From Methanoregula formicica SMSP (GTDB taxonomy: Archaea; Halobacteriota; Methanomicrobia; Methanomicrobiales; Methanospirillaceae): a stretch of DNA of 64,000 bases. Shown one piece after another: positions 1 through 64,000 of this stretch; the first letter of the stretch is position 1; each line of letters starts with the position of its first letter. Where the stretch lies: assembly GCF_000327485.1 (NCBI RefSeq), contig NC_019943.1, forward strand, positions 1,488,001-1,552,000, given 5' to 3'. Both the position numbers and the translations under genes were made by a program. Under the pieces are notes generated by a model. It was not told the DNA's origin and searched no databases. It worked only from the letters and a program-made list of their open reading frames with translations.

Positions 1-187
1 GAAATACCGGAAACTCTACGGGTTCAAAAACGGAAAACTCATCAGTTCGGTCCCGATGGCACCAGGCTCAACGGTCGAGGAGTACCATCAGGAATATGCC
101 GGTATTGACCACACGCTTGAGATCTGGTGTACGGAAGACGATGTGGAAGAAGGTGAACTCGTGGGCGGGCCGGATGACCTTACCTGA
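1..187 (+). CDS. C-terminal fragment of an unrecognised protein
   Basis: A reading frame is open from the left edge (frame beginning at base 2) and stops with TGA at 185-187. The visible 61 residues are polar and acidic toward the end (...GELVGGPDDLT) and contain no motif I recognise. The start lies outside the window, so neither function nor length can be judged. Codon use resembles the neighbouring genes (GC-rich third positions), which supports a real coding end. Confidence 0.6.
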   Translation, partial: KYRKLYGFKNGKLISSVPMAPGSTVEEYHQEYAGIDHTLEIWCTEDDVEEGELVGGPDDLT

Positions 188-284
188 TCCCTGCCATTCA
201 ACCACGGCTTCGGGCAGAATAGTTCCCGTATGAAGAGATGAAAAAAGGGACAGGAAAAGGACGAGCTCTTTTAGAGGCCCGCCC

Positions 285-413
285 TTAAACGATCGGTTCA
301 CGCCGGAGGAGCCAGCAGAGTACAAAGCAGGCGCCCATCAGGGCGAGCAGCGCGATGCCTTCAATGGCCCGGAACATCACCGGGTAATGGTTCATGGTCT
401 TTGTTATGGTCAT
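285..413 (-). CDS. small single-pass membrane protein (42 aa)
   Basis: This short frame begins ATG at 413-411 and stops TAA at 287-285. It encodes MTITKTMNHYPVMFRAIEGI followed by a strongly hydrophobic stretch (ALLALMGACFVLCWLL) and a basic tail (RREPIV), the layout of a one-helix membrane protein with a cytoplasmic basic end. An AGGAG sequence lies about 10 nt upstream of the ATG, which supports this start. No family is recognised. It lies between the edge fragment and PAN and may be transcribed alone. The hydrophobic stretch and ribosome site are seen; its status as a gene is inferred. Confidence 0.55.
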   Translation of the reverse strand: MTITKTMNHYPVMFRAIEGIALLALMGACFVLCWLLRREPIV

Positions 414-623
414 ATGCCGGTATCTCCTGTATCATTGCCAGCCCGGGCTTCTCCCGCACAGAATCCTGCCGGGAGTCCCGCACTGCCGTACACAACCATC
501 GCCCGTTCGCGATATATATTCCTCAAATAGGTGAGGGTGATTCACCCTACCGCGCGGGGTGTTCAGCTAACTTCCGGGTTCAGGGAATCATAAAAAGAGA
601 GGGATACCTGGTTTGCCCGCACA

Positions 624-1934
624 TTACGCGAACATGACGCCTTCGGTTCCGGGCAGGCCGCGGTGGAAATCAAGGCCGACCTTCTCAATGGCCGAGAGGA
701 AGTCTTCCTGCGTGATGGCAGAACGCTCCTTGCGTATCGCAAACATCCCGGCCTCCATGCAGATGGCCCGGAGGTCGGCACCGTTCTTGCCCTCCGTGAG
801 CCGTGCCACTTCAGCAAGGTTGACACCCTCATCAACGGTCAGCGAACGGCAGTGAACTTTCAGGATGGAGAGCCGGCCCTTCTCGTCAGGCAGGGGGATC
901 TCGATGATCCGGTCGAACCGGCCGGGCCGGAGGAGCGCCTTGTCGAGGATGTCGATCCGGTTTGTCGCACCGATGATCTTCACATCGCCCCGGTTCTCGA
1001 AGCCGTCCATTCCCGCAAGGAGCTGCATCAGCGTGCGCTGGACCTCGCGATCACCGGAGGTGTTTGCCTCGGTCCGGCTTGCTCCCACGGCATCGATCTC
1101 GTCGATGAAGATGATAGTCGGGGCCTTCTTCTTCGCAAGATCGAAGAGTTCGCGGACGAGCCGTGCGCCTTCTCCGATGTATTTCTGGACCAGTTCCGAT
1201 CCCACGACCCGCATGAAATGGGCATTGGTCTCATGGGCAACGGCCTTTGCAAGCAGGGTCTTACCAGTGCCGGGCGGCCCGTGGAGAAGGACCCCCTTTG
1301 GTGGTTCGACGCCGATCCGCTCGAAGAGTTCGGGGCGCTTCAGCGGCAGTTCCACAGCCTCCTTGATTTCGTTGATCTGCTGCTCAAGCCCGCCGATGTC
1401 CATGTAATTCTCCTGCGGCGAGTCCACCAGTTCCATACCGTAGACCTGTGCATCAAAGGAGCTCGGGAGCAGTTCAACGATCGCAAGCGACTGCTGGTTC
1501 AGCGTGCAGCGTACCCCCGGCTTGAGGTCGTCTGCACTGATGGAGGGTGAGCTCCGCACTAAAAACCGCGGGCCTGCGCTGCTCCGGACGATCACCCGGT
1601 TTGCATCTACAATGTCAGTGACCGTGCCGATGATCAGGGGCGGGCTCCTCAGCTGCTCGCTCTCGCTCTTGAGTTTCCGCACTTCCCGCTCGTACCGGAT
1701 CTTCTGGGTCTCGATGTACCGCTTGTCCGCCTCGATCTGCCTCAGTTGTTCGCGCAGCTCAAGGTTGCGGGATTCGAGATTGCCGACACGTTCCATCATC
1801 TGGACCTCGAGATCATGCTTGTCGCCCTCGATCTGGGCGAGCTGCTCGCGGAGTTGTTCGGACAGCGTGCGGTACAACCGGTACAGTTCCTCAGGAGTCT
1901 GGGGCTCCGGGGACTGGTGGATGGTGTCGGACAT
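624..1934 (-). CDS. psmR: proteasome-activating nucleotidase (PAN)
   Basis: PAN is the hexameric AAA+ ATPase that unfolds substrates and feeds them to the archaeal 20S proteasome. The 436-residue product shows the family layout: an N-terminal coiled coil (about residues 15-98, heptads rich in Leu, Glu and Arg), an OB-like domain (about 98-160) and an AAA+ module with Walker A GPPGTGKT, Walker [10 protein letters not shown], the second region of homology ending LRPGRFDR and a C-terminal helical lid. The length is typical. The last residues are GVMFA, so the HbYX motif that docks into the proteasome appears as M-F-A with Phe in place of Tyr. It is divergent from the MBF1 gene, with a TATA-like element 33-40 nt upstream of the start, so the leader is very short. 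Identification is secure. Confidence 0.97.
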
Positions 1935-1966
1935 CTCGTTCCTCAGTTAGTTATATTGGGAAACTG

Positions 1967-1974
1967 CATATAAA
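1967..1974 (-). promoter_or_regulatory. TATA-like promoter of PAN
   Basis: Read on the minus strand this is TTTATATG, centred about 37 nt before the PAN start codon. An archaeal start site about 26 nt downstream would give a leader of roughly 10 nt. No Shine-Dalgarno motif is evident, consistent with a short-leader transcript. Confidence 0.5.
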
Positions 1975-2027
1975 GGGTTTGTGAGGAGGCAAACGTCAGG
2001 TCACTCTACCGGATCCATTCAGAGGGC

Positions 2028-2036
2028 ATTTAAAGT
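2028..2036 (+). promoter_or_regulatory. TATA-like promoter of the MBF1 gene
   Basis: The sequence CATTTAAAG lies about 30 nt before the ATG at 2063. That spacing places initiation almost at the start codon (leaderless or very short leader). It is divergent from the PAN promoter in a 128-nt intergenic region. Confidence 0.45.
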
Positions 2037-2062
2037 CTGAAAACAACCTTTCTTGTGAGAAT

Positions 2063-2575
2063 ATGCAGTGCGAAATGTGCGGTGAAACCATTCGCGGTCC
2101 CCCCAAACTTGTCCGGGTCGAGGGTGCCGAGCTGCAGGTCTGTGCCAAATGCGGGAAGTTCGGCACCGAGGTCCAGCAGGTGAGGCGCACGGACCTCGTC
2201 CGGCCGGCCGGCGCAAAGCCCGCGGGCAACGTGAAGTCCCCGGCAGTGACCTCTTCCTCGTACCGAAAGCGGGACATGTTCGATTTTATCGAAGGCGAAA
2301 TCGTGGACGACTATAATGTCCGCATCCGGAACGCCCGCATGGAGAAGGGGCTCTCCCAGAAGGACCTTGCCATGCAGATGAAGGAGAAGGAGCACCTCAT
2401 CCAGAAGATCGAGAACCGCGACCTGATCCCCGAGGAGCAGGTGAGGAAGAAACTCGAGAAGGTGCTTGGGATCCGGCTCATCGATGTACCGGACACTGAT
2501 GTGGAGAAGAAAGGCCCGGGTTCCATGGCGCCGACGCTCGGCGACCTGACGATCATCCGGAAAGCCAAAAAATAA
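2063..2575 (+). CDS. multiprotein bridging factor 1 (archaeal MBF1), zinc ribbon plus HTH
   Basis: Archaeal MBF1 bridges transcription or translation components and carries a Cro/XRE-type helix-turn-helix. The 170-residue protein has an N-terminal zinc ribbon (CEMC at residues 3-6 and CAKC about 25 residues later), a flexible basic linker, and a conserved HTH around residues 90-150 (NARMEKGLSQKDLAMQMKEK, then IRLIDVPD). Both domain order and length match the archaeal family. The pairing with PAN on a shared divergent promoter region suggests both are housekeeping genes. The call rests on motif recognition and is secure. Confidence 0.93.
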   Translation: MQCEMCGETIRGPPKLVRVEGAELQVCAKCGKFGTEVQQVRRTDLVRPAGAKPAGNVKSPAVTSSSYRKRDMFDFIEGEIVDDYNVRIRNARMEKGLSQKDLAMQMKEKEHLIQKIENRDLIPEEQVRKKLEKVLGIRLIDVPDTDVEKKGPGSMAPTLGDLTIIRKAKK

Positions 2576-2595
2576 TCAATCCCCCTGTTTTTTCG

Positions 2596-3258
2596 TTATG
2601 CAAGATCGATGACCGCGTTGTGCAGGATGTCAAGCGTATCCCGCATGGCCCTGCCCGCGTCACGGAGATGATGGTAAACCTCCCGGGTCCGTATCGCCTG
2701 CATGGCATCATTAGTCTGGAGGAGTTCTGCCATACCAGTGATATACTGCTCTTCCAGCGAATTGTATGCCCTCCGGGCCTGGCGGATCTCACTCTCAACA
2801 GTATCTTTATTGGAATCGAGGGCCTTGATCCCCCGCCGGATGCATTCCGTTCCCTCAAGCAGCTGCAGCGCCATGCGGCGGATGTGTCCATCCGGCGCCA
2901 CCGAGAATGCGACCATCTCTTTTGCAGTCTCCTTGGAGAAGTTGAGAATATAATCCATCTGCCGGGAGATACTGTAAATGTCCTGCCGGTCAAAAGGCGT
3001 TGAAAACGACCGGATGAGTTTGTCCTCCATATCGTGCCGCATCAGGTCGACCTCGTTCTCGATCTCTTCAAGCCCCGACGGGCTTTTCAACGGCAGGGCG
3101 TTCAGCCAGATAACAAACTCCCGTACACCGACAACTGTCCAGTCCGCCTGTTCATCAAGCATTGCGTAAAAGTCATGTTCGCGCGGGAAGAGTGCGGCAA
3201 AGAGGCCTCCGTTCTTTGTGCTTTTTCTTTCAGGTTCTGGTTTCTTCACAAATATCAC
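2596..3258 (-). CDS. DUF47/PhoU-like phosphate transport regulator
   Basis: DUF47 proteins are all-helical, PhoU-like partners of PiT-type phosphate permeases and are thought to bind metal and modulate transport. The roughly 220-residue product begins near KKPEPERKSTKNGGLFAALF and contains the expected acidic helices with E/DxxxD patterns (EIENEVDLMRHDMEDKL; DRQDIYSISRQMDYILNF). The open frame extends further upstream, but a GTG at 3258 overlaps the upstream permease stop as GTGA, which is why it is chosen. A second GTG at 3249 is an alternative start. It is the second gene of a two-gene operon with the permease. Confidence 0.88.
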   Translation of the reverse strand: MIFVKKPEPERKSTKNGGLFAALFPREHDFYAMLDEQADWTVVGVREFVIWLNALPLKSPSGLEEIENEVDLMRHDMEDKLIRSFSTPFDRQDIYSISRQMDYILNFSKETAKEMVAFSVAPDGHIRRMALQLLEGTECIRRGIKALDSNKDTVESEIRQARRAYNSLEEQYITGMAELLQTNDAMQAIRTREVYHHLRDAGRAMRDTLDILHNAVIDLA

Positions 3259-4283
3259 GATCCAACAAGGGGAGAGATGAAAAGGAACAACATGCCGGCA
3301 ATGAGCATGGTGACCGGAATTGTGATCGCCATAGCGATAATGATCTCCCTGCCCACCCGCCACTGAACCCTCCGCGGATTATCGGCAGCTCCTACACCGA
3401 GGACAGACATGGTGATCACATGTGTCGAAGAGACGGGAGCACCGGCAACGGTTGACAAAGCGATGGAGGCCGCAGAGAAAAACTGCGAATCAAACGAATG
3501 GACCGGTTCGATCCGGAAGATCCGTCGCCCAAGGGTATTCATGATCCGCCATCCGCCGCTGATCGTCCCCAGCGCCATCAGGGCAGCACACGCGTACCGT
3601 GTCCAGAGCGGTACCTCCGGGGTTGCCGCAAAACCCGCGGCAACAAGGACCATCGCTATCATACCCATCTGCTTCTGGGGATCATTTGCCCCGTTGAAGA
3701 ACGCCATCAGGGCAGCTGTACACCAGTTGAGAGTGACGATCTTCCTGTTCTGGCGGCGCTCCATATTGCGCATAAGGAAATCCGTTGTTTTGTGCAATAC
3801 AAAACTTCCTGCAAATCCTATGATGGCAGACAGGACAAAGAAAACAAGGATCTTCATGAAACCGACAAGTTCCGGTTCCGGACCGGCAAGTTCGGCAAAT
3901 CCCCAGGCAATGCTCGATATGCCTGCGGCAACGATGCTCCCTCCGATAAGACCCCCGATCAGCGAGTGGGTGGAGGATGAGGGAAGCCCGAACTTCCACG
4001 TAATGATGTTCCAGGTCGTTGCTGTAACAAGTGCAACGAAGAGGACGATCAGTTCTCCGGCCCCGGGCTGGATGCTGATGAGCCCGACCATGGTGAAGGC
4101 AACTGCACTCCCCCCGAAAACCGCCCCGAGAAGAGACATTCCTGCAACAAGGATGATTCCGGCGCGTGGCGATGCAGAACGCGAGGCAATGAAGGTAGCA
4201 GCGATTGAGCTAGCATCCTGGAACCCGTTGGTAAAGGTGAACGCGAGCGCAAGGAGGATTGTGAGGATCGCAATCACGAACAT
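3255..4283 (-). CDS. pit: PiT-family inorganic phosphate transporter
   Basis: This integral membrane permease takes up inorganic phosphate by ion symport. It shows the two PiT signature repeats: an N-terminal copy TFTNGFQDASSIAATFIASR and an internal copy around MAFFNGANDPQKQMGMIAMV, plus WKFGLPSSSTHSLIGGLIGG and a later PVSSTHVITMSVLG, with about ten hydrophobic helices. The chosen start is the ATG just before the first helix (342 aa). An upstream in-frame ATG at 4331 would add 16 residues; an AT-rich TTTTTAATT near 4350 sits at a distance suiting a leaderless transcript from that upstream ATG, so it remains possible. Its stop overlaps the DUF47 start. Confidence 0.93.
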   Translation of the reverse strand: MFVIAILTILLALAFTFTNGFQDASSIAATFIASRSASPRAGIILVAGMSLLGAVFGGSAVAFTMVGLISIQPGAGELIVLFVALVTATTWNIITWKFGLPSSSTHSLIGGLIGGSIVAAGISSIAWGFAELAGPEPELVGFMKILVFFVLSAIIGFAGSFVLHKTTDFLMRNMERRQNRKIVTLNWCTAALMAFFNGANDPQKQMGMIAMVLVAAGFAATPEVPLWTRYACAALMALGTISGGWRIMNTLGRRIFRIEPVHSFDSQFFSAASIALSTVAGAPVSSTHVITMSVLGVGAADNPRRVQWRVGREIIIAMAITIPVTMLIAGMLFLFISPLVGS

Positions 4284-4485
4284 AGGGATGCATCCGTGCA
4301 CGTACGGGCTGCAAGCCGACATGTGCCACATACCCAGTATAGATGGGTGAGAATTAAAAAGGCGCCTGCCATTTCAGGCCGGACACCGCGGGGGAAGAAT
4401 CCCGTGGGCATTCCAGCCGTACGAATGCGGCCCGAGGCGCTGGTTATGCGGGAGTCGTTGAGACAACTGGAGTTATGTCGGAGGA

Positions 4486-5028
4486 TTATTCCGGTACCGT
4501 TGCAGGGGCGTTGACTGGTCCGGTATATGCCCCGGAACCAAGCCACCAGTCGTCAGCCACCTGCCTGCCGTATCCCAGCTTGGACTCCATGATGTCGTTG
4601 TCCCAGGGGTTGATGTACACGTAACGATAGAAACCGCTCCCGTTCCGGACAACTTCGGCCATCTCTTTCACAAAAACCGCGTTGGCTCCGTCACGTTGTT
4701 TACCGATCGCTTCCGGGTTGATCGGGTGGGCAAGGGTCGTGCCATTATACCCGTATGCGAAGATATAGAGTTCCCCCTGCACAAACGAGCCGTTACGATC
4801 ATTGAATTCAGACAGGGCCCGCTCAGTGCCCTGCACCGTTGCATACATGACCGCGCTGTCGACAAACGAGACAAGGGTCTCATTTGAGACATACGGCATT
4901 ATCGGGCTGGCCGGAGCAGCAGTGTGTATTGTCGGAACCGGTTGGGACCGGCTCTCTGCGCAGCCGGCAACAAGCACCAGCGTGATGAGTATGAGCACGA
5001 GATGGAGATAGAGCAGGGATTTTTTCAT
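4486..5028 (-). CDS. Cache-domain lipoprotein
   Basis: The product (180 aa) starts MKKSLLYLHLVLILITLVLV and has a lipobox VAGC near residue 25, so it should be anchored outside the membrane. After a short Pro/Thr-rich linker comes a single Cache-like sensor domain: FVDSAVMYATVQGTERALSE, then ELYIFAYGYNGTTLAHPINP, then GFYRYVYINPWDNDIMESKL and WLGSGAYTGP. These are the conserved blocks of Cache proteins that bind small ligands. There is no attached kinase or methyl-accepting domain, so it is a stand-alone binding protein. The start was chosen at the signal peptide; the open frame extends upstream without signal character. Confidence 0.82.
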   Translation of the reverse strand: MKKSLLYLHLVLILITLVLVAGCAESRSQPVPTIHTAAPASPIMPYVSNETLVSFVDSAVMYATVQGTERALSEFNDRNGSFVQGELYIFAYGYNGTTLAHPINPEAIGKQRDGANAVFVKEMAEVVRNGSGFYRYVYINPWDNDIMESKLGYGRQVADDWWLGSGAYTGPVNAPATVPE

Positions 5029-5303
5029 GGGTGTATTATTGGTATTTTTCACTTTATAGGATAATCTGTGTTGGAAGGATTCCGTGCCGGAATGCCAGCG
5101 TGTTCTGGAAGGGCCCCCGAATATCGCCGATACCTTTTTGTACAAACCGATCTCCACATACCTATTCGGAAGATCTCCAAACATTTAGGGGGACTGGTTA
5201 ACTGTCTGACGGACCGGATAGCGGAATATAATCCGGTGCCGTCAGGATATGAGCCGTGCACTACAGGCTCCGATCCAGAAACCATCCATACACAAGGACG
5301 ATC

Positions 5304-6308
5304 ATGGCACGCATTCACGGCATCTCCGGCAGTACCCGGTTTCTTCTGAACGGGACACGGCCGGTTCACGGAAAAAAACTGGCTACTCTTGACGATATCA
5401 ACCGGTTCCTTGAAGAGTACCAGGCCCTGCTTGCGGATGCCGCCATCGTTGAGGAGAAACGCCAGGAGGAGATCATCCGGGCACTGGCCGAACGGGAAAA
5501 GGAACTCGACACACAACTAAACGAAGAGGTCGAAAAACGCACGCGGGAAGTCTATACCCGCATCCTTGAGATCAATGAGCGGATCGAAGCCAGTGAATCG
5601 TTCTTCGTGATCCTGGGGCTCTTAATCCGGTTCTGGGGGGCAAACCTAGTCAGTTCCTGGAGGATACACCTTCCCACCATGGGAATAACATGGAAAATCC
5701 GGAACCTGAAAAAGGAGCGGGAGCGTGCGGTTGCCGGCAAAGCCGTGACCGTGAGTGCCGCAAGCGGGGACATCGCCGCAACCGCAGCGTTCCTGCAGAA
5801 GAACCGCTCCTACCTGATCGGGGCAACGGCAGAACAGCAGGTGATTGCCCTCCTCTCCACGCTGCCGGATGAATACCACATCATGAGCGGGGTCAACCTG
5901 CGCCGGTTCGATACCGCGTACTGGTGGAAGAGACCGGACGAGATCCGGTTCCAGCAGATTGACCCGGTTGTCATCGGGCCCACCGGGCTCTTTCTTATCG
6001 GCACCAAGAACTGGTCTGGAGCAGACATCGAGCTGAAGACCGGCGACATCAAGCGGCAGGTGAAGGTCGCCACCCATGCCCTCTGGGTGTACATGAAAGA
6101 CGAATACCGGTTCTACGAGCGAAACCCGAAGATACGGTGCGTTATCGTCTCCACGAAAGGTGCCCATCCCGACCTGAAGCTCGACAAGGATATCGATGTG
6201 ATCACGCTCAACCGGCTGATTGAATACATCACGCAGCGTGAGAAGATCCTGACCCCGATGAATGTCGAGCGCCTGACCCACGTCATCTCATTCTCGGAAG
6301 CCTGCTGA
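5304..6308 (+). CDS. NERD-domain protein with altered active site
   Basis: The 334-residue protein has an N-terminal coiled coil (about residues 25-95, rich in Glu/Lys/Arg), a hydrophobic stretch VILGLLIRFWGANLVSSW, a second coiled coil, and a C-terminal NERD (nuclease-related) domain from about residue 170. The NERD blocks are recognisable: TAEQQVIALLSTLPDEYHIM, then QQIDPVVIGPTGLFLIGTKN. In NERD nucleases the second block normally ends in an E-x-K of the PD-(D/E)xK fold; here it reads G-T-K, so the catalytic Glu is missing. An AAGGA precedes the ATG at 5304 and supports that start. Nuclease activity is doubtful; DNA or protein binding is more likely. Confidence 0.82.
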   Translation: MARIHGISGSTRFLLNGTRPVHGKKLATLDDINRFLEEYQALLADAAIVEEKRQEEIIRALAEREKELDTQLNEEVEKRTREVYTRILEINERIEASESFFVILGLLIRFWGANLVSSWRIHLPTMGITWKIRNLKKERERAVAGKAVTVSAASGDIAATAAFLQKNRSYLIGATAEQQVIALLSTLPDEYHIMSGVNLRRFDTAYWWKRPDEIRFQQIDPVVIGPTGLFLIGTKNWSGADIELKTGDIKRQVKVATHALWVYMKDEYRFYERNPKIRCVIVSTKGAHPDLKLDKDIDVITLNRLIEYITQREKILTPMNVERLTHVISFSEAC

Positions 6309-6642
6309 TCAGCGGGAAGAGTGTTGCATCTGTACCGGCGCAGTTGCACGCCAGGTGGTTGAAAAAACCCTCATGGCCCGACCTGTTGCGTACTGGAGCA
6401 ACAAAAGAGGTGCAGCACAGGTCTTGTGTTTCCTGTCCCACAGGATAATCCGGGTGTGCTGAAGAATACCCCTGACCCCGGGTTACACCCATGCGGTCAG
6501 AACATACAGGCAGGAGAAGACGGCAGGGTTCTCGTAACCCTGCTCCACATTCCCCTCCTTGCTCCGGTAGCGTAACACTGCGGTCCTGTCCCGATCCAAA
6601 GAATAACTATGTCCTGCGATAAGGAACGACCGTGGGATAATC

Positions 6643-7119
6643 ATGTCGTTAGAAGACGATCTCTGCAGGAAGTTCCGGTTCCGGGTGAAATGGAACGGCC
6701 GGTACGTTGCCGGCTTCCCGGAGGCCTCCCCACTCCCCGTGGACATGAGGCGGGCAGGCCAGAGACAGAGCGGCGGCCCGCCCCCCGCAATAGGGCCTGA
6801 GGGTCAGTGCACGCCGTATTTCATCAACCTTGACCGGAGCATTGCCGTTGACCTCGGGTTCGCGCAGTGGATCGCCATGGTGCGGAGTTTCGGCCCGGCA
6901 ACCGGCAAAGGCTCCCTGCTTCCGGAATACAAGCGGCCATTCACCATCGAGGCATGCGATGAAAACGGAGACGTTGAGTATTCCTATTATCTCTCCAACT
7001 GCTGGGTGGACGAGTACCGGGCATTCCCGGACCCCGATGCAGGTTCCAGGGAGGTTGCCATTGAGCACCTGAGACTCGGGTACGATGACTGGAGCCGGGA
7101 ACCGTTGGAAGGGAAATGA
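6643..7119 (+). CDS. T4 gp19-like phage tail tube family protein (orphan)
   Basis: The 158-residue protein resembles the gp19-type tail tube proteins of phages and extracellular contractile injection systems. The visible family features are the N-terminal strand FRFRVKWNGRYVAGFPEASP, a central helix FAQWIAMVRSF, the strand FTIEACDENGDVEYSYYLSN, and the end block SREVAIEHLRLGYDDW, which matches the usual N-E-V-A-I-E-x-L-x-L ending. No sheath, baseplate, spike or AAA+ genes are nearby, so it stands alone between the NERD gene and a broken lipoprotein gene. It may be a domesticated or relict structural protein. Family assignment is by pattern; function is open. Confidence 0.62.
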   Translation: MSLEDDLCRKFRFRVKWNGRYVAGFPEASPLPVDMRRAGQRQSGGPPPAIGPEGQCTPYFINLDRSIAVDLGFAQWIAMVRSFGPATGKGSLLPEYKRPFTIEACDENGDVEYSYYLSNCWVDEYRAFPDPDAGSREVAIEHLRLGYDDWSREPLEGK

Positions 7120-7242
7120 ACGCGGGATCCCTGATCGCTCCGGCGCACGGGAGCCCGGTTCAGTGCCGGAATCCACTGCGCTGCCGTAAGATTCCCCTGG
7201 TCAGGGATACATAATCGCAAAGAAAAGAGCGGATGCCTGGTC

Positions 7243-7693
7243 TCAGGCTTTTTTAAGCATGTCGATGGATGAGGTGTAATGCGTGCCGTCATCCACGGAG
7301 ATCAGTTCGATCTCACCGGGAGAAGTGATCTCGCCGAAGCTGTACCCCCCGGTCTTCTGGAGGAGCGTGAGAGTCTTCCCATCGCGACCGATCACACCGG
7401 AGAAGGAGATGGATTCGGTATTGTTGCCATTGCCAAAGACAAATGTCCCCGCAAAGATCCGGCCCTGCTGTTCTGCAACGATCATCGACATCGTCGTGTT
7501 GCCATGGTTCGTGAATCCTGCATCCGGTTCATATCCTATGGTAGGACCCCCTCCAGGTGCCCCTGAAGTCCGGCGGGGCCTGGGACGCCCCATCCGCGGG
7601 TTGTGCTGACGGTGCTGCTGCCGGAGCCGGGGTTGCACACCTGCAGGCGATCACGGCGATAATGAGGAGAAGTGCGGTTGCTACTATTTTCAT
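7243..7693 (-). pseudogene. small secreted lipoprotein, frameshifted
   Basis: The ATG at 7693 opens MKIVATALLLIIAVIACRCA, a lipoprotein signal peptide (lipobox VIAC), followed by an Ala/Pro-rich linker and FRGTWRG. The frame then stops at once. The body of the protein (PTIGYEPDAGFTNHG... AEQQGRIFAGTFVFGNGNNT... SSIDMLKKA) continues in another frame to 7243. Removing one base from a run of five C at 7547-7551 (five G in the sense strand) would join them as GTWRGPTIGYEPD, so a single-base insertion explains the break. This is either a real frameshift or a homopolymer sequencing error. The family is not named here; it looks like a beta-rich secreted domain. The start overlaps the stop of the upstream remnant as ATGA. 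Confidence 0.7.
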
Positions 7694-8124
7694 ACGGACG
7701 GAGGTTGACCGGGTGTGTATTTATCGGCCGGCGATCCGCTTCTGCCGGGCAGCGTCGCAAATGGCGACCCGAGCAGGAACGCGAACTGGTCCGGGGATCT
7801 CCCGAAGAGAAGAGAGATCCCGATTGCAGCACAGATCACCGCAGGGACCAGGAAGAGAATGAACGGCAGTTCTCCACAAGTGAATCCGTTGGGTGCCGAA
7901 TAGCCGTTCCCGGTAATCCTTCCAGAGTTCCGGGCTTTTTGATCTTAAGAACATGACGAGCGTTGCAACGAATGGCCCGCAGAGCCCGAGGAATACCAGC
8001 AGCCCCTCCGGTCCTTCCATTCCCCCGCGGCACCGGCCCACATGGCCCACGTGACAAGATATGCAATGAGGAAGAAGGGTACGGGGCGGTAAGGGATCCG
8101 GGCATTCACTCTTCTCTCAGCCAT
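7690..8124 (-). pseudogene. degenerate N-terminal part of a CPBP-like membrane protease
   Basis: Three consecutive frames together read like the start of a CPBP intramembrane protease. Frame one starts ATG 8124 (RIPYRPVPFFLIAYLVTWAM); frame two gives GLLVFLGLCGPFVATLVMFL and LWKDYRERLFGTQRIHLW; frame three gives LPFILFLVPAVICAAIGISL and ends at 7690. At least two frameshifts, near 8020-8030 and 7865-7880, are needed. The catalytic part (EExxxR and the later His motifs) is absent, so the gene is truncated as well. The third frame ends in an ATGA overlap with the next lipoprotein, which suggests the two once formed an operon. An intact family member lies at 19296-20171. Confidence 0.6.
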
Positions 8125-8221
8125 CTGGTTTTTTTACTGTGAACAAGGGGCAATCGGACAGCAGGCCTTCCGGTTCACTGCCGGCCGGTGAGAAAAAAGG
8201 GAGAACGAAAAATCAGAAGGT

Positions 8222-8359
8222 TTACTTGATCTTCTTCTCAAGTTTCTTGAGTTTCTTCTGCGCTTCCTTGCTCCCTGCAGCTGCCTGCTTTGCGAGCTCC
8301 TCTGCTTTCTCTTTCTTTGCCTTGTTCAGCTTAACCAGTTGTTTCTTGCTTGTCGGCAT
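8222..8359 (-). CDS. small lysine-rich helical protein (45 aa)
   Basis: The frame ATG 8359 to TAA 8222 encodes MPTSKKQLVKLNKAKKEKAE followed by ELAKQAAAGSKEAQKKLKKL and EKKIK. Almost half of the residues are charged with a large excess of Lys, and the spacing suits one long amphipathic helix. An AGGGTGA motif lies about 8-14 nt upstream of the ATG. The composition suggests nucleic acid or ribosome contact, but that is inference only. Reading it on the opposite strand gives a Phe/Ser-rich frame that is a shadow. Confidence 0.6.
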   Translation of the reverse strand: MPTSKKQLVKLNKAKKEKAEELAKQAAAGSKEAQKKLKKLEKKIK

Positions 8360-8540
8360 ATCAGGTTCACCCTGTGTGAATGGTTGATGTTATCGTTGTT
8401 CTCATTTAACGATATCCCACGCTCGCAGTACTGTGACGGGACCATGTCCAATCCATACGTATTTTTAATCCGGATACTGATAAACGATCACGAGGAACAA
8501 AAAACACACAACACGGGTTGTTGACGAGAAAGAGGGCCTG

Positions 8541-8681
8541 ATGGAATGCCTTGTCTGCGGGGAAAAGTATCACACTACCATGAAAGCTGATGCAGAAGGA
8601 AAATTCCACCCGGCACACTGGGAGTGCGTCAACAAGTGCCGGTTCATCCACCACGATGAGAAGCCGACACACAAAAAGTAA
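8541..8681 (+). CDS. small zinc-ribbon-like protein (46 aa)
   Basis: The frame starts ATG 8541 after an AGAGGG ribosome site and stops TAA 8679-8681. The product begins MECLVCGEKYHTTMKADAEG and continues KFHPAHWECVNKCRF, ending in a His/Lys-rich tail. Cys3, Cys6 and two later Cys (in ECVNKC), with several His, could bind one zinc ion. No specific family is recognised. The spacing of paired cysteines and the good ribosome site make it a likely real gene. Confidence 0.62.
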   Translation: MECLVCGEKYHTTMKADAEGKFHPAHWECVNKCRFIHHDEKPTHKK

Positions 8682-9081
8682 CTTCTTTTGCCTCCCGTTT
8701 TCAGGTGTGCGACGTCATCTCAGATCATCCATAAGATTTGAATTCAAACCAAAACATTCCTAAAATGCCGGATAACCGGTTTCCTGTGTCGGGGTTCGCC
8801 CCTTTTCCCTGCTCTGGAGAAATCATTCGAATTCGGCCCTCTCCGGATTCGTGAGTATGACCCCGCCTGTCGAACAAGATGTTTCCCATAGATTTCTCTG
8901 CACATCATGTTCCACGGGGCGATAGTCGGGAGACCCCGGGCGCCCATAGTTCCATCGCAATCCAATACTATTCCTTGCAGTTTTTCTCCAGAGCATATTT
9001 TTAAAAAAAATGCCTTGATAAAAAGGATCGTGTGGATCGTTCTGGTTCCCATGATTCGTGCCAGCGGATGCTGCGAAAAAA
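8682..9081. other. intergenic stretch with no supported gene
   Basis: Two overlapping minus-strand frames cross this region but have no motif or start signal and read as random, low-hydrophobicity, Arg/Pro-rich sequence. An AT-rich patch (TATTTTTAAAAAAAATGCC, about 8996-9014) might contain promoter or terminator elements. Nothing further is seen. Confidence 0.5.
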
Positions 9082-10647
9082 TTACGCAGAGGCCCGGGTA
9101 AATGCCCCGCTCCGCCCGGGCGCCTCGTAGCGCGTGAACCATACACCGGTTGCATGTGCACTGGTTCCTGCGCTGAACTTCACGAGGATCCCCGAGATCT
9201 CTTCGCTGAAGGTGTCCCCGTCATACGGCAGAAGGGCAAACGGCGTCGTGCTGTGGCCCGGCGGGTATACCTGGAGTTTACCGGACTCTTCCACGACCCT
9301 GGCCGTGCCGTAATAATCCTGCGTGTACGAGCCGGTGTAATACTTCAGGTCGCGGGGAGGCTGCGGGTTCACCGGTTTCTGCACCGGTTCTGGGAAATGG
9401 GTGTCAAACCATGCCTGCAGTTCCTGCTGTGCCACGGCATACCAGTCCTTCCCTATTCTGCCATTGTAGTACAGGTCGTTCCAGGCATTGCTGAGGCTCC
9501 CTGCCACGACATTGCCTTCCGGGAATTTGTTGGTTAAGACAACGAGCGCCATCTTCTCTTCGGGCCAGACCGTGATGATCGTGGCAGTGCCCTGCGAGAA
9601 CATCCCATCCTTCTCGATACGGCTGCGGCCGCCGTCAAGGAAGGTGTTCCAGCCCATGCCGGAACCCATCATCCCGGTCCCTGAATAACTCCTGATAAAC
9701 TGTGGCGTGTGGGACTCCTTAAGGGCGCTGGCATTGACAACCTGTTTCCCGTCAAGGGACCCGCCGTTTGCCTGAAAGCGGGCGTACCGTACCATGTCAT
9801 TGATGGTGGAACTCACGCCACCAGCTGGGGAGTTTATGTCATCGTCCACGGGCGGCCCGGCAACCGGAGTCCCCTCGTGCATCGGGTACAGCTCCACGCG
9901 GTCCGGCGATGCGGTAAAGTCACTGAACCGTGCGCTCGTGTTATACATGCCGGCCGGGATGAAGATCCGTTCGGCAACAAGATCCTCATAGGGTTTACCC
10001 GCTTTCATCGCAGCGGTCACTCCCGCGATCGTGATCCCGATATTGGAATAGGCATATGATGAGCGGAAACCCCCGAGTCCGAGGTACGGAAGCCTGTCCA
10101 TGATCTCCTGCCGGGAGTATTTCAGGTCATTCTGGAGATCGTCGGCACCGTACTCCGGCAGGCCCGAGCGGTGCGAGAGGAGATCCCGGAACGTGACGTG
10201 CTGCGTGACGTACGGGTCGGAGAGCCTGAACGCAGGATTCACTGACACGATCGTATCGTCCCACGAAAGTTCGCCGTTCCCGACCATCTCTGCGATCATG
10301 GTCCCGGTCACGGACTTGGAGATGGACGCGAGCTGGAACCGGGTGTCCGGCCCGACCGGCTCGTTCGTGGTGACGTTCTTTACACCGAAGGTCCGGAGGT
10401 AGATGACCTTGTCATCCCTGACAATGGCAACCGCCATTCCCACGACACCGCTCTGGCTGAAGGTCTTCTCTGCATAAGCATCGAACTGCGGGACGAGCGT
10501 TGCGGTATCTGCTGTTGCGGACGTTTTTGCAGGTGTGCCGGCTGTTGTCGGAGCCTGCGGCTGGACAGACGCCTGTTGCGTGCACCCGGCTGCGAGAACG
10601 GCAGCGCATACAAGCACAATGAGAACATAGTGACGGCTTACCTGCAT
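9082..10647 (-). CDS. secreted serine hydrolase (class C beta-lactamase/PBP4* fold), lipoprotein
   Basis: The 521-residue precursor has a signal peptide with lipobox LAAGC (Cys22), a Thr/Pro-rich linker, and a beta-lactamase-like serine hydrolase domain from about residue 50 to 390. The nucleophile motif SxxK is S108-I-S-K111 within FQLASISKSVTG; the YxN motif is Y-S-N in YAYSNIGITIAG; HRSGLPEYG and GGVSSTINDMVRYARF are further family blocks. A C-terminal beta-rich extension (DLKYYTGSYTQDYYGTARVV) resembles the lipocalin-like tail found in many such enzymes. It probably acts outside the cell on an ester or peptide. A true antibiotic lactamase role is not implied. Confidence 0.88.
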   Translation of the reverse strand: MQVSRHYVLIVLVCAAVLAAGCTQQASVQPQAPTTAGTPAKTSATADTATLVPQFDAYAEKTFSQSGVVGMAVAIVRDDKVIYLRTFGVKNVTTNEPVGPDTRFQLASISKSVTGTMIAEMVGNGELSWDDTIVSVNPAFRLSDPYVTQHVTFRDLLSHRSGLPEYGADDLQNDLKYSRQEIMDRLPYLGLGGFRSSYAYSNIGITIAGVTAAMKAGKPYEDLVAERIFIPAGMYNTSARFSDFTASPDRVELYPMHEGTPVAGPPVDDDINSPAGGVSSTINDMVRYARFQANGGSLDGKQVVNASALKESHTPQFIRSYSGTGMMGSGMGWNTFLDGGRSRIEKDGMFSQGTATIITVWPEEKMALVVLTNKFPEGNVVAGSLSNAWNDLYYNGRIGKDWYAVAQQELQAWFDTHFPEPVQKPVNPQPPRDLKYYTGSYTQDYYGTARVVEESGKLQVYPPGHSTTPFALLPYDGDTFSEEISGILVKFSAGTSAHATGVWFTRYEAPGRSGAFTRASA

Positions 10648-10885
10648 GATGGAACACGCGGATTTTATTTTGAGACCTCATAAACGTAGTGATTTTTTCG
10701 CATCCACTTCAGGGCCGGTTCAGCAATCCCGGTACGAACCCGCACATGCCGTTACGTCCGGATTTACCGAAGAGCGGATGGTTGTGCAAATCACCGGCAA
10801 CTGCATGAGCATCAGGACAAAACTCCCCGTAACCTGCCGGTATTCCGGCTCGTTCAATGTAAAAAGAGGAGCGTATTATGGGGGC

Positions 10886-11662
10886 TTATTTCCGCCCTTT
10901 TTTCACTTTTTCCCGGATATAGATGATCTTCCCGCTCTGGTCCTTTGACTGCCGTTCGTCGACTTCGAACAGCCCAAGCGACTGGATCAGGTCGAAGAAC
11001 TTCCGGAACCCGTAGTTGCGTGCATCGAACTCGGGGCTCTTTTTCTGGAGGTTGCTGCCGACAAGCCCCAGCTCCGCCCAGCCTTTGTCATCCGAGGAGT
11101 CTTCGATACTGCTCCGAAGCAGCCGCAGGAACCGGGGATCGTTTTTCACGGTGCTGATGCCGGTGATCTCCGGCCGGGCCTCTCCCGACGTCGTGGGCGT
11201 ATCGGCAGCCCGCAGGATTTCCGTATAGATGAATTTGTCGCAGGCATCGACAAAGGGTTTGGGCGTCCGCTTCTCCCCAAAGCCGTACACAATCAGGCCC
11301 GATTCGCGGATCCGGGACGCAAGGCGGGTGAAGTCGCTGTCGCTTGAGACGATACAGAACCCGTCAACATTGCCCGCGTGGAGCAGGTCCATCGCATCGA
11401 TGATCATCGCGCTGTCCGTGGCATTCTTTCCCGAAGAATAATTGAACTGCTGGATCGGGACGATGGAATGCGACAGGAGGACATCCTTCCAGGGCTGGAG
11501 CTGGGGCGTTGTCCAGTTGCCATAGATCCGTTTCACGGAAGCGATGCCGTATTTCGCAACTTCATCCAGGAGGTTCTTGATGATGCTTGCCTGTGCATTG
11601 TCGGCATCGATCAGGACCGCCAGTTTTCTCTGGCGTTCTTGCGGCTGGTACGAGTAATCCAT
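10886..11662 (-). CDS. NYN-domain ribonuclease-like protein with C-terminal LOTUS/OST-HTH domain
   Basis: The protein (258 aa from the ATG at 11662) starts with a NYN domain: LAVLIDADNAQASIIKNLLD, KRIYGNWTT, GKNATDSAMIIDAMDLLHAG and DGFCIVSSDSDFTRLASRIR. The conserved Asp residues (IDADN, TDSAMIIDAMD, SSDSDFT) are the metal-binding acids of this PIN-like nuclease fold. A LOTUS/OST-HTH-like domain follows (FLRLLRSSIEDSSDDKGWAE, then LVGSNLQKKSPEFDARNYGF), which binds RNA in related proteins. An alternative ATG at 11689 would add nine residues; neither start has a clear ribosome site. This domain pair is widespread and points to RNA processing. Confidence 0.87.
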   Translation of the reverse strand: MDYSYQPQERQRKLAVLIDADNAQASIIKNLLDEVAKYGIASVKRIYGNWTTPQLQPWKDVLLSHSIVPIQQFNYSSGKNATDSAMIIDAMDLLHAGNVDGFCIVSSDSDFTRLASRIRESGLIVYGFGEKRTPKPFVDACDKFIYTEILRAADTPTTSGEARPEITGISTVKNDPRFLRLLRSSIEDSSDDKGWAELGLVGSNLQKKSPEFDARNYGFRKFFDLIQSLGLFEVDERQSKDQSGKIIYIREKVKKGRK

Positions 11663-11970
11663 TGATTGACAGTATGCATGCGACTTCATAAAGATATAGC
11701 GGGATAGCTGCGGGAGGCCGGGTTTTTTGCATCGCGGGAACCGGGAAGGGCTTACGCCAGCCCCGGTGTCCCCGGACCTGCGGAGTATGTTATAACAGTT
11801 CCAATTGTTGCTGCGATTAAGAGGCGCTCCCTCGTTTACCACAATAAACCGGTACGATAGTGCGAACAGCGACTAATGGGCAAATACCTGGAGATCCGGA
11901 GGATTCCTGTTATTCAACAAGGGACGTAAAATCTCATCTAATCCATAAATTTATGGTATCAGACTTGTAG

Positions 11971-12321
11971 ATGCAAGGGTATCCCATGTTGAAGCATATC
12001 TCGTATCGTCTTGGCATGGACGGGGGACTCTATATCGGCATCTCGCTTGGTGCTGTAGCCGCCGCTGTTTTAATCCTGCTCCTTGTTCTTATCTTCCCCG
12101 CCAGTCCTTCACTGGTGCTTGCTGTCACCGCGGCAATCATTGTGTCCGGGATCCTGCTTGCCGGTTGCATTCTCTGGCTCCAGAATGTACGGAAAAAGTC
12201 CACCGATATCCTCTGCACATGCCGGTACCGCAGTTCCCTGTACACGTTTTGCCGGGAATGCGCCCTGAAGGAAACCTGTACGGCACCCGCAGGGGGAACG
12301 GAAGCGGGAAAAGACAAGTGA
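11971..12321 (+). CDS. small two-helix membrane protein with cysteine-rich tail
   Basis: The 116-residue product has two long hydrophobic segments (YIGISLGAVAAAVLILLLVL and LVLAVTAAIIVSGILLAGCI) and a C-terminal soluble tail with CTCRYRSSLYTFCRECALKE, where four or five cysteines could hold a metal. A second ATG at 11986 follows an AAGGGT and may be the true start. A TATA-like AAATTTATGG lies just upstream. No family is recognised. The prepilin gene begins 10 nt downstream, so the two probably share a transcript. Confidence 0.62.
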   Translation: MQGYPMLKHISYRLGMDGGLYIGISLGAVAAAVLILLLVLIFPASPSLVLAVTAAIIVSGILLAGCILWLQNVRKKSTDILCTCRYRSSLYTFCRECALKETCTAPAGGTEAGKDK

Positions 12322-12331
12322 CTATGGATAG

Positions 12332-13402
12332 ATGTCCCCTATGCCCGTGAACAAAAACCGTTTCCATAATACTGGTCACACCTCCTGCCAAAACGATGAC
12401 GGAGTGAGTGCGCTTCTGGGAGTCATCCTGATGATCGCTCTTGTTGTCAGCCTGACCGGAATTTTATCAGGCTTTTTTCTGGGTTTTATGATGCCTGTCC
12501 AGAAGACAGTGTACCTTATAGCTGATGCACAGTATTCCCAGAAGAACGGCAGTCCCCTGATCACGCTTTCCCACCAGGGTGGAGAAGCTCTCCCGCTGTC
12601 CGGTCTGGGTCCTGCCTCAATTCAGGTTGTTTCCAGCAGTGGCAGCCAGACCGCTCAGCCGGATCCTTCGGGCCTTGTCTGGAAACCCGGCATGACCCTG
12701 TATATTGCAAGAACTTCGGCCGGATATACGGTAACCAATGATGTGAACAGGATTCCTGCCTCACCCCTGGAATTTCCCGGGGGTCAGACCATCGTATCCA
12801 TCGTTGACTCCTCAAACACCATGCTGATTTACAGCAAAACGCTCCAGATACCGGTACCCCTGTCGAACGTAACCACCAGCCAGACAGTAGCTTATTCTCT
12901 TGTGTCCAATAGCACTACCACCACGATTCCTTCATCAACAAGTACTCCAACGCCAACGGCTACGGTATCCGAGGTTCCCACTTCCAGCGTTACCGCTTCC
13001 CCAACAGCAACCCAGTCACCAGTAGAGACAACAAACACTACAGCCTCGCCAACGGCAACGTCTACTTCCGTCCCGACAACCAATACCACAGCCACGCTGA
13101 CAACTACAACAACTCCCACGCCGACCGCGATAAGTACCCGGACAATAACCGTGATCTGGTCTCCCTCCGCATCGGGATATGGATCCCTGTCTCCTCCGAC
13201 AAAACTGGCGAATTCCGCGGAAGTCATAGTTCCCCGGGGAAGCAGCAAGACCATCTATTATGTTCCAAATGCAAACGTTTCGGTCCGGACCATCACGCTG
13301 GATGGAACAAAGGTATACACCGGATCATCGATAGGAACCACGGTATCCTACACCGTAACAAACATCGTTGAGGATCGTACCCTGATTGCAACATTCGGCT
13401 GA
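12332..13402 (+). CDS. archaeal type IV prepilin-like surface protein
   Basis: The N-terminus carries a class III (prepilin) signal: a charged leader ending NDDG, then VSALLGVILMIALVVSLTGI and an extended hydrophobic helix, as in archaeal pilins of the Pilin_N family that are cut by an EppA-like peptidase. The rest (to 356 aa) is a beta-rich ectodomain, a Thr/Ser/Pro-rich linker (about residues 190-275, with repeated TPTPTAT and TNTTASPTAT patterns likely to be glycosylated) and a small C-terminal beta domain (TITVIWSPSASGYGSLSPPT...). Alternative ATG at 12341. It is likely a minor pilin or adhesin. Confidence 0.75.
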   Translation: MSPMPVNKNRFHNTGHTSCQNDDGVSALLGVILMIALVVSLTGILSGFFLGFMMPVQKTVYLIADAQYSQKNGSPLITLSHQGGEALPLSGLGPASIQVVSSSGSQTAQPDPSGLVWKPGMTLYIARTSAGYTVTNDVNRIPASPLEFPGGQTIVSIVDSSNTMLIYSKTLQIPVPLSNVTTSQTVAYSLVSNSTTTTIPSSTSTPTPTATVSEVPTSSVTASPTATQSPVETTNTTASPTATSTSVPTTNTTATLTTTTTPTPTAISTRTITVIWSPSASGYGSLSPPTKLANSAEVIVPRGSSKTIYYVPNANVSVRTITLDGTKVYTGSSIGTTVSYTVTNIVEDRTLIATFG

Positions 13403-13550
13403 AGCCAGATACCTTTTTCCCGGCATTCAGATGAAAAGAGGAACACCGTATGAGCAGGATTTCCCCGGTATGGCCAGTGCCTTTCTAAAAATCCAGACCG
13501 GTGAAACCAAAACGCAACCGTTAATCTGCCAGCGCCCGGAATACCGGTAT

Positions 13551-13886
13551 ATGCCAAAAAAACGGATGTACGTCTGCCCGATCGAGGCCGCAATGGACGT
13601 GATTGGCGGGAAATGGAAACCGCACATCCTCTGGAAGATCAAGGACGCCCCGCTCCGGTTTGGGGCTATCCAGGAGAAACTGCCGGCGATCTCCCAGAAG
13701 ATGCTCACCCGCCAGCTCCGGGCCCTTGAAGCAGACAGCCTGGTCTCCCGCACGGAGTATCCCGGCATGCCCCCCCGGGTCGAGTATGCCCTGACGGAAC
13801 GCGGGCAGAGCGTCATCCCGATCCTCTCATCCCTGAAAGACTGGGCGGATGAGGAACTGGCAGACCAGATCAACGAGCACGAGTGA
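13551..13886 (+). CDS. HxlR-family winged-helix transcriptional regulator
   Basis: The product (111 aa from ATG 13551) matches the HxlR family end to end: an N-terminal Cys in MYVCPIEAAMDVIGGKWKPH, the helix-turn-helix RFGAIQEKLPAISQKMLTRQ, and the wing LVSRTEYPGMPPRVEYALTE followed by a dimerisation helix. HxlR proteins sense reactive aldehydes or redox signals through the N-terminal Cys and usually control adjacent oxidoreductase genes. The open frame extends upstream, but the family length supports the ATG used. The nearby aldo/keto reductase (14714) is a conceivable target, by position only. Confidence 0.9.
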   Translation: MPKKRMYVCPIEAAMDVIGGKWKPHILWKIKDAPLRFGAIQEKLPAISQKMLTRQLRALEADSLVSRTEYPGMPPRVEYALTERGQSVIPILSSLKDWADEELADQINEHE

Positions 13887-13977
13887 CCGGAACGAGCCCA
13901 TCGCCGCATCAGGGTCTGGAATTCTCTTTTTTGGATTTTTAAAAAATCAAAAAAAAAGGAGCCGGTAATTCCAAAAA

Positions 13978-14478
13978 TTATTCCCGGACCCCATTCCACG
14001 TGAGCGCTGAACCGGCAAGTTCACTCTTGTTTACCGCGTGTACCCACCGGCCGGTGAATGATCTCTTGTTCTCTGACAGTTCAAAGACGAAGAACCCGGT
14101 ATCGTCATCGCTTTCCGCATAGGTCCCGACCAGGGTATTTCCCTGTACTGTGGCGTTGAGGGACCCGGTAAAATTGCCCACGCCGGGATAGGTGTAACGG
14201 TAGTTCCCGGTCACGTCCGTTCCCGCCTGAGCAAGGTGCAGAATCGAAACCGTGCTGTTGCCGTCTTTTTCAAGCCAGGTCGAATTCCATGTCCCGGCCC
14301 ATGGCAGGGTCTCCGGTGAGGGAGGGGCAGTTGTGGTTGCGATAGCCGGGGATTCAACGGGTGCAGCCGTGGCAGCAGGTGAGGGCGTTGTGGCCGGGGC
14401 AGAGCCCGTGCAGCCGGACGCGGCCAGCATCACACAGAGGGTGCCGGCCAGGATAAGAACAAGGGTTTTTCTCATCAT
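13978..14478 (-). CDS. secreted lipoprotein with beta-rich domain
   Basis: The 166-residue precursor begins MMRKTLVLILAGTLCVMLAA with lipobox ASGC, then an Ala/Pro/Thr linker and a compact domain (WAGTWNSTWLEKDGNSTVSI, ILHLAQAGTDVTGNYRYTYP, GSLNATVQGNTLVGTYAESD, RSFTGRWVHAVNK). The repeated G-T-W, V-T-G-N-Y and L-x-G-T-Y patterns are typical of small beta-barrel secreted domains in methanogens. GGAG lies just upstream; the second ATG at 14475 has better spacing. The ligand is unknown. Confidence 0.75.
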   Translation of the reverse strand: MMRKTLVLILAGTLCVMLAASGCTGSAPATTPSPAATAAPVESPAIATTTAPPSPETLPWAGTWNSTWLEKDGNSTVSILHLAQAGTDVTGNYRYTYPGVGNFTGSLNATVQGNTLVGTYAESDDDTGFFVFELSENKRSFTGRWVHAVNKSELAGSALTWNGVRE

Positions 14479-14713
14479 GATCTCCGTACTATCTTCCCGG
14501 TAGTTTTTATGCCTGCTGCAGTGAGAATGACCGGGGGTATCATCATCGCGGGGCAGATCTATCTGCCAGCGAAAAGAATGTGATCACGATGCAGGGCCGG
14601 AGGCGGTACCCTCCGATAATCCAGGTCGATGAACGGCCCCCTTCCTGACATTTTTGTCCCTGTTCCCTTTATCGTCCAGCGAAGTCTTCGTTAATCTGGA
14701 GATTGGTGAGAGA

Positions 14714-15873
14714 ATGCTGTACAGGAAGTTCCCGCGGGCCGGTGAGGATGTCTCGATCCTCGGTTTCGGGCGCATGCGGCTGCCGGTCGAGGCAGGCCAG
14801 CAGGCCGGAGGAAAGATCGATGTGCCGCAGGCGACCCAGATGATCCGCACGGCCATCGACGCCGGAGTCAATTACATTGATACGGCCTACCCGTACCACA
14901 ACGGGGAGAGCGAGGTTGTTGTCGGAAAGGCGCTGGAAGGTGGGTACCGCGACCGGGTCTTCATTGCCACCAAGCTCCCGAGCTGGCTTGTCACTGGCCG
15001 GGAGGACATGGACAAGTTCCTTGACGAGCAGCTCGCCCGGCTCGGAACCGACCATATCGATTTCTATCTCCACCACGGGCTCGGCGCCGAGACATGGGAG
15101 AACCTTTCCCGGCTTGGCGTCCTTGAATTCCTTGACAGTGCCCGGGCTGACGGCCGGATCCGTCACCCGGCGTTCTCCTTCCACGACCCGTTCTCCGTGT
15201 TCAAAGAGATTGTCGATTCCTATGAGTGGACCTTTGCCCAGGTCCAGTACAACTACATGGACGAGCAGTTCCAGGCCGGCGCACGCAGGGCGTGAAGTAC
15301 GCTGCAGAACGGGGCCTTGGGATCGTTGTCATGGAACCGCTCCGGGGCGGCCTCCTCTCCGGCGACGTCCCCGCCATCCACCAGCATCTCATCAATGCCC
15401 CGGTCCGGCGCACGCCGTCGGAATGGGGGCTCCGCTGGGTCTGGAACCACCCGGAGGTCACGGTCGTGCTCTCCGGCATGAATGCGATGGAGCAGGTCCG
15501 GGAGAACCTTGCCACTGCAGAACAGGGCGTGGCGAATTCGCTCTCGCCCGGAGATCTTGCCGTTATCGAAACACTGCGGGACACGTTTGCCTCCCGCGTG
15601 AAGATCCCCTGCACCGGCTGCCGGTACTGCATGCCGTGCGAGAACGGCGTGGACATTCCCTCGTGCTTCATGTATTACAACCAGGCATACACTTACGAGG
15701 CAAAGGAGAAAGCACAAGGCGTGTACTTCTGGGCCCTCAATGGTTCGTTCGCCGGGGGCGTGCCGGGGTATGCATCCTGCTGTGTTGAGTGCGGGGAGTG
15801 CGAGGAGAAATGCCCGCAGCATTTTCCCATCCGGGAATACCTGCACGAGGTTAGTGAATTTTTCGGGAAATGA
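14714..15873 (+). pseudogene. aldo/keto reductase with C-terminal 4Fe-4S domain, frameshifted
   Basis: The first frame, from ATG 14714 after a GGTGA site, encodes the aldo/keto reductase barrel start (FGRMRLPVE, AIDAGVNYIDTAYPYHNGES with the catalytic Asp and Tyr, and FIATKLPSW). It ends at TGA 15293-15295 after MDEQFQAGARRA. The rest continues in another frame from about 15285: VKYAAERGLGIVVMEPLRGG, then PSEWGLRWVWNHPEVTVVLS and a ferredoxin-like tail with CTGCRYCMPC and CCVECGECEEKCP. A GC dinucleotide added near 15279-15284 would explain the shift (QAG-TQGVKYAAERG expected). Restored, it is a family member of about 385 residues. It is either a genuine recent frameshift or a sequence error, since the remainder looks intact. 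Confidence 0.85.
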
Positions 15874-15891
15874 AAAAACTGAGGTAGTACC

Positions 15892-16101
15892 ATGCCAGTA
15901 ATCACGATTGATCTATGGAAAGTAACCCCTGAAGTGAAAGCAGAACTGATCGAGAAACTGACCAGGACCGCGTCGGAGATCACAAAACTTCCGCCGCCTG
16001 CATTTTTCGTCTATGTCCGGGAGTATCCGCTCGACGCGATCGGCACGGGCGGAGTCCCGCTCGCGCAGCAGAACCTGCCGCCGCATGCGCCAAAGGAATA
16101 A
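15892..16101 (+). CDS. 4-oxalocrotonate tautomerase-like protein
   Basis: The 69-residue product starts MPVITIDLWKVTPEVKAELI, the hallmark of tautomerase-superfamily enzymes in which Pro2 becomes the N-terminal catalytic base after Met removal. The following helix (EKLTRTASEITKLPPPAFFV) and strand (YVREYPLDAIGTGG) match the family. It starts 18 nt after the aldo/keto reductase, with GAGGTAG as ribosome site, so they probably share a transcript. The substrate cannot be told from sequence. Confidence 0.88.
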   Translation: MPVITIDLWKVTPEVKAELIEKLTRTASEITKLPPPAFFVYVREYPLDAIGTGGVPLAQQNLPPHAPKE

Positions 16102-16345
16102 CAATCCCTTTTACCGGTCCCGCTCTGGCAGTGGTTAAGCGGCTGTTGCAGTGCAGCAGATTTCCTGGTGGGTGGGGGCCCTGCCCCGGACCCTGGAGAT
16201 GAGTACGCGGCGGGTAATGGAATATCGCTCTCATCAACATAGTAACAATTTTATATGCGGATGCCTATGACTTCAGCTATACAAAGCTGCAATCACTCCG
16301 GCATCTGTCGTCATTAAAAAATTACACCGGAATGGGAGATTCAAA

Positions 16346-17059
16346 ATGAAGAATATCTCAATGAACGTGTTGCCCGTGTTCCTGTTCCTTGTTCTGTTTA
16401 TCATCGTTGGCGGCTGCATAACCAAAACAACCGACAACGACAACAGCGGCATGAGCGGACCTTCGGGTCAGGTCGTGAGCGCCAATCCGGGCACACTGAA
16501 CGTTCCCGACGTGGAAACCACAGTTTCCGGGATCTCAGGGCCGGGATCCGAAGACGTGAATTATTTTTCAGACGGGAAAGATTTTCCCCTTACTCGTGAG
16601 CAGATCCTGAAACACCTGAGGACGGCCAATGAGGTTGCCAAGGAAGCGAAGGCAGCCGGCCATCACCCCTTTGGCGCAGTGCTTGTGGCGCCGGATGGCG
16701 AGACGGTGCTGATGAAACAGGGAAACATGGGGGGTCTCTCGCATGCCGAAACAGAGCTCTCGCGGCGGGCGTCTCTGCAATACGATCCTGATTACCTGTG
16801 GAATTGCACCCTGGTGACGACGTTTGAACCGTGCGCTATGTGCTCCGGGAACATCTACTGGGCCAATATCGGAAATATGGCCTATGGCGCTCCGGAAACC
16901 ACGTTGAAGAACCTGACCGGCGCAAGCAAGAGCAATCCCACGATGAACCTGCCGTCCCGCACGGTCTTTGCGGCGGGGCAGAAGCCTATCCGGGTGGCGG
17001 GCCCCTTTCCGGAACTGGAAGACGAACTGGTTGCCCCCCACAGGGACTTCTGGAAATGA
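16346..17059 (+). CDS. exported nucleoside/cytidine-type deaminase, lipoprotein
   Basis: The 237-residue product begins with a signal peptide ending in a lipobox (FIIVGGC), then a Gly/Ser/Thr linker, and from about residue 75 a deaminase of the cytidine/guanine/tRNA-adenosine class. The zinc and catalytic residues are present: H133-A-E135 in SHAETELSRRAS, and P162-C163-A-M-C166 in FEPCAMCSGNIYWANIG. The block HHPFGAVLVAPDG before the active site and YGAPETTLKNLTG after it are also typical. Such enzymes are normally cytoplasmic; here the enzyme should face outside, suggesting nucleoside or base salvage at the cell surface. It is transcribed alone; a T-rich tract follows. Confidence 0.88.
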   Translation: MKNISMNVLPVFLFLVLFIIVGGCITKTTDNDNSGMSGPSGQVVSANPGTLNVPDVETTVSGISGPGSEDVNYFSDGKDFPLTREQILKHLRTANEVAKEAKAAGHHPFGAVLVAPDGETVLMKQGNMGGLSHAETELSRRASLQYDPDYLWNCTLVTTFEPCAMCSGNIYWANIGNMAYGAPETTLKNLTGASKSNPTMNLPSRTVFAAGQKPIRVAGPFPELEDELVAPHRDFWK

Positions 17060-17062
17060 AAC

Positions 17063-17101
17063 CTGCTGTAATCTTTTTTTAAAAAATTATTTCCTTTTTT
17101 T
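17063..17101 (+). terminator. T-rich termination region after the deaminase
   Basis: Two T tracts (TTTTTTT and TTTTTTT, separated by an A-rich stretch) directly follow the deaminase stop codon, as expected for intrinsic archaeal termination. Confidence 0.5.
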
Positions 17102-17441
17102 GCCCGGGCAACGTATCATTTCTCCCCCGGCTTTTCTTTACAATCTGTTGTCTGGTTGTAATTCTTTCCTGATCGGTCCGGTGATTTTATCTCCGGACAA
17201 CTTACCTGGGTAAGGTGGTATCCCCTGTTGGCGAAATCCTCTTTTTTATGGATAGCTTTTCATTGAGGCAGCCCCGGAATCCCTCAGGGCCGGTGCGGGC
17301 GGAAGGGGTGCGGGCAGAGCGCCCGGTCCACATAATGCGGGTGGAAGATCCGGGGCGGGGGATGTATGCAAAGTGCCCGTGCAGCAACCGGTCAACAGGA
17401 TCAGAAAAAACAGGCGACCTGCTCTCGCGTGCAGGAGCCTT
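17102..17441. other. intergenic stretch with no supported gene
   Basis: A plus-strand frame of about 90 codons crosses this stretch, but it has no ribosome site and reads as Arg/Gly/Pro-rich shadow sequence. I see no repeat or RNA structure here. Confidence 0.45.
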
Positions 17442-17921
17442 TCACCTCAGGGCATTATGTGACCGGCATGCAACGTATTCAGCCACCAGGTAATAATTCC
17501 CCAGGTCCTCTTTATCCAGCCCGCGGAACGCGAAGAGTTCGTCCCACAGGAGGCTGCTCCCCTCGACCATGAAGTACGCGGAGTAGAGTTCGACTGCACC
17601 GATAATGGCCCTTCCCCGGAACATCTCATCCTGGGTTTCATACAGGTGTTTTCCCGTCCCGGTATTTTCCATGACAAAACCCTGCACCTCAGGAGTTGTC
17701 CCTGCCGGCATCTTTCGTGCGTGGCACTCGTTTGAGAGAATATTGTCTTTGACAACATCGCGCAGGGCGTCCGAGGTCAGTTCCCGCACGGGATATTTGC
17801 CGGTGAGATACGCGAGGATCTCGGGACCGGTTTTTTTGTTGGGCTGAAGCAGGGACCGGTACGTCTTTGCCGTTTCCTTCCACGTGCTGACCAGTTCCGG
17901 GGTGACTTTTCGGGCGAGCAT
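17442..17921 (-). CDS. unrecognised cytoplasmic protein
   Basis: The product (159 aa from ATG 17921; 174 from a TTG at 17966) has no signal peptide or membrane segment. Visible segments include KVTPELVSTWKETAKTYRSL, PEILAYLTGKYPVRELTSDA, a Cys/His pair in LSNECHARKMPAGTTPEVQG and a conserved-looking block ETQDEMFRGRAIIGAVELYS followed by GLDKEDLGNYYLVAEYVACR. The amino acid make-up is that of a normal globular helical protein, so the gene is likely real. I do not recognise the family. Confidence 0.65.
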   Translation of the reverse strand: MLARKVTPELVSTWKETAKTYRSLLQPNKKTGPEILAYLTGKYPVRELTSDALRDVVKDNILSNECHARKMPAGTTPEVQGFVMENTGTGKHLYETQDEMFRGRAIIGAVELYSAYFMVEGSSLLWDELFAFRGLDKEDLGNYYLVAEYVACRSHNALR

Positions 17922-18130
17922 TGGTACGTATGTTTGCGCCGGGAGGGGATAAAACGGATTTTTCAAAATGGGGGGTTGGGACTGCCCGGTACATGAAGGG
18001 AGATGCCCGTTATTTGTTGGTGATCGCTTTTCCTGCTGACGGATTGTTGCGTGCCTGAGGGGAGAGAGGGTGAGCGGTCAAATCCGGCACGCACACGCGG
18101 GTTTTTGAGATCGGGGCGCCATTGCTATGC

Positions 18131-18814
18131 ATGGCAGAACAGGTGGAAGGAGCGATTCTCCAGCGGGACGGGTCCACGTATGCGGTGATGGTGCGATCAC
18201 CCGCCGGCCTTGTCACGCCGGAACTTCTCGAACGTGTGGCAGCGATAGCCCGGAAATACCACATCGGCACTGTGAAGATCACCTCCGGCCAGCGGCTCGA
18301 CCTCATCGGGGTTAAGAGGGAAGACCTTGATGCTGTTTTTGCAGACCTGGGCCCTGATGCCGTGCGAAGGACCGGGCCCTGCGTCCGGTACGTCCGGTCC
18401 TGCCCCGGCATACGGCACTGCAAAAACGGGACGCAGGACTCCCTTGCCCTTGCCCTTTCTCTCGAAGCAAAATACCGGGAACTGCCCTTCCCGGCGAAAC
18501 TGAAACTGGGCATCTCGGGCTGCCCCCGGTGCTGCGCCGACAGCCATACCCGGGATATCGGGATTATGGGATCAAAGGACGGCTGGACGGTACTGTTTGG
18601 CGGGAACGGCGGCACAAGGCCCCGGTTCGGCGATGTGCTGGCAACGGGTCTGACAACAGAAGAAGTGCTTGACCTGATGGACCGGTTACTGGAATATTTC
18701 CGGACGCATGCAAAACAGAAGGAACGGACCTCGCGGTTCATGGAACGCATCACGCTGGATGGACTGCGAAGCGATTTCCTCAACCTGATACCATATATCT
18801 CCCTGGAGAAGTGA
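18131..18814 (+). CDS. small sirohaem nitrite/sulfite reductase-like protein
   Basis: The 227-residue protein has the ferredoxin-like half-domain and sirohaem/4Fe-4S cluster motifs of nitrite and sulfite reductases: an Arg-rich substrate region (LVTPELLERVAAIARKYHIG and KITSGQRLDLIGV), then C-x5-C in SCPGIRHCKNG and a second Cys pair in GCPRCCADSHTRDIG. It is about half the size of assimilatory enzymes, as in the small group of sirohaem proteins common in methanogens, whose electron donor and substrate are poorly defined. The frame also has a TTG at 18122, but the ATG at 18131 fits the family. It appears to be a single-gene unit. Confidence 0.85.
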   Translation: MAEQVEGAILQRDGSTYAVMVRSPAGLVTPELLERVAAIARKYHIGTVKITSGQRLDLIGVKREDLDAVFADLGPDAVRRTGPCVRYVRSCPGIRHCKNGTQDSLALALSLEAKYRELPFPAKLKLGISGCPRCCADSHTRDIGIMGSKDGWTVLFGGNGGTRPRFGDVLATGLTTEEVLDLMDRLLEYFRTHAKQKERTSRFMERITLDGLRSDFLNLIPYISLEK

Positions 18815-18944
18815 GGGGGACAAAAAAATCAGATGGGCAGGACGAGCCCTTGTTCTTCCGCAGGAGTCCTCATGGAGTATCCTCCCGTTCCATTCAGACC
18901 GGATCCCCCTGCCGTGACTGACAAGGGTCTGCCAGTTCTCCGTT

Positions 18945-19181
18945 TCACATCCCGAGATATTTCAGCACGCCGTACACCAGGAACGCCGGCCAGAGCAGCG
19001 CTTTTATCACGCCGATCACTCCTGCAAGGAAGCTCGTGGCCGTTGTGAGGTAATAGTACAGGGCGCCCAGGAAGCCCAGGGCATACAGGGCGCCTCCGGA
19101 CCCGTGGCAGGCATGATGTTTCATCGTGTGCCCAACGTCACACCAGCATTTTGAAGACGGTTCGGTTGTTTCGTTCTCCAT
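18945..19181 (-). CDS. small membrane protein with N-terminal Cys/His motif
   Basis: The 78-residue product begins MENETTEPSSKCWCDVGHTM and continues KHHACHGSGGALYALGFLGA, then two hydrophobic stretches (YYYLTTATSFLAGVIGVIKA and LLWPAFLVYGVLKYLGM). CWCDVGHTMKHHAC could bind a metal. The pattern of a Cys/His head, a Gly-rich turn and two helices looks like a small conserved family of archaea and bacteria, but no role is known to me. A GTG at 19190 is an alternative start. Confidence 0.68.
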   Translation of the reverse strand: MENETTEPSSKCWCDVGHTMKHHACHGSGGALYALGFLGALYYYLTTATSFLAGVIGVIKALLWPAFLVYGVLKYLGM

Positions 19182-19295
19182 GGTTTCCACTTCCGTATGA
19201 GAATACGTACAGCCTGCAGGAGAATAAAAAACCTGGTATCGGGATATGTTCCTCCCGGTCTGCCGGTCTTGCGGGGAAAGGAAAAAAAGTACGGT

Positions 19296-20171
19296 TCAGA
19301 GCCCTTCCGCGGGCAGTTTCGGGAGCCGGTCCCGGAAATGCCAGAAGATGAGGGCAAGCAGTACGTAGAAGATCGCAACGAACCACCCGAATTCGCCCAG
19401 CATCATGGACCCGGCCGGTGTCGTTACCGTGAGAGATGGATAGAAGACCTGGATGAAATAATTCCAGAACCCGTGGAAGAGGATCGCAACCCAGACACTC
19501 CCGGATGCCAGGCGGAGCCATGCGAGGATGATCCCGGCGCCCATGACCGAAGGAATGAACACCGCCAGCGAGTACCAGGCCGGCCCGGTGCCATGGTAGG
19601 AACCAAAGAGGATCAGCGGGATGTGCCACGCGGTCCAGATGGCTGCGGAGATCAGCGCGAGGGTGGTGAATCCGGAGAACCGGCCCAGTTCGGGAACAAG
19701 GAAGCCCCGCCAGCCGAACTCTTCACCGGCTGCAGCAAACAGGTTGAACGCGATGGCGTACAGGGACGCGGGAATAAACGCGAGCGAGAAGACGATGGCG
19801 GCATTTTCGGAATTGAACGGTGCAATATTCGAGATCCATGCAAGGCCGAACATGATAAGGCCAGCAGCAACGGGAAGGAGTACCCCCGTAAGAATCCAGA
19901 CCGGTTTGCCGGGCCGGATACCAAAGCCCTTCAGGTTCCGCTGGAACCAGAGCCGGGTTATGACAGCGGCAAGTGCCGGACACCACATGACGCCGATGGT
20001 GCACACAAGCAGGAGATTCCGGTTTTCCGGAACCGGCGGGGTGATCGCGGTCAGGTACCAGAATACCGATGAGAAGGCAAAGGTAAGGACAACAAACGTC
20101 AGTACGGTGACGCGGGCACCGGCCTGAACGGACGGTGAGCCGGAGTTCCCGGACGGGGCAGGGGATTCCAT
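19296..20171 (-). CDS. CPBP-family intramembrane metalloprotease
   Basis: The 291-residue protein has about eight hydrophobic helices and the three CPBP (Abi/Rce1-like) motifs: AAGEEFGWRGFLVPEL (EExxxR), IWTAWHIPLILFG (WHxP) and FHGFWNYFIQVF (HxxxN). These residues form the intramembrane active site in Rce1-type proteases. The chosen start is the ATG at 20171 before MESPAPSGNSG; an in-frame extension to 20258 lacks support. CPBP members act in protein maturation, bacteriocin self-immunity or signalling; no partner is visible here. Confidence 0.88.
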   Translation of the reverse strand: MESPAPSGNSGSPSVQAGARVTVLTFVVLTFAFSSVFWYLTAITPPVPENRNLLLVCTIGVMWCPALAAVITRLWFQRNLKGFGIRPGKPVWILTGVLLPVAAGLIMFGLAWISNIAPFNSENAAIVFSLAFIPASLYAIAFNLFAAAGEEFGWRGFLVPELGRFSGFTTLALISAAIWTAWHIPLILFGSYHGTGPAWYSLAVFIPSVMGAGIILAWLRLASGSVWVAILFHGFWNYFIQVFYPSLTVTTPAGSMMLGEFGWFVAIFYVLLALIFWHFRDRLPKLPAEGL

Positions 20172-20293
20172 AGAACAATCATCGGCCGGAGAAAGATAAG
20201 GGTATCTGCCGGGACACGGTTTTCTGACAGACTCCAATACGGCCACTCGAAGAACCATTACAGGTTCTTCTCTTTTCCCGGCTCGTACTGTTC

Positions 20294-20440
20294 ATGGCAG
20301 TTCTGGCCGTTGCCGGCAGTATTGTTGCCGGAATGCATTATTACGCCGTAGACCTTCCTCAGCAGAAGACGGTGCAGGCACCGGCTAATGTGATCGATAC
20401 TAAGCAGTTCCATGCATGTATCGAGAATGTACGAGCATGA
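20294..20440 (+). CDS. possible small exported peptide (48 aa)
   Basis: A frame from ATG 20294 to TGA 20440 encodes MAVLAVAGSIVAGMHYYAVD followed by LPQQKTVQAPANVIDTKQFH and ACIENVRA. It looks like a signal or anchor helix with a short tail. The hydrophobic character continues upstream without a start codon, so it may be a decayed gene. Its only support is amino acid pattern. Confidence 0.35.
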   Translation: MAVLAVAGSIVAGMHYYAVDLPQQKTVQAPANVIDTKQFHACIENVRA

Positions 20441-20802
20441 ACTGCGATAGGGCTTCTGATTGCGATTTCGCTGAAGGCTGATGTGGCGTGACCGGTGCAA
20501 ACTTTACTGCTCGACCGGGTAGGCCCGAAAACATTCCCATCAAACTCTTTTACCGACGTGAAATCTGGCATATGCCCGTATTCGGGCAATAGATGCAGCC
20601 GGTTCGATCCTGCCCTCCGGGAGTCTGTGGACGGGAAAATCGGCTGTTGTACAAGCGCTATTTGCGTCCTCATTTCTCCGACGTGAAATTCACAAAAAAT
20701 GGTGAATTAGTCTTCCGTTTTGGCGATTTTGTCCTCCTGATGTGCTTACCGGGGGGAAACGAAGCCCTGTACGGGGCCGGATTTTCACCTCTCACTCATG
20801 GG

Positions 20803-20878
20803 TCCGGGCTGGGCATTGCCACACCCGGCCGGAATGGCTTTGTGCTGCCCGGTGCCGGTCGGGGTGTGGGAAAAGGGG
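20803..20878 (+). repeat. GC-rich dispersed repeat A, copy 1
   Basis: Core GGCTTTGTGCTGCCCGGTGC then CGGTCGGGG, preceded by GGGCTGGGCATTGCCACACC. At least seven related copies occur between 20800 and 35110, always between genes; the CCCGG...CCGG spacing in most copies allows a hairpin. Confidence 0.7.
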
Positions 20879-21257
20879 GCGGCCGGAAACCCTGCAAAGA
20901 ATGGAAAAACAGAACGGTAAGGTAAAAAGAGACGAATTTCCCCGCGCAGGTTTTTACTTACGCCGGGAGAGATCTCTTCCGGCCAATCCCTGCTCATTTC
21001 ATTTTCCTTTTCTTCCCGGGCACCGTTCGTATTTTCGAACGTGTAGCTGATTGGGAGAGAAATCATATATATCAAAATTATAAATCGCTCAGTGTGGACA
21101 ACCGGTAGTTGTTTCACAAGAAGAAGAGGACGGGTTCGCCCCAGGTAGAATTGCGGCTGAACCCGGTCCCGCCCGTAGGCATGAGAACATTATCTTCTGA
21201 TCCTATGAAGGTTTTCCCCTGCCGGCGAGCGAAGGCTATCAAAAAAGGTGAGAACAA
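20879..21257 (+). promoter_or_regulatory. secretion cassette module, copy 1 (promoter and 5'UTR)
   Basis: From GCGGCCGGAAACCCTGCAAA onward this stretch is nearly identical to 27921-28306 and 31407-31792 and very similar to 35106-35493. It contains an archaeal promoter (purine-rich GGGAGAGAAAT then CATATATATCA at 21064-21074), a leader of about 165 nt and the 59-nt structured element at 21128-21186. In this copy the sequence diverges after GGCGAGCGAAG (21234), so the region around the ribosome site (AAAGGTGAGAACAA) differs from the other copies. Confidence 0.85.
21128..21186 (+). ncRNA. conserved 59-nt structured leader element, copy 1
   Basis: The ends pair: GGACGGGTTC (21128-21137) with GAACCCGGTCC (21159-21169), ten base pairs with one bulged base. 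A second small hairpin GCC-CGTA-GGC follows, then ATGAGA. The same 59-nt layout occurs five times in the window with a variable loop. It lies about 70 nt before the start codon of the secreted protease. It is a candidate cis-regulatory RNA; the ligand or protein partner is unknown. Confidence 0.65.
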
Positions 21258-22448
21258 ATGAGCATACGTAAAACGTTTGTCATCCTGCAGGCGTTGCTGC
21301 TGGCAGGGATGGTAATGGTACCGATGGTGAATGCCGATAAGGCCTCATCTGCATCGGATATAGTAACGCTTGTTGATAAAAATGCTATTTCAGAGGATAC
21401 TGCTCTCCAGTCTGCACGTGCTGCGGTCGAAGATTTTGTCAGCAGAGGTGCACTTGACAATAACTGGGACGGGGCAACCGTAGATCCCAAATCAGACATT
21501 ATCTATGACCTCAACGGGAAACCACTATTCTATCTCTTCTCTGTTGAGAGCAAAGGGAAAAGAATCGGTGAGATCAAGGCCGCAGCGAGCAAGGTTGTCG
21601 GGGGTGCCATTGTCACGATCGGCCCCGGCGCCGGACCTGTCGATCTGGATTCCGCCAAAACGCACGCCAGAGAGATCATCGAAAAAGAATACAAGGGAAC
21701 GGTAATCAACTCAATGACTCTGGTATGTTATGATTATCCCGACATGGCGATATTATTCAGGTTCTCTGCGCCGGGATCGAAGGAAAAAACCCTGATACTG
21801 GACGCGTATGATTTCTCAGTTATTCCGGAGTCAAAACAGGTCTCCTATTATAACGGGATCCATTCGTCGGATATCAGCACCCGTATTGCAAATGCCGAAT
21901 CCGAACAGGATTCCCTCATGAACCGGCAGACCGTATTATCAGTTAAAGCAGGGGCGACCAAGACTCTGAGCGGATTCCCCCTTTATGCTCAGCAGGCAAA
22001 TGGGTGGTGTCCTTTTGCGACAGCCCAGATGATATCCGGATACTATGGATATTCGCGAACACAATCCGGAATCGCCAGTACCATGGGAATATCAAACCCC
22101 AGTAACGGTGCCACACTCCAGGAAACCCTCTCGAATTATTATCAGCTATCTACGGCATCCGGCGGATTAGGAAAACCGAATTCCCAACTCAGGTATACCG
22201 GCATGTTCTCGTATGATGATTTTATTAGCAATCTGAGCGCAAACCGCCCCCAGCATGCAAGCCGCTATGAATCATTGTCCCTTCACGCACGTGCTGTTGC
22301 CGGGTATTCGTATTCGTCTTCATCATCACAGTATCTGTATATCTACGATCCAGGCCCGGTCAATGTGGGATCCCTGTACTGGGAAAACTGGAATACCTTC
22401 CTGTCAGGATCAAATCCGGTGCAAGGAGTTATTTTCATCAGAAACTAA
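21258..22448 (+). CDS. secreted papain/C39-like cysteine protease with prodomain
   Basis: The 396-residue precursor has a signal peptide (RKTFVILQALLLAGMVMVPM, cut after NA-D), a prodomain of about 200 residues (ALQSARAAVEDF, IIYDLNGKPLFYLFSVESKG, AAASKVVGGAIVTIG) and a C-terminal cysteine protease-like domain from about 238. Candidate catalytic residues are C251 in QQANGWCPFATAQMISGYYG, H343 in LSLHARAVAGYSY and D364 in YLYIYDPGP, the order and spacing of C39/C70-type papain-like enzymes. It is the first gene after cassette copy 1 and is followed by three exported proteins, one of which resembles a cysteine-protease inhibitor. It should act outside the cell. A paralog lies at 35494. Confidence 0.82.
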   Translation: MSIRKTFVILQALLLAGMVMVPMVNADKASSASDIVTLVDKNAISEDTALQSARAAVEDFVSRGALDNNWDGATVDPKSDIIYDLNGKPLFYLFSVESKGKRIGEIKAAASKVVGGAIVTIGPGAGPVDLDSAKTHAREIIEKEYKGTVINSMTLVCYDYPDMAILFRFSAPGSKEKTLILDAYDFSVIPESKQVSYYNGIHSSDISTRIANAESEQDSLMNRQTVLSVKAGATKTLSGFPLYAQQANGWCPFATAQMISGYYGYSRTQSGIASTMGISNPSNGATLQETLSNYYQLSTASGGLGKPNSQLRYTGMFSYDDFISNLSANRPQHASRYESLSLHARAVAGYSYSSSSSQYLYIYDPGPVNVGSLYWENWNTFLSGSNPVQGVIFIRN

Positions 22449-22466
22449 ACGGTCACAGGACGAACG

Positions 22467-23771
22467 ATGATGCCTGGAAAAATAACACCATTCTTCTTTT
22501 TTTTCATCCTTGCTTTCCTGATCACCCCATTTCCGGTCATGGGGCTTGAATACCCGTTACATCCTGCATGGGAAGTCCCACTCGTTCCTTCAGATAATCC
22601 GGCCAATCTCTCCCCGGTACTGCATGTCGCGGAAGAAGGTCGGCTCATTTCCCTGAATTACCCGTATAGTCCGGATTTTTTCGTTTATGACGGGAACGGA
22701 TCGCTTCTCTTCAACAAAACACTCACTGCTGAAAAAATCCCCTGGGTTTCATCTATCACTCCTGTTCCCGATGGAACTGGCATTGTGATCACTCAACTGG
22801 TCCCGGGCTGTTGTCACGGGTCCGTATCCAATACCACCTCAAACAAGGTGACATTCTATGACAGGTCCGGCAGGATTGTCTGGGATTATGTGACATACCA
22901 GCCGCCCCTTGCTTCCGCTGTTTTACCGAACACCGGTGATATCGTTGTCGGGACAGAAGACGGGAGAATCATCGGTCTTGACAGGAACGGATCGGTACGC
23001 TGGACAACCGTTGTTGACGCCCCTGTGCTTTCCTTTGCTGCATCAGCGGATGGAAGTACCCTTGTTGCGGCGGGAGACAGCAACTACGATTCATGGATAC
23101 ATTACGGTGAGCGGCTCAGCCCGTACGACCTGTTTTTCCTTGACGGGACGGGTTCGGTCCTCGGGAAATACCAGACGCGGGGTCAGAACACGGTTGCTGT
23201 CAGCAGAAACGGGTCCGTGATTGCGGTGATCGGGGGACGTTTCGGCAATCTCATGATGTTCAACCGTACGGGGACAATGACCGGGGAGAGATCGTTTCCC
23301 GGTGCCGGAACAGCACTGGATATTTCAGATGACGGTACCCGGCTTGTTGTGGAAACTTCCGAAGGGCGGGTCTATGCTCTGGATGGGAAGATGCAGGAGA
23401 TTGTCTCTTTGCCCGGAGAACCCGGCCAGAGAATTGCAGTATCCGATACCGGCGATGTCCTTGCACGGGGAGGGAATTGGAATATTACGCTGTACAGGAT
23501 TGCAACCGGAGAGAATCTTGGAACCGTTCAGGCCGGCAGCGGGGTCCGGTTTATTTCAGCAGTTCCCGGAACCGGATCGTTCGTCATCAGTACCGGACAA
23601 AAAATGTCTTTTTTTACCATGACGACAGGAAAACCATACCAGGAATCTGTCAGGGACACGGCATCTCCTGCAGGTCTGCCGGTAACCTCCACCCCGTTTC
23701 CGGAAGTTGTTGTTATAACGGCACTGGGCGTGTGCTCCATTCTCCACCGGGTTGTGAATAAGGGGAAATAA
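22467..23771 (+). CDS. exported beta-propeller protein with C-terminal anchor
   Basis: The 434-residue product starts with a signal peptide (ITPFFFFFILAFLITPFPVM) and has six or seven repeated blade-like units, for example TGDIVVGTEDGRIIGLDRNG followed by SVRWTTVVDAPVLSFAASAD and later DDGTRLVVETSEGRVYALDG. The D-G/D-R-N-G-x-x-x-W spacing is that of PQQ/WD-like propellers. A hydrophobic C-terminus (EVVVITALGVCSILHRVVNK) should hold it in the membrane. It starts 18 nt after the protease gene, with GGACGA just before ATGATG, so it belongs to the same operon. The role is unknown; binding of partner proteins is plausible. Confidence 0.75.
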   Translation: MMPGKITPFFFFFILAFLITPFPVMGLEYPLHPAWEVPLVPSDNPANLSPVLHVAEEGRLISLNYPYSPDFFVYDGNGSLLFNKTLTAEKIPWVSSITPVPDGTGIVITQLVPGCCHGSVSNTTSNKVTFYDRSGRIVWDYVTYQPPLASAVLPNTGDIVVGTEDGRIIGLDRNGSVRWTTVVDAPVLSFAASADGSTLVAAGDSNYDSWIHYGERLSPYDLFFLDGTGSVLGKYQTRGQNTVAVSRNGSVIAVIGGRFGNLMMFNRTGTMTGERSFPGAGTALDISDDGTRLVVETSEGRVYALDGKMQEIVSLPGEPGQRIAVSDTGDVLARGGNWNITLYRIATGENLGTVQAGSGVRFISAVPGTGSFVISTGQKMSFFTMTTGKPYQESVRDTASPAGLPVTSTPFPEVVVITALGVCSILHRVVNKGK

Positions 23772-23884
23772 TACCCGGCGTTCCGGGGTGTTGAGCACCA
23801 CAATTTCCTGACAACAGATATTCCCATGACAACGATTTCTGGATTGGGCCCGGAACAGCAAACTTAGAACAGGAGAGAAAAACC

Positions 23885-24607
23885 TTGAAAGAAACAGAAA
23901 ATCTGAAAAGATGGATCATATGGGGCACGATACCCTTTATCCTGCTCTTCATTTTTTTTCTCGCGATCCTCATCCACCCAATCGGTCCCGGACTGCCGCA
24001 GCACCAGGATTTTTCCACCGGGGTTATCTGGAACGTGGGACATCGTTGCGACTCGCCGGATCGTGCGAATCCCCCGGGACCTGATCTCTGTATCAGCCAG
24101 CGGAACTCAGGAAACTACCCGCAATTTCCGTCCCTGACTCAGACTGCAGGTTATGCGACTGCGAGTTATGCCGTGTTCCGGAAACCGGGAACGAACCAGC
24201 CCCGCGTTTTTGCAATCTGGTATTTCGAAAATCCGGAGGATTGTAACAGATCGGAAGAGCAGTTGTCCAGGTACCTGAAAGCCGGTGGACAGGTTACACC
24301 TGTCGCGCTCAATCTTACGACCGAGATTCAGTCCTGGGAATATTCGGGCAGACAAGCCTCGCCAACAACATTGGAGGGTACAACGTTCGAGGGCAATGAT
24401 ACGGCAGGGTATTTCTTTGTCATAAAAAAAGCGGTCATGCCGGGCAGGGACGATTGTTTCATCGAATACTTTGGCCTGGTCGGGGAGAACAACCTTTCAG
24501 CGGGTTCAGCCGATCTCAGGCAGATCATTGCGCTGGAGGGGAATCCCTGGTACCTCTTTACCGGTCGGACCGGGTCAATATCTGATGACGGGAAGGTCCA
24601 TTCCTGA
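23885..24607 (+). CDS. membrane-anchored companion protein, family 1
   Basis: A TTG start at 23885 follows GGAGAG at good spacing. The 240-residue product has an N-terminal anchor helix (WIIWGTIPFILLFIFFLAIL) and an extracellular domain. It is paralogous to 36727-37446: compare FAIWYFENPEDCNRSEEQLS with the IAVWYFYEKSRFLASREQLK of the latter, and TAGYFFVIKKAV with TAGLFFTVEISG. Both lie downstream of a cassette-driven cysteine protease, directly so at 36727 and after one intervening gene here. The shared position suggests a role in handling or restraining the protease, but no known domain is recognised. Confidence 0.72.
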   Translation: MKETENLKRWIIWGTIPFILLFIFFLAILIHPIGPGLPQHQDFSTGVIWNVGHRCDSPDRANPPGPDLCISQRNSGNYPQFPSLTQTAGYATASYAVFRKPGTNQPRVFAIWYFENPEDCNRSEEQLSRYLKAGGQVTPVALNLTTEIQSWEYSGRQASPTTLEGTTFEGNDTAGYFFVIKKAVMPGRDDCFIEYFGLVGENNLSAGSADLRQIIALEGNPWYLFTGRTGSISDDGKVHS

Positions 24608-24666
24608 GAGAACACAATGGACGATGAGTTACACATGGATCTGGTGAACAAAGTAAGGAATGCGAA

Positions 24667-25254
24667 ATGACGGGAAGATTCTCATTAACGATTATCCTCA
24701 TCGGCATGGCACTTATCGGAGGTTGCGTGACTGAACAAACCCCGTTCCCGACAACGAGCAGTCCAATCATTCCGGAAGCAGAAGCCCCCGCAATAACAAC
24801 ACTGATTCCGCCAGCCACACCGACTTTGCTGGTACCTGGTTCCGTGCAGGATACTGTACCCACGTGCAGTCCCCCGGATGTTGCTCCAATAATTCCCGTA
24901 CCGGTCGATACATCCATCCCAATCCGTGACCCGATGCCCGAGATCCGGTATTCCTTTAACAGAAGCGAATCCGGCAGGACTATCGTACTTGAGAAGGGAG
25001 ATGTTGCTGAGATTAATCTCGGTTATGCATCAGGCCAGCCTTTTCATTGGATCGTCCAGGGGTCCGGATGCGGGATTAAACTCCTGAATGCCGGCGCGTA
25101 CTCCTCTGGTGGCGATTTCTGGAACAACACCGGCAATTACCGGGCCAGGTACCGTGCAGTCAGCCCGGGGACATCGGTCCTGAACGGAAAACTTGTCCTC
25201 ACACCCGAAGAAAACGGAATGCTTACGTTCAACCTCACTATGATCGTGAAGTAG
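24667..25254 (+). CDS. lipoprotein with chagasin-like (I42) domain
   Basis: The 195-residue precursor has a lipoprotein signal (SLTIILIGMALIGGC, Cys22), a Thr/Pro linker and, from about residue 105, a beta-rich domain: RTIVLEKGDVAEINLGYASG, then FHWIVQGSGCGIKLLNAGAY, SSGGDFWNNTGNYRARYRAV and SPGTSVLNGKLVLTPEE. The order of a G-D-x-x-E-I-x-L strand, a W strand, a Gly-Gly loop and a final strand recalls chagasin-type inhibitors of papain-like proteases, although the NPTTGY loop is not conserved. It is the last gene of the cassette 1 operon that encodes such a protease. The C-terminal domain is paralogous to that of 29437-30210. Inhibitor function is inference. Confidence 0.6.
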   Translation: MTGRFSLTIILIGMALIGGCVTEQTPFPTTSSPIIPEAEAPAITTLIPPATPTLLVPGSVQDTVPTCSPPDVAPIIPVPVDTSIPIRDPMPEIRYSFNRSESGRTIVLEKGDVAEINLGYASGQPFHWIVQGSGCGIKLLNAGAYSSGGDFWNNTGNYRARYRAVSPGTSVLNGKLVLTPEENGMLTFNLTMIVK

Positions 25255-25296
25255 GCCGGGTGCCTACCTATATCAGCAAGGAGAGGGAGCCACCGT

Positions 25297-25355
25297 CACA
25301 CCCGGGCAAACGCCTTTGTGCTGCCCGGTGCCGGCGGGGGTGTTGGCCGGGTGAG
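25297..25355 (+). repeat. GC-rich dispersed repeat A, copy 2
   Basis: CACACCCGGGCAAACGCCTT then TGTGCTGCCCGGTGCCGGCG and GGGGTGTTGGCCGGGTG. It follows the I42-like lipoprotein gene. The 35 nt before it (CAGCAAGGAGAGGGAGCC) are also shared with the stretch after the paralog at 30210. Confidence 0.7.
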
Positions 25356-25514
25356 GGGTACGGGGGCCATTGTCACGAGGAGATGGATGGGGGCCCTCCT
25401 GCGGCGGATCTCTGAGGGGGGCGGGATTAGTTTCACCCTGCGCAGGCAGAATATATGTGCCAGTATTCTGGAATATATCGATAGAGAATAATATTTCATT
25501 CAGGGACCGGGACT

Positions 25515-26387
25515 ATGAAACCAGCCATCATCAGACGTCTTCACAAACATTTTAAGGATTTCGTCCACGTGCAGGATGGTGTAGAGTTCTGGTTTGCCCG
25601 TGATTTGCAGGGCCTTCTCGGGTACGATGAATGGAGGAATTTTTTAAACGTTATCGAAAAAGCAAAAGAGTCCTGTACATCTTCAGGTAATACCGTAGCA
25701 GACCATTTCGTTGACGCCAACAAAATGGTTCTCCTCGGATCGGGATCGCAAAGGAAGATCGAAGATCTCCTGCTCACCCGCTATGCCTGTTACCTCATCG
25801 CCCAGAACGGGGACCCGCGTAAGGAAGAGATCGCGTTTGCCCAGAGTTATTTCGCAGTGCAGACCCGAAAGCAGGAGATCATCGAAGACCACATCCGGCT
25901 TTCCGAGCGACTGAAAGCAAGGAAACACCTGAAGGATTCCGAAAAAGAATTATCCCGGAATATCTACGAACGGGGCGTGGATGAATCGGGTTTTGCCCGT
26001 ATCCGCAGTAAAGGGGACGAAGCCCTGTTTGGCGGTCACTCCACCCACGCGATGAAGGAGCGCCTCGAAGTTCCTCAAAGCAGGCCTCTTGCGGATTTTC
26101 TCCCGACCGTTACTATCACCGCCAAGAACCTCGCAACCGAGATCACGAATTTCAATGTCTCCAAGGAGGATATGCATGGGGAAGATCCAATCACGACCGA
26201 ACATGTTCAGAACAACCAGGACGTCCGGGACCTTCTCCTGAAACGGGGAATCTGTCCTGAAGCCCTGCCACCGGAAGAAGATCTCGTAAAACTGGAGCGA
26301 AGGGTCAAATCACAGGAGAAGACGATTGCCGGACGCTCGGGGAAAATTGTTTCATCATCACCGGATGAGAGATGCGGTAAACCATGA
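25515..26387 (+). CDS. dinD: DinD-family protein (DNA damage-inducible, BRO-N-like)
   Basis: The 290-residue product matches DinD across its length: an N-terminal BRO-like block (EFWFARDLQGLLGYDEWRNF, LNVIEKAKESC, SGNTVADHFVD), the signature LLTRYACYLIAQNGDPRKEE and IAFAQSYFAVQTRKQEI, then LFGGHSTHAMKERLEVPQSR, PLADFLPTVTITAKNLATEI and EHVQNNQDVRDLLLKRGICP. In Escherichia coli DinD is SOS-induced and inhibits RecA-driven strand exchange. In archaea and phages it appears in accessory DNA. Its stop overlaps the start of the YgiT-like gene as ATGA, so the two are translated together. Probably horizontally acquired. Confidence 0.9.
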   Translation: MKPAIIRRLHKHFKDFVHVQDGVEFWFARDLQGLLGYDEWRNFLNVIEKAKESCTSSGNTVADHFVDANKMVLLGSGSQRKIEDLLLTRYACYLIAQNGDPRKEEIAFAQSYFAVQTRKQEIIEDHIRLSERLKARKHLKDSEKELSRNIYERGVDESGFARIRSKGDEALFGGHSTHAMKERLEVPQSRPLADFLPTVTITAKNLATEITNFNVSKEDMHGEDPITTEHVQNNQDVRDLLLKRGICPEALPPEEDLVKLERRVKSQEKTIAGRSGKIVSSSPDERCGKP

Positions 26388-26629
26388 TTCCGGATCGTTG
26401 CAGCTTCTGTAAAGGAAAACTCCGCAAGGGAACAACGGAATTTCTTACCCATGCTGCCGGTGAAGTCATCGTGATCAAGGATGTCCCTGCTTATGTCTGC
26501 GAGCAGTGTGGTGAGGCATATTACACAGCCGATACTTCCCGGAAAATCGATGGCGTGATGCGGGATGCCCACCAGAAGAAACTCTGCATGCGCCCGCTCC
26601 CTGCCGGTGAAGTATCGTTGAAGGGATAG
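26384..26629 (+). CDS. YgiT/MqsA-type zinc-finger protein (antitoxin-like)
   Basis: The 81-residue product has two CxxC pairs, CSFCKGKLRKGTTEF and PAYVCEQCGEAYYTADTSRK, in the arrangement of the N-terminal zinc domain of MqsA/YgiT antitoxins. The usual DNA-binding HTH of MqsA is absent, as in the short YgiT-type finger proteins that pair with DUF4258-type toxins. Here the overlapping partner is DinD rather than a recognised toxin. The ATGA overlap (26384-26387) shows co-translation. Autoregulation or DinD binding is possible but not shown by sequence. Confidence 0.82.
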   Translation: MIPDRCSFCKGKLRKGTTEFLTHAAGEVIVIKDVPAYVCEQCGEAYYTADTSRKIDGVMRDAHQKKLCMRPLPAGEVSLKG

Positions 26630-26639
26630 TTTTGTTGCA

Positions 26640-26800
26640 AGTGAAAGGGCGGCCGGAACGACCGGGGCCGCTCTCCTGGGCTTGAACGAGCCGGGAGGGA
26701 GTGCGGTGAATTTCATTGTCTAATGAAAGATATAATTTGATAATATGTTGTTGGTTGGATGATTGAACAACCGGATTCTGTGGGGTGCGAAGTCGTGGCG
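26640..26800 (+). repeat. dispersed repeat B, copy 1
   Basis: GGGCGGCCGGAACGACCGGG, then GGAGTGCGGTGAATTTCATT and AATATGTTGTTGGTTGG. It aligns with 38370-38515 over about 140 nt with scattered differences. The GC-rich half followed by an AT-rich half resembles a gene-end plus promoter fragment. The 420-nt gap 26630-27052 holds this repeat and no supported gene. Confidence 0.6.
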
Positions 26801-27052
26801 TTAAGGAGAGATGATGAGTCGGAACATTTTGAGCACAGGGATTTGCCGGAAAAATTTTGCCGGACGTTGTTTGAAATTATTTACAGAGTCAACCCGGAAT
26901 TTTTTTCACGGATCGTATGGAAAACTTTGTTCGCAAGGATGTTCGCGTTTGGGTTGGTGAGCAGGATCAAACGAATCGTGGCCGGAATTTTTTGCGAGAC
27001 GATCCCCAGCCTGACAATAGTATCACCCTGAATCGGTAATTTCTGCCGGTTT

Positions 27053-27400
27053 TCAGGAGTGTTGATCCATATCCCGGAGAATTGTAAAAATCGCTGGTTT
27101 CACTTCAGGAAGATCGTTGACGATGACATCCCAGACAATTGAATAATCGATCCGGAAATACCCATGGATGATCCTGTTGCGAAGGGCGGCCATCTCTTTC
27201 CAGGGAAGATCCGGGTATTCCCCTTTTACCGACTCAGGGACATTATTTGCCGCTTCGCCGATTACTTCAATCGCACTCCGGACTGCGTGGCTGAAATAAT
27301 CGTCATTGATGAGATCATTGAGGGTCCGATCTTTTGCTATCCGTTCCAGGAACGCGATCTCGTCAAGGATATGCCGGAGATAGACGCTGTCATCCTTCAA
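27053..27400 (-). CDS. hepT: HepT-like HEPN toxin (DUF86)
   Basis: The 115-residue all-helical product is a HepT-type HEPN ribonuclease: YLRHILDEIAFLERIAKDRT at the start and the active-site motif R-x4-H-x-Y in AALRNRIIHGYFRIDYSIVW. In studied systems this motif cuts RNA, and its Tyr is AMP-modified by the partner nucleotidyltransferase to silence it. The start is a TTG at 27400, supported by GAGGTGAT five nt upstream. It overlaps the end of the MntA-like gene by 11 nt, the usual operon order for this toxin-antitoxin class. Confidence 0.9.
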   Translation of the reverse strand: MKDDSVYLRHILDEIAFLERIAKDRTLNDLINDDYFSHAVRSAIEVIGEAANNVPESVKGEYPDLPWKEMAALRNRIIHGYFRIDYSIVWDVIVNDLPEVKPAIFTILRDMDQHS

Positions 27401-27713
27401 TCCAGATCACCTCGGCCTCAATTCGGGGCCGGATGTACTTGTCAATCCCTTCGACCGTGATGAGATCCACATTCCTCATGAACAGGGCTTCCAGTCGCTC
27501 CGCAAGGGCAACAAAATTTTTCAGGGTAGCGTGTCCTTCGGCAAAGTCCACGACAACGTCAACATCGCTCTTCTTTGTCTCTTCACCGCGGGCAAACGAG
27601 CCGAAGATCCCGATCCGCGTCACCCCAAACGTACTGCGGATGGCCGGAGCTGCTGCTTCCAGTTTTTTTATAACCGGGCTTTTCCTCCGTGGCCTTGCGA
27701 TGAGTCCGGGCAT
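27390..27713 (-). CDS. mntA: MntA-like minimal nucleotidyltransferase antitoxin
   Basis: The 107-residue product has the minimal nucleotidyltransferase signature GIFGSFARGEETKKSDVDVV, with GSxxxG and D-x-D metal-binding acids, then a third acid in NVDLITVEG. MntA proteins transfer AMP to the catalytic Tyr of HepT and so neutralise it. AGGAAGGA lies about 5 nt before the ATG. It is the first gene of the pair with hepT downstream. It lies directly behind, and opposite to, cassette copy 2. Confidence 0.92.
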   Translation of the reverse strand: MPGLIARPRRKSPVIKKLEAAAPAIRSTFGVTRIGIFGSFARGEETKKSDVDVVVDFAEGHATLKNFVALAERLEALFMRNVDLITVEGIDKYIRPRIEAEVIWIEG

Positions 27714-27812
27714 GCCGTTCCTTCCTATATGGAATTGGACATCCGGGTACTATAAGGATATGGGGGGACAGGAATGCTGGGCCGGTATCGTGAAGTCTCG
27801 AACGAAGGGGGC

Positions 27813-27920
27813 AGGCTGGGCACCGCCATATCCGGCCGATTGGTTTTGTGTTGCCCGGTGCCGGCGGGGGTGCTGGCCGGTTGTGGAGTGTGGGGGCCGT
27901 TGCCCGCGGAGGGGAGAGGG
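27813..27920 (+). repeat. GC-rich dispersed repeat A, copy 3
   Basis: GGCTGGGCACCGCCATATCC, then TTGCCCGGTGCCGGCGGGGG and TGCTGGCCGG. It runs directly into cassette copy 2. Confidence 0.65.
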
Positions 27921-28306
27921 GCGGCCGGAAACCCTGCAAAGAATGAAAAACAGAACGGTAAGGTAAAAAGAGACGAATTTCCCCGCGCAGGTTTTTACTT
28001 ACGCCGGGAGAGATCTCTTCCGGCCAATCCCTGCTCATTTCATTTTCCTTTTCTTCCCGGGCACCATTCGTATTTTCGAACGTGTAGCTGATTGGGACAG
28101 AAATCATATATATCAAAATTATAAATCGCTCAGTGTGGACAACCGGTAGTTGTTTCACAAGAAGAAGAGGACGGGTTCGCCCCAGGTAGAATTGCGGCTG
28201 AACCCGGTCCCGCCCGTAGGCATGAGAACATTATCTTCTGATCCTATGAAGGTTTTCCCCTGCCGGCGAGCGAAGCGCATGGAAACATGCGGGGAGTTGA
28301 AGAAAA
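27921..28306 (+). promoter_or_regulatory. secretion cassette module, copy 2 (promoter and 5'UTR)
   Basis: Nearly identical to 31407-31792 across its whole length, including GCGCATGGAAACATGCGGGG and the ribosome site GGAGTTGAAGAAAA. The homology continues into the first 80 nt of the coding sequence (signal peptide). TATA-like CATATATATCA is at 28105-28115 and the structured element at 28169-28227. The small palindrome GCATGGAAACATGC just before the ribosome site could hide or expose it. Confidence 0.88.
28169..28227 (+). ncRNA. conserved 59-nt structured leader element, copy 2
   Basis: Same sequence as copies 1 and 3. A ten-pair stem GGACGGGTTC/GAACCCGGTCC with one bulge, a 20-nt loop region, and a small GCC-CGTA-GGC hairpin followed by ATGAGA. 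Confidence 0.65.
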
Positions 28307-29440
28307 ATGAACATACACAAAACAGTTTTTGTCCTGCTGGCACTGTTGCTGGCGGGGATGGCGATAGTACCAATGGTGAATGCGGCGGAAGATACAGGAA
28401 CAGTAAACTCTGTTGGAATAAATCGGGGATTACCAGATCCTATGAATGATCCGGTAATTAAGGCGATACTTGAAAATGCAACCGCCATGGAATCATTACC
28501 TGATTCTATTGCAGCTAAATCTGATAAGAACGGCAATATTACAGCATCCCGTTTTGATGCAAAAACGGAAGCATACCTGAACAATTATATCAGCCCTGCT
28601 AATAACCTGGTCAAAACCATGAAAAATGGAGGCTACACCGAAGATCAGATTACACAATTCTTAAATATGAATGGATATGGCTGGGATCCAAAAACCGGTG
28701 CAAGCTGGAAAGGAACCGCACCCACACCTGAAGAACAAAAGATCATTAACAAAATCCGTGGGCAGGATTATTCTCCCTATGGTGCATTCTCACAGACCAG
28801 ATCGTCATCTGCAATAGCGAGGGATGGAAGAGCCGGAGGAGCTACGCAAAGTGTAAACAATGAAAATACATTTGTTGGATTTAATGGATATATGAATCCG
28901 GGATCAATGTTCGTAAGTTCAGCAGGCACATTCCAGCATGTTGTTACAACCCATGTTGGTAAAAAAACACCCTCCGGTCAGGATGACTGGACAGAAGCCG
29001 GTGTCTTGAATTCCATGAACGATGCCTACGCCCGTTATTTCACCTATGATAATGATGAAGGAGCATGGCAGTTTCATGGAGCGGCCGAAGTTGAATGGTA
29101 TAAAAATTATGCAATTTATGTTACGAGCTCATCAGATTCATCCGGATATATTTATAACATTTGGATTGATAATAATTGGGTTCGGAGCGGTCACCTTAAA
29201 GCCCGGCAGACCGGAATAAATAATGCAAATGAAATCTGGTCTCTGGGGACAAACTGGTTTGATTACGATGATATTAATCCGGCATTCCAGAACGAGAACC
29301 TCTATACAACATCAGGTTCCGTACAGTGGGGCGATTATCCCACTACGGGGACATCCCTGAGCAGCGATCCCTATGGATATGTTCTGAAGGATCACTATAT
29401 GAATAGCGGCACATGGAAGTTTTACTCATGGAATGTGTGA
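28307..29440 (+). CDS. secreted protein of unknown family, cassette 2
   Basis: The 377-residue precursor shares its signal peptide (TVFVLLALLLAGMAIVPMVN) almost exactly with the metalloprotease at 31793. The N-terminal 150 residues are helical and charged, like a prodomain (TEAYLNNYISPANNLVKTMK, GGYTEDQITQFLNMNGYGWD). The C-terminal half is rich in Trp, Tyr, Asn and Ser (WTEAGVLNSMNDAYARYFTY, WQFHGAAEVEWYKNYAIYVT, YIYNIWIDNNWVRSG), as in secreted beta-sandwich enzymes or lectins. I see no HExxH and no clear Cys/His active site. By context it may be a hydrolase of a type I cannot name. Its stop overlaps the next gene as GTGA. Confidence 0.75.
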   Translation: MNIHKTVFVLLALLLAGMAIVPMVNAAEDTGTVNSVGINRGLPDPMNDPVIKAILENATAMESLPDSIAAKSDKNGNITASRFDAKTEAYLNNYISPANNLVKTMKNGGYTEDQITQFLNMNGYGWDPKTGASWKGTAPTPEEQKIINKIRGQDYSPYGAFSQTRSSSAIARDGRAGGATQSVNNENTFVGFNGYMNPGSMFVSSAGTFQHVVTTHVGKKTPSGQDDWTEAGVLNSMNDAYARYFTYDNDEGAWQFHGAAEVEWYKNYAIYVTSSSDSSGYIYNIWIDNNWVRSGHLKARQTGINNANEIWSLGTNWFDYDDINPAFQNENLYTTSGSVQWGDYPTTGTSLSSDPYGYVLKDHYMNSGTWKFYSWNV

Positions 29441-30210
29441 AATCTGCAATCATTTCAACCCTTTTTTTCCTGATTCTTATTGAAGGATGCCTTTTATCTG
29501 GATGCGTCTTTGATAAACCGGATCATGAAACACAGGCAGTTATTGCGGATACCAATTCCACTGCGATAGCAATCGCACTCAATGATACCAGGATCAGAAC
29601 CTATCTTGCATATGATGGGTCTTATAAGATTCTCTACGCGGGCCCAACAGATTTTGAATCTGATAATTCCATCTTTCATGTAACCGCTGTTGAGATCGAT
29701 ACACCTAATGATCTTTACCATGTGTATGTCAATGTCACAAATGGTACAGTAGATCATATCTGGCCGCAGCCAAAAAGAAGTTCTCCGGCCGATCCGTTAC
29801 CCGATTCAACACAGGATCCCGGACCCGTATGTAATTCTAATCTCCAAATCATTGCCCCGGTCGATACATCCGTGCCCGTCCGGGACCCGATGCCCGGGAT
29901 CCGGTATTCCTTAAACCGGAGCGATTCAGACAGGACGATTGTACTCGAAAAGGGAGATATTGTCGAGGTCACACTCGGGTTTGCCCCGGGACTTGCCATG
30001 CGCTGGATCGTCCCGGTCTCCGGGTGTGGTATAGAGCTGGTGAATGACGGCACCTATTATAGTGGCGGCGATTTCTGGAACAACACCGGATACTACCGCG
30101 CACGGTACCGGGCAATCAGCCCCGGGACTTCAGTTCTGAATGGAAAACTGGTCTTCAGGCCTGAGGACCCGGGGGGTCTCCGGTTCAATCTTACCCTGAT
30201 TGTGAAGTAG
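29437..30210 (+). CDS. two-domain lipoprotein with C-terminal chagasin-like (I42) domain
   Basis: The GTG at 29437 overlaps the previous stop as GTGA; an in-frame ATG at 29428 is an alternative. A lipoprotein signal ends LLSGC. The first domain (about residues 40-115: ALNDTRIRTYLAYDGSYKIL, NDLYHVYVNVTNGTVDHIW) looks PepSY-like. The second, after a Pro/Ser linker, is paralogous to the C-terminal domain of 24667-25254: RTIVLEKGDIVEVTLGFAPG, then YRARYRAISPGTSVLNGKLV and an F-R-P-E stretch reminiscent of the RPW loop of chagasin. PepSY-like and I42 domains both occur in protease inhibitors. It is the partner gene of the secreted protein of cassette 2. Function is inferred. Confidence 0.62.
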   Translation: MKSAIISTLFFLILIEGCLLSGCVFDKPDHETQAVIADTNSTAIAIALNDTRIRTYLAYDGSYKILYAGPTDFESDNSIFHVTAVEIDTPNDLYHVYVNVTNGTVDHIWPQPKRSSPADPLPDSTQDPGPVCNSNLQIIAPVDTSVPVRDPMPGIRYSLNRSDSDRTIVLEKGDIVEVTLGFAPGLAMRWIVPVSGCGIELVNDGTYYSGGDFWNNTGYYRARYRAISPGTSVLNGKLVFRPEDPGGLRFNLTLIVK

Positions 30211-30254
30211 GCCGGGCAACTCCCTGTATCAACAAGGAGAGGGAGCCCTCGCCC

Positions 30255-30312
30255 TCTCCGGCCGGAATGGCTTTGTGCTGCCCGGTGCCGGCGGGGGTGC
30301 TGGCCGGGATGT
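30255..30312 (+). repeat. GC-rich dispersed repeat A, copy 4
   Basis: CTCCGGCCGGAATGGCTTTG, then TGCTGCCCGGTGCCGGCGGG and GGTGCTGGCCGGGATG. It follows the lipoprotein gene of cassette 2. Confidence 0.7.
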
Positions 30313-30393
30313 GGTGAGGGGCTGTTGCAAAAAGTGTATAGGGAAAAGGCGGCCGGCACCGGATGTAACCACACCGTCAATGCATTAATAATA

Positions 30394-30708
30394 ATGACAG
30401 ACATACAACTTCCAGAGAGATCAATGGAACCACTCGTCCTCCTCCGGCAGCACGAACTGGAATTAAAAAAACGGTTTGGTGTTGCAACGATTGGCATATT
30501 CGGCTCATATGTACGGGGAGAAGAGCGGCCGGAGAGCGATGTGGATGTCCTTGTCACGTTCCGAAGGGGAGAAGAAACGTTCGACAATTATATGGACTGC
30601 AAGTTCTATCTCGAAGATCTGTTCGGGCGTAAAGTCGATCTCGTCATGAAAGGTGCAATAAAAAAGCGGCTGAAACCCTACATACTTGGCGAGGTCGTGT
30701 ATGCATAG
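30394..30708 (+). CDS. MntA-like minimal nucleotidyltransferase antitoxin (second pair)
   Basis: The 104-residue product has the nucleotidyltransferase signature TIGIFGSYVRGEERPESDVD, with GSxxxG, D-x-D and a later acid in RKVDLVMKG. It is a different subtype from the 27390 protein (a longer LRQHELELKKRFGV lead helix). An ATG at 30424 is an alternative start. The stop lies inside the start of the HepT-like gene (8-nt overlap), as in the first pair but on the opposite strand. Confidence 0.88.
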   Translation: MTDIQLPERSMEPLVLLRQHELELKKRFGVATIGIFGSYVRGEERPESDVDVLVTFRRGEETFDNYMDCKFYLEDLFGRKVDLVMKGAIKKRLKPYILGEVVYA

Positions 30709-31066
30709 AACTACGCTCCAGTTCCTTGACGATATCCTTGAATCAATTGCCAATATTGAGGAGGATACAAGCGGTATCACCTTCGAGGATTTTTCAAAAG
30801 ATCGGAGGAGACGGGATGCGGTTATCCGGAATTTCCAGGTCATAGGTGAGGCCATCAAGAATCTCCCGATGGATCTCAAAGAGCGATATCCGGGAACGGA
30901 CTGGAAAAAGATTGCCGGATTCCGCGATGTTCTTACCCATGTCTATTTCGGAATAAAATATTCGATTCTCTGGGATAATGCAACAAACAATCTGCCCGAT
31001 CTTAAAAGAGCTATTGCAAAAATTCTGAAAGAAGAAACACGAAGAGAGAGAAGCCCGGCAAAATAG
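30701..31066 (+). CDS. HepT-like HEPN toxin (second pair)
   Basis: The 121-residue product is a HepT/DUF86-type protein: TTLQFLDDILESIANIEEDT, VIRNFQVIGEAIKNLPMDLK and the R-x4-H-x-Y motif in IAGFRDVLTHVYFGIKYSIL. The motif is intact, so ribonuclease activity and Tyr AMP-modification are both possible. GAGGT lies about 6-10 nt before ATG 30701. Low similarity to the 27053 protein suggests it arrived separately rather than by local duplication. Confidence 0.88.
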   Translation: MHRTTLQFLDDILESIANIEEDTSGITFEDFSKDRRRRDAVIRNFQVIGEAIKNLPMDLKERYPGTDWKKIAGFRDVLTHVYFGIKYSILWDNATNNLPDLKRAIAKILKEETRRERSPAK

Positions 31067-31096
31067 TCTTTCAACAGGATGCCAGGATTCTCCGGA

Positions 31097-31246
31097 TTAC
31101 ATCACGCGTTTCTTCAGCCCGGCAAGACTGATCGTGCCCTCGTCCCGCCACTCGGCAACCATCGCGAGGTCGTGGAGGTCTTCCCGGAGATGCTCGTATT
31201 CACGGATGGGGAGCATCACCGCGACCTTGTTGCCGCTCTCGTCCAT
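31097..31246 (-). pseudogene. truncated Phd/YefM-type antitoxin
   Basis: A 49-codon frame (ATG 31246 to TAA 31097) encodes MDESGNKVAVMLPIREYEHL, then REDLHDLAMVAEWRDEGTIS and LAGLKKRVM. This matches the C-terminal two-thirds of Phd/YefM-like antitoxins (D-E-x-G-N-x-V-A-V-x-L-P-I-x-E-Y). The preceding in-frame codons still read AAEQYI, the family's next residues, but have no start codon and meet a stop. No toxin gene adjoins it. It is a remnant of a type II toxin-antitoxin pair, or possibly a short functional antitoxin. Confidence 0.6.
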
Positions 31247-31344
31247 GATATACTGTTCCGCAGCTGACGTACAGGTTCCTGATTATACGGTGTATTTCCC
31301 TGAGGATTATGATCGCTTTTCGTGCAACAGGGGGTGGGGAGGAA

Positions 31345-31406
31345 TCGCCCTATCCGGGCAAACGGCTTTGTGCTGCCCGGTGCCGGTCGGGGTGTGGGAA
31401 AAGGGG
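31345..31406 (+). repeat. GC-rich dispersed repeat A, copy 5
   Basis: CCGGGCAAACGGCTTTGTGC, then TGCCCGGTGCCGGTCGGGGT. It leads straight into cassette copy 3; like copy 1 it carries GGTGTGGGAAAAGG at the junction. Confidence 0.7.
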
Positions 31407-31792
31407 GCGGCCGGAAACCCTGCAAAGAATGAAAAACAGAACGGTAAGGTAAAAAGAGACGAATTTCCCCGCGCAGGTTTTTACTTACGCCGGGAGAGAT
31501 CTCTTCCGGCCAATCCCTGCTCATTTCATTTTCCTTTTCTTCCCGGGCACCTTTCGTATTTTCGAACGTGTAGCTGATTGGGACAGAAATCATATATATC
31601 AAAATTATAAATCGCTCAGTGTGGACAACCGGTAGTTGTTTCACAAGAAGAAGAGGACGGGTTCGCCCCAGGTAGAATTGCGGCTGAACCCGGTCCCGCC
31701 CGTAGGCATGAGAACATTATCTTCTGATCCTATGAAGGTTTTCCCCTGCCGGCGAGCGAAGCGCATGGAAACATGCGGGGAGTTGAAGAAAA
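31407..31792 (+). promoter_or_regulatory. secretion cassette module, copy 3 (promoter and 5'UTR)
   Basis: Differs from copy 2 at only a few bases (for example CACCTTTCG for CACCATTCG). It has the same TATA-like CATATATATCA (31591-31601), structured element (31655-31713), palindrome GCATGGAAACATGC and ribosome site. The identity runs on into the signal-peptide codons of the metalloprotease gene, then stops. Confidence 0.88.
31655..31713 (+). ncRNA. conserved 59-nt structured leader element, copy 3
   Basis: Identical in sequence to copies 1 and 2; stem GGACGGGTTC/GAACCCGGTCC and terminal GCC-CGTA-GGC hairpin. Confidence 0.65.
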
Positions 31793-33079
31793 ATGAACAT
31801 ACACAAAACAGTTTTTGTCCTGCTGGCACTGTTGTTGGCCGGGATGGCGATAGTACCAATGGTGAATGCGGCGGACACGAGTGATAAGGCAAATATGGTC
31901 GGTGTCACGGTTCCCGCCCCTGAATCTGTTGATTTCAGCGAACTGAAAGCACGACATACAGAACACTCTGAGGAAGCATTTATTCTTACAGATCCCGTCA
32001 CATTTCTGACCTTCTGGAATAACAAACTGGAATGGGGATTATCCCAGCAGCAGATAGAAACCGGTGTCAAAAAAATGGAAGCCGGAGATCTGAAAAAATA
32101 TTGGGACGATTCGGAAAAATATTACGAGATAAACAATCCTGAAGAATTCAGTCGGGATCTGCAAAGGGGTCTTGGAATAACGAGCGAACAGGCGGCTATC
32201 TTTGTTAAAGCCCAAAAAGAGCAAACGCGCCTGGATTACCAGAATTATCAGGCCCCATCCCAATCTGCACTCTCCTCATTGCAGAAATCATCCATGGTTC
32301 TTACTGCAAGTCCAAGCACCCAGTCAGCACCTTCTGCAACAGGATACCTGTATACAGTACTTATCTTTACCGACTTCCAGATCCCCAGTGAAGAGGGAGC
32401 ATGGAGAGACTCGCACAAAGAGGATGCCTGGTACGATGCCTGGATGGGAACAAATCAGATTGAAAGCCAGGCAGATTCAAGAGCCGGCGTAGATAATTCC
32501 GTAGGAACGTATTCTGTCACAGTGAGCGGACAAAATACCGGGGACAACAGTAATGCATGGGGTTCTTCAGGATGGATGGAACGGGCTGCGCAAAACCTTG
32601 GCTACACGGACAGTAACAGCGACGGCAGGTATACCGATGATATGGCCCGGGCGCTCAAGAGTTATCAGGGTGCAGATTCGGTAATGCTGATGTTCGCCAC
32701 GCATGATATAACCCGTTCCTATGCGGTAGGTCCCGATCAGGGATATGCAGATAAAGCAGCGATAGGATACTGGTGGATGGGATCAGACAGCGCAGTGCAC
32801 TTCGCAACACAATACCACTATGAACATGAGGCACTGCACCTTTACGGGGCACTGGATGAATATGAGGGCCAAAGTTACTGCGGGCAGGCAAGTAGTCTTG
32901 CAGTCGATCCAATGCAACAGTTCTATACAAATACCAACAATTTCAACTGTTCAGTATCAACAACCAGTGTAATGCGGGATCTGGGCCAAACCGTGATAAG
33001 CCTGTCAACGAAACGGTTCATTGGTTGGGGAGACCATGACAATGACGGAACACTTGATCCATTTGACAGTTCCCCATAA
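31793..33079 (+). CDS. secreted metzincin-type zinc metalloprotease
   Basis: The 428-residue precursor has the shared cassette signal peptide, a charged helical prodomain (about 30-160) and a catalytic domain with the zinc motif H345-E346-A-L-H349-L-Y-G352-A-L-D355, within HYEHEALHLYGALDEYEGQS. HExxHxxGxxD is a metzincin pattern with Asp as third ligand, as in snapalysin-like enzymes. A downstream Met (TTSVMRDLG) is a candidate Met-turn. The C-terminal GWGDHDNDGTLDPFDSSP resembles a calcium-binding thrombospondin type 3-like motif. It is followed by a membrane-anchored companion at 33102. It should digest extracellular protein. Confidence 0.84.
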   Translation: MNIHKTVFVLLALLLAGMAIVPMVNAADTSDKANMVGVTVPAPESVDFSELKARHTEHSEEAFILTDPVTFLTFWNNKLEWGLSQQQIETGVKKMEAGDLKKYWDDSEKYYEINNPEEFSRDLQRGLGITSEQAAIFVKAQKEQTRLDYQNYQAPSQSALSSLQKSSMVLTASPSTQSAPSATGYLYTVLIFTDFQIPSEEGAWRDSHKEDAWYDAWMGTNQIESQADSRAGVDNSVGTYSVTVSGQNTGDNSNAWGSSGWMERAAQNLGYTDSNSDGRYTDDMARALKSYQGADSVMLMFATHDITRSYAVGPDQGYADKAAIGYWWMGSDSAVHFATQYHYEHEALHLYGALDEYEGQSYCGQASSLAVDPMQQFYTNTNNFNCSVSTTSVMRDLGQTVISLSTKRFIGWGDHDNDGTLDPFDSSP

Positions 33080-33101
33080 TTTTCTATTTATTTTTCGTAT
33101 C

Positions 33102-33854
33102 ATGAAATTTGCACTACCTGTCCTTATCGGGATATTGATGATCATTCCCGCAATCCACGCTGAACCGGATATGAATACTTCAACGATTCCCTCCGGCGAT
33201 TCAGTCATTATTCTCGATATTAAAGCTCCTCAGGAGAAAAAGGTCTTTCTGAATTTGCCAGAACCACCTCGTGTTACAGTGATTGGTTATGTGAGAAACA
33301 TGGAATCATTGCAATCGGTCATCGTCAGTTCCAATGAAGGGTCGACAGATTGTGGCAACACATCGTTTATATCCTGTACGATTCCGGTTACAAAAGGTCT
33401 GAACCAGATCACTATCACGGCCATGGATTCTGTCGGGAGACGGGTATCTACGACAAGAAATTTCTCAATAGAATACGGAGTGCCTGATCTACCACCCAGA
33501 ATTACCATATCCGGAAAAATTACTACACCGGACGGTCGTCCCGTAGCGGGGGCAACAGTCCGAACGGAATTTCCCCGGCCTTATGATACAAAAACGGTTA
33601 CCGTACAGTCAGATGCCGATGGTACGTATCGTATCAACAACGCACATGGATTCCGCCAGAAAATCAGTGTGGAAAAAAACGGGTATACAAATATTACAAA
33701 AGAGATGACTTTTACGCAAAACGTTAATACCGCTGATTTCATCTTAGAACCGACAACAAAATCCGCTTCCGGATTAACGATAGTCATGTGCTTTGTCGCG
33801 ATATTCGGAGTTATTCTGATTTTTTCCCGGAAACAGCAGACACATCTCGTGTGA
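33102..33854 (+). CDS. membrane-anchored protein with carboxypeptidase-regulatory-like domain
   Basis: The 250-residue product has a signal peptide (FALPVLIGILMIIPAIHA), an Ig-like domain (about 30-130, PPRVTVIGYVRNMESLQSVI and GLNQITITAMDSVGRRVSTT), a carboxypeptidase-regulatory-like domain (ITISGKITTPDGRPVAGATV, DADGTYRINN) and a C-terminal transmembrane helix (GLTIVMCFVAIFGVILIFSR). This is a surface-anchored binding protein. It lies 22 nt after the metalloprotease and is its operon partner, perhaps tethering it to the cell. The start is placed at the ATG before the signal peptide. Confidence 0.78.
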   Translation: MKFALPVLIGILMIIPAIHAEPDMNTSTIPSGDSVIILDIKAPQEKKVFLNLPEPPRVTVIGYVRNMESLQSVIVSSNEGSTDCGNTSFISCTIPVTKGLNQITITAMDSVGRRVSTTRNFSIEYGVPDLPPRITISGKITTPDGRPVAGATVRTEFPRPYDTKTVTVQSDADGTYRINNAHGFRQKISVEKNGYTNITKEMTFTQNVNTADFILEPTTKSASGLTIVMCFVAIFGVILIFSRKQQTHLV

Positions 33855-33989
33855 GGACTTACCGGGTTTGGAAACCTTTTTTTCCGGTTACTATCCGAGT
33901 CGGTAAAATTCAAGTGAGGTACGCGAGATTCTACTGTCCGCTCATCCTGCATGGGGGGCGTTGCCTGAGGGTAACGAGTTGAGGGAGTG

Positions 33990-34062
33990 GGCTGGGCATC
34001 GTCCTACCCGGCCGAATGGCTTTGTGCTGGCCGGTGCCGGCGGGGGTGCTGCCCGGGTGTGA
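33990..34062 (+). repeat. GC-rich dispersed repeat A, copy 6
   Basis: GGCTGGGCATCGTCCTACCC, then GGCTTTGTGCTGGCCGGTGC and CGGCGGGGGTGCTGCCCGGG. It sits between cassette 3 and the third HEPN pair. Confidence 0.7.
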
Positions 34063-34200
34063 TGGGAAGAAGGTGTTGTCCAGGGCGGGGGAGAGGGGAA
34101 TGAGAGCGAAGAATTCCGAACCAGATATTTTTCAGAAATATCATCGGTTTCCAGGAAAATAGATCCCGTCCGCCCGCGACAACAATATTCATCAGGGTCC

Positions 34201-34626
34201 ATGGGAAACGATAAACAAGGAGAAGTGGATTGCCCCATGACGGTTGATCCCGGGGAATGGTTCCGGCAGGCACAGTATGATCTCGGCACTGCAGAATCGC
34301 TCGTTTCTTCCGGCAGGTATCCCCCGGCGGTTTTTTTCTGCCACCTGGCACTGGAAAAAGCCCTCAAGGCTCTTTGTGCAGAGAAATTCGACAGTGAACC
34401 GGACAAAACACATAATCTTGTCTATCTTGTTGAACTCCTTGGACTCGAACTGCCGCAGCCATACCTGGACTCGTTGTTTGTCATAAACAGGACCGGGGTC
34501 ACGGGACGCTATCCCCATAACCTTGAAAAGGTTCTTGAACAATATACAACAGAAAAGACCCGAAAACTGCTTGCGGATACGCGGGAGATTCTTACATGGT
34601 TGATGCAAAGGTCCTCGAAGCGGTGA
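34201..34626 (+). CDS. HEPN-domain protein (third HEPN/MNT pair)
   Basis: The 141-residue product matches the HEPN domain: EWFRQAQYDLGTAESLVSSG, YPPAVFFCHLALEKALKALC, then THNLVYLVELLGLELPQPYL and the end TREILTWLMQRSSKR. Unlike the two HepT proteins it shows no clear R-x4-6-H motif, so it may act as a non-nuclease partner or use other residues. Alternative ATG at 34237. It overlaps the nucleotidyltransferase gene by 31 nt, in the order HEPN first, opposite to the other two pairs. Confidence 0.85.
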   Translation: MGNDKQGEVDCPMTVDPGEWFRQAQYDLGTAESLVSSGRYPPAVFFCHLALEKALKALCAEKFDSEPDKTHNLVYLVELLGLELPQPYLDSLFVINRTGVTGRYPHNLEKVLEQYTTEKTRKLLADTREILTWLMQRSSKR

Positions 34627-34937
34627 ACTATTTCAGTAAAATAATCCGTGAGAGCGGGATCCATATCGATAGTATTATTCTGTTTGGCTCTTCGAGTACA
34701 GGCCTGACACGACCGGGCAGCGACATCGACCTTGCAATCATATCCGATGATTTCGCGGGCCGGGATATTTTCGACAGGGCGCTCCTGACCCGGGACGCAG
34801 AATTAAACACGATTAAAAAATTCCGGGTGCCGCTCGACATCGTGACCCTGACAACCGAAGAGCTTGCCGATACGGCATCGCCGATTGCAGGGACACTCCG
34901 GAACGGGATTGCCCTGCTCCCGACTTCCTCGGTGTGA
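34596..34937 (+). CDS. minimal nucleotidyltransferase (third HEPN/MNT pair)
   Basis: The 113-residue product carries SIILFGSSSTGLTRPGSDID, i.e. GSxxxG followed by D-I-D, and a third acid in VPLDIVTLTTEEL: the complete active site of minimal nucleotidyltransferases. GGGAGAT lies about 6 nt before the ATG. Together with 34201 it forms a HEPN/MNT module, a class often acting as toxin-antitoxin or defence systems. Confidence 0.88.
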   Translation: MVDAKVLEAVNYFSKIIRESGIHIDSIILFGSSSTGLTRPGSDIDLAIISDDFAGRDIFDRALLTRDAELNTIKKFRVPLDIVTLTTEELADTASPIAGTLRNGIALLPTSSV

Positions 34938-35007
34938 TCGAATACTTTTTTAGATTCTGCCGGCATCTCATGTCCGAACAGGGAGTCTGCCCCACATCAG
35001 CAGCGAG

Positions 35008-35105
35008 GGCTGGGCATTGGCACACCCGGGCAAACGGCTTTGTGCTGCCCGGTGCCGGCGCGGGGGTGCTGCCCGGGGGCCGTTGCCGGGGTGTGGGAAA
35101 AGGGG
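35008..35105 (+). repeat. GC-rich dispersed repeat A, copy 7
   Basis: GGCTGGGCATTGGCACACCC, then CGGCTTTGTGCTGCCCGGTG and CGGGGGTGCTGCCCGGGGGC. It leads directly into cassette copy 4. Confidence 0.7.
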
Positions 35106-35493
35106 GCGGCCGGAAACCCTGCAAAGAATGAAAAACAGAACGGTAAGGTAAAAAGAGACGAATTTCCCCGCGCGGGTTTTTACTTACGCCGGGAGAGATC
35201 TCTTCCGGCCAATCCCTGCTCATTTCATTTTCCTTTTCTTCCCGGGCACCTTTCGTATTTTCGAACGTGTAGCTGATTGTGAGAGAAATCATATATATCA
35301 AAATTATAAATCGCTCAGTGTGGACGGCCGGGGTTTGTTCCACGAAAAGTGAAGGACGGGTTCGCCAAGCCACAAACCTGTGTTGAACCCGGTCCCGCCC
35401 GTAGGCATGAGAAGATTGTCTTCACTCCTTATGAAGATTTTCCCGTGCCGGCGAGCGGAGACTCTGTAAAAATGTAAAGGAGTTGAAGAAAAA
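35106..35493 (+). promoter_or_regulatory. secretion cassette module, copy 4 (promoter and 5'UTR)
   Basis: Close to the other copies up to about 35320 (TATA-like CATATATATCA at 35290-35300) and more diverged after that (GGACGGCCGGGGTTTGTTCC), yet with the 59-nt element and the ribosome site GGAGTTGAAGAAAAA kept. The pattern of a conserved stem with changed loop supports selection on structure. It drives the second cysteine protease. Confidence 0.85.
35354..35412 (+). ncRNA. conserved 59-nt structured leader element, copy 4 (variant loop)
   Basis: Stem arms GGACGGGTTC and GAACCCGGTCC are unchanged, while bases 14-30 of the element differ completely from copies 1-3 (AAGCCACAAACCTGTGT) and can form their own small CACA/TGTG hairpin. 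Total length is again exactly 59 nt. Confidence 0.65.
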
Positions 35494-36699
35494 ATGAATC
35501 TATCTAAAATTGGCGTCGTCCTGCTGGCATTGCTGCTGGCGGGGATGGCGGTAGTACCGTGCGTGAGCGCGGTGGAAAATGAAAATGATGTCGACCAGGC
35601 CACTGCCCAACACATCGCAGAAATGCATATGCAATCGGTAGCAACAATGTCCGGGGATTACAAAGAATGGGTAACCGGAACATTACAGCCGTCAACGGTG
35701 TATTATGACCTGAATGATCACAAGACTGCCTACTTGTTTGATGTCTCTGTGGATGGCCTTTATTCCGGATATATCCTGACATCTGCAACACGAAACAACT
35801 ATCCTATTCTGGAATTCTCCCGCGGAAAAGTACCGGATGCTGGTCCTGAGACGCTATCCCGGGCTCAACAGGCAGTCCAGTCTTCAGTTGATACGAAAAC
35901 GCAGAATGTTGGATCACCCAGGCTCCTCTACCTGGGCGGTACCTTTTACTTTGCCCAATATCCTGTAACGGATTCCGAAGGCAGTACCATTGAAACAAAG
36001 TTCGTTGATCTCTCTGACAATTCCATCGTTGACCTGCAGGATTTAGCAAAAAAGTATCCTCTGGACAGAGAAGAACAAAAAAACCGTGAAGCTGCGAGAA
36101 TCAAGAAGGCAAATCAGATGTGGGACTCTTATGATAATCCTGCCCCTGCGTCAGTATCGGGCATGTCCAAAACGTATGGATCAAAATACATCCAGGGAGT
36201 TCCACTCTACAGTCAGCCTCTGAATAACTATTGTTCGCCAACATCAGCGGGAATGGTACTTTCCTACTGGGATTCACATGGATATCCCAATATACCTGAC
36301 AATTCATATACTCTCGTCACTGAACTCGCCACAGCGATGAGTACATCGACAAGTACCGGGACTTACATATATAATGTGGATGATGGCATGAACACAGTCA
36401 GTTCCAACCATGGATATGGAAGTTCTCTCACTTTTAATGAAGATGGCTGGGTGACATTCGCCGATGTAAAAACGGAGGTCAATGCAAACAAGCCTTTCGT
36501 TCTCAATATGCTGGGAGGTGGCACAGGATACGGTCGGTCGCAGGCATATGGGGATCATAGTGTAGCCGTTGTTGGCTATGAATCCTATTTGTCCGGTGAC
36601 TATGTCGTTATCCAGGACACGTGGACTCCCCTGACATCAATTTCACTGCAGTTTGACAGCTGGCTTGGTGCGGTTGCGGATTATTCCCGACCCACGTAA
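35494..36699 (+). CDS. secreted papain/C39-like cysteine protease with prodomain (second copy)
   Basis: The 401-residue precursor has a cassette-type signal peptide (GVVLLALLLAGMAVVPCVSA), a prodomain (ATAQHIAEMHMQSVATMSGD, VYYDLNDHKTAYLFDVSVDG, ILEFSRGKVP) and a catalytic domain from about residue 232. Candidate catalytic residues are C247 in PLNNYCSPTSAGMVLSYWDS, H355 in YGDHSVAVVGYES and D375 in YVVIQDTWTP. The glutamine before the Cys (QPLNNYC) could form the oxyanion hole. It is paralogous to 21258 in overall plan. It is followed by a membrane-anchored companion of the same family as 23885. Confidence 0.85.
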   Translation: MNLSKIGVVLLALLLAGMAVVPCVSAVENENDVDQATAQHIAEMHMQSVATMSGDYKEWVTGTLQPSTVYYDLNDHKTAYLFDVSVDGLYSGYILTSATRNNYPILEFSRGKVPDAGPETLSRAQQAVQSSVDTKTQNVGSPRLLYLGGTFYFAQYPVTDSEGSTIETKFVDLSDNSIVDLQDLAKKYPLDREEQKNREAARIKKANQMWDSYDNPAPASVSGMSKTYGSKYIQGVPLYSQPLNNYCSPTSAGMVLSYWDSHGYPNIPDNSYTLVTELATAMSTSTSTGTYIYNVDDGMNTVSSNHGYGSSLTFNEDGWVTFADVKTEVNANKPFVLNMLGGGTGYGRSQAYGDHSVAVVGYESYLSGDYVVIQDTWTPLTSISLQFDSWLGAVADYSRPT

Positions 36700-36726
36700 T
36701 TTTTTTACTAAATATGGACTGAAACG

Positions 36727-37446
36727 ATGATCGTAAACAGGAAAAAAATTCTGATCTTTATCGGACTCGTAATCCTGGGATCAGCGATCATTCTGGGAGT
36801 CCTCACGGGATTGAGGACAGATCCCGTGCCCCCCCAGATCCGGGCAGGATGGTATCTTCCCCAGCAGGATATTGTATGGACGCGTCCCGGATCCGGAACA
36901 AATCCTTCATCCCGTGAACATTTCGTCCTTTCAGGAGTACGCGATGGACCGGCTCCACAATTTCCTGCACTATCACCGTATTGCCGGTATGAGAATTATA
37001 CTCAGGAGAATACCGATGACAGGTACATGATTGCAGTATGGTACTTTTACGAGAAGAGCAGGTTTCTCGCATCGCGCGAACAACTGAAAAAATTTCTCGT
37101 ATCTTCAGGAACGATCACGGATATTGATTTGAATTTTTCCGGATCTCTGGCTATAGATCAGCCAGGTTACACGGACATGGATTCAGGGAACAATGACCTG
37201 CTGCCTGTCAGACTGAATACAACCGGGTATGAGAGTTTAGGTACTGCGGGACTGTTTTTCACGGTTGAAATTTCCGGGTACGGGGTACAACCCGGTGAGA
37301 TACAATATTCCGGAAATAACGAACATTATATTGTGTATTATGGAACAGCAGAACCGGCCAGTCTTGCATCACGAATCGATATCCTCCGTGAGATTATCGG
37401 GCAGACATATACATATGATCGGGTAATTTCCGCCGAACCACTTTAA
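36727..37446 (+). CDS. membrane-anchored companion protein, family 1 (second copy)
   Basis: The 239-residue product has an N-terminal anchor (KILIFIGLVILGSAIILGVL) and an extracellular domain paralogous to 23885-24607 (IAVWYFYEKSRFLASREQLK; TTGYESLGTAGLFFTVEISG; SLASRIDILREIIGQTYTY). It lies 27 nt after the cysteine protease. No known domain is recognised. Two copies, each downstream of a cassette cysteine protease, make a functional link likely. Confidence 0.74.
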   Translation: MIVNRKKILIFIGLVILGSAIILGVLTGLRTDPVPPQIRAGWYLPQQDIVWTRPGSGTNPSSREHFVLSGVRDGPAPQFPALSPYCRYENYTQENTDDRYMIAVWYFYEKSRFLASREQLKKFLVSSGTITDIDLNFSGSLAIDQPGYTDMDSGNNDLLPVRLNTTGYESLGTAGLFFTVEISGYGVQPGEIQYSGNNEHYIVYYGTAEPASLASRIDILREIIGQTYTYDRVISAEPL

Positions 37447-37772
37447 AAAGGGATGAAGAGGGTGGCCGTTGCCGGAGTGTGGGGGAGAGGGTGACCGGGG
37501 GTCAGGGCTTCCGACGGAGGGGGGTCCGGAACACCCGCATGGCCGGTCAACTAACGGACAGATATAGGGGGTGCCCCGGCCAACCGCGATTGTAACGTTG
37601 CCGTGCATTACCTCACCAATTCCCGTCGTAAAACCCTGATCAATTCCGGAACAATTACCGTGTTTTCCGGAATCATTGCCTCATCAAAAAAGGGTGGTGA
37701 GGCAAAACGCATACAACCGGGCATAATACAGGCCCGGAGTTTCTACCCCGTATGGAAGGGAAAACAGGAGTA
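37447..37772. other. intergenic stretch with no supported gene
   Basis: GC-rich first part with G-run sequence (GGGGGAGAGGGTGACCGGGG), then mixed sequence. No reading frame with a plausible start and family was found. Confidence 0.4.
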
Positions 37773-38201
37773 TTACAAAGAGGGGGTAACCCCCCCACTC
37801 TTCTCCCTCTCTGCGACTCCGGCAAGGTACTCGATCGTCTTTCCGGATTCGAGCCGGTTCCCGTCGCGGTCGATCTCCACGATTGTGGACGGTGTGACCT
37901 GGAAAAATCTCCACGTGCCGTGCCGTGATCGGATCCAAAGCTCGGTCACAATCGCAGCGTCGCGGGCGATGACCCGGAGCCGGGCAAGATCGCTTGCGTA
38001 ATACTCCACAAGCTCGGGGACCGGTGCGAGAATTTTTGGCGCAAACATGATAGTCGCGAACACAATCGGGATCTTCGAAACGATGGAGAGATCATAGATC
38101 CTCTCCGGTCCGCCCATTGCCAGCTGGATGAGGCCACGGGCTTTGGCGATCGGGATCGCGTCCCGGAGTGCCCGGTGGGCGCGAGCCCTGCGGTGGATCA
38201 T
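37773..38201 (-). CDS. unrecognised soluble protein
   Basis: The 142-residue product (MIHRRARAHRALRDAIPIAK...) has a basic N-terminus, a hydrophobic stretch that is probably core rather than membrane (LSIVSKIPIVFATIMFAPKI), and a C-terminal half DLARLRVIARDAAIVTELWI followed by TWRFFQVTPSTIVEIDRDGN with alternating pattern like a small beta domain. Composition is normal for a real gene and the frame is free of stops. No family name is known to me, and no neighbour hints at a role. Confidence 0.65.
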   Translation of the reverse strand: MIHRRARAHRALRDAIPIAKARGLIQLAMGGPERIYDLSIVSKIPIVFATIMFAPKILAPVPELVEYYASDLARLRVIARDAAIVTELWIRSRHGTWRFFQVTPSTIVEIDRDGNRLESGKTIEYLAGVAEREKSGGVTPSL

Positions 38202-38369
38202 GAGGGGCGGCCCCGAAAGATTTCGCGGGCCCGTCCCGGAACCTGCGGATTGTTCAACGATGCATTCTTTGATTTCGGCTCGCGGGGAAATGTTCCAGCC
38301 GGCCGGGTGTTTTGATTGAAGGTTGTGCTTATGCTTTCATCTCCATTGTTCAGACTTCGTTATGGTCTG

Positions 38370-38515
38370 GTGGTCGGTGCGAACGGGCCGCTCTCCCGGG
38401 GTTGTAAGAGCCTGGGGGAGTGCGGTGAATTTCATTGTATAAAAAATGATATATTTGAATAATATGTTGTCGGTTGAATGATTGAACTGCGGGATTCTAT
38501 GGGGCGACACGCACC
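38370..38515 (+). repeat. dispersed repeat B, copy 2
   Basis: GAACGGGCCGCTCTCCCGGG, then GGGAGTGCGGTGAATTTCAT and AATATGTTGTCGGTTGAATG. It pairs with 26640-26800; differences are spread evenly, as expected for an older duplication. Confidence 0.6.
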
Positions 38516-38554
38516 CCGCATACCTATTTATCGGGAGACACCCTCACTACCCAT

Positions 38555-38719
38555 ATGCACCGGGCATTTGTTCCCCCTTCTGGAGAGATGACGCAGGAGC
38601 CTGCTGACACCAGGGCGACGTCGATCTGGAAGAAAGTCCGTGTCTCCGTATTCGGTGCGGGCACCGGCCGGGCCAGGATCGGTTTTCCGTACGTGATGTG
38701 GATGAAGAAGAAGCGGTGA
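38555..38719 (+). CDS. possible small basic protein (54 aa)
   Basis: A frame from ATG 38555 to TGA 38719 encodes MHRAFVPPSGEMTQEPADTR, then ATSIWKKVRVSVFGAGTGRA and RIGFPYVMWMKKKR. A TATA-like CCTATTTATC at 38522-38531 lies about 28 nt before the ATG, the spacing of a leaderless archaeal promoter. No family is recognised. Confidence 0.4.
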   Translation: MHRAFVPPSGEMTQEPADTRATSIWKKVRVSVFGAGTGRARIGFPYVMWMKKKR

Positions 38720-38763
38720 GTGGTGCAACAAGACTGATGAGAAAAAACGTTCTCTTGTATTAT

Positions 38764-39492
38764 TTATTCCAATCTTACCTTATCCCCCAGTTTTTCTTTG
38801 AACCGCAAGTAGATTTTTACAATTGTATCGGTATTAAAAAAAACTAAACCATATTTTTGTGTTGTTCCATTCATTGATATCACAATCCGATGTTTGCGGT
38901 CATACCCATACGTATTCGATTCGTCAGATTCGAATTCTGCATCAGGTCGCACCGATGTTATATCTGCATATCTGATAATTGTTTTCCTGTCAATGCCAAA
39001 AAGATACAACAGATGTGATCTGATTTGCACCGAATCACCTGCAAAGATGAAAACTGGTGTTGCATACAATATCCAAGTAAAAAGTACAATCAGGAAGGAA
39101 GAACCTATGATATAAACAAACATGTCTTCATCGGGTTTTCTGAGAAAGAGTCCATAGATAATCCCCCATATACTTAGAAGTATCAAAAACAGAAAAAAAA
39201 TAATTACCCCCGTTGATGGTTTAAATAGCAATTGTTTCCTGTCTTTTTGTTCAGCCTCCCTGACCTCTTCTTTCTTCATCTCCTGCATCAGGGGTTTATT
39301 ATAAATTTGAAAAACCAGTTTAACAAGCAGGGAAGTTACGATTACAAAAAACGCAATGCGCTGAATTTCACCAGATGCTCCGACAAGAACCGGGTCTTGT
39401 ATGCCAATAACAGAGGCCCAGGGAATAATCAAAAGTATGATTACACAGAAAATGATTGATAAATTCTTAATAATTTCTTCCCTCTTCATCAT
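38764..39492 (-). CDS. membrane protein with bacterial PH-like domain, possible RHS partner
   Basis: The 242-residue product has four hydrophobic helices (LSIIFCVIILLIIPWASVIG, IAFFVIVTSLLVKLVFQIYN, GVIIFFLFLILLSIWGIIYG, FVYIIGSSFLIVLFTWILYA) and a soluble C-terminal domain (VFIFAGDSVQIRSHLLYLFG... ADITSVRPDAEFESDESNTY... HRIVISMNGTTQKYGLVFFN) resembling bacterial PH domains. It begins 71 nt after the RHS gene on the same strand. The frame could also start at a TTG six nt upstream. By position it might be an immunity or membrane partner of the RHS protein; this is inference only. Its AT-richness differs from the chromosome-like genes. Confidence 0.72.
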   Translation of the reverse strand: MMKREEIIKNLSIIFCVIILLIIPWASVIGIQDPVLVGASGEIQRIAFFVIVTSLLVKLVFQIYNKPLMQEMKKEEVREAEQKDRKQLLFKPSTGVIIFFLFLILLSIWGIIYGLFLRKPDEDMFVYIIGSSFLIVLFTWILYATPVFIFAGDSVQIRSHLLYLFGIDRKTIIRYADITSVRPDAEFESDESNTYGYDRKHRIVISMNGTTQKYGLVFFNTDTIVKIYLRFKEKLGDKVRLE

Positions 39493-39563
39493 CTTCAACC
39501 GCCTCTTATTTTAAAAATATATATTATTCTTCAGTTGCCCATTCAGGGAATCTTTCTGGTAAT

Positions 39564-42500
39564 TCAGTATAGTTTTTGACCCGGGAGCGCGAGCGAACCG
39601 TGGCCAAGACGAATTGGCGGTCCTTGGTTAGATATGGCATAGTTATAGCCACTCCCGATGCCACTCACACCGGTTTTCTTCAAAATGCTTGTTTCAACCT
39701 GCCTCGCTATAGAAGTTGCGGCTGAAGTTCCGGCTGCATTTGTATTTGAAGGAAATACGATACTACTAACTTTATTCATGACAGCGGCACCTCCAGTAGC
39801 AAGTGTAAAACCTTCCACTGAAGGATTTTCCCTTGTTCCTGGAACTCCTAGTGCAGAAAGCGCCGGTTGGGTTATTACCTTATCAGCAATATACGAAGTT
39901 CCACCTGCGGAAGAACCAATAATATAGGGATTAGCGGTCAATACAGCCGCACCTACAGCCGCGTAGGCACCAGCAGCTCCTCCAACTGCACGGCCTCCAA
40001 ATGTAACCGCACTGAACGGTTGACCTCCAATTATAACATCCATCCCTACATACCATCCTGTATTAACAACAGCGCCGATAACGCCAGGAACCCAAGCCAC
40101 TTTCCCGCTCGGATCAGAATACAGAACAGGATTATTCTGAACGTACGTGTACCTGTTCATACTCTGGGGATTGGTATCAAAACCGGCGAAGGGATCCTTA
40201 CTGATGAACCGTCCGGTTTCGGGATCATAATACCGTGATCTCAGGTAAATCAATCCGGTTTCAATATCCATCTGTTCCCCGGTGAACAGGAAATCGTTAT
40301 CGGCACGGCCGGTGGTGAGAAGGGGCATACCAAATGCATCATACGAATACATGGCCCTTATAGTTCCCTTGCGGTCACTCAGGCTGCGTACGCTTCCGAG
40401 GCCGTCATACTGGTAATACATCTGTGCCTTGCGGGGATCGGTCATGGAGATACGGCCCAGGCCATACGAGTATAAGGCGGTTCCTTTTCCATCCGATTCG
40501 GAAAGGACCTGCGGCAGCCCCATGTTGACATCCCAGAGATATGATGTGGATTCAGTTTTACTACGGCTGGTTACGGATTTGTCGATACGGTTACCATCCC
40601 CGTCATAGGTAAAACGAATCACGGTGGTTTGGTTTGTCACTTTCGGGGAATTCTTGGGAGCACCGGTATTCTTCACGTTCTGGAAATCCTGGGAAGTATC
40701 TGTATTTTTGTCTTTCCCGGAATCTTCCGAGCCAGACATGCGGTGTCCTGAAGATTGCGACTGGGTTATTGTGCTCAGCCGGTTGGCAGCATCATATCCA
40801 TAGGTTGTTGTTTTTCCCGCCGGTCCGGTCTTTTTGACAAGATTTCCATTGTTATCATACGCGTAAGAAGCCTTGCCCGTACTCAGTAACTGGTCGCCAG
40901 CATCGTAACTGTAGCTGGTTGTCGAGCTCATTTTTCCAATTTTTGAAACCATAATCAGGCGGTTGCCCATAGGATCGTACGTGTACGCAACGGTGTTCCC
41001 ATAGGGATAGGTAACCTTGCTCAGGCGGTTAAGGTTGTCATATGCATAGGAGGTAACAAAGGACATGCCGCCTTTGGACTCCTTATCCTTCGGCTTTGGT
41101 GCGTCGGCTAATCCCGCATAGGGTTCATCAAGGCCCTGTTCCCGTAATTCCTTTGAGAATTCATAATCATACTTATCCTTGACCTGGACGCGGTTCCCGA
41201 CCGCATCCAGTGTGTATTCATAACTGGAGACCATGCCGTGCGCGCCCTTGTTGGCCAGGGTGACCAGTCTGTTATTCTTATCGTAGCTGTATTCTGTCCT
41301 CGCCCCGTTGGGATACGTCATCTTTACCAGGTTGCTGTTCGCATCATATCCATAGCTTGTGACATTCCCTGACCAGTCGGTTACCCAGCTGAGCCTGTTA
41401 AGATCATCATATACGTACGAAACCACCTTGCCATCCGGATAGGTCATCCTGATGGTATTGCCAACTGCATTATAACCATAAGTTACCGTTTTGCCGCTGG
41501 GACTGGCAACGCTGGTGAGCTGGTTCAGGCTGTCATAAGCGTAACTCGTTGTCCCCAGACTGTCAGTCATCGATAACCGGTTGCCGATGGCATCGTAGGT
41601 ATAGCCCACAGTGGTTGCATCAGCGTAGGCTATGCCCGTGAGCCGGTTCAGTGCATCATACGTGAACCCGGTGGTGTTTCCATTACCGTCCGTAACACTA
41701 ATCGTATTACCGACTGCGTCGTAGCTGTTCCTTGAAATACGTCCTAAGGGGTCTGTGACGCTGCTCATCCGGTTCAGGCGATCGTAGGCATAGGTTGTTG
41801 TATGGCCGTTTGCATCGGTCATTGATGCCAGGTTATTCACTGTGTCGTAGGCATAATTCACAGCTCCGCCCGTGGCATCAGTGACAGTCGTGAGCTGGTC
41901 CATGGAATCGTATGAATACCTTGTCGTTCTCCCCAGGGCATCGGTAGTGCTGATCCGGTTGCCGGCACTGTCGTAGCTGATACTTGCGCTGTTACCAGAC
42001 GGATCGACAACCGTCACCATGCGATCAAGTGCATCATAGCTGAACGAGCCGGTACCGTCTTTGGCATCAGTTAAGCCAGTCAGGCGCCCGACGCCATCAT
42101 AGGAGAGCATGATTGTGTTGCCAAGGGCATCGGTGATGGCAGTCGGATTGCCGTTGTTGTCATACACGAGGCTTGTACCATGCCCGTTGGCATCAGTTCC
42201 GCTCACCAGCTGTCCGTATTGATCATACGTAAATGTGGAGACCGATCCCGCCGGATTGGTAACCGAGAGCAGATTGTTGTTCGCGTCATAGCTGAACGTT
42301 ACCTGACGTCCCAGTGCATTTGTCGCGCTGACGAGATTGTTATTCGCATCGTAATTCAGTGTTGAGCTCTGTCCCAGCGGATCAATAACCTGGATTACAT
42401 TTCCAACAGCATCGTAGGTGAACCCGACCGTGCGGTCGATAGCATCGGTTGCACTGATCCTGTTTCCATTATCATACGTGTACGAGATGGTATTTCCCAG

Positions 42501-43991
42501 ATCATCAGTTTCACTAAGTTCCCAACCCCTGGTGTCAAAGGTGTAAATGTGCTTCCTTCCGAGAGGGTCGGTTTCGGTTGTCATCCGCTTATCGATATCG
42601 TAATTGTAGCTGTATACGGCGGCCATGGCGTTGCTCTGGCTGGTAACACGCCCATCTGCATCATAGATATTATGCATGGTGCTGCCACGGGGATTCGTTA
42701 TCGAGGTCATCCGGTGCTTCTCATCATACGTATAGCTGAATTCCCCGCCCATGGCATCGGAAAAGCGGATCAGGTTGCCTTTTTCATCGTACGTATATCG
42801 TATGGTCCTGCCTATTGGATCGGTGATGGAAACGATCCGTCCTGCTGCATCGTATGTTAAGGTCAGCGCTCTCCCGGAGGAATCCGTCACTTTGGTCAGA
42901 TAATTTCCGGTATACGTAAGACTTATCGTATTTCCATTGTTATCCACGATATCGATCAGTTGACCGGCAGGTGTGAAGTGATACGTAATGTGATTTTTCG
43001 TTTCAAGGGTATAGGAGCCATCAGCATTTCTCGCTAAATTATCAAAATTTCCTGGTGGTGGAGAATAGGTACCATCAGATTTACGGGTGTAAGTATCCAC
43101 GCGGCCGTCCTCTCTTTTCACAAGTACATTTCCACTGCCGGCGATGACAGTCAGGTTCATGTTGTAATTGAACGTCCATCCGGAACCGAAAGCCGAGCTC
43201 GATGAATCCAGAGAATTGTAATAACGGTCAATGGTCAGGGGCAATCCGCGACCCGGGATGGACAGGTCCTGGTGCTGGTAAAAATAATTACCCGTTGCCA
43301 GGTTTATCGGCTCATAGGAATATGCGGAATAACGATTGGATGATGGTGAACCAAATAATGACTGTACATTTATGGATGGTAAACCCGACGAGGCTTCGAA
43401 TACGTAATAGCATTGCGCATTACTTCCGGGAGGTGCCGGATATTGGGAGAAATCAAATATGTCACTATCTTTAATGGACCCATCAGGCAGCCGGACTGCG
43501 ATCCGCCATGGTGAGCCATACCATCCACATACATCGACAATAACACATGTCACTCCACTCGGATCTGTCGGACGAAAAATTGGAATCCCATTGGCAACAC
43601 CACTGAACCATCCCCAGGGTCCCATTCCTGCCCAGCCTGAATTTACTGGAGCGCGGATTTCCATGAGTCCCCTGTTAACGCCATCTCCAACACAGGAAGG
43701 GGATGCCGATGAGAAAGCTGCCATTCGTGCCTTGGGCGAAACCCGGGAGAGGCCACCTTGTGAAATAAGCGTCTCGTTATCGGGAGGAGGACTGCTCGCG
43801 AATCCGTATAGATTATCGGACCCGCTCGTTACGCTCATACTGCTGTTATTAATTGTGCCCGTACTACTGTCACCAGTTGCGTTCACGCTGCTATTCTCGG
43901 AATCTGCTGCCAATACTGGCGACATTGTGATTGTAAACATTGCAGAAATAATCAGGATACAGACAAATTGATGTAATTTTTTTCCAATCAT
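39564..43991 (-). CDS. RHS/YD-repeat surface protein
   Basis: The 1,475-residue precursor starts at ATG 43991 after GGAGATATC and a signal peptide (FVCILIISAMFTITMSPVLA). A DUF6531-like entry domain follows (YEPINLATGNYFYQHQDLSI, LTIDRYYNS), then about 30-40 YD repeats of the form Y-x-Y-D-x-x-G/N-x-x-x-x-x-x-D (for example GRTIRYTYDEKGNLIRFSDA). The RHS core ends with GLIYLRSRYYDPETGRFISK, DPFAGFDTNPQSMNRYTYVQ and NNPVLYSDPSG. After the core come about 150 residues with hydrophobic Gly/Ala-rich segments and a polar end (GPPIRLGHGSLALPGQKLY). In bacteria such shells enclose a C-terminal toxin; no known toxin motif is seen here. It is probably cell surface or secreted. Confidence 0.93.
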   Translation of the reverse strand: MIGKKLHQFVCILIISAMFTITMSPVLAADSENSSVNATGDSSTGTINNSSMSVTSGSDNLYGFASSPPPDNETLISQGGLSRVSPKARMAAFSSASPSCVGDGVNRGLMEIRAPVNSGWAGMGPWGWFSGVANGIPIFRPTDPSGVTCVIVDVCGWYGSPWRIAVRLPDGSIKDSDIFDFSQYPAPPGSNAQCYYVFEASSGLPSINVQSLFGSPSSNRYSAYSYEPINLATGNYFYQHQDLSIPGRGLPLTIDRYYNSLDSSSSAFGSGWTFNYNMNLTVIAGSGNVLVKREDGRVDTYTRKSDGTYSPPPGNFDNLARNADGSYTLETKNHITYHFTPAGQLIDIVDNNGNTISLTYTGNYLTKVTDSSGRALTLTYDAAGRIVSITDPIGRTIRYTYDEKGNLIRFSDAMGGEFSYTYDEKHRMTSITNPRGSTMHNIYDADGRVTSQSNAMAAVYSYNYDIDKRMTTETDPLGRKHIYTFDTRGWELSETDDLGNTISYTYDNGNRISATDAIDRTVGFTYDAVGNVIQVIDPLGQSSTLNYDANNNLVSATNALGRQVTFSYDANNNLLSVTNPAGSVSTFTYDQYGQLVSGTDANGHGTSLVYDNNGNPTAITDALGNTIMLSYDGVGRLTGLTDAKDGTGSFSYDALDRMVTVVDPSGNSASISYDSAGNRISTTDALGRTTRYSYDSMDQLTTVTDATGGAVNYAYDTVNNLASMTDANGHTTTYAYDRLNRMSSVTDPLGRISRNSYDAVGNTISVTDGNGNTTGFTYDALNRLTGIAYADATTVGYTYDAIGNRLSMTDSLGTTSYAYDSLNQLTSVASPSGKTVTYGYNAVGNTIRMTYPDGKVVSYVYDDLNRLSWVTDWSGNVTSYGYDANSNLVKMTYPNGARTEYSYDKNNRLVTLANKGAHGMVSSYEYTLDAVGNRVQVKDKYDYEFSKELREQGLDEPYAGLADAPKPKDKESKGGMSFVTSYAYDNLNRLSKVTYPYGNTVAYTYDPMGNRLIMVSKIGKMSSTTSYSYDAGDQLLSTGKASYAYDNNGNLVKKTGPAGKTTTYGYDAANRLSTITQSQSSGHRMSGSEDSGKDKNTDTSQDFQNVKNTGAPKNSPKVTNQTTVIRFTYDGDGNRIDKSVTSRSKTESTSYLWDVNMGLPQVLSESDGKGTALYSYGLGRISMTDPRKAQMYYQYDGLGSVRSLSDRKGTIRAMYSYDAFGMPLLTTGRADNDFLFTGEQMDIETGLIYLRSRYYDPETGRFISKDPFAGFDTNPQSMNRYTYVQNNPVLYSDPSGKVAWVPGVIGAVVNTGWYVGMDVIIGGQPFSAVTFGGRAVGGAAGAYAAVGAAVLTANPYIIGSSAGGTSYIADKVITQPALSALGVPGTRENPSVEGFTLATGGAAVMNKVSSIVFPSNTNAAGTSAATSIARQVETSILKKTGVSGIGSGYNYAISNQGPPIRLGHGSLALPGQKLY

Positions 43992-45034
43992 GATATCTCC
44001 ATCCAACCTAAAAACAACAACATCAATAAATAATTGTCATTATTATCGAATGTCATTCTGATTTTAGTTTTTATTAAATTAATGATTTAACAAAGAGGAA
44101 TTTTTTTGAAAGATAATAAATATATCTAAATGAAATTCTGCATGCTTGGTGAGGGATGAAACGCCCTGGACCCACCCTTTGATAGAGAGAGCAGGCAGCC
44201 TCATGAGCGGAGCTGTGATAAGAATTCGAATTACGATGAGCGGCCGTCGTCCCGCGCCCGACCCTGCCCGCTTGTGCTGCGGTGGGGGCGTTGCCCAGGG
44301 TGGGGGGTACCCCCTCCCCCCATATCCCACAAATCGATCCAACCCTCCCACCCGCATGGGGGGGGAGGTCTCTAGGAGCCCCCTCCCCCCTCCGGCCCGG
44401 ACCGGCCCCCCTTGCCATTTTCGCGTAACCCTCCCGCGGCCCCTTCACGCCGGAGCAGCACCCGGCCGTGCGGGCGGAGATGCGGGCAATAGTGCGTTCA
44501 TACCATTTTTGAGGAGGGGGGGTATCCGGCATACCCCACCTCTTCAAATTTTTCCGGAGGGGGTGACCCCCCTCCCGTGATCAATGAGAAGGGAGGGGGG
44601 TACCCGCTGTTTTCTGGCATGCGGAAGTGCGGGGATCGACGGGGGATGTCCGGATTGTGCTGATGGGATGGCTATGGTGGGGGAGGGGGGGATGGGGCCG
44701 TTGCCGAAGGGAAGGATTTAGGTAATCAGAAATTTTGATTATTCGATCCAACCTAATACCTGATTAATGCCAAATAAGAAATATAAATATGATAAAACTG
44801 ATTGTTTGGAGAGAGGGGAACATGCTTAATTAATTTTCAAGACACTCGCTATTCGTAATAATTGGGCGGTTTTTAAATCTACAAAATTCGAAAATATCGA
44901 AGAACATTGGGATTACCGGATTGTAAAAGGGAAAGAAATTAACGTGTTGAGTTAAAATCATCGAAGACGATTTGCCGAAATGATGAATTATTCAATTCGA
45001 ACATGAAAATAACAAAAAATTACGGATTGATAAA
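43992..45034. other. gene-poor intergenic region with GC-rich low-complexity core
   Basis: About 44270-44720 is very GC-rich with long G and C runs and many short inverted pairs (for example GGGGGGTACCCCCTCCCCCC). Frames through it on both strands are Pro/Gly/Arg-rich and look like shadows. A stretch near 44268-44300 (TTGTGCTGCGGTGGGGGCG) faintly resembles repeat A. The flanks 43992-44140 and 44720-45034 are AT-rich and probably hold the promoters of the RHS gene and the TPR gene. Confidence 0.5.
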
Positions 45035-46612
45035 ATGTTAGATGCCTTTCTTAATCCTTCGGCAATTGCTTTCATCACCTCGCTCGGTGCACCTGCCGGT
45101 CTTTTTGCTGCTGAAGCCACGGGCACATTTGCCCAGTCGCTTGTTATTTCTGGAGCAACAAATGCCTTGACTGGTTTTTTTCAAAAGCGGCTTACCGCTG
45201 AAAAACTTCGGAATATCTATACAAATGCGGTCAAGAAGACACTAGCAGATGAGACTCTGACAATTGAACAACAAATACGTGAGCAGCTTTTCACATCAAC
45301 TCTTTTTTTCGATGATTTCTCCCGGTTCATTGGAAAATTCAACCAGTTACACGAGTTGGCATTCAATAAGCGTAAAGAAGAAGCGAGTGCCGCATTCCGG
45401 GAATATGTCCGGTAAAAAGTTGATGATCTCCCTGACGAAGTCCTGGATAAACTCGTAGAGAATTTTTCGAAGAATGCTTTCGAAGTGATTGATAGGTGTA
45501 TAAAAAAATCCCCTGAAGCATTTTTCCGGGAGGCAAAGGACACTCTCGACAGGAATGAAGCAGAACTTGAAAAAAATGCCAAGAACTCTCGAGAAATCAA
45601 GGCTAATCTTGAAACCATCAAGGCTACAGTTCTCGTTTTACAGCAATTCGCGCCAGAAATTCATGAGTTCAGGAAATACCTGTGCGATATTGATCGTAAA
45701 GTGGATGAAGTAAATAAAAAACTGGACGATATCAAGGGAGATATTAAAAATATCAGGGCAATCCTGGGAAAATCCGGGGAATATTCTCAACTGACAAAAG
45801 AACTGGCGGAACTCGAAGAAGCATACAATGCGATTCCTGATAGTAATAGTCAGGTACGAATCAGGATCAGTAAGCAGATTGAGAGCCAGAAGCAGGCAAT
45901 TGAGGCATTCCGACAGGATGTACTCCGAATGGCAGAAACATTCAGCAAAATCACAATTGATAGTGAACGCCTTCGGCAGGCGCAGGCAGCGTTTGAAAGC
46001 GGTGATTTTAAACGCACGGGTGAACTGCTCAATGCAACGGATCTTGAATCCGATCAGGAACGCCTTCTTGCCCTGAAAGAAGAGCGCAGAAGAAAAAAGG
46101 ACGAACTCGATAACCAGCTCCGCCACAATGCAACAGAATACCTGATCAAGGCCCAGGCAACTGAACTTGATTTATCGAATCCAAACCGGTTTGAGGAAAC
46201 GAAAACTTATTATCTTCAATCCATCCGGAGCTGTGCATTTCACGACAATTTATTTGGTCTCGCTTACTATCATCAGAGATATAACCGGTTTGATGATGCA
46301 GAAGCCACGTATCTGCGAATTTTTTCTGAACTCGGGAATACGTTACCGCTAGAAAACCGTGCTTTGACTCTCAACAACCTTGCAATTTTACATAAAGCGA
46401 AAAACGAGTTCGGCAGAGCAGAAGACGAATTCTCGGAAGCGTTGACATTGTACCGGAACCTCGCCAATTCAAATCCATCCGTTTATCTGCTATATGTTGC
46501 AAAGACCCTCAACAACCTCGCGATTTTGCATGAGACAATAAATAAAACAGATCTGGCCGAACGTGAATTTGCTGAAGCACAAGCCATCCGGAAAGAAATA
46601 GAAAAAAACTGA
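45035..46612 (+). pseudogene. coiled-coil/TPR protein interrupted by an in-frame TAA
   Basis: One reading frame of 526 codons runs from ATG 45035 to TGA 46612 but is broken by TAA at 45413-45415 (...FREYVR-stop-KVDDLPDEV...). The first part (LDAFLNPSAIAFITSLGAPA, FAQSLVISGATNALTGFFQK) looks like a short helical N-terminal domain. The second contains coiled coils (KYLCDIDRKVDEVNKKLDDI, EERRRKKDELDNQLRH) and three or so TPR units (AYYHQRYNRFDDAEATYLRI, TLNNLAILHKAKNEFGRAED, TLNNLAILHETINKTDLAER). A single base change restores the frame. The downstream part could restart at about 45485. Such proteins often belong to defence or signalling NTPase groups, but no NTPase domain is present. Confidence 0.78.
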
Positions 46613-46784
46613 TTTACGATACTGTAGAGAATTATCCCCAGCCGTAGCTCTTTTTTTCAGGGAATTTCCAGACAGGAAGAACTCTATACTACTCTCCTCG
46701 AGGTTTTCGCAAACCAGTTGAACCAAGTCGAAGATTCGTCTTCGCCTCCTTTCTCCTACTCGTCCTTCCTGAAAGAACGGGAGT

Positions 46785-46806
46785 TCGAAGAACCCTTCGG
46801 GTTCTT
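46785..46806 (+). terminator. strong hairpin downstream of the TPR gene
   Basis: CGAAGAACCCTTCGGGTTCT continues to TC: the arms GAAGAACC and GGTTCTTC pair around CTTCG. A pyrimidine-rich stretch follows. It may terminate transcription on either strand. Confidence 0.4.
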
Positions 46807-46857
46807 CTCTTCCTCCAGGTCTGATGACCTGTCGGACCATGCTAACCACTAGCACAC

Positions 46858-46868
46858 ACCTTTATATC
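46858..46868 (+). promoter_or_regulatory. TATA-like promoter upstream of the aromatic operon
   Basis: CCTTTATATCC is a good match to an archaeal TATA box. A start about 26 nt downstream would fall at or next to the ATG of the 21-codon frame at 46892, roughly 260 nt before the first aromatic gene. Confidence 0.45.
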
Positions 46869-46891
46869 CAACCAGCTCCAACCCAATAAGC

Positions 46892-46957
46892 ATGCAGGAA
46901 GAGTGCCACAGCATTCGTGAGGGTCTTTTCGCCCGTGAATGTCTTTATCTCAACTAG
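46892..46957 (+). CDS. possible leaderless leader peptide (21 aa)
   Basis: A tiny frame ATG 46892 to TAG 46957 encodes MQEECHSIREGLFARECLYL plus N. It begins exactly where transcription from the TATA box at 46858 should start. It contains one Phe and one Tyr and no Trp, so an attenuation role is not evident. Support is positional only. Confidence 0.25.
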   Translation: MQEECHSIREGLFARECLYLN

Positions 46958-47149
46958 TCAGCCCTCTGTCCAATGCATGAACCGCATTTCTGAGAGATTG
47001 CCTGGCCACGGTACCGTCTGGTCCCGGGTCTCCGGCTTTTTTAGCAATTTTAGCGTTTATTACCGGTTTTATTACTGGTATTGATCAAGCCCTCTGGTTT
47101 GCACAACTCAACGCGTGTGAATGCAGGGGGAGGTGTTGTTGTTACTACT

Positions 47150-47938
47150 ATGAGAGGAAAGGAAATCCGTCTGGAACGAATCATGAACCGCAATACGAAG
47201 AAGACCATCATCGTGCCCATGGATCACGGGGTCTCGGACGGCCCGATCCCCGGGCTCATCGACATGGGCCAGACCGTCAACCTGGTGGCGGACGGCGGGG
47301 CGAACGCGGTGATCGGGCACGTAGGCCTTGCGTTGCACGGCCACCGGCAGGGCGGCCGGGACATCGGGCTCATCCTGCATTTGTCGGGCAGCACGAAGCT
47401 TGCACCGGACCCGAACGAGAAGGTGCTCGTCAATACCGTGCAGAACGCCATCAAGATGGGGGCCGACGGGGTCTCGATGCACGTCAACATCGGGGCCGAG
47501 TCCGAGGCGCGGATGCTCGCGGACCTGGGATTGGTTGCCGTGGAGTGCATGGAGTGGGGAATGCCGCTCCTTGCGATGATGTACCCCCGGGGAAAGAACA
47601 TCAAACAGGCAAACGACCTCGACCACGTCAAGCTCGCGACCCGGGTTGCAGCCGAGCTCGGGGCCGACATTGTCAAAACGGTCTATACGGGAGATCCGGA
47701 GAGCTTCCGTGAGGTCACCCGGGGCTGTCCGGTACCGGTCGTGGTGGCCGGAGGAAGTAAGACCGATGACCGCACAACATTGGAACTGATCGAAGGCGCG
47801 ATGGCGGGCGGTGCTGCCGGGATCTCGATCGGCAGGAACGCCTTCCAGCACAAGAGCCCCGACAGGTTCGTGCGGGCAGCAGCATGTATCGTGCACCATA
47901 ACAAGAGCGTAGAAGAAGCACTGGAAATTCTGAAGTGA
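47150..47938 (+). CDS. aroA': 2-amino-3,7-dideoxy-D-threo-hept-6-ulosonate (ADH) synthase
   Basis: ADH synthase joins a 6-deoxy-5-ketofructose 1-phosphate-derived unit to aspartate semialdehyde, the first step of the archaeal route to dehydroquinate. The 262-residue class I aldolase-like protein has [20 protein letters not shown], the Tyr of MMYPRGKN and the Schiff-base Lys region [16 protein letters not shown], followed by phosphate-binding [22 protein letters not shown] lies 15 nt before the ATG at 47150, which aligns with the paralog's start. It is the first gene of the operon 47150-54968. Confidence 0.88.
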
Positions 47939-47943
47939 TTGAC

Positions 47944-48729
47944 ATGATTGGAAAGGACATCAGGATCGAACGGATAATGGACAGGAACACGGGAAGATCG
48001 GTCATCGTGCCGATGGACCACGGGTTTTCCATGGGACAGATTGACGGCCTCCTGGACATGACAAAAGTCATCTCGGAGGTGAGCGACGGGGGCGCAAACG
48101 CCATCGTGCTCCACAAGGGGCTCATCAAGCGCGGGCACCGCAGGCACGGCCGGGACATCGGGCTCATCATCCACCTCTCGGGCTCGACCTCGCTCAACCC
48201 GGACCCGAACGACAAGGTTCAGGTCTGCACGGTCGAAGAGGCCATTGCGCTCGGCGCTGACGCGGTCTCGATCCATATCAACCTCGGGGCCCCGAACGAG
48301 TCGAAGATGCTCGAGATCGGCGCGAAAGTAACAAGGGACTGCACCCGCTGGGGCATGCCGCTTTTGACCATGATCTACCCGCGGGGCAAGGGCATCGACC
48401 CGTTCTCCCCGCAGGCGGTGGGCCACGCGGTCAGGGTGGCTGAAGAGCTCGGCTCGGACATGATCAAGACCAACTACCCGGGCGATCCCGAGTCCTTCAA
48501 AAAGATCGTGAAGGCCTGCTCGGTCCCGGTCTTCATCGCGGGGGGCGAGAAGACGGGCGACCTCGATTCGCTGAAGATCATCCGCGACGCGGTCAGTGTC
48601 GGCGGCGCCGGTGTCTGCGTGGGGAGGAACGCGTTCCAGAGAAAGGACACGCAGGCCTTCGTCCATGCGCTCTGCCGTGTCGTGCACCACAATGTTGACC
48701 CGGCAAAAGCGCTGGAGCAGCACAAATGA
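47944..48729 (+). CDS. second ADH-synthase/class I aldolase (DhnA) paralog
   Basis: The 261-residue product aligns with the preceding gene throughout: SVIVPMDHGFSMGQIDGLLD, RHGRDIGLIIHLSGSTSLNP, the Tyr in MIYPRGKG, the Lys in SDMIKTNYPGDPESF and GGAGVCVGRNAFQRKD. Active-site residues seem intact, so it may be a second ADH synthase or may make the ketofructose phosphate precursor, like the fructose-bisphosphate aldolase homolog of other methanogens. A GTG at 47935 overlapping the upstream stop is an alternative start; ATG 47944 gives matching N-termini. Its end overlaps the next gene as ATGA. Confidence 0.82.
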   Translation: MIGKDIRIERIMDRNTGRSVIVPMDHGFSMGQIDGLLDMTKVISEVSDGGANAIVLHKGLIKRGHRRHGRDIGLIIHLSGSTSLNPDPNDKVQVCTVEEAIALGADAVSIHINLGAPNESKMLEIGAKVTRDCTRWGMPLLTMIYPRGKGIDPFSPQAVGHAVRVAEELGSDMIKTNYPGDPESFKKIVKACSVPVFIAGGEKTGDLDSLKIIRDAVSVGGAGVCVGRNAFQRKDTQAFVHALCRVVHHNVDPAKALEQHK

Positions 48730-49712
48730 AGCAGTTCTGGGTCGAGTGCCGGCCCTGGAACAAGGAAGTAGCGACAACGGCAATCGAGAGCGGGGCGGAT
48801 GCAATCCTTGTGGACAAGGCAGAGGACGTGAAACGTCTCGGCCGGATCACGACCATCGCCCCGGACGGCGACATACAACCCGGAAAAGACATCGGCGAGT
48901 GCACGATCACAGACAAGGCAAGCGAGAACAAGGCGGCGGAAGCGGGAAAGCACAAGCCGGTCATCGTCACCACGAGCGACTGGACGGTCATCCCGCTCGA
49001 AAACCTCGTGGCGCAGTCCGACAAGATCGTGGCGCGGGTGAAGGATGCAAAGGAAGCGGCCCTTGCGCTCAACGTGCTGGAGAAGGGGACGTACGGCATC
49101 CTGCTCGCGACAGACAAACCGGCAGTAGTCAAGGAAGTCGCGGCCATGGTCAAAGCCGGCACCGGCAAAGTCGGGCTCGTGCCGTTCACGGTCACGAAGA
49201 TCCATCCCGTGGGCATGGGCGACCGGGTCTGTGTGGACACCTGCTCGATCCTCTCCGATGGCGATGGCATGCTGATGGGGAACACCTCGTCCGCGATGCT
49301 CCTCGTCCATGCCGAGACGCTCGAGAACCCGTACGTTGCCCCGCGCCCGTTCCGCGTGAACGCCGGCGCAGTCCATGCGTACATCCTGCTCCCGGACGGG
49401 AAGACCGCGTACCTCTCCGACCTTGCGATCGGCGGGTCGGTGCTCGTATCCGGTGCTGATGGAAAAGCCCACTCCGCGATCATCGGCCGGACCAAGATCG
49501 AGCGAAGGCCGCTGCTCCTCGTGGAAGCAGCATCAGGAAAAGACAAGGTGAGCCTCATCCTTCAGAACGCCGAGACGATCCGGCTCGTGGGCGAGGATGG
49601 GAAGGCAATTTCTGTCGTCCAGCTGAAGACCGGCGACAAGATCCTCGGGACCGTGCTCGAAGGCGGCAGGCATTTTGGCATGGCGGTCAAAGAGACGATC
49701 CGCGAGAAATAA
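48726..49712 (+). CDS. aroB': 3-dehydroquinate synthase II
   Basis: This enzyme oxidatively deaminates and cyclises ADH to 3-dehydroquinate, using NAD. The 328-residue product matches the archaeal family: KQFWVECRPWNKEVATTAIE at the start, ESGADAILVDKAEDVKRLGR, KPVIVTTSDWTVIPLENLVA and GDRVCVDTCSILSDGDGMLM near the active site, then ENPYVAPRPFRVNAGAVHAY and YLSDLAIGGSVLV. The length is normal. ATGA overlap with the upstream gene indicates coupling. Confidence 0.95.
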   Translation: MKQFWVECRPWNKEVATTAIESGADAILVDKAEDVKRLGRITTIAPDGDIQPGKDIGECTITDKASENKAAEAGKHKPVIVTTSDWTVIPLENLVAQSDKIVARVKDAKEAALALNVLEKGTYGILLATDKPAVVKEVAAMVKAGTGKVGLVPFTVTKIHPVGMGDRVCVDTCSILSDGDGMLMGNTSSAMLLVHAETLENPYVAPRPFRVNAGAVHAYILLPDGKTAYLSDLAIGGSVLVSGADGKAHSAIIGRTKIERRPLLLVEAASGKDKVSLILQNAETIRLVGEDGKAISVVQLKTGDKILGTVLEGGRHFGMAVKETIREK

Positions 49713-49713
49713 C

Positions 49714-50538
49714 ATGAAACTCGGAATCATCGGCGGCACCGGGAAGATGGGGAGGCTCTTTGTCCCGGTCTTTGAGCGGGCGGGCTTCGAGGTCCTCGTG
49801 TCGGGACGGAAAACCGCTCTGAAGAACGCGGACCTTGCAACGACCTGCGACATCGTGATCGTTTCGGTTCCCATTCACGATACCTGCCGCATCATCGCGG
49901 AGATCGCCCCGCTTATGAAAAAAGACCAGCTCCTCTGCGACTTCACATCGCTCAAGGTGAAGCCCGTGGAAGCCATGCTCGCGTCGAAGGCAGATGTCAT
50001 CGGGCTCCACCCGATGTTCGGCCCCACGGTCAGCTCGATCAAAGGCCAGACCATCATCGCCTGCCCGGCCCGTGCCGGAAAAGCCCGGACCGGGTCCCTG
50101 CTAAAAGTCTTCCGGGACGAAGGCGCCACGTGCACCATTACGACGCCGGAGGACCACGACCGGATGGTTGCCGTTGTCCAGGGCCTCACGCACTATGTCA
50201 CGCTCTGCATGGCCGACACCGTGCGGAGGCTGCGGATGGACATCCGCGCAACGCAGGCATTCACGAGCCCCGTGTACCAGATCGAGCTCTCGCTCATGGG
50301 CCGGCTCCTCTCCCAGGATCCCGCGCTCTACGCTGACATCCTCCAGCAGAACCCGTTCGTGCCGGACGTGCTTGCCGGGTGCCGGGCATCCGCAACCGAG
50401 CTTGCGGAAGTCGTGAACAGTAAGGATCCGGAACTCTTCCGCAGCTTCTTTGAGCGGAACAGCCGGCATCTCGGGAATTACTGCCAGGAAGGCCAGAAGA
50501 TGACCGATACCCTGATTGACTGCATGGTGGAGAAATGA
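49714..50538 (+). CDS. tyrA: prephenate dehydrogenase
   Basis: TyrA converts prephenate to 4-hydroxyphenylpyruvate for tyrosine. The 274-residue protein opens with a Rossmann fold MKLGIIGGTGKMGRLFVPVF and has CDIVIVSVPIHDT, then LLCDFTSLKVKPVEAMLASK and GLHPMFGPTVSSIKGQTIIA, in which the His of LHPMFGP is the catalytic one in the family. The C-terminal helical dimer domain follows (VVQGLTHYVTLCMADTVRRL). No ACT or chorismate mutase domain is attached. The ATG at 49714 is 1 nt after the upstream stop; its own stop overlaps pheA as ATGA. Confidence 0.93.
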   Translation: MKLGIIGGTGKMGRLFVPVFERAGFEVLVSGRKTALKNADLATTCDIVIVSVPIHDTCRIIAEIAPLMKKDQLLCDFTSLKVKPVEAMLASKADVIGLHPMFGPTVSSIKGQTIIACPARAGKARTGSLLKVFRDEGATCTITTPEDHDRMVAVVQGLTHYVTLCMADTVRRLRMDIRATQAFTSPVYQIELSLMGRLLSQDPALYADILQQNPFVPDVLAGCRASATELAEVVNSKDPELFRSFFERNSRHLGNYCQEGQKMTDTLIDCMVEK

Positions 50539-51332
50539 AGATCCTCACGCTCGGGCCCGAGGGGACCTTCTCGCACGAACTGGCGCTGAAGCTAAAAAAG
50601 AAAAAGGACGAGATCGTCCTCCTCCCCACCATCCGGAGCATCATGGCCGCGGTGGAACGTGGGGACGGCGAGGGGATCGTACCCATCGAGAACTCGGAAG
50701 CGGGCGGTGTCGGCGAGACGCAGGACGGCCTGGCACGGTCGCCACTTTTTATCACGGCAGAGATGTACCTGCCTGTCCACCACAACCTCGCCTCGCTGGT
50801 GTCAATGAAAAAGATGCGGGTGATCTATGCCCACCCGCAGACGCACGAGCAGTGCAGCGACAAGATCGAACAGTGGGGACTTCCGGTCATCCACACGAGC
50901 AGCAATGCATCGAGCGCCCGCGAGGCAAAAAAAACGCCCAATGCCGGCGCCATCCTCTCGGAGACGGCAGCAGCGATCTACAAGATGCCCGTTATCGTAC
51001 GGAACACCGAGAACAGCAGGACCAACACCACGCGCTTTGTCCGGATCGCACGCGAGCCGGCCCGCGACAGAAGGCCGGAGAAGTGCAGCGTCTTAATCGA
51101 CCCGAGCACCGACCGGTCCGGGCTCCTCCATGACCTGCTGGAAGTCTTTGCCTCCCGCGGGATCAACCTCTCGCGCATCGAGTCGCGGCCGTCAAAACGG
51201 GGGATCGGGAACTATGTCTTCTTCCTCGATCTTGCGTGGACGAAAAAAACTCCGGAAGCACTCGCTGCCTTAAAGGAGATCACGGAGATCAAAGAGCTCG
51301 GCTGCTACAAGAAGATCGAGGTAAAGCCATGA
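50535..51332 (+). CDS. pheA: prephenate dehydratase with ACT domain
   Basis: PheA converts prephenate to phenylpyruvate for phenylalanine. The 265-residue product starts MKILTLGPEGTFSHELALKL, has GIVPIENSEAGGVGETQDGL, ILSETAAAIYKM and the catalytic T-R-F in SRTNTTRFVRIAR, followed by a regulatory ACT domain with LLEVFASRGINLSRIESRPS (the ESRP motif that binds phenylalanine). Feedback control by phenylalanine is therefore expected. Stand-alone, without chorismate mutase. Its stop overlaps the next gene as ATGA. Confidence 0.95.
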   Translation: MKILTLGPEGTFSHELALKLKKKKDEIVLLPTIRSIMAAVERGDGEGIVPIENSEAGGVGETQDGLARSPLFITAEMYLPVHHNLASLVSMKKMRVIYAHPQTHEQCSDKIEQWGLPVIHTSSNASSAREAKKTPNAGAILSETAAAIYKMPVIVRNTENSRTNTTRFVRIAREPARDRRPEKCSVLIDPSTDRSGLLHDLLEVFASRGINLSRIESRPSKRGIGNYVFFLDLAWTKKTPEALAALKEITEIKELGCYKKIEVKP

Positions 51333-52594
51333 ACAAGAGCGTGCAGCGGCACGGGAAGGTCGACCTCACCTTCGCCGCCCCGCCCTCGAAGAGCTTCACG
51401 CACCGGGCCCTGATCGCGGGAGCACTTGCCAGCGGGAAGACAACGATCTTCCGCCCGCTGGATGCCGAGGACACGCGGCTGACAGCAACGGCCCTCCGCC
51501 GCCTCGGGATAGCAATCGAAGAGCAGCCGAACCGGCTCATCGTCACCGGCTGCAACGGCGCGTTCAAAGACAAAAACCCAACAACCCTCGACCTCGACAA
51601 CTCGGGAACCAGCCTCCGGCTCCTGACAACGCTCGCCCTGCTCTGCAACAACCCGGTCATTCTCACGGGCAGCGCACGGATGCAGGAGCGCCCGATCGGG
51701 CCACTCGCCGAGGCACTGCCCGCCATCGGGGGAACGGTCGGATTCCGGAACCAGCCGGGATACCCCCCGCTTGAAGTGAGCGGGAAGCTCCGCGGCGGCC
51801 CGGTCACCATCGACGGCTCGGTCAGCAGCCAGTTCATCTCCTCCATCCTCATGGCCGCTCCCTGCGCGGAGCAGGAGGTCGTTGTAACGATCCCGTCGCC
51901 CCCGGCATCGGCCTCGTACCTCGATATCACGCTCTCGGTGATGGAGGCATTCGGCGCAAAGGTCACACGGGACAGGTACGAGCAGTTCGCGGTCAGCAAC
52001 CACCACCACTACACGGGACGGCGCTACGCGATTGAGGGCGATTACTCTTCGGCCTCGTATTTCTTTGCCATCGCAGCGCTCTGCGGCGGGAAGGTGACCG
52101 TCACAAAACTCGCCCCGGACTCCGTGCAGGGCGACCGGCGGTTCCTTGACGCTCTCGCGGCCATGGGCTGCAGGGTCATGTACGGGAAGGACGAGGCAAC
52201 AGTCGAAAGTACCGGTGAGCTCAGCGGGATCACGTTCGATATGTCCGCATCGCCCGACACCGTCCAGACCCTCTGCATGGTTGCGGCCCGGGCAACGACC
52301 CCGACCACCATCACGGGAATCAGTCATTTAAAGTTCAAGGAAAGCGACCGTATCAATGGAACCGCGGAACGCCTCAGAGCGCTGGGCGGGGACGTGAGCG
52401 TGGATGATGATTCCATCACCATCCGCCCCGCACCGCTCCACGGGGGCACCATCGATCCCGCAAACGACCACCGGACCGCGATGAGCTTTGCCATCCTCGG
52501 GCTTGCTGTCGGCGGGATCGAGATCACGGGCGCGGAGTGCGTGAACAAGTCGTTCCCGGGGTTCTGGGACGCAATGCAGGACCTCATACCATGA
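51329..52594 (+). CDS. aroA: 3-phosphoshikimate 1-carboxyvinyltransferase (EPSP synthase)
   Basis: EPSP synthase joins phosphoenolpyruvate and shikimate 3-phosphate. The 421-residue product shows PPSKSFTHRALIAGALASGK near the N-terminus, the LDNSGTSLRLLTTLALL block, the active-site RMQERPIGPLAEAL, DGSVSSQFISSILMAAP and the late SHLKFKESDRINGTAERLRA and DHRTAMSFAILGL motifs. The start at 51329 overlaps the pheA stop (ATGA); an upstream in-frame extension lies inside pheA and is not used. Length and motifs are those of a normal enzyme. Confidence 0.96.
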   Translation: MNKSVQRHGKVDLTFAAPPSKSFTHRALIAGALASGKTTIFRPLDAEDTRLTATALRRLGIAIEEQPNRLIVTGCNGAFKDKNPTTLDLDNSGTSLRLLTTLALLCNNPVILTGSARMQERPIGPLAEALPAIGGTVGFRNQPGYPPLEVSGKLRGGPVTIDGSVSSQFISSILMAAPCAEQEVVVTIPSPPASASYLDITLSVMEAFGAKVTRDRYEQFAVSNHHHYTGRRYAIEGDYSSASYFFAIAALCGGKVTVTKLAPDSVQGDRRFLDALAAMGCRVMYGKDEATVESTGELSGITFDMSASPDTVQTLCMVAARATTPTTITGISHLKFKESDRINGTAERLRALGGDVSVDDDSITIRPAPLHGGTIDPANDHRTAMSFAILGLAVGGIEITGAECVNKSFPGFWDAMQDLIP

Positions 52595-53982
52595 GACGGA
52601 TCGTGCTGACGGGCTACCGGGGCACCGGCAAGACCGAGATCGGGAAGCAGCTGGCGAAGATCTACGCAGTGCCGTTCATCGATACCGATGCCCTCATCGA
52701 GCAGAGGACCGGCCGGTCCATCCCTGACATCTTCCACGAGGACGGCGAAGAGCGCTTCCGCGACATCGAGCGTGAGGTGACTGCCTCACTCCCGGCAGCA
52801 GACGTGATTATCGGGACCGGCGGCGGAATCGTCACGGACCCGCGCAACATGGAAAACCTCCGGCGGGGCAGCACGGTCGTACTCCTCACCGCTGACATCG
52901 ACACGATCGGGCGGCGTATCAACCACTCGTCCCGGCCACCGCTCACGGGCCTTCCCCTCCGAGAGGAGATCGCCGTCATGATGGACCGGCGGCGGCAGAA
53001 CTATTACGCATCTTCCGATCTCTGCTTCGACACCAGCGACACCACCGCGGAGATCGCGGCAAAAAAGATTGCCGGACTGATCCAGGCGGGAACAGCAACC
53101 CCGGCAGCACGGACAGATGCGCTCGCGTTCTTCCGCAGCGGGAGGATTCCCGCACCCGCACTCCGACGGCTGGAGGAACTCCTGAACAACCCGCCATCTG
53201 ATCCTCAGACCCGCATCCTCGGCGTTGCCGGCTACCCCTGCGCCCACAGCCGGGGCCCCACGCTCTTCAACGGCCTCTTTGCCGAGTACGGGCTCAACAA
53301 CTTTTATACGCTCTTTGAGGACCCCGAACTCAGCCAGATCATGCAGGTAGCACGGGCAATCGATGCCAAAGGGCTCTCGGTCACCATCCCGTTCAAGCAG
53401 GACGTCATTGGCTATCTCGATGAAGTGGACGAGCACGCCGCTCAGCAGATCGGGGCCGTGAACACCGTGGTCTTTGCCTGCGGGAGCGCGATCGGGTACA
53501 ACACGGACTGGCTCGGCATACGAAAGCCGCTCGTGGGCATGAAGGGTGCAAAGGTCGTGCTGCTCGGGGCCGGCGGCGTTGCATCGGCAGCAGCGTACGC
53601 ACTAACGGATCTCAACATGGATGTCACCATCCTGAACCGCACGCCCGAACGGGCAAAGGAACTGGCAAAGCGCTTCGGCTGTCGCTGGGCTGCCTGGGAC
53701 ACGTTCGATACCATCAGGCCGGACCTTGTCGTGAACACAACCCCGCTTGGCATGGAGCCGGACACCCGGAGCCCGCTGAACGAAAGCCAGCTCTATCCCG
53801 ATCTCACGGTCTACGACCTCGTGTACACGCCTCCCATCACCCCGCTCATCGAGATGGCGCGGGCGAAAGGCTGTACGACTATCACGGGCACCGGCCTCTT
53901 TCTGGAACAGGCAAAAGAGCAGTTCTACCTCTGGTTCGGGATCGATGTCCCCGATGAAACGATGAGGAAGTATCTCCCATGA
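52591..53982 (+). CDS. aroKE: bifunctional shikimate kinase-shikimate dehydrogenase
   Basis: Two enzymes are fused in 463 residues. Residues 1-165 are a bacterial-type (AroK) shikimate kinase: P-loop VLTGYRGTGKTEIGKQLAKI, FIDTDALIEQRTG with shikimate-binding Asp, and IGTGGGIV. Residues about 205-463 are shikimate dehydrogenase: GVAGYPCAHSRGPTLFNGLF, GLSVTIPFKQDVIGYLDEVD with the catalytic Lys, NTDWLGIRKPL, and the NADP fold VLLGAGGVASAAAYAL with NRTPERAKELA. Many archaea use a GHMP-type kinase instead, so the AroK module was probably acquired from bacteria. The order of fused steps is the reverse of pathway order. ATGA overlaps at both ends. Confidence 0.93.
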   Translation: MRRIVLTGYRGTGKTEIGKQLAKIYAVPFIDTDALIEQRTGRSIPDIFHEDGEERFRDIEREVTASLPAADVIIGTGGGIVTDPRNMENLRRGSTVVLLTADIDTIGRRINHSSRPPLTGLPLREEIAVMMDRRRQNYYASSDLCFDTSDTTAEIAAKKIAGLIQAGTATPAARTDALAFFRSGRIPAPALRRLEELLNNPPSDPQTRILGVAGYPCAHSRGPTLFNGLFAEYGLNNFYTLFEDPELSQIMQVARAIDAKGLSVTIPFKQDVIGYLDEVDEHAAQQIGAVNTVVFACGSAIGYNTDWLGIRKPLVGMKGAKVVLLGAGGVASAAAYALTDLNMDVTILNRTPERAKELAKRFGCRWAAWDTFDTIRPDLVVNTTPLGMEPDTRSPLNESQLYPDLTVYDLVYTPPITPLIEMARAKGCTTITGTGLFLEQAKEQFYLWFGIDVPDETMRKYLP

Positions 53983-54968
53983 ACACCTTTGGAACCAATT
54001 TCCGCATCACCACGTTTGGCGAGAGCCACGGCGCTGCACTCGGCGTTGTCATTGACGGCTGCCCCCCGGGCATGACCCTTTCCGAATCGGATATCCAGCC
54101 GGCCCTTGACCGGAGAAAGCCGGGCACCTCCCCGCTGGTCTCGCCCCGGCAGGAGAGCGACAGGGTCGAGATCCTCTCCGGGGTCTTTGACGGGAAGACA
54201 ACGGGCACGCCCATCGCCCTCCTCGTACGGAACCATGATGCGCACTCGCATGACTACGAAAAGATGAAGAATCTCTTCCGGCCGGGCCACGCAGATTTCA
54301 CGTTCCAGCAGAAGTACGGGATCCGCGACTATCGCGGCGGTGGCAGGAGCTCCGGGCGCGAGACCATCGGGCGTGTCGCGGCCGGTGCAGTAGCGGAGAA
54401 ATACCTCACATCACTGGGGATCACGATCAAGGGGCATGTCGTCTCCGTCCACGGAAAGACGGGAGCACAGGAGATCGAGTCCGAGATCCTTGCAGCAAAG
54501 AACGCAGGCGACTCGGTTGGCGGCATTGCCGAGATCACGGCAAAGGGCTGTCCCGCAGGACTTGGCGATCCGGTCTTTGGCAAACTCGATGCGGCCATCG
54601 CGGGCGCCATGATGGGTATCGGCGCCGTGAAAGGCGTGGAGATCGGGGCCGGCTTTGCCGTTGCGGGCCGGTTCGGCAGCGAGAACAACGACCCGATTAC
54701 AAAGAGTGGGTTCCTCTCCAACAATGCCGGGGGCATCCTCGGGGGCATCTCATCGGGGCAGGAGATCGTTGTCCGCATCGCGGTGAAACCCACGGCTTCC
54801 ATCGCCAAGCCCCAGAAGACGATCGATGCAGGCGGGAATGATGCTTCCATTACGGTAAAAGGCCGTCATGATCCCTGCATCGTCCCGCGGATCATCCCGG
54901 TGGCCGAGGCGATGCTCGCGCTGGTGCTTATCGATGCTGTGCTGGAGCAGAGGAAGTACCGGGAATAA
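53979..54968 (+). CDS. aroC: chorismate synthase
   Basis: AroC makes chorismate from EPSP using reduced flavin. The 329-residue product has the family signatures TTFGESHGAALGVVIDGCPP, ESDRVEILSGVFDGKTTGTP, FRPGHADFTFQQKYGIRDYR with GGGRSSGRETIGRVAAGAVA, and NNAGGILGGISSGQEIVVRI and RHDPCIVPRIIPVAEAMLAL. It is somewhat shorter than bacterial enzymes but complete at the motif level. It is the last gene of the operon; its start overlaps aroKE as ATGA and a T-rich terminator follows. Confidence 0.96.
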   Translation: MNTFGTNFRITTFGESHGAALGVVIDGCPPGMTLSESDIQPALDRRKPGTSPLVSPRQESDRVEILSGVFDGKTTGTPIALLVRNHDAHSHDYEKMKNLFRPGHADFTFQQKYGIRDYRGGGRSSGRETIGRVAAGAVAEKYLTSLGITIKGHVVSVHGKTGAQEIESEILAAKNAGDSVGGIAEITAKGCPAGLGDPVFGKLDAAIAGAMMGIGAVKGVEIGAGFAVAGRFGSENNDPITKSGFLSNNAGGILGGISSGQEIVVRIAVKPTASIAKPQKTIDAGGNDASITVKGRHDPCIVPRIIPVAEAMLALVLIDAVLEQRKYRE

Positions 54969-54969
54969 G

Positions 54970-54998
54970 TAAAAAAATCATTTACGGTTTTTTTCTAG
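54970..54998 (+). terminator. T-rich terminator after aroC
   Basis: AAAAAAATCATTTACGGTTT followed by TTTTC lies right after the aroC stop and probably ends the operon transcript. Confidence 0.5.
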
Positions 54999-55016
54999 TA
55001 GTATTCTGACGCTCTT

Positions 55017-55043
55017 GGGGGCTCCGCCTTCGGCTCTGCCCCC
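55017..55043. other. GC-rich inverted repeat
   Basis: GGGGGCTCCGCCTTCGGCTC continues TGCCCCC: outer arms GGGGGC/GCCCCC and inner arms GCC/GGC around TTC. A second small inverted repeat (CCCCCTGCCCCAGGGGG) lies near 55157-55173. The 54999-55291 gap contains no supported gene. Confidence 0.5.
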
Positions 55044-55291
55044 GCCGCGTGGGCATCCCACGAATTGCGATGATGCCGTATTACCTTCATACAAATATGG
55101 AACAGTTCCTCACTAAGATCAATTATACTGGTAATGAGGAGACATCGCCAGCGCCCCCTGCCCCAGGGGGTGTCGAATCTCGTCAGAGATGAGACACGAG
55201 AAGAATCTGAAAGGTTCTTCGAATTAGTGATGGCGCAATGGGGGGACGATCATTACAATAAATAATCTTTTAAATTCTAGTTTTTAATCCC

Positions 55292-55777
55292 TCAGATATC
55301 CGAGTACAGCTTCTTGTCAATCACCTTGTACACAACCCCGCCCGATGTCACGAACACCACGCACCGGTCGCCGCCCCGCGTACCCTTCGCAACAACCTCG
55401 TCGCCTGCCGACGGGCGCTTGCCGTCCTTCATCAGGTACTCCTGGTAGGTGCCGTCCTCTTTGTACACCCAGAGGGCGACTTTCTGGGTGAAGACCGTGC
55501 CGGGTCCGCCCTGGTACAGCAGGTGGATCTTCGAGGTCGGGCGGTCCTTGGTCAGCTCGAACGAGACCATCTGGGCCTCAGGCAGGGACTGGATCTCGGC
55601 ATCGGCCGGGCTGGCCGATGTCGGCTGGGGCGTTGCAACAAGAGTTGTCGGGACGGGCGTTGCGGTGGTTACCGGGACGGTTGTTTCCGGTGCGGTCGTG
55701 GTGCCGGAGGTGCAGCCGGCAATGAGAGCACAGGCCAGGAGGAACAGGCTGGCAAGAAAAATGGGTACTGGTTTCAT
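55292..55777 (-). CDS. secreted lipoprotein of unknown function
   Basis: The 161-residue precursor begins MKPVPIFLASLFLLACALIA with lipobox IAGC, then a Thr/Pro/Val-rich linker and a compact domain: SFELTKDRPTSKIHLLYQGG, VFTQKVALWVYKEDGTYQEY and VVAKGTRGGDRCVVFVTSGG. The alternating strands suggest a small beta-sandwich. It lies between the aromatic operon and the giant surface protein, on the minus strand, with no clear partner. Confidence 0.78.
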   Translation of the reverse strand: MKPVPIFLASLFLLACALIAGCTSGTTTAPETTVPVTTATPVPTTLVATPQPTSASPADAEIQSLPEAQMVSFELTKDRPTSKIHLLYQGGPGTVFTQKVALWVYKEDGTYQEYLMKDGKRPSAGDEVVAKGTRGGDRCVVFVTSGGVVYKVIDKKLYSDI

Positions 55778-55816
55778 ACCGGAAGGCTTGTGGCTTTTCC
55801 TATTTGGGAATTGTGG

Positions 55817-58800
55817 TTACCCTGTGATCATGAACCCATTCTCCAATATTCCTATCATCCCCTCTGGGTTTACGACAACTACATCGTAAAGGCCGGGAAT
55901 CTTGTTTGTCAGGTTAAATGCCCCGGTGATTTTTGTGGGCGAAACCACCGTAACACCGGTTGCGGGAATTGTTCCAATGTCCACAATCTCAAGGGATTCT
56001 AAGCCATTGTTCAGCACATAAGCATTGCTACCAGAAACGACGACACAGATCGGATGTGAGAATATTGCACCGCCAGTACCATCTGATAAACTGCTCTTAT
56101 GGACGGGATTTGTGGGGTTCGATACATCCACGACCTCAAGTGTGTCACTCTGGTAACTTGCGATATAGGCATAATTTCCTGAGACATAGACACTGGTCGG
56201 CTCATTCAGGATAGCGCCACCAGTACCATGAGTTATACTCCCCTTATGAACCGGGTGAGCCGGATCTGATACATCCACGATCTCCAGCGCGTTGCTCCAT
56301 GCACTTGTGACATATGCGTGATTACCGGAGACATATACTCCGTAAGCACCTGCCAGATGGGCTCCACCGGTGCCGTCAGATAGACTCCCTTTTAGTACCG
56401 GCTGGGCAGGGTTCGATACATCTACAATCGAAAGGGAATTCCCATCACGGTTTGCAATATACGCAAAATTACCTGATACGTAGACACCATAGCCTCCGAC
56501 TCCGATGCTGCCTGTAATAACCGGATTGGCTGGATCTGATATACTTACGATCGTAAGCCCATCGGTACTCAATACATATGCATAATTGCCTGAAACATAA
56601 ATACTCCGAGCACCCCCGACATGAATACTGCCTTTATGGGTTGGGCTTGCCGGATCTGTTACATTCACGATTTCCAGCGCATTGCTACCATAACTGGCAA
56701 CATATGCATAGTTACCAGCAGCATAAACGCCGTTCGGATTCATTAACTGAGCGCCGCCAGTTCCATCTGTAATATAACTTGTATGAACGGGATTTGCCGG
56801 GTTCGATATGTCCAGGATCTCTAATGCCCAGCTATCATAGCTGGCGATGTATGCGTGATTTCCTGAGACAAAAACGCTCACCGGCCATTCCATAAGAGCA
56901 TTGCCAGTACCGTACAGGAATTTACCTTTATGCACCGGATTGGAATTTACCCGTGACAGTAAAACTTTCGCATTTTCAGTGAAGTTTGTTCCGGAAAGAT
57001 TTGTTATCGACACTGCTGCTGTATTAACACCTATCGAAGGAGTAATCGATGTCACGGTAAGTTCAGATTCCGACATTGACGTGATCGTAAACCCATTCGA
57101 AAGCGTGCTACTCTGCATGTTGGGATTTGTCACAACGACGTCCCATATCCCCTCTGTTGAATTGGCCGGAAGAATCAGATCGCATGTGATCCGTGTTGTT
57201 GAGACAACGACAACATTTGTGGCGGAAATTGGCGGGGAATCTGTCCGGTTCAGCCGTACTGATGCACCGGATAGGAAACCAGTACCAGAAAGGTCAGTAA
57301 CAGCAATGGTTGCCCCGCGTGCCCCACTTGCAGGAGTGGTTCCTGTAACTGACAGTGAGACATTGGTAACAGAGAATCCGTTCACAAGCGAACTATTCTG
57401 TCCATCGTGATTAGTTACAATTATATCCCATACCCCTTCCGTTGAGGGGAGGGGCAGGTTACAAGTAATTTTCGTTGGCGAGACAATAACGACATTGGAA
57501 GCCGAAATTGGCGAGCTGCCCGCCCGGGTCATCTGCACCGATGCTCCCGGGAGAAAACCAGTGCCGGTAAGATTAGTCACGGCAATGGTTGTTCCTCGTG
57601 TCCCGCTGGAGGGTGTGATTCCTGTAATTTTCGGGAGCCTGTTGGAAACAATGAATGCGTTCGTAAGGGTCCCGGATTGTCCATTTGCACCTGTCACCCT
57701 GACATCATATGTTCCGGCGGCTGCACCCGACAAATCGAACGTGCAGGAAATATTCGTGGGTGAGATCAGTGTGACGTTAGATGCGGGGATCGTCACAGTC
57801 CCGGTCTCGAGGATCTCCAGCGCGCCGCCATTATTCAGGCTTGCAATATAAACATGATTTCCGGAAATGTGAACGCCGTAGGGATTTTTCAAGAGAGTAC
57901 CGTTTTCACCATTCACCAGACCGATTTTATGGACCGGATGAGCCGGGTCAGATATATCAACGATTTCAAGCGAGCTACCGTAATAGCTGACGATATACGC
58001 AAGGTTACCGGAGACGGATATGTCTTCCGCGCCATACAATAACGCACCCCCGGCTCCATTCGTTAAACTACCTTTATGCACAGGGTTTACCTTGTTCGAG
58101 ATATCAACGATCTCCAGTGCACCACTGCCCTCACATACAATATAGGCATAGTTGTTTGAAACATAGATATCCGTCGGAGCCCCGAGAAGAGCGCCTCCGG
58201 CACCGTCAGTCAGGCTGCCTTTATGGAACGGACTTGCCGGATTATTCACATTCACAATCTCAAGCCCCCCGGTGCCTATGACATAAGCGTAATTTCCGGA
58301 TACGAAGACATCATAGGGCTTATAGAGATTTGCACCACCTGCACCGTTAGTTAGACTTCCTTTATGGACCGGGTTTGCCGGATCCGATATATCCACGATC
58401 TCTAATGCATTACTACTTTGACTTGCAACATATGCGTAATTGCCGGAAACATAGATACCATACGCACCTGCCAGCTGGGCTCCACCAGTACCATCGGTAA
58501 TGCTGCCCTTATGGACCGGGTTTGCCGGATCTGACACGTCAACTATCTCCAGCGCATTGCTGTAAAAGTCCGGAAGATACGCGTAATTGCCGGATACGTA
58601 GACATCATAGAGTCCTGCAAGGTGGGCTCCACCTGTGCCGTCGGATATACTTCCCTTATGGGCCGGGTGTGCCGAATCCGATATGTCGAAGATTTCAAGC
58701 CCGCTAACCTCTTCACTTGTTACGTATGCGTAATTCCCTGAAACGAAGACATCTGTCGGGATATCCATGGTAACGTTACTCATGCCGTAGGTAATGGAAC

Positions 58801-61537
58801 CTGCATGATTCAGCCTGGAATTCACTAATGCAACGGTCGAACCCGTTGTGAAATTTGTTCCGGTCAAGTCCGTGATGGAAACGGTCCCTGAATTGAAACC
58901 CATCCCGGGAGATATAGAGGTAATGGTTGGTTTCAGTGATTCATCTGGAGTTACCGTTATGAAATACTGCAAAATCGTTGTATTGGAACTTGTGGCATTC
59001 GAGACGGTCAGCGAGATGTCAAAATTTCCATACTGCGTGTACGTATGGTTTGCATTCTGCAGAGATGAATAACTGCCATCCCCGAAACTCCAGTTCCAGC
59101 TTGTCGGGGAACCGGTGGAGGTATCGGTGAATTGAACGGTGAGTGGGGCAGTGCCATTGGGAGAGGTTGAGGTGAAATTGGCTATCAACGGGAGTGGGGG
59201 TGTGGCAACCACCGTTGAAGTTGTGGAATTAGATCCTATTCCATTACTGACCACAGTTAATCTCACGACATAACTTCCAGGATACTGGTAAACATGGACG
59301 GGATCTTTCTCATTTGATGTTGTATTATCACCAAAATCCCACGTCCTGCTGTCTGTCCATCCGACTGAATCGTCCTTGAATGAAGTTACCAATGGAGCCG
59401 GCCCATGCTGACCTTCGTTGATAAGGAATTCAACGATAGGATTCGGAGGAAGGGTAAGAATCGTCTTTGTTATTTTCCCCGGGCCTGCGGCATTCGATGC
59501 GGTCATTGTCACATCATATTGTCTGACTGCTGCAAATCGATGGGAGGGATTCTGCTCGGTAGATGTATTTCCATCCCCAAAATCCCACGTCCAGTGTGTC
59601 GGGGAATTTGTCGACAGATCAGTAAAATGGAACGTATATTCGGAATCAGTAACAACGGCAGTTGCCATGAAGTCTGCAACGGGCCAGTTTCCGACTATGA
59701 TGTCCATCGTTTTCGATGTTGCGCCATTTGAATTCGATACCGTCAGATTTACGGTATAAATTCCCGGCGTCGAATATTGGTGAGGATAGGGATTCTCAGG
59801 TGTGTATGGTGATGGATCATCTGCGGTAAAATGAGGAGTGTTATCACCGAAATTCCAGTCAACGTGTGTTGTTAATGGTCCGGAATATTGCGTTTTGTCG
59901 AGAAACTGAACAGATCCACCGGGCGTTACGAATACCGGGTTTCCTGTAAAATCTGCTATCGGAACTTCGTTAATTGAATTACCCATGGTATATTCAACTA
60001 ATCCGCCGGTATATCTGGCTGCGATTTTCAGGCAGTTTTCAGTAATTTTTCCGACTGTTGGATCATCATAAAACCCACGGTGATTGCTATCGATATATGG
60101 TTGATTAGCAACCCGGTAATACAGTGTTGGTAAATAAGCATGGGAAAATTTTGCGATATTTTTTGTGGCAGTACTCGGATTCGTGATACGATAATTAACA
60201 TTTTCCTGGTTTTTCACGATTTGATGAAATGTATTGGCCCCTGTCTGACCTGCATGTGTCTGATTCCACATTGTACTTACATATCCTTCATACGCCGAAT
60301 GGGTATCGTAGCCTCCCGGTAGCGCAACATCAGCATATTGTTCGAACTCAAAACCGGTGTGTTCAGGATTTGCAACATCCGTCATAAAATGGCTTGCCCA
60401 TCCCAGATACAAGGCAGAACTCGGTCGATTTGATGAGTAATTACCCTGAGCCTGAGATGCCCAGTAGTGGGTAAATAACGGCGCAAACCCAGTCTCCCAG
60501 TCTGGATTATAATAATGGTCCCAACTATGAATAACAGCTTCAAATAGCGTTTTTTCTTCATCATTTAAAGGAAGAACAACACTTTCAGTTACATCTTGTG
60601 GTCATCCGTCAGGTTCGGTTGCAGCATCTGCTGCATTGGATGATAATGGAAATCCGCGGTTAACACAGGCCCAGTAAACAAAGGCATTGTGACCAAGATA
60701 GTTTTCCGGATCTGATACATGGGATCCGTGAGGGGATATCCCAGGATCCCCTGCCCAGGCTCTCAATCCATTGTATTTCAATTCGCTCTTTTTTCCAGAA
60801 TCGGAATAATAGACCGGAACATCAGGGAAACTGGATGATGCCGAAAGACCTGAAGGGAAAGAATTACTTGCCATATGCGAATTTACCGGATTAACATTCT
60901 GCGATGATTTGCCTGATGAACGGAACTGCTGTTGTGAAATTTGATCTTTCTTATATAACTTGGACCGTAAATCGGTAACATTTTTAACAGTCTTGTTTTC
61001 TTCTTCGGAAAGGGCAATCACAGATGCAGGAGAAACAGTCTGTTGTTTTATTGCCTGTACGGCATTTCTGCTTTTTTGGGCAGCCTGATTTATTTTTTCC
61101 TTGTCAAATTGGATACGGGTGACATGCCCGATAGGTATGGTAACTATCTTATTTGATCCATCTACCTGGTTGGTTAATTCTATGGTCTTCTGACCGCCAT
61201 CAACTGATTTTACCGGATAGGTATCCCACAGAGAAACAACAGAATTTTTCATAACCGATTTTTCTTCAGAAGAGAGATCTGATCTGTCGATATCATCGAT
61301 CAGAGATTTTTTACCAGCATCATCATGAGCCAGGACAATCCAGTCCGGTGTTGAATTCATGATTTCCGGATCGACTTCAATTAATTCAAGATCTGTATTC
61401 AACCCAGTCATATCCATTTCTGGTAAATCATGGGAAGTCGAAATGGAATTGTTATTCTTCACTTGACTTGCATTTACTACCGTTATGCATGCTAATATTA
61501 CAAGTAACACGACGAAAGAAATTTTTAAACACTTCAT
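55817..61537 (-). pseudogene. giant surface protein (zinc PLC-like, PKD, LVIVD repeats) split by an in-frame TGA
   Basis: One frame of about 1,906 codons runs from ATG 61537 to 55817, broken only by TGA at 60602-60604 (ATEPDG-stop-PQDVTESV). Part one has a signal peptide (KISFVVLLVILACITVVNAS) and a helical region. From about residue 255 a zinc-dependent phospholipase C-like domain spans the stop: GHNAFVYWACVNRGFPLSSN before it; FEAVIHSWDHYYNPDWETGF and LYLGWASHFMTDVANPEHTG after it. Then come about four PKD domains (TWDFGDGNTSTEQNPSHRFA), long runs of LVIVD-type propeller repeats (YVSGNYAYLPDFYSNALEIV, DVSDPANPVHKGSITDGTGG) and IPT/TIG-like domains. TGA to TGG would restore one protein. Otherwise it makes a 311-residue fragment, perhaps with a restart near 60412. 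The leader carries the shared 59-nt element. Confidence 0.85.
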
Positions 61538-61613
61538 TCGAATCTATGCCTCCCTTAAGATGGTTTTTCAAAGAGGCACGGTCAGAACATTCATCTGGTT
61601 GAAAGTAGATCTA

Positions 61614-61672
61614 ACTCATGCCTTCGGGCAGGATTGGGTTCATCTAGTCGCCAAACTGGGGTGAACCCATCC
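61614..61672 (-). ncRNA. conserved 59-nt structured leader element, copy 5 (diverged, compensatory change)
   Basis: On the minus strand the element reads GGATGGGTTC ... GAACCCAATCC with TGCC-CGAA-GGCA and ATGAGT. It aligns to copies 1-4 without gaps over 59 nt. Position 4 is T instead of C, and its partners on the other arm change from GG to AA, so the stem is kept by covariation. A TATA-like AAATATATC lies about 30 nt upstream (61701-61709). It precedes the giant surface protein by about 77 nt. Confidence 0.62.
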
Positions 61673-61945
61673 CACAACACAGGGATTATTTTACATTCTC
61701 AGATATATTTGTTGTTAAATGATTTCGATTTATTGTACCAGTTGATTAAGTATTGATATTATAGTACATATTATCCGGATCTTTACCATACTCTATTCAT
61801 CATTGCAAACGACAATTTGGTTTAATCAGCGGTATTCCTTTGGGAATTCGCGCATCTGATACAAATACCGGGCGTGCGAAGGCTTCTTTGGAATGACTCC
61901 TGAACGGGACTTGTACAAAATTCCGGTTCTGCAATCGATTTTTAA

Positions 61946-62185
61946 TTAAATCGTCCGTATTTCAAACTCCCGAACAATGCCACAATCAGATACTATTCGA
62001 TAATGGCCCAGCCACCGTCCTATCATTATAAACCGGTGTGTAGGCGCAATGTCGCTCTTGGTTTCAAATACAAAATCCATGGAATCTTTATCCCGCTAAT
62101 TTCTGGAAGATATTCCCATGTCCCATTTTCATTCTGGAAAAATTTATGATAGTGGGTTGCTTGAACAAGTATGTATTATTCAATA
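61946..62185 (-). pseudogene. decayed copy of the 63649 surface protein family
   Basis: Translated on the minus strand the first part reads FFQNENGTWEYLPEISGIKI and LYLKPRATLRL. After a frame change it continues GHYRIVSDCGIVREFEIRTI and stops at 61946. This parallels IIFQNENGTWEYLPEVGPPM, YLKPGETLPP and GRYRIVFDCGIMREFEIRSV of the gene at 63649. No intact start exists and stops interrupt the middle. The remaining intergenic sequence 61673-61945 is AT-rich and probably holds promoters. Confidence 0.7.
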
Positions 62186-62224
62186 AATTTAGTAAGCAAT
62201 TTTCTAATTATTTACATTCCAAAT

Positions 62225-63352
62225 TCAACATCGTGTTTGTTTCTCGACCGTGCTCATAATGGCATATCCGCCATCGGACGTATGGATGATATCGCCATAT
62301 AATTTCGGGCACCCTTTTGCCGAACACAGTGTTGTGTTCTCCGAAGCAATCATCCCATCAGGCATGTATTTTACCTTGGTGATGCGGTCACCGGGATCGG
62401 TAATGCCGATACTGGTAAAACCTCCATCCTCTGAAGGTATTACAGCATCTCTAGTTGAAATCGATATATTATTCGTCATCGTTCCGTTCTGATCGAATAC
62501 ATATCCTCTGAACGATCCAAATATGTCAAGCACGATTGAAAACCCATGTATAGTTGAGTATATCTTCGGTTTTGGGGTATAGTAAAAGAGGCTCACAGGA
62601 TTCGCCAGTATTACATTCCCATCGGAATCCAGTTGAAGAATCTCCGCACCGGCATTATCATTTACGAGAGCAAGATATCCCCCGGTATTGGATATTTCCG
62701 CGACGGATACGATTCTGTCGATTGCCGACCTGTTGATTTTCAGCCAGGAAAGATTTTCCGGATTGTTTACCCTAACTATTGCAGGTCCCGGAAAGAGATA
62801 AACTCCATCCTCCAATCCTGCAAAAGAACGATTATATTTCCATATTCCCGACGCACTCAGGCTTATTTCCGGATCATATTCATTTATAACAGAACTATTG
62901 GAATCCAGTTGCAGTATCGTTCCGGCATCTGACACTGCGGATATGCTTCCACCCCGGTTTGGAATTACTTCCACGATGTGAACGGGGTAATCCCGTGTCC
63001 AGAGGGCCTCACCCGTGGCAGACATTTTTGTCAATCGGGGAGTATCTGGTGCTGCCGGATAATTCAGGCAGGCAAGTTTTGTAGTCCCGCCGACAACCAC
63101 GAATCCCCCGTCAGGAGTCTGCGTGAAGTCCAGGCCGAAATCATAGTTTCCTGAATCAATCACGTTTGTCCATTCCATCACGCCATCAGAATTCAGTTTC
63201 GTGATCCGAACATCCTGATCCCGCACATATCTTCCGCCGTTCCATCCGCCGCATCCTGCAGAGAGTACAGTTGCCACAAGTACCAATATGAGAATAGCCG
63301 TTGCGCTTACCGGCCTCTTCCAGCTTTTTGGAATAACAGGGCGTATGGTCAT
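62225..63352 (-). CDS. lipoprotein with beta-propeller repeats
   Basis: The 375-residue precursor has a signal peptide ending in lipobox VLSAGC (after ATAILILVLVAT), then repeated units of the form I-T-K-L-N-x-D-G-x-x-x-W-x (VRITKLNSDGVMEWTNVIDS; PRLTKMSATGEALWTRDYPV) and G-G-F-x-x-x-G (TQTPDGGFVVVGGTTKLACL, SEDGGFTSIGITDP, TSDGGYAIMSTV). These resemble the T-x-D-G-G-Y propeller family common in methanogen surface proteins. Likely extracellular binding. The 63353-63648 gap upstream has no supported gene. Confidence 0.78.
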   Translation of the reverse strand: MTIRPVIPKSWKRPVSATAILILVLVATVLSAGCGGWNGGRYVRDQDVRITKLNSDGVMEWTNVIDSGNYDFGLDFTQTPDGGFVVVGGTTKLACLNYPAAPDTPRLTKMSATGEALWTRDYPVHIVEVIPNRGGSISAVSDAGTILQLDSNSSVINEYDPEISLSASGIWKYNRSFAGLEDGVYLFPGPAIVRVNNPENLSWLKINRSAIDRIVSVAEISNTGGYLALVNDNAGAEILQLDSDGNVILANPVSLFYYTPKPKIYSTIHGFSIVLDIFGSFRGYVFDQNGTMTNNISISTRDAVIPSEDGGFTSIGITDPGDRITKVKYMPDGMIASENTTLCSAKGCPKLYGDIIHTSDGGYAIMSTVEKQTRC

Positions 63353-63648
63353 GCCTTAGGAAAATTCTGTGCGATAACACATATAGATTGTGAAATATAT
63401 GCTGGGAAAAATCTGATTGTGATGCTGGGATTTTTTATGCCGGGAGCATTGGAAGCAATATTATGGTGAATCATATCCGTGATCACCGGATTTTTCCTTG
63501 TCGATATTTTGGAATAACAAGTATGGAGATGAAAAATACAAGACAGATTGTAATATCCGATACCGCTGATGACTGGGAGTTTGATCTTTTCTGTTAGGCT
63601 CTAGGATTTTTTTGACATCGGGCTCGCCATAAACATAATAATTGAGTA

Positions 63649-64000
63649 CTACGTTGTGACACTCCGAATCTCAAACTCCCTCATAATGCCGCAATCGAAC
63701 ACGATCCGATAACGACCTGGAATCCATCCCGTTGTCACAAACCGCCTTGGAGGTAATGTTTCCCCGGGTTTCAGGTACGAAATTTTGGGGAGCATCGGTG
63801 GGCCAACTTCAGGAAGATACTCCCATGTGCCGTTTTCATTCTGAAAGATGATCAGGTATGACGCACGGTTATTTGTACAGGTGAGCGTATCTGTGCCTTT
63901 GTTCACAACATAAAACTCGACAACCTCTCCCTGATTGTAGATATCCGAATCCATTATGATATAATCAGGATGGGTCGTATCGTTTGGCTGGGCTATCGTG
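63649..64000 (-). CDS. surface protein with Ig-like domain, N-terminus beyond the window
   Basis: The frame is open from the right edge to the TAG/TGA region at 63649. An internal ATG at 63954 exists, but the upstream codons (TIAQPNDTTHPDYI) continue the same protein, so the true start is outside. Visible blocks are GEVVEFYVVNKGTDTLTCTN, FQNENGTWEYLPEVGPPMLP, YLKPGETLPPRRFVTTGWIP and GRYRIVFDCGIMREFEIRSV, a beta-sandwich layout like Ig-like or BsuPI-type domains of exported proteins. A decayed relative lies at 61946. Confidence 0.65.
   Translation of the reverse strand, partial: TIAQPNDTTHPDYIIMDSDIYNQGEVVEFYVVNKGTDTLTCTNNRASYLIIFQNENGTWEYLPEVGPPMLPKISYLKPGETLPPRRFVTTGWIPGRYRIVFDCGIMREFEIRSVTT

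Follow-up and report, generated by a model that had tools for sequence, protein, structure and literature searches.

A predicted surface lipoprotein deaminase in Methanoregula formicica that may act on small free bases

The 2.82-Mb single-contig genome of Methanoregula formicica SMSP contains the window analyzed here, a stretch of 64,000 nucleotides in which one open reading frame (ORF) encodes a predicted exported deaminase lipoprotein (Table 1). Upstream of this ORF, the TATA-like element TTTATATG is identical only in the close copy L012 and is changed in the other copies, and GGGA stands directly 5′ of Met1 in five of the six aligned copies, with AGAGGA at this place in the sixth, L015. Just upstream, positions 15892 to 16101 (+) encode a DmpI-like 4-oxalocrotonate tautomerase (68.6 bits against a cut-off of 70). 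Positions 14654 to 15873 (+) contain two overlapping frames (14654 to 15295 and 15226 to 15873) of an aldo/keto reductase that ends in a 4Fe-4S part. They look as if split by a small indel near position 15285, from either gene decay or a sequence error. A second lipoprotein-like ORF, with AASGC near its N terminus and no Pfam or NCBIfam match, lies at positions 13978 to 14478 (-). The next gene downstream of the deaminase gene is convergent and has no Pfam match. Farther downstream, a stand-alone 230-residue NirB/sulfite-reductase-like protein (18122 to 18814, +) consists of a ferredoxin-like half and a 4Fe-4S domain and scores far under the full-length NirB cut-off, and a C39-like cysteine peptidase (21258 to 22448, +) looks exported and has a long N-terminal part. 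The neighbors of the archaeal deaminase gene are different in L004, L013, L014, and L015, while L012 resembles the window immediately upstream. No transporter or catabolic gene adjoins the archaeal copies, and no functional clue was found in the neighborhood of the archaeal gene itself.

Table 1. Features of the predicted deaminase lipoprotein gene and its upstream region (positions within the window).
Feature	Position	Strand	Details
TATA-like promoter element	16250..16257	+	weak call by eye
Shine-Dalgarno-like GGGAG	16334..16338	+	7 nt 5′ of ATG
Predicted exported deaminase lipoprotein gene	16346..17059	+	ATG start, 237 aa; PF00383 49.8 bits vs cut-off 25
Predicted lipoprotein signal peptide, residues 1-24, lipobox V-G-G-C, Cys24	16346..16417	+	core and Cys conserved in 6/6 copies; simulation; model helix 9-22
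Tether, residues 25-76	16418..16573	+	low model confidence, relaxed selection, mostly deleted in L015
CDA-fold zinc deaminase domain, residues 77-237	16574..17056	+	model pLDDT, Msd Z 23.5, dN/dS
Active-site motif H133-A-E135	16742..16750	+	invariant, 20 sequences
Zinc motif P162-C163-A-M-C166	16829..16843	+	C163 and C166 invariant, P162 nearly so, 20 sequences

The predicted protein contains a PF00383 (dCMP_cyt_deam_1) domain, and the MafB19-deam Pfam profile also matched it (33.8 bits against a cut-off of 27), beneath the PF00383 score. According to the sequence alignment, H133, E135, C163, and C166, which an earlier sequence-only reading had taken for a complete zinc deaminase active site, are all present and are invariant across 20 aligned relatives. 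An AlphaFold2 model built from 20 sequences places 120 residues at a pLDDT of at least 90 and no block beyond residue 80 below 74, with a helix at residues 9 to 22 and residues 24 to 74 below 50. The model matches solved members of the cytidine deaminase (CDA) fold with Z scores of about 16 to 23, the best structural match being Msd (Z, 23.5; rmsd, 2.0; 151 aligned residues), ahead of the next protein at 18.9. Across 10 pairs of copies, dN/dS values ranged from 0.16 to 0.39 for the domain, corresponding to purifying selection, and from 0.29 to 1.93 for the tether, corresponding to relaxed selection. The host genome carries one other PF00383 gene, a separate 161-residue ORF that we took by eye to be a dCMP deaminase. 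An identity as TadA was rejected at 41.4 bits against the NCBIfam model cut-off of 150. A phage gene was likewise set aside, the search having returned 11 phage records, nearly all from uncultured fecal contigs and with a best identity of 44%, and a single weak PHROGs match to a dCMP deaminase.

The N terminus, MKNISMNVLPVFLFLVLFIIVGGC, combines Lys2, a hydrophobic core (12-residue Kyte-Doolittle mean, 3.4), and a lipobox whose last residue is Cys24. Under a simple PROSITE-style rule based on the 12-residue Kyte-Doolittle mean, a basic residue, and the lipobox pattern, a prokaryotic lipoprotein signal with lipobox and cysteine was found in all six copies of the gene, in agreement with the clear signal noticed in the sequence-only reading. 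The basic N terminus, the hydrophobic core, and the lipobox cysteine are kept in every copy although core and lipobox diverge, the latter reading VGGC, VGAC, LGAC (in two copies), LSAC, and LCAC. L015 retains the signal despite the loss of most of its tether and of four residues from the core. To place these numbers against chance, the observed number of substitutions was distributed randomly over the signal of the window gene in 20,000 simulations. At the substitution level of the near-identical L012, 14% of the runs kept both hydrophobicity and lipobox; at the levels of the three divergent methanogen copies, the values were 0.13%, 0.36%, and 0.63%. The dN/dS of the signal itself, calculated from few sites, ranged from 0.24 to 1.18 in 10 pairs and was not low in every pair. 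Archaeal lipoproteins have been predicted in print, with Sec as the predicted route in nonhalophilic euryarchaea, and the lipobox cysteine matters for lipoprotein processing in Haloferax (PMC2945643).

The sequence-only reading had also called for a survey of homologs with the same fusion and had regarded the family as normally intracellular and an exported form as unusual. Outside the six copies, no fusion of this kind turned up among the relatives surveyed. None of the 15 bacterial loci L016 to L030 has a lipobox signal; one of them, L016, has a hydrophobic stretch reading from TTG codons 5′ of its ATG, which was taken as noncoding. The signal was also absent from 29 relatives with 43 to 67% identity from the phylum of L016's genome (398 genomes); these 29 come from 36 rows, the remainder being L034, which is the same gene as L016, and six rows without a fetched locus. 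The 12 annotated plasmid relatives have coding sequences of only 471 to 507 nucleotides, which leave no room for a signal and a tether. As an archaeal control, we sampled 66 other PF00383 proteins from the same archaeal phylum, a nonrandom set in which 147 rows gave 30 fetched loci, minus 4 cut by contig ends, plus 40 picked by hand. No lipobox signal was found among them, and in three an open hydrophobic stretch precedes the probable start. In the haloarchaeal relatives L076 to L078, no signal was seen by eye beside the nearest ATG. Both the predicted export and its unusual location are supported by the conserved signal and by these relatives without one.

The rarity and patchy occurrence of the gene speak against a central role. 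Among 232 searched genomes of the class, 5 carry it at an E value of ≤1e-15, M. formicica included, and its named carriers among the relatives are Methanoregula and Methanolinea. In a family search, 11 of 100 genomes matched at an E value of ≤0.001; five of these are the close copies (source genome included), and the rest are distant, among the matches listed. The sixth copy comes from one bacterial metagenome-assembled genome (MAG), L015, and is the only one among 46 genomes of its phylum. At L015:408-974, close to a contig end, lies this short-tether version of the methanogen lipoprotein. It may reflect cross-domain transfer or a MAG binning error, although the composition is even (GC, 0.49 to 0.55). 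In a midpoint-rooted tree whose long branches lie outside the group of interest, the six lipoproteins, i.e., those of five methanogens and the bacterial MAG, form one clade (100/99) that is sister to the signal-less L016 and L017 (96/90) within a mainly bacterial group. Judging from these sequences, a bacterial-type, apparently cytosolic enzyme probably gained an export signal once, on the stem of the clade. The simplest account would add a gene transfer between bacteria and archaea, in either direction between L015 and the methanogens.

Clues to the substrate come from the gene neighborhoods of the signal-less relatives. An NCS2 nucleobase symporter directly adjoins the deaminase gene in 7 of the 12 annotated plasmid loci (L121, L122, L123, L124, L126, L128, and L129), a 13th plasmid locus, L119, being unannotated and outside this count. 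Another, L125, adjoins an NMT1-type ABC set and an amidohydrolase annotated as isoxanthopterin deaminase, and L120 has a BMP ABC set and an amidohydrolase near urate hydroxylase and allantoicase. In the remaining three (L127, L130, and L131), none of these transporters is an immediate neighbor; in L127, an amidohydrolase follows two genes on, and ABC permeases lie upstream. By eye, 6 of 13 other loci (L018, L019, L021, L024, L028, and L030) have parts of an ABC set, an amidohydrolase resembling 8-oxoguanine deaminase, or both. Profiles identified an NMT1/THI5 binding protein in L028 and L030, an ABC ATPase and permease in L019, and an amidohydrolase in L019, L028, and L030 that matched PRK12393 first and 8-oxoguanine deaminase next. 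Five further loci were inspected. Immediately before the deaminase gene of L166, a binding protein, an ATPase, and a permease were seen by eye, and L165 has parts of such a set. The nearest signal-less relatives placed in context, L162 to L164, have no adjoining transporter. The bacterial gene runs of L019, L028, L030, and L125 combine a CDA-fold deaminase with an NMT1-type ABC importer and an amidohydrolase resembling 8-oxoguanine deaminase. That one transporter adjoins two deaminases of unrelated type suggests a single heterocycle that is imported and then loses two amino groups in successive steps. In bacteria, the substrates of the subfamily are most likely heterocyclic bases that have been taken up into the cell.

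We then compared the archaeal protein with characterized systems. Msd (Msmeg3575 of Mycobacterium smegmatis; PDB 5XKO, 5XKP, and 5XKQ) is the closest solved structure, ranking first by sequence (E value, 1.5e-11 alone and 2.9e-24 with a profile) and by fold, and its entry titles name 5-azacytosine, 5-azauracil, and ammeline. It shares the fold over residues 77 to 237 and the zinc motifs, but identity is about 30%, its chain of 157 to 159 residues has neither signal nor tether, and the conserved C-terminal GPFPELEDE of the subfamily aligns only partly with it. The Pseudomonadota genes annotated as “nucleoside deaminase” and found by NCS2, NMT1-type, or BMP transporters belong to the same subfamily (44 to 67% identity) and have the invariant columns and GPFPELEDE in common with the archaeal protein. 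Unlike the latter, those surveyed have no lipobox signal, and many lie within transport or catabolic gene runs. The tRNA adenosine(34) deaminase TadA agrees in fold (Z, up to 18.9) and in motifs, whereas the archaeal protein falls below the NCBIfam TadA cut-off, as stated above, and is predicted to be exported. The secreted adenosine deaminases ADGF/ADA2 have an amidohydrolase-type fold, unlike the CDA fold. They are eukaryotic and use nucleosides or nucleotides. Their place of action is comparable to that predicted for the archaeal protein: in animals and Dictyostelium, they deaminate outside the cell and release ammonia (PMC12711200, PMC10358891). Among the papers searched, a set with few subscription titles, we found neither the gene itself nor any base deaminase of the CDA fold described as exported or as a lipoprotein.

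The reading that we favor, at a probability of roughly 0.6, is a deaminase that is anchored in the membrane, faces outward, and acts on small free bases for ammonia scavenging or detoxification. A nucleobase-type CDA-fold zinc deaminase, common to a few Methanomicrobiales and bacteria, would be exported via the Sec-type lipoprotein signal, processed at Cys24 after export, and anchored in the cytoplasmic membrane through a lipid on this cysteine, so that a flexible tether of roughly 50 residues would hold the folded domain outside. In enzymes of this fold, a zinc-activated water attacks the amino-bearing carbon while a residue of the E135 type shuttles protons. Zinc would be bound here by H133, C163, and C166, with E135 as the proton shuttle, and the amino group of a small heterocyclic base of the purine, pyrimidine, or triazine type would be replaced by oxygen with release of ammonia. 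This would supply the cell with ammonia, or rid it of a harmful base analogue, with no need to import the base. Since the archaeal copies have no transporter or catabolic neighbors, the substrate is drawn from relatives at 44 to 67% identity that seemingly work in another compartment. No match to the nucleobase permeases PF00860 and PF02133 was found in the host genome, in line with processing of the base outside the cell instead of its import. More tentatively, and at somewhat less than even odds, the methanogen may use a surface free-base deaminase to draw ammonia from bases that it perhaps cannot import (no NCS1 or NCS2 permease having been found) or to disarm base-analogue antibiotics outside.

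An N terminus that is an annotation artefact or not exported, with translation of a cytosolic enzyme from an internal start, is very improbable. The candidate for such a start is a GTG codon (Val44) common to the five methanogen copies; however, it is absent from L015, whose linker is mostly deleted and which retains the signal. Met6 is conserved in all six copies, but a start there keeps the hydrophobic core and the cysteine, and Met36 is common to the window gene and L012 only. The start codons common to all copies therefore leave the signal in place, and no conserved internal start that removes it was found. Within the signal, second codon positions change least in seven of 10 pairs and are tied for least in one; as these positions set hydrophobicity, this too counts against such an artefact, as do the cysteine kept in all copies and the ribosome-site-like GGGA before Met1. 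Taken together, the comparative evidence says that the signal is real. An effector acting on extracellular nucleic acid, or an antagonistic deaminase like MafB19 or the polymorphic toxins, is likewise very improbable. The MafB19-deam score above its cut-off keeps this idea, named as an option in the original proposal, alive with little support, and we rate it marginally below the artefact. Structure and context favor small free bases, PF00383 scores higher (49.8 bits), the relatives are located among metabolic genes, the N terminus consists of signal and tether only, and directly downstream, where the next gene is convergent, there is no same-strand immunity candidate. A toxin or defense gene was also set aside on these scores and in view of the lack of any PADLOC match.

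The base deaminase of that proposal is supported by the Msd structure and by the transporter and purine-catabolism neighbors of the signal-less relatives. A surface nucleoside or deoxynucleoside deaminase, acting on nucleosides from extracellular DNA or RNA with its product bound by a BMP-type lipoprotein, is unlikely, though it is the strongest of the alternatives. PF00383 includes nucleoside deaminases, the model matches Arabidopsis guanosine deaminase (Z, 18.4), the Acinetobacter relative adjoins a BMP ABC set, and the host genome encodes one BMP-family lipoprotein (L132:1396-2403), so that nucleosides may be handled outside the cell. However, the 3.8-kb locus of this BMP gene contains no ABC partners. 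Msd, by a clear margin the best match in fold, was crystallized with bases, and the genes beside the relatives mostly encode NCS2 base symporters or amidohydrolases of the base type. Somewhat less likely still is a role in detoxification only, in which the surface enzyme would inactivate base analogues with antibiotic or mutagenic action while these are still outside the cell. Msd reportedly serves in mutagen removal. The nearest structure was solved with 5-azacytosine and ammeline, an exported site would catch such compounds early, and the patchy distribution fits an accessory protective gene, but it also fits scavenging, and no resistance gene was recognized nearby.

Free-base deamination at the surface remains the preferred reading. 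The protein belongs to a known deaminase family, probably in a new compartment, and is encoded by a sporadic gene. If this is true, acquisition of a single signal peptide would have relocated an intracellular metabolic enzyme to the cell surface, in a lineage with links to bacterial-archaeal gene transfer. Nucleobase deamination would then join the surface activities of methanogens, as an example of nitrogen scavenging or base-analogue defense outside the archaeal cell.
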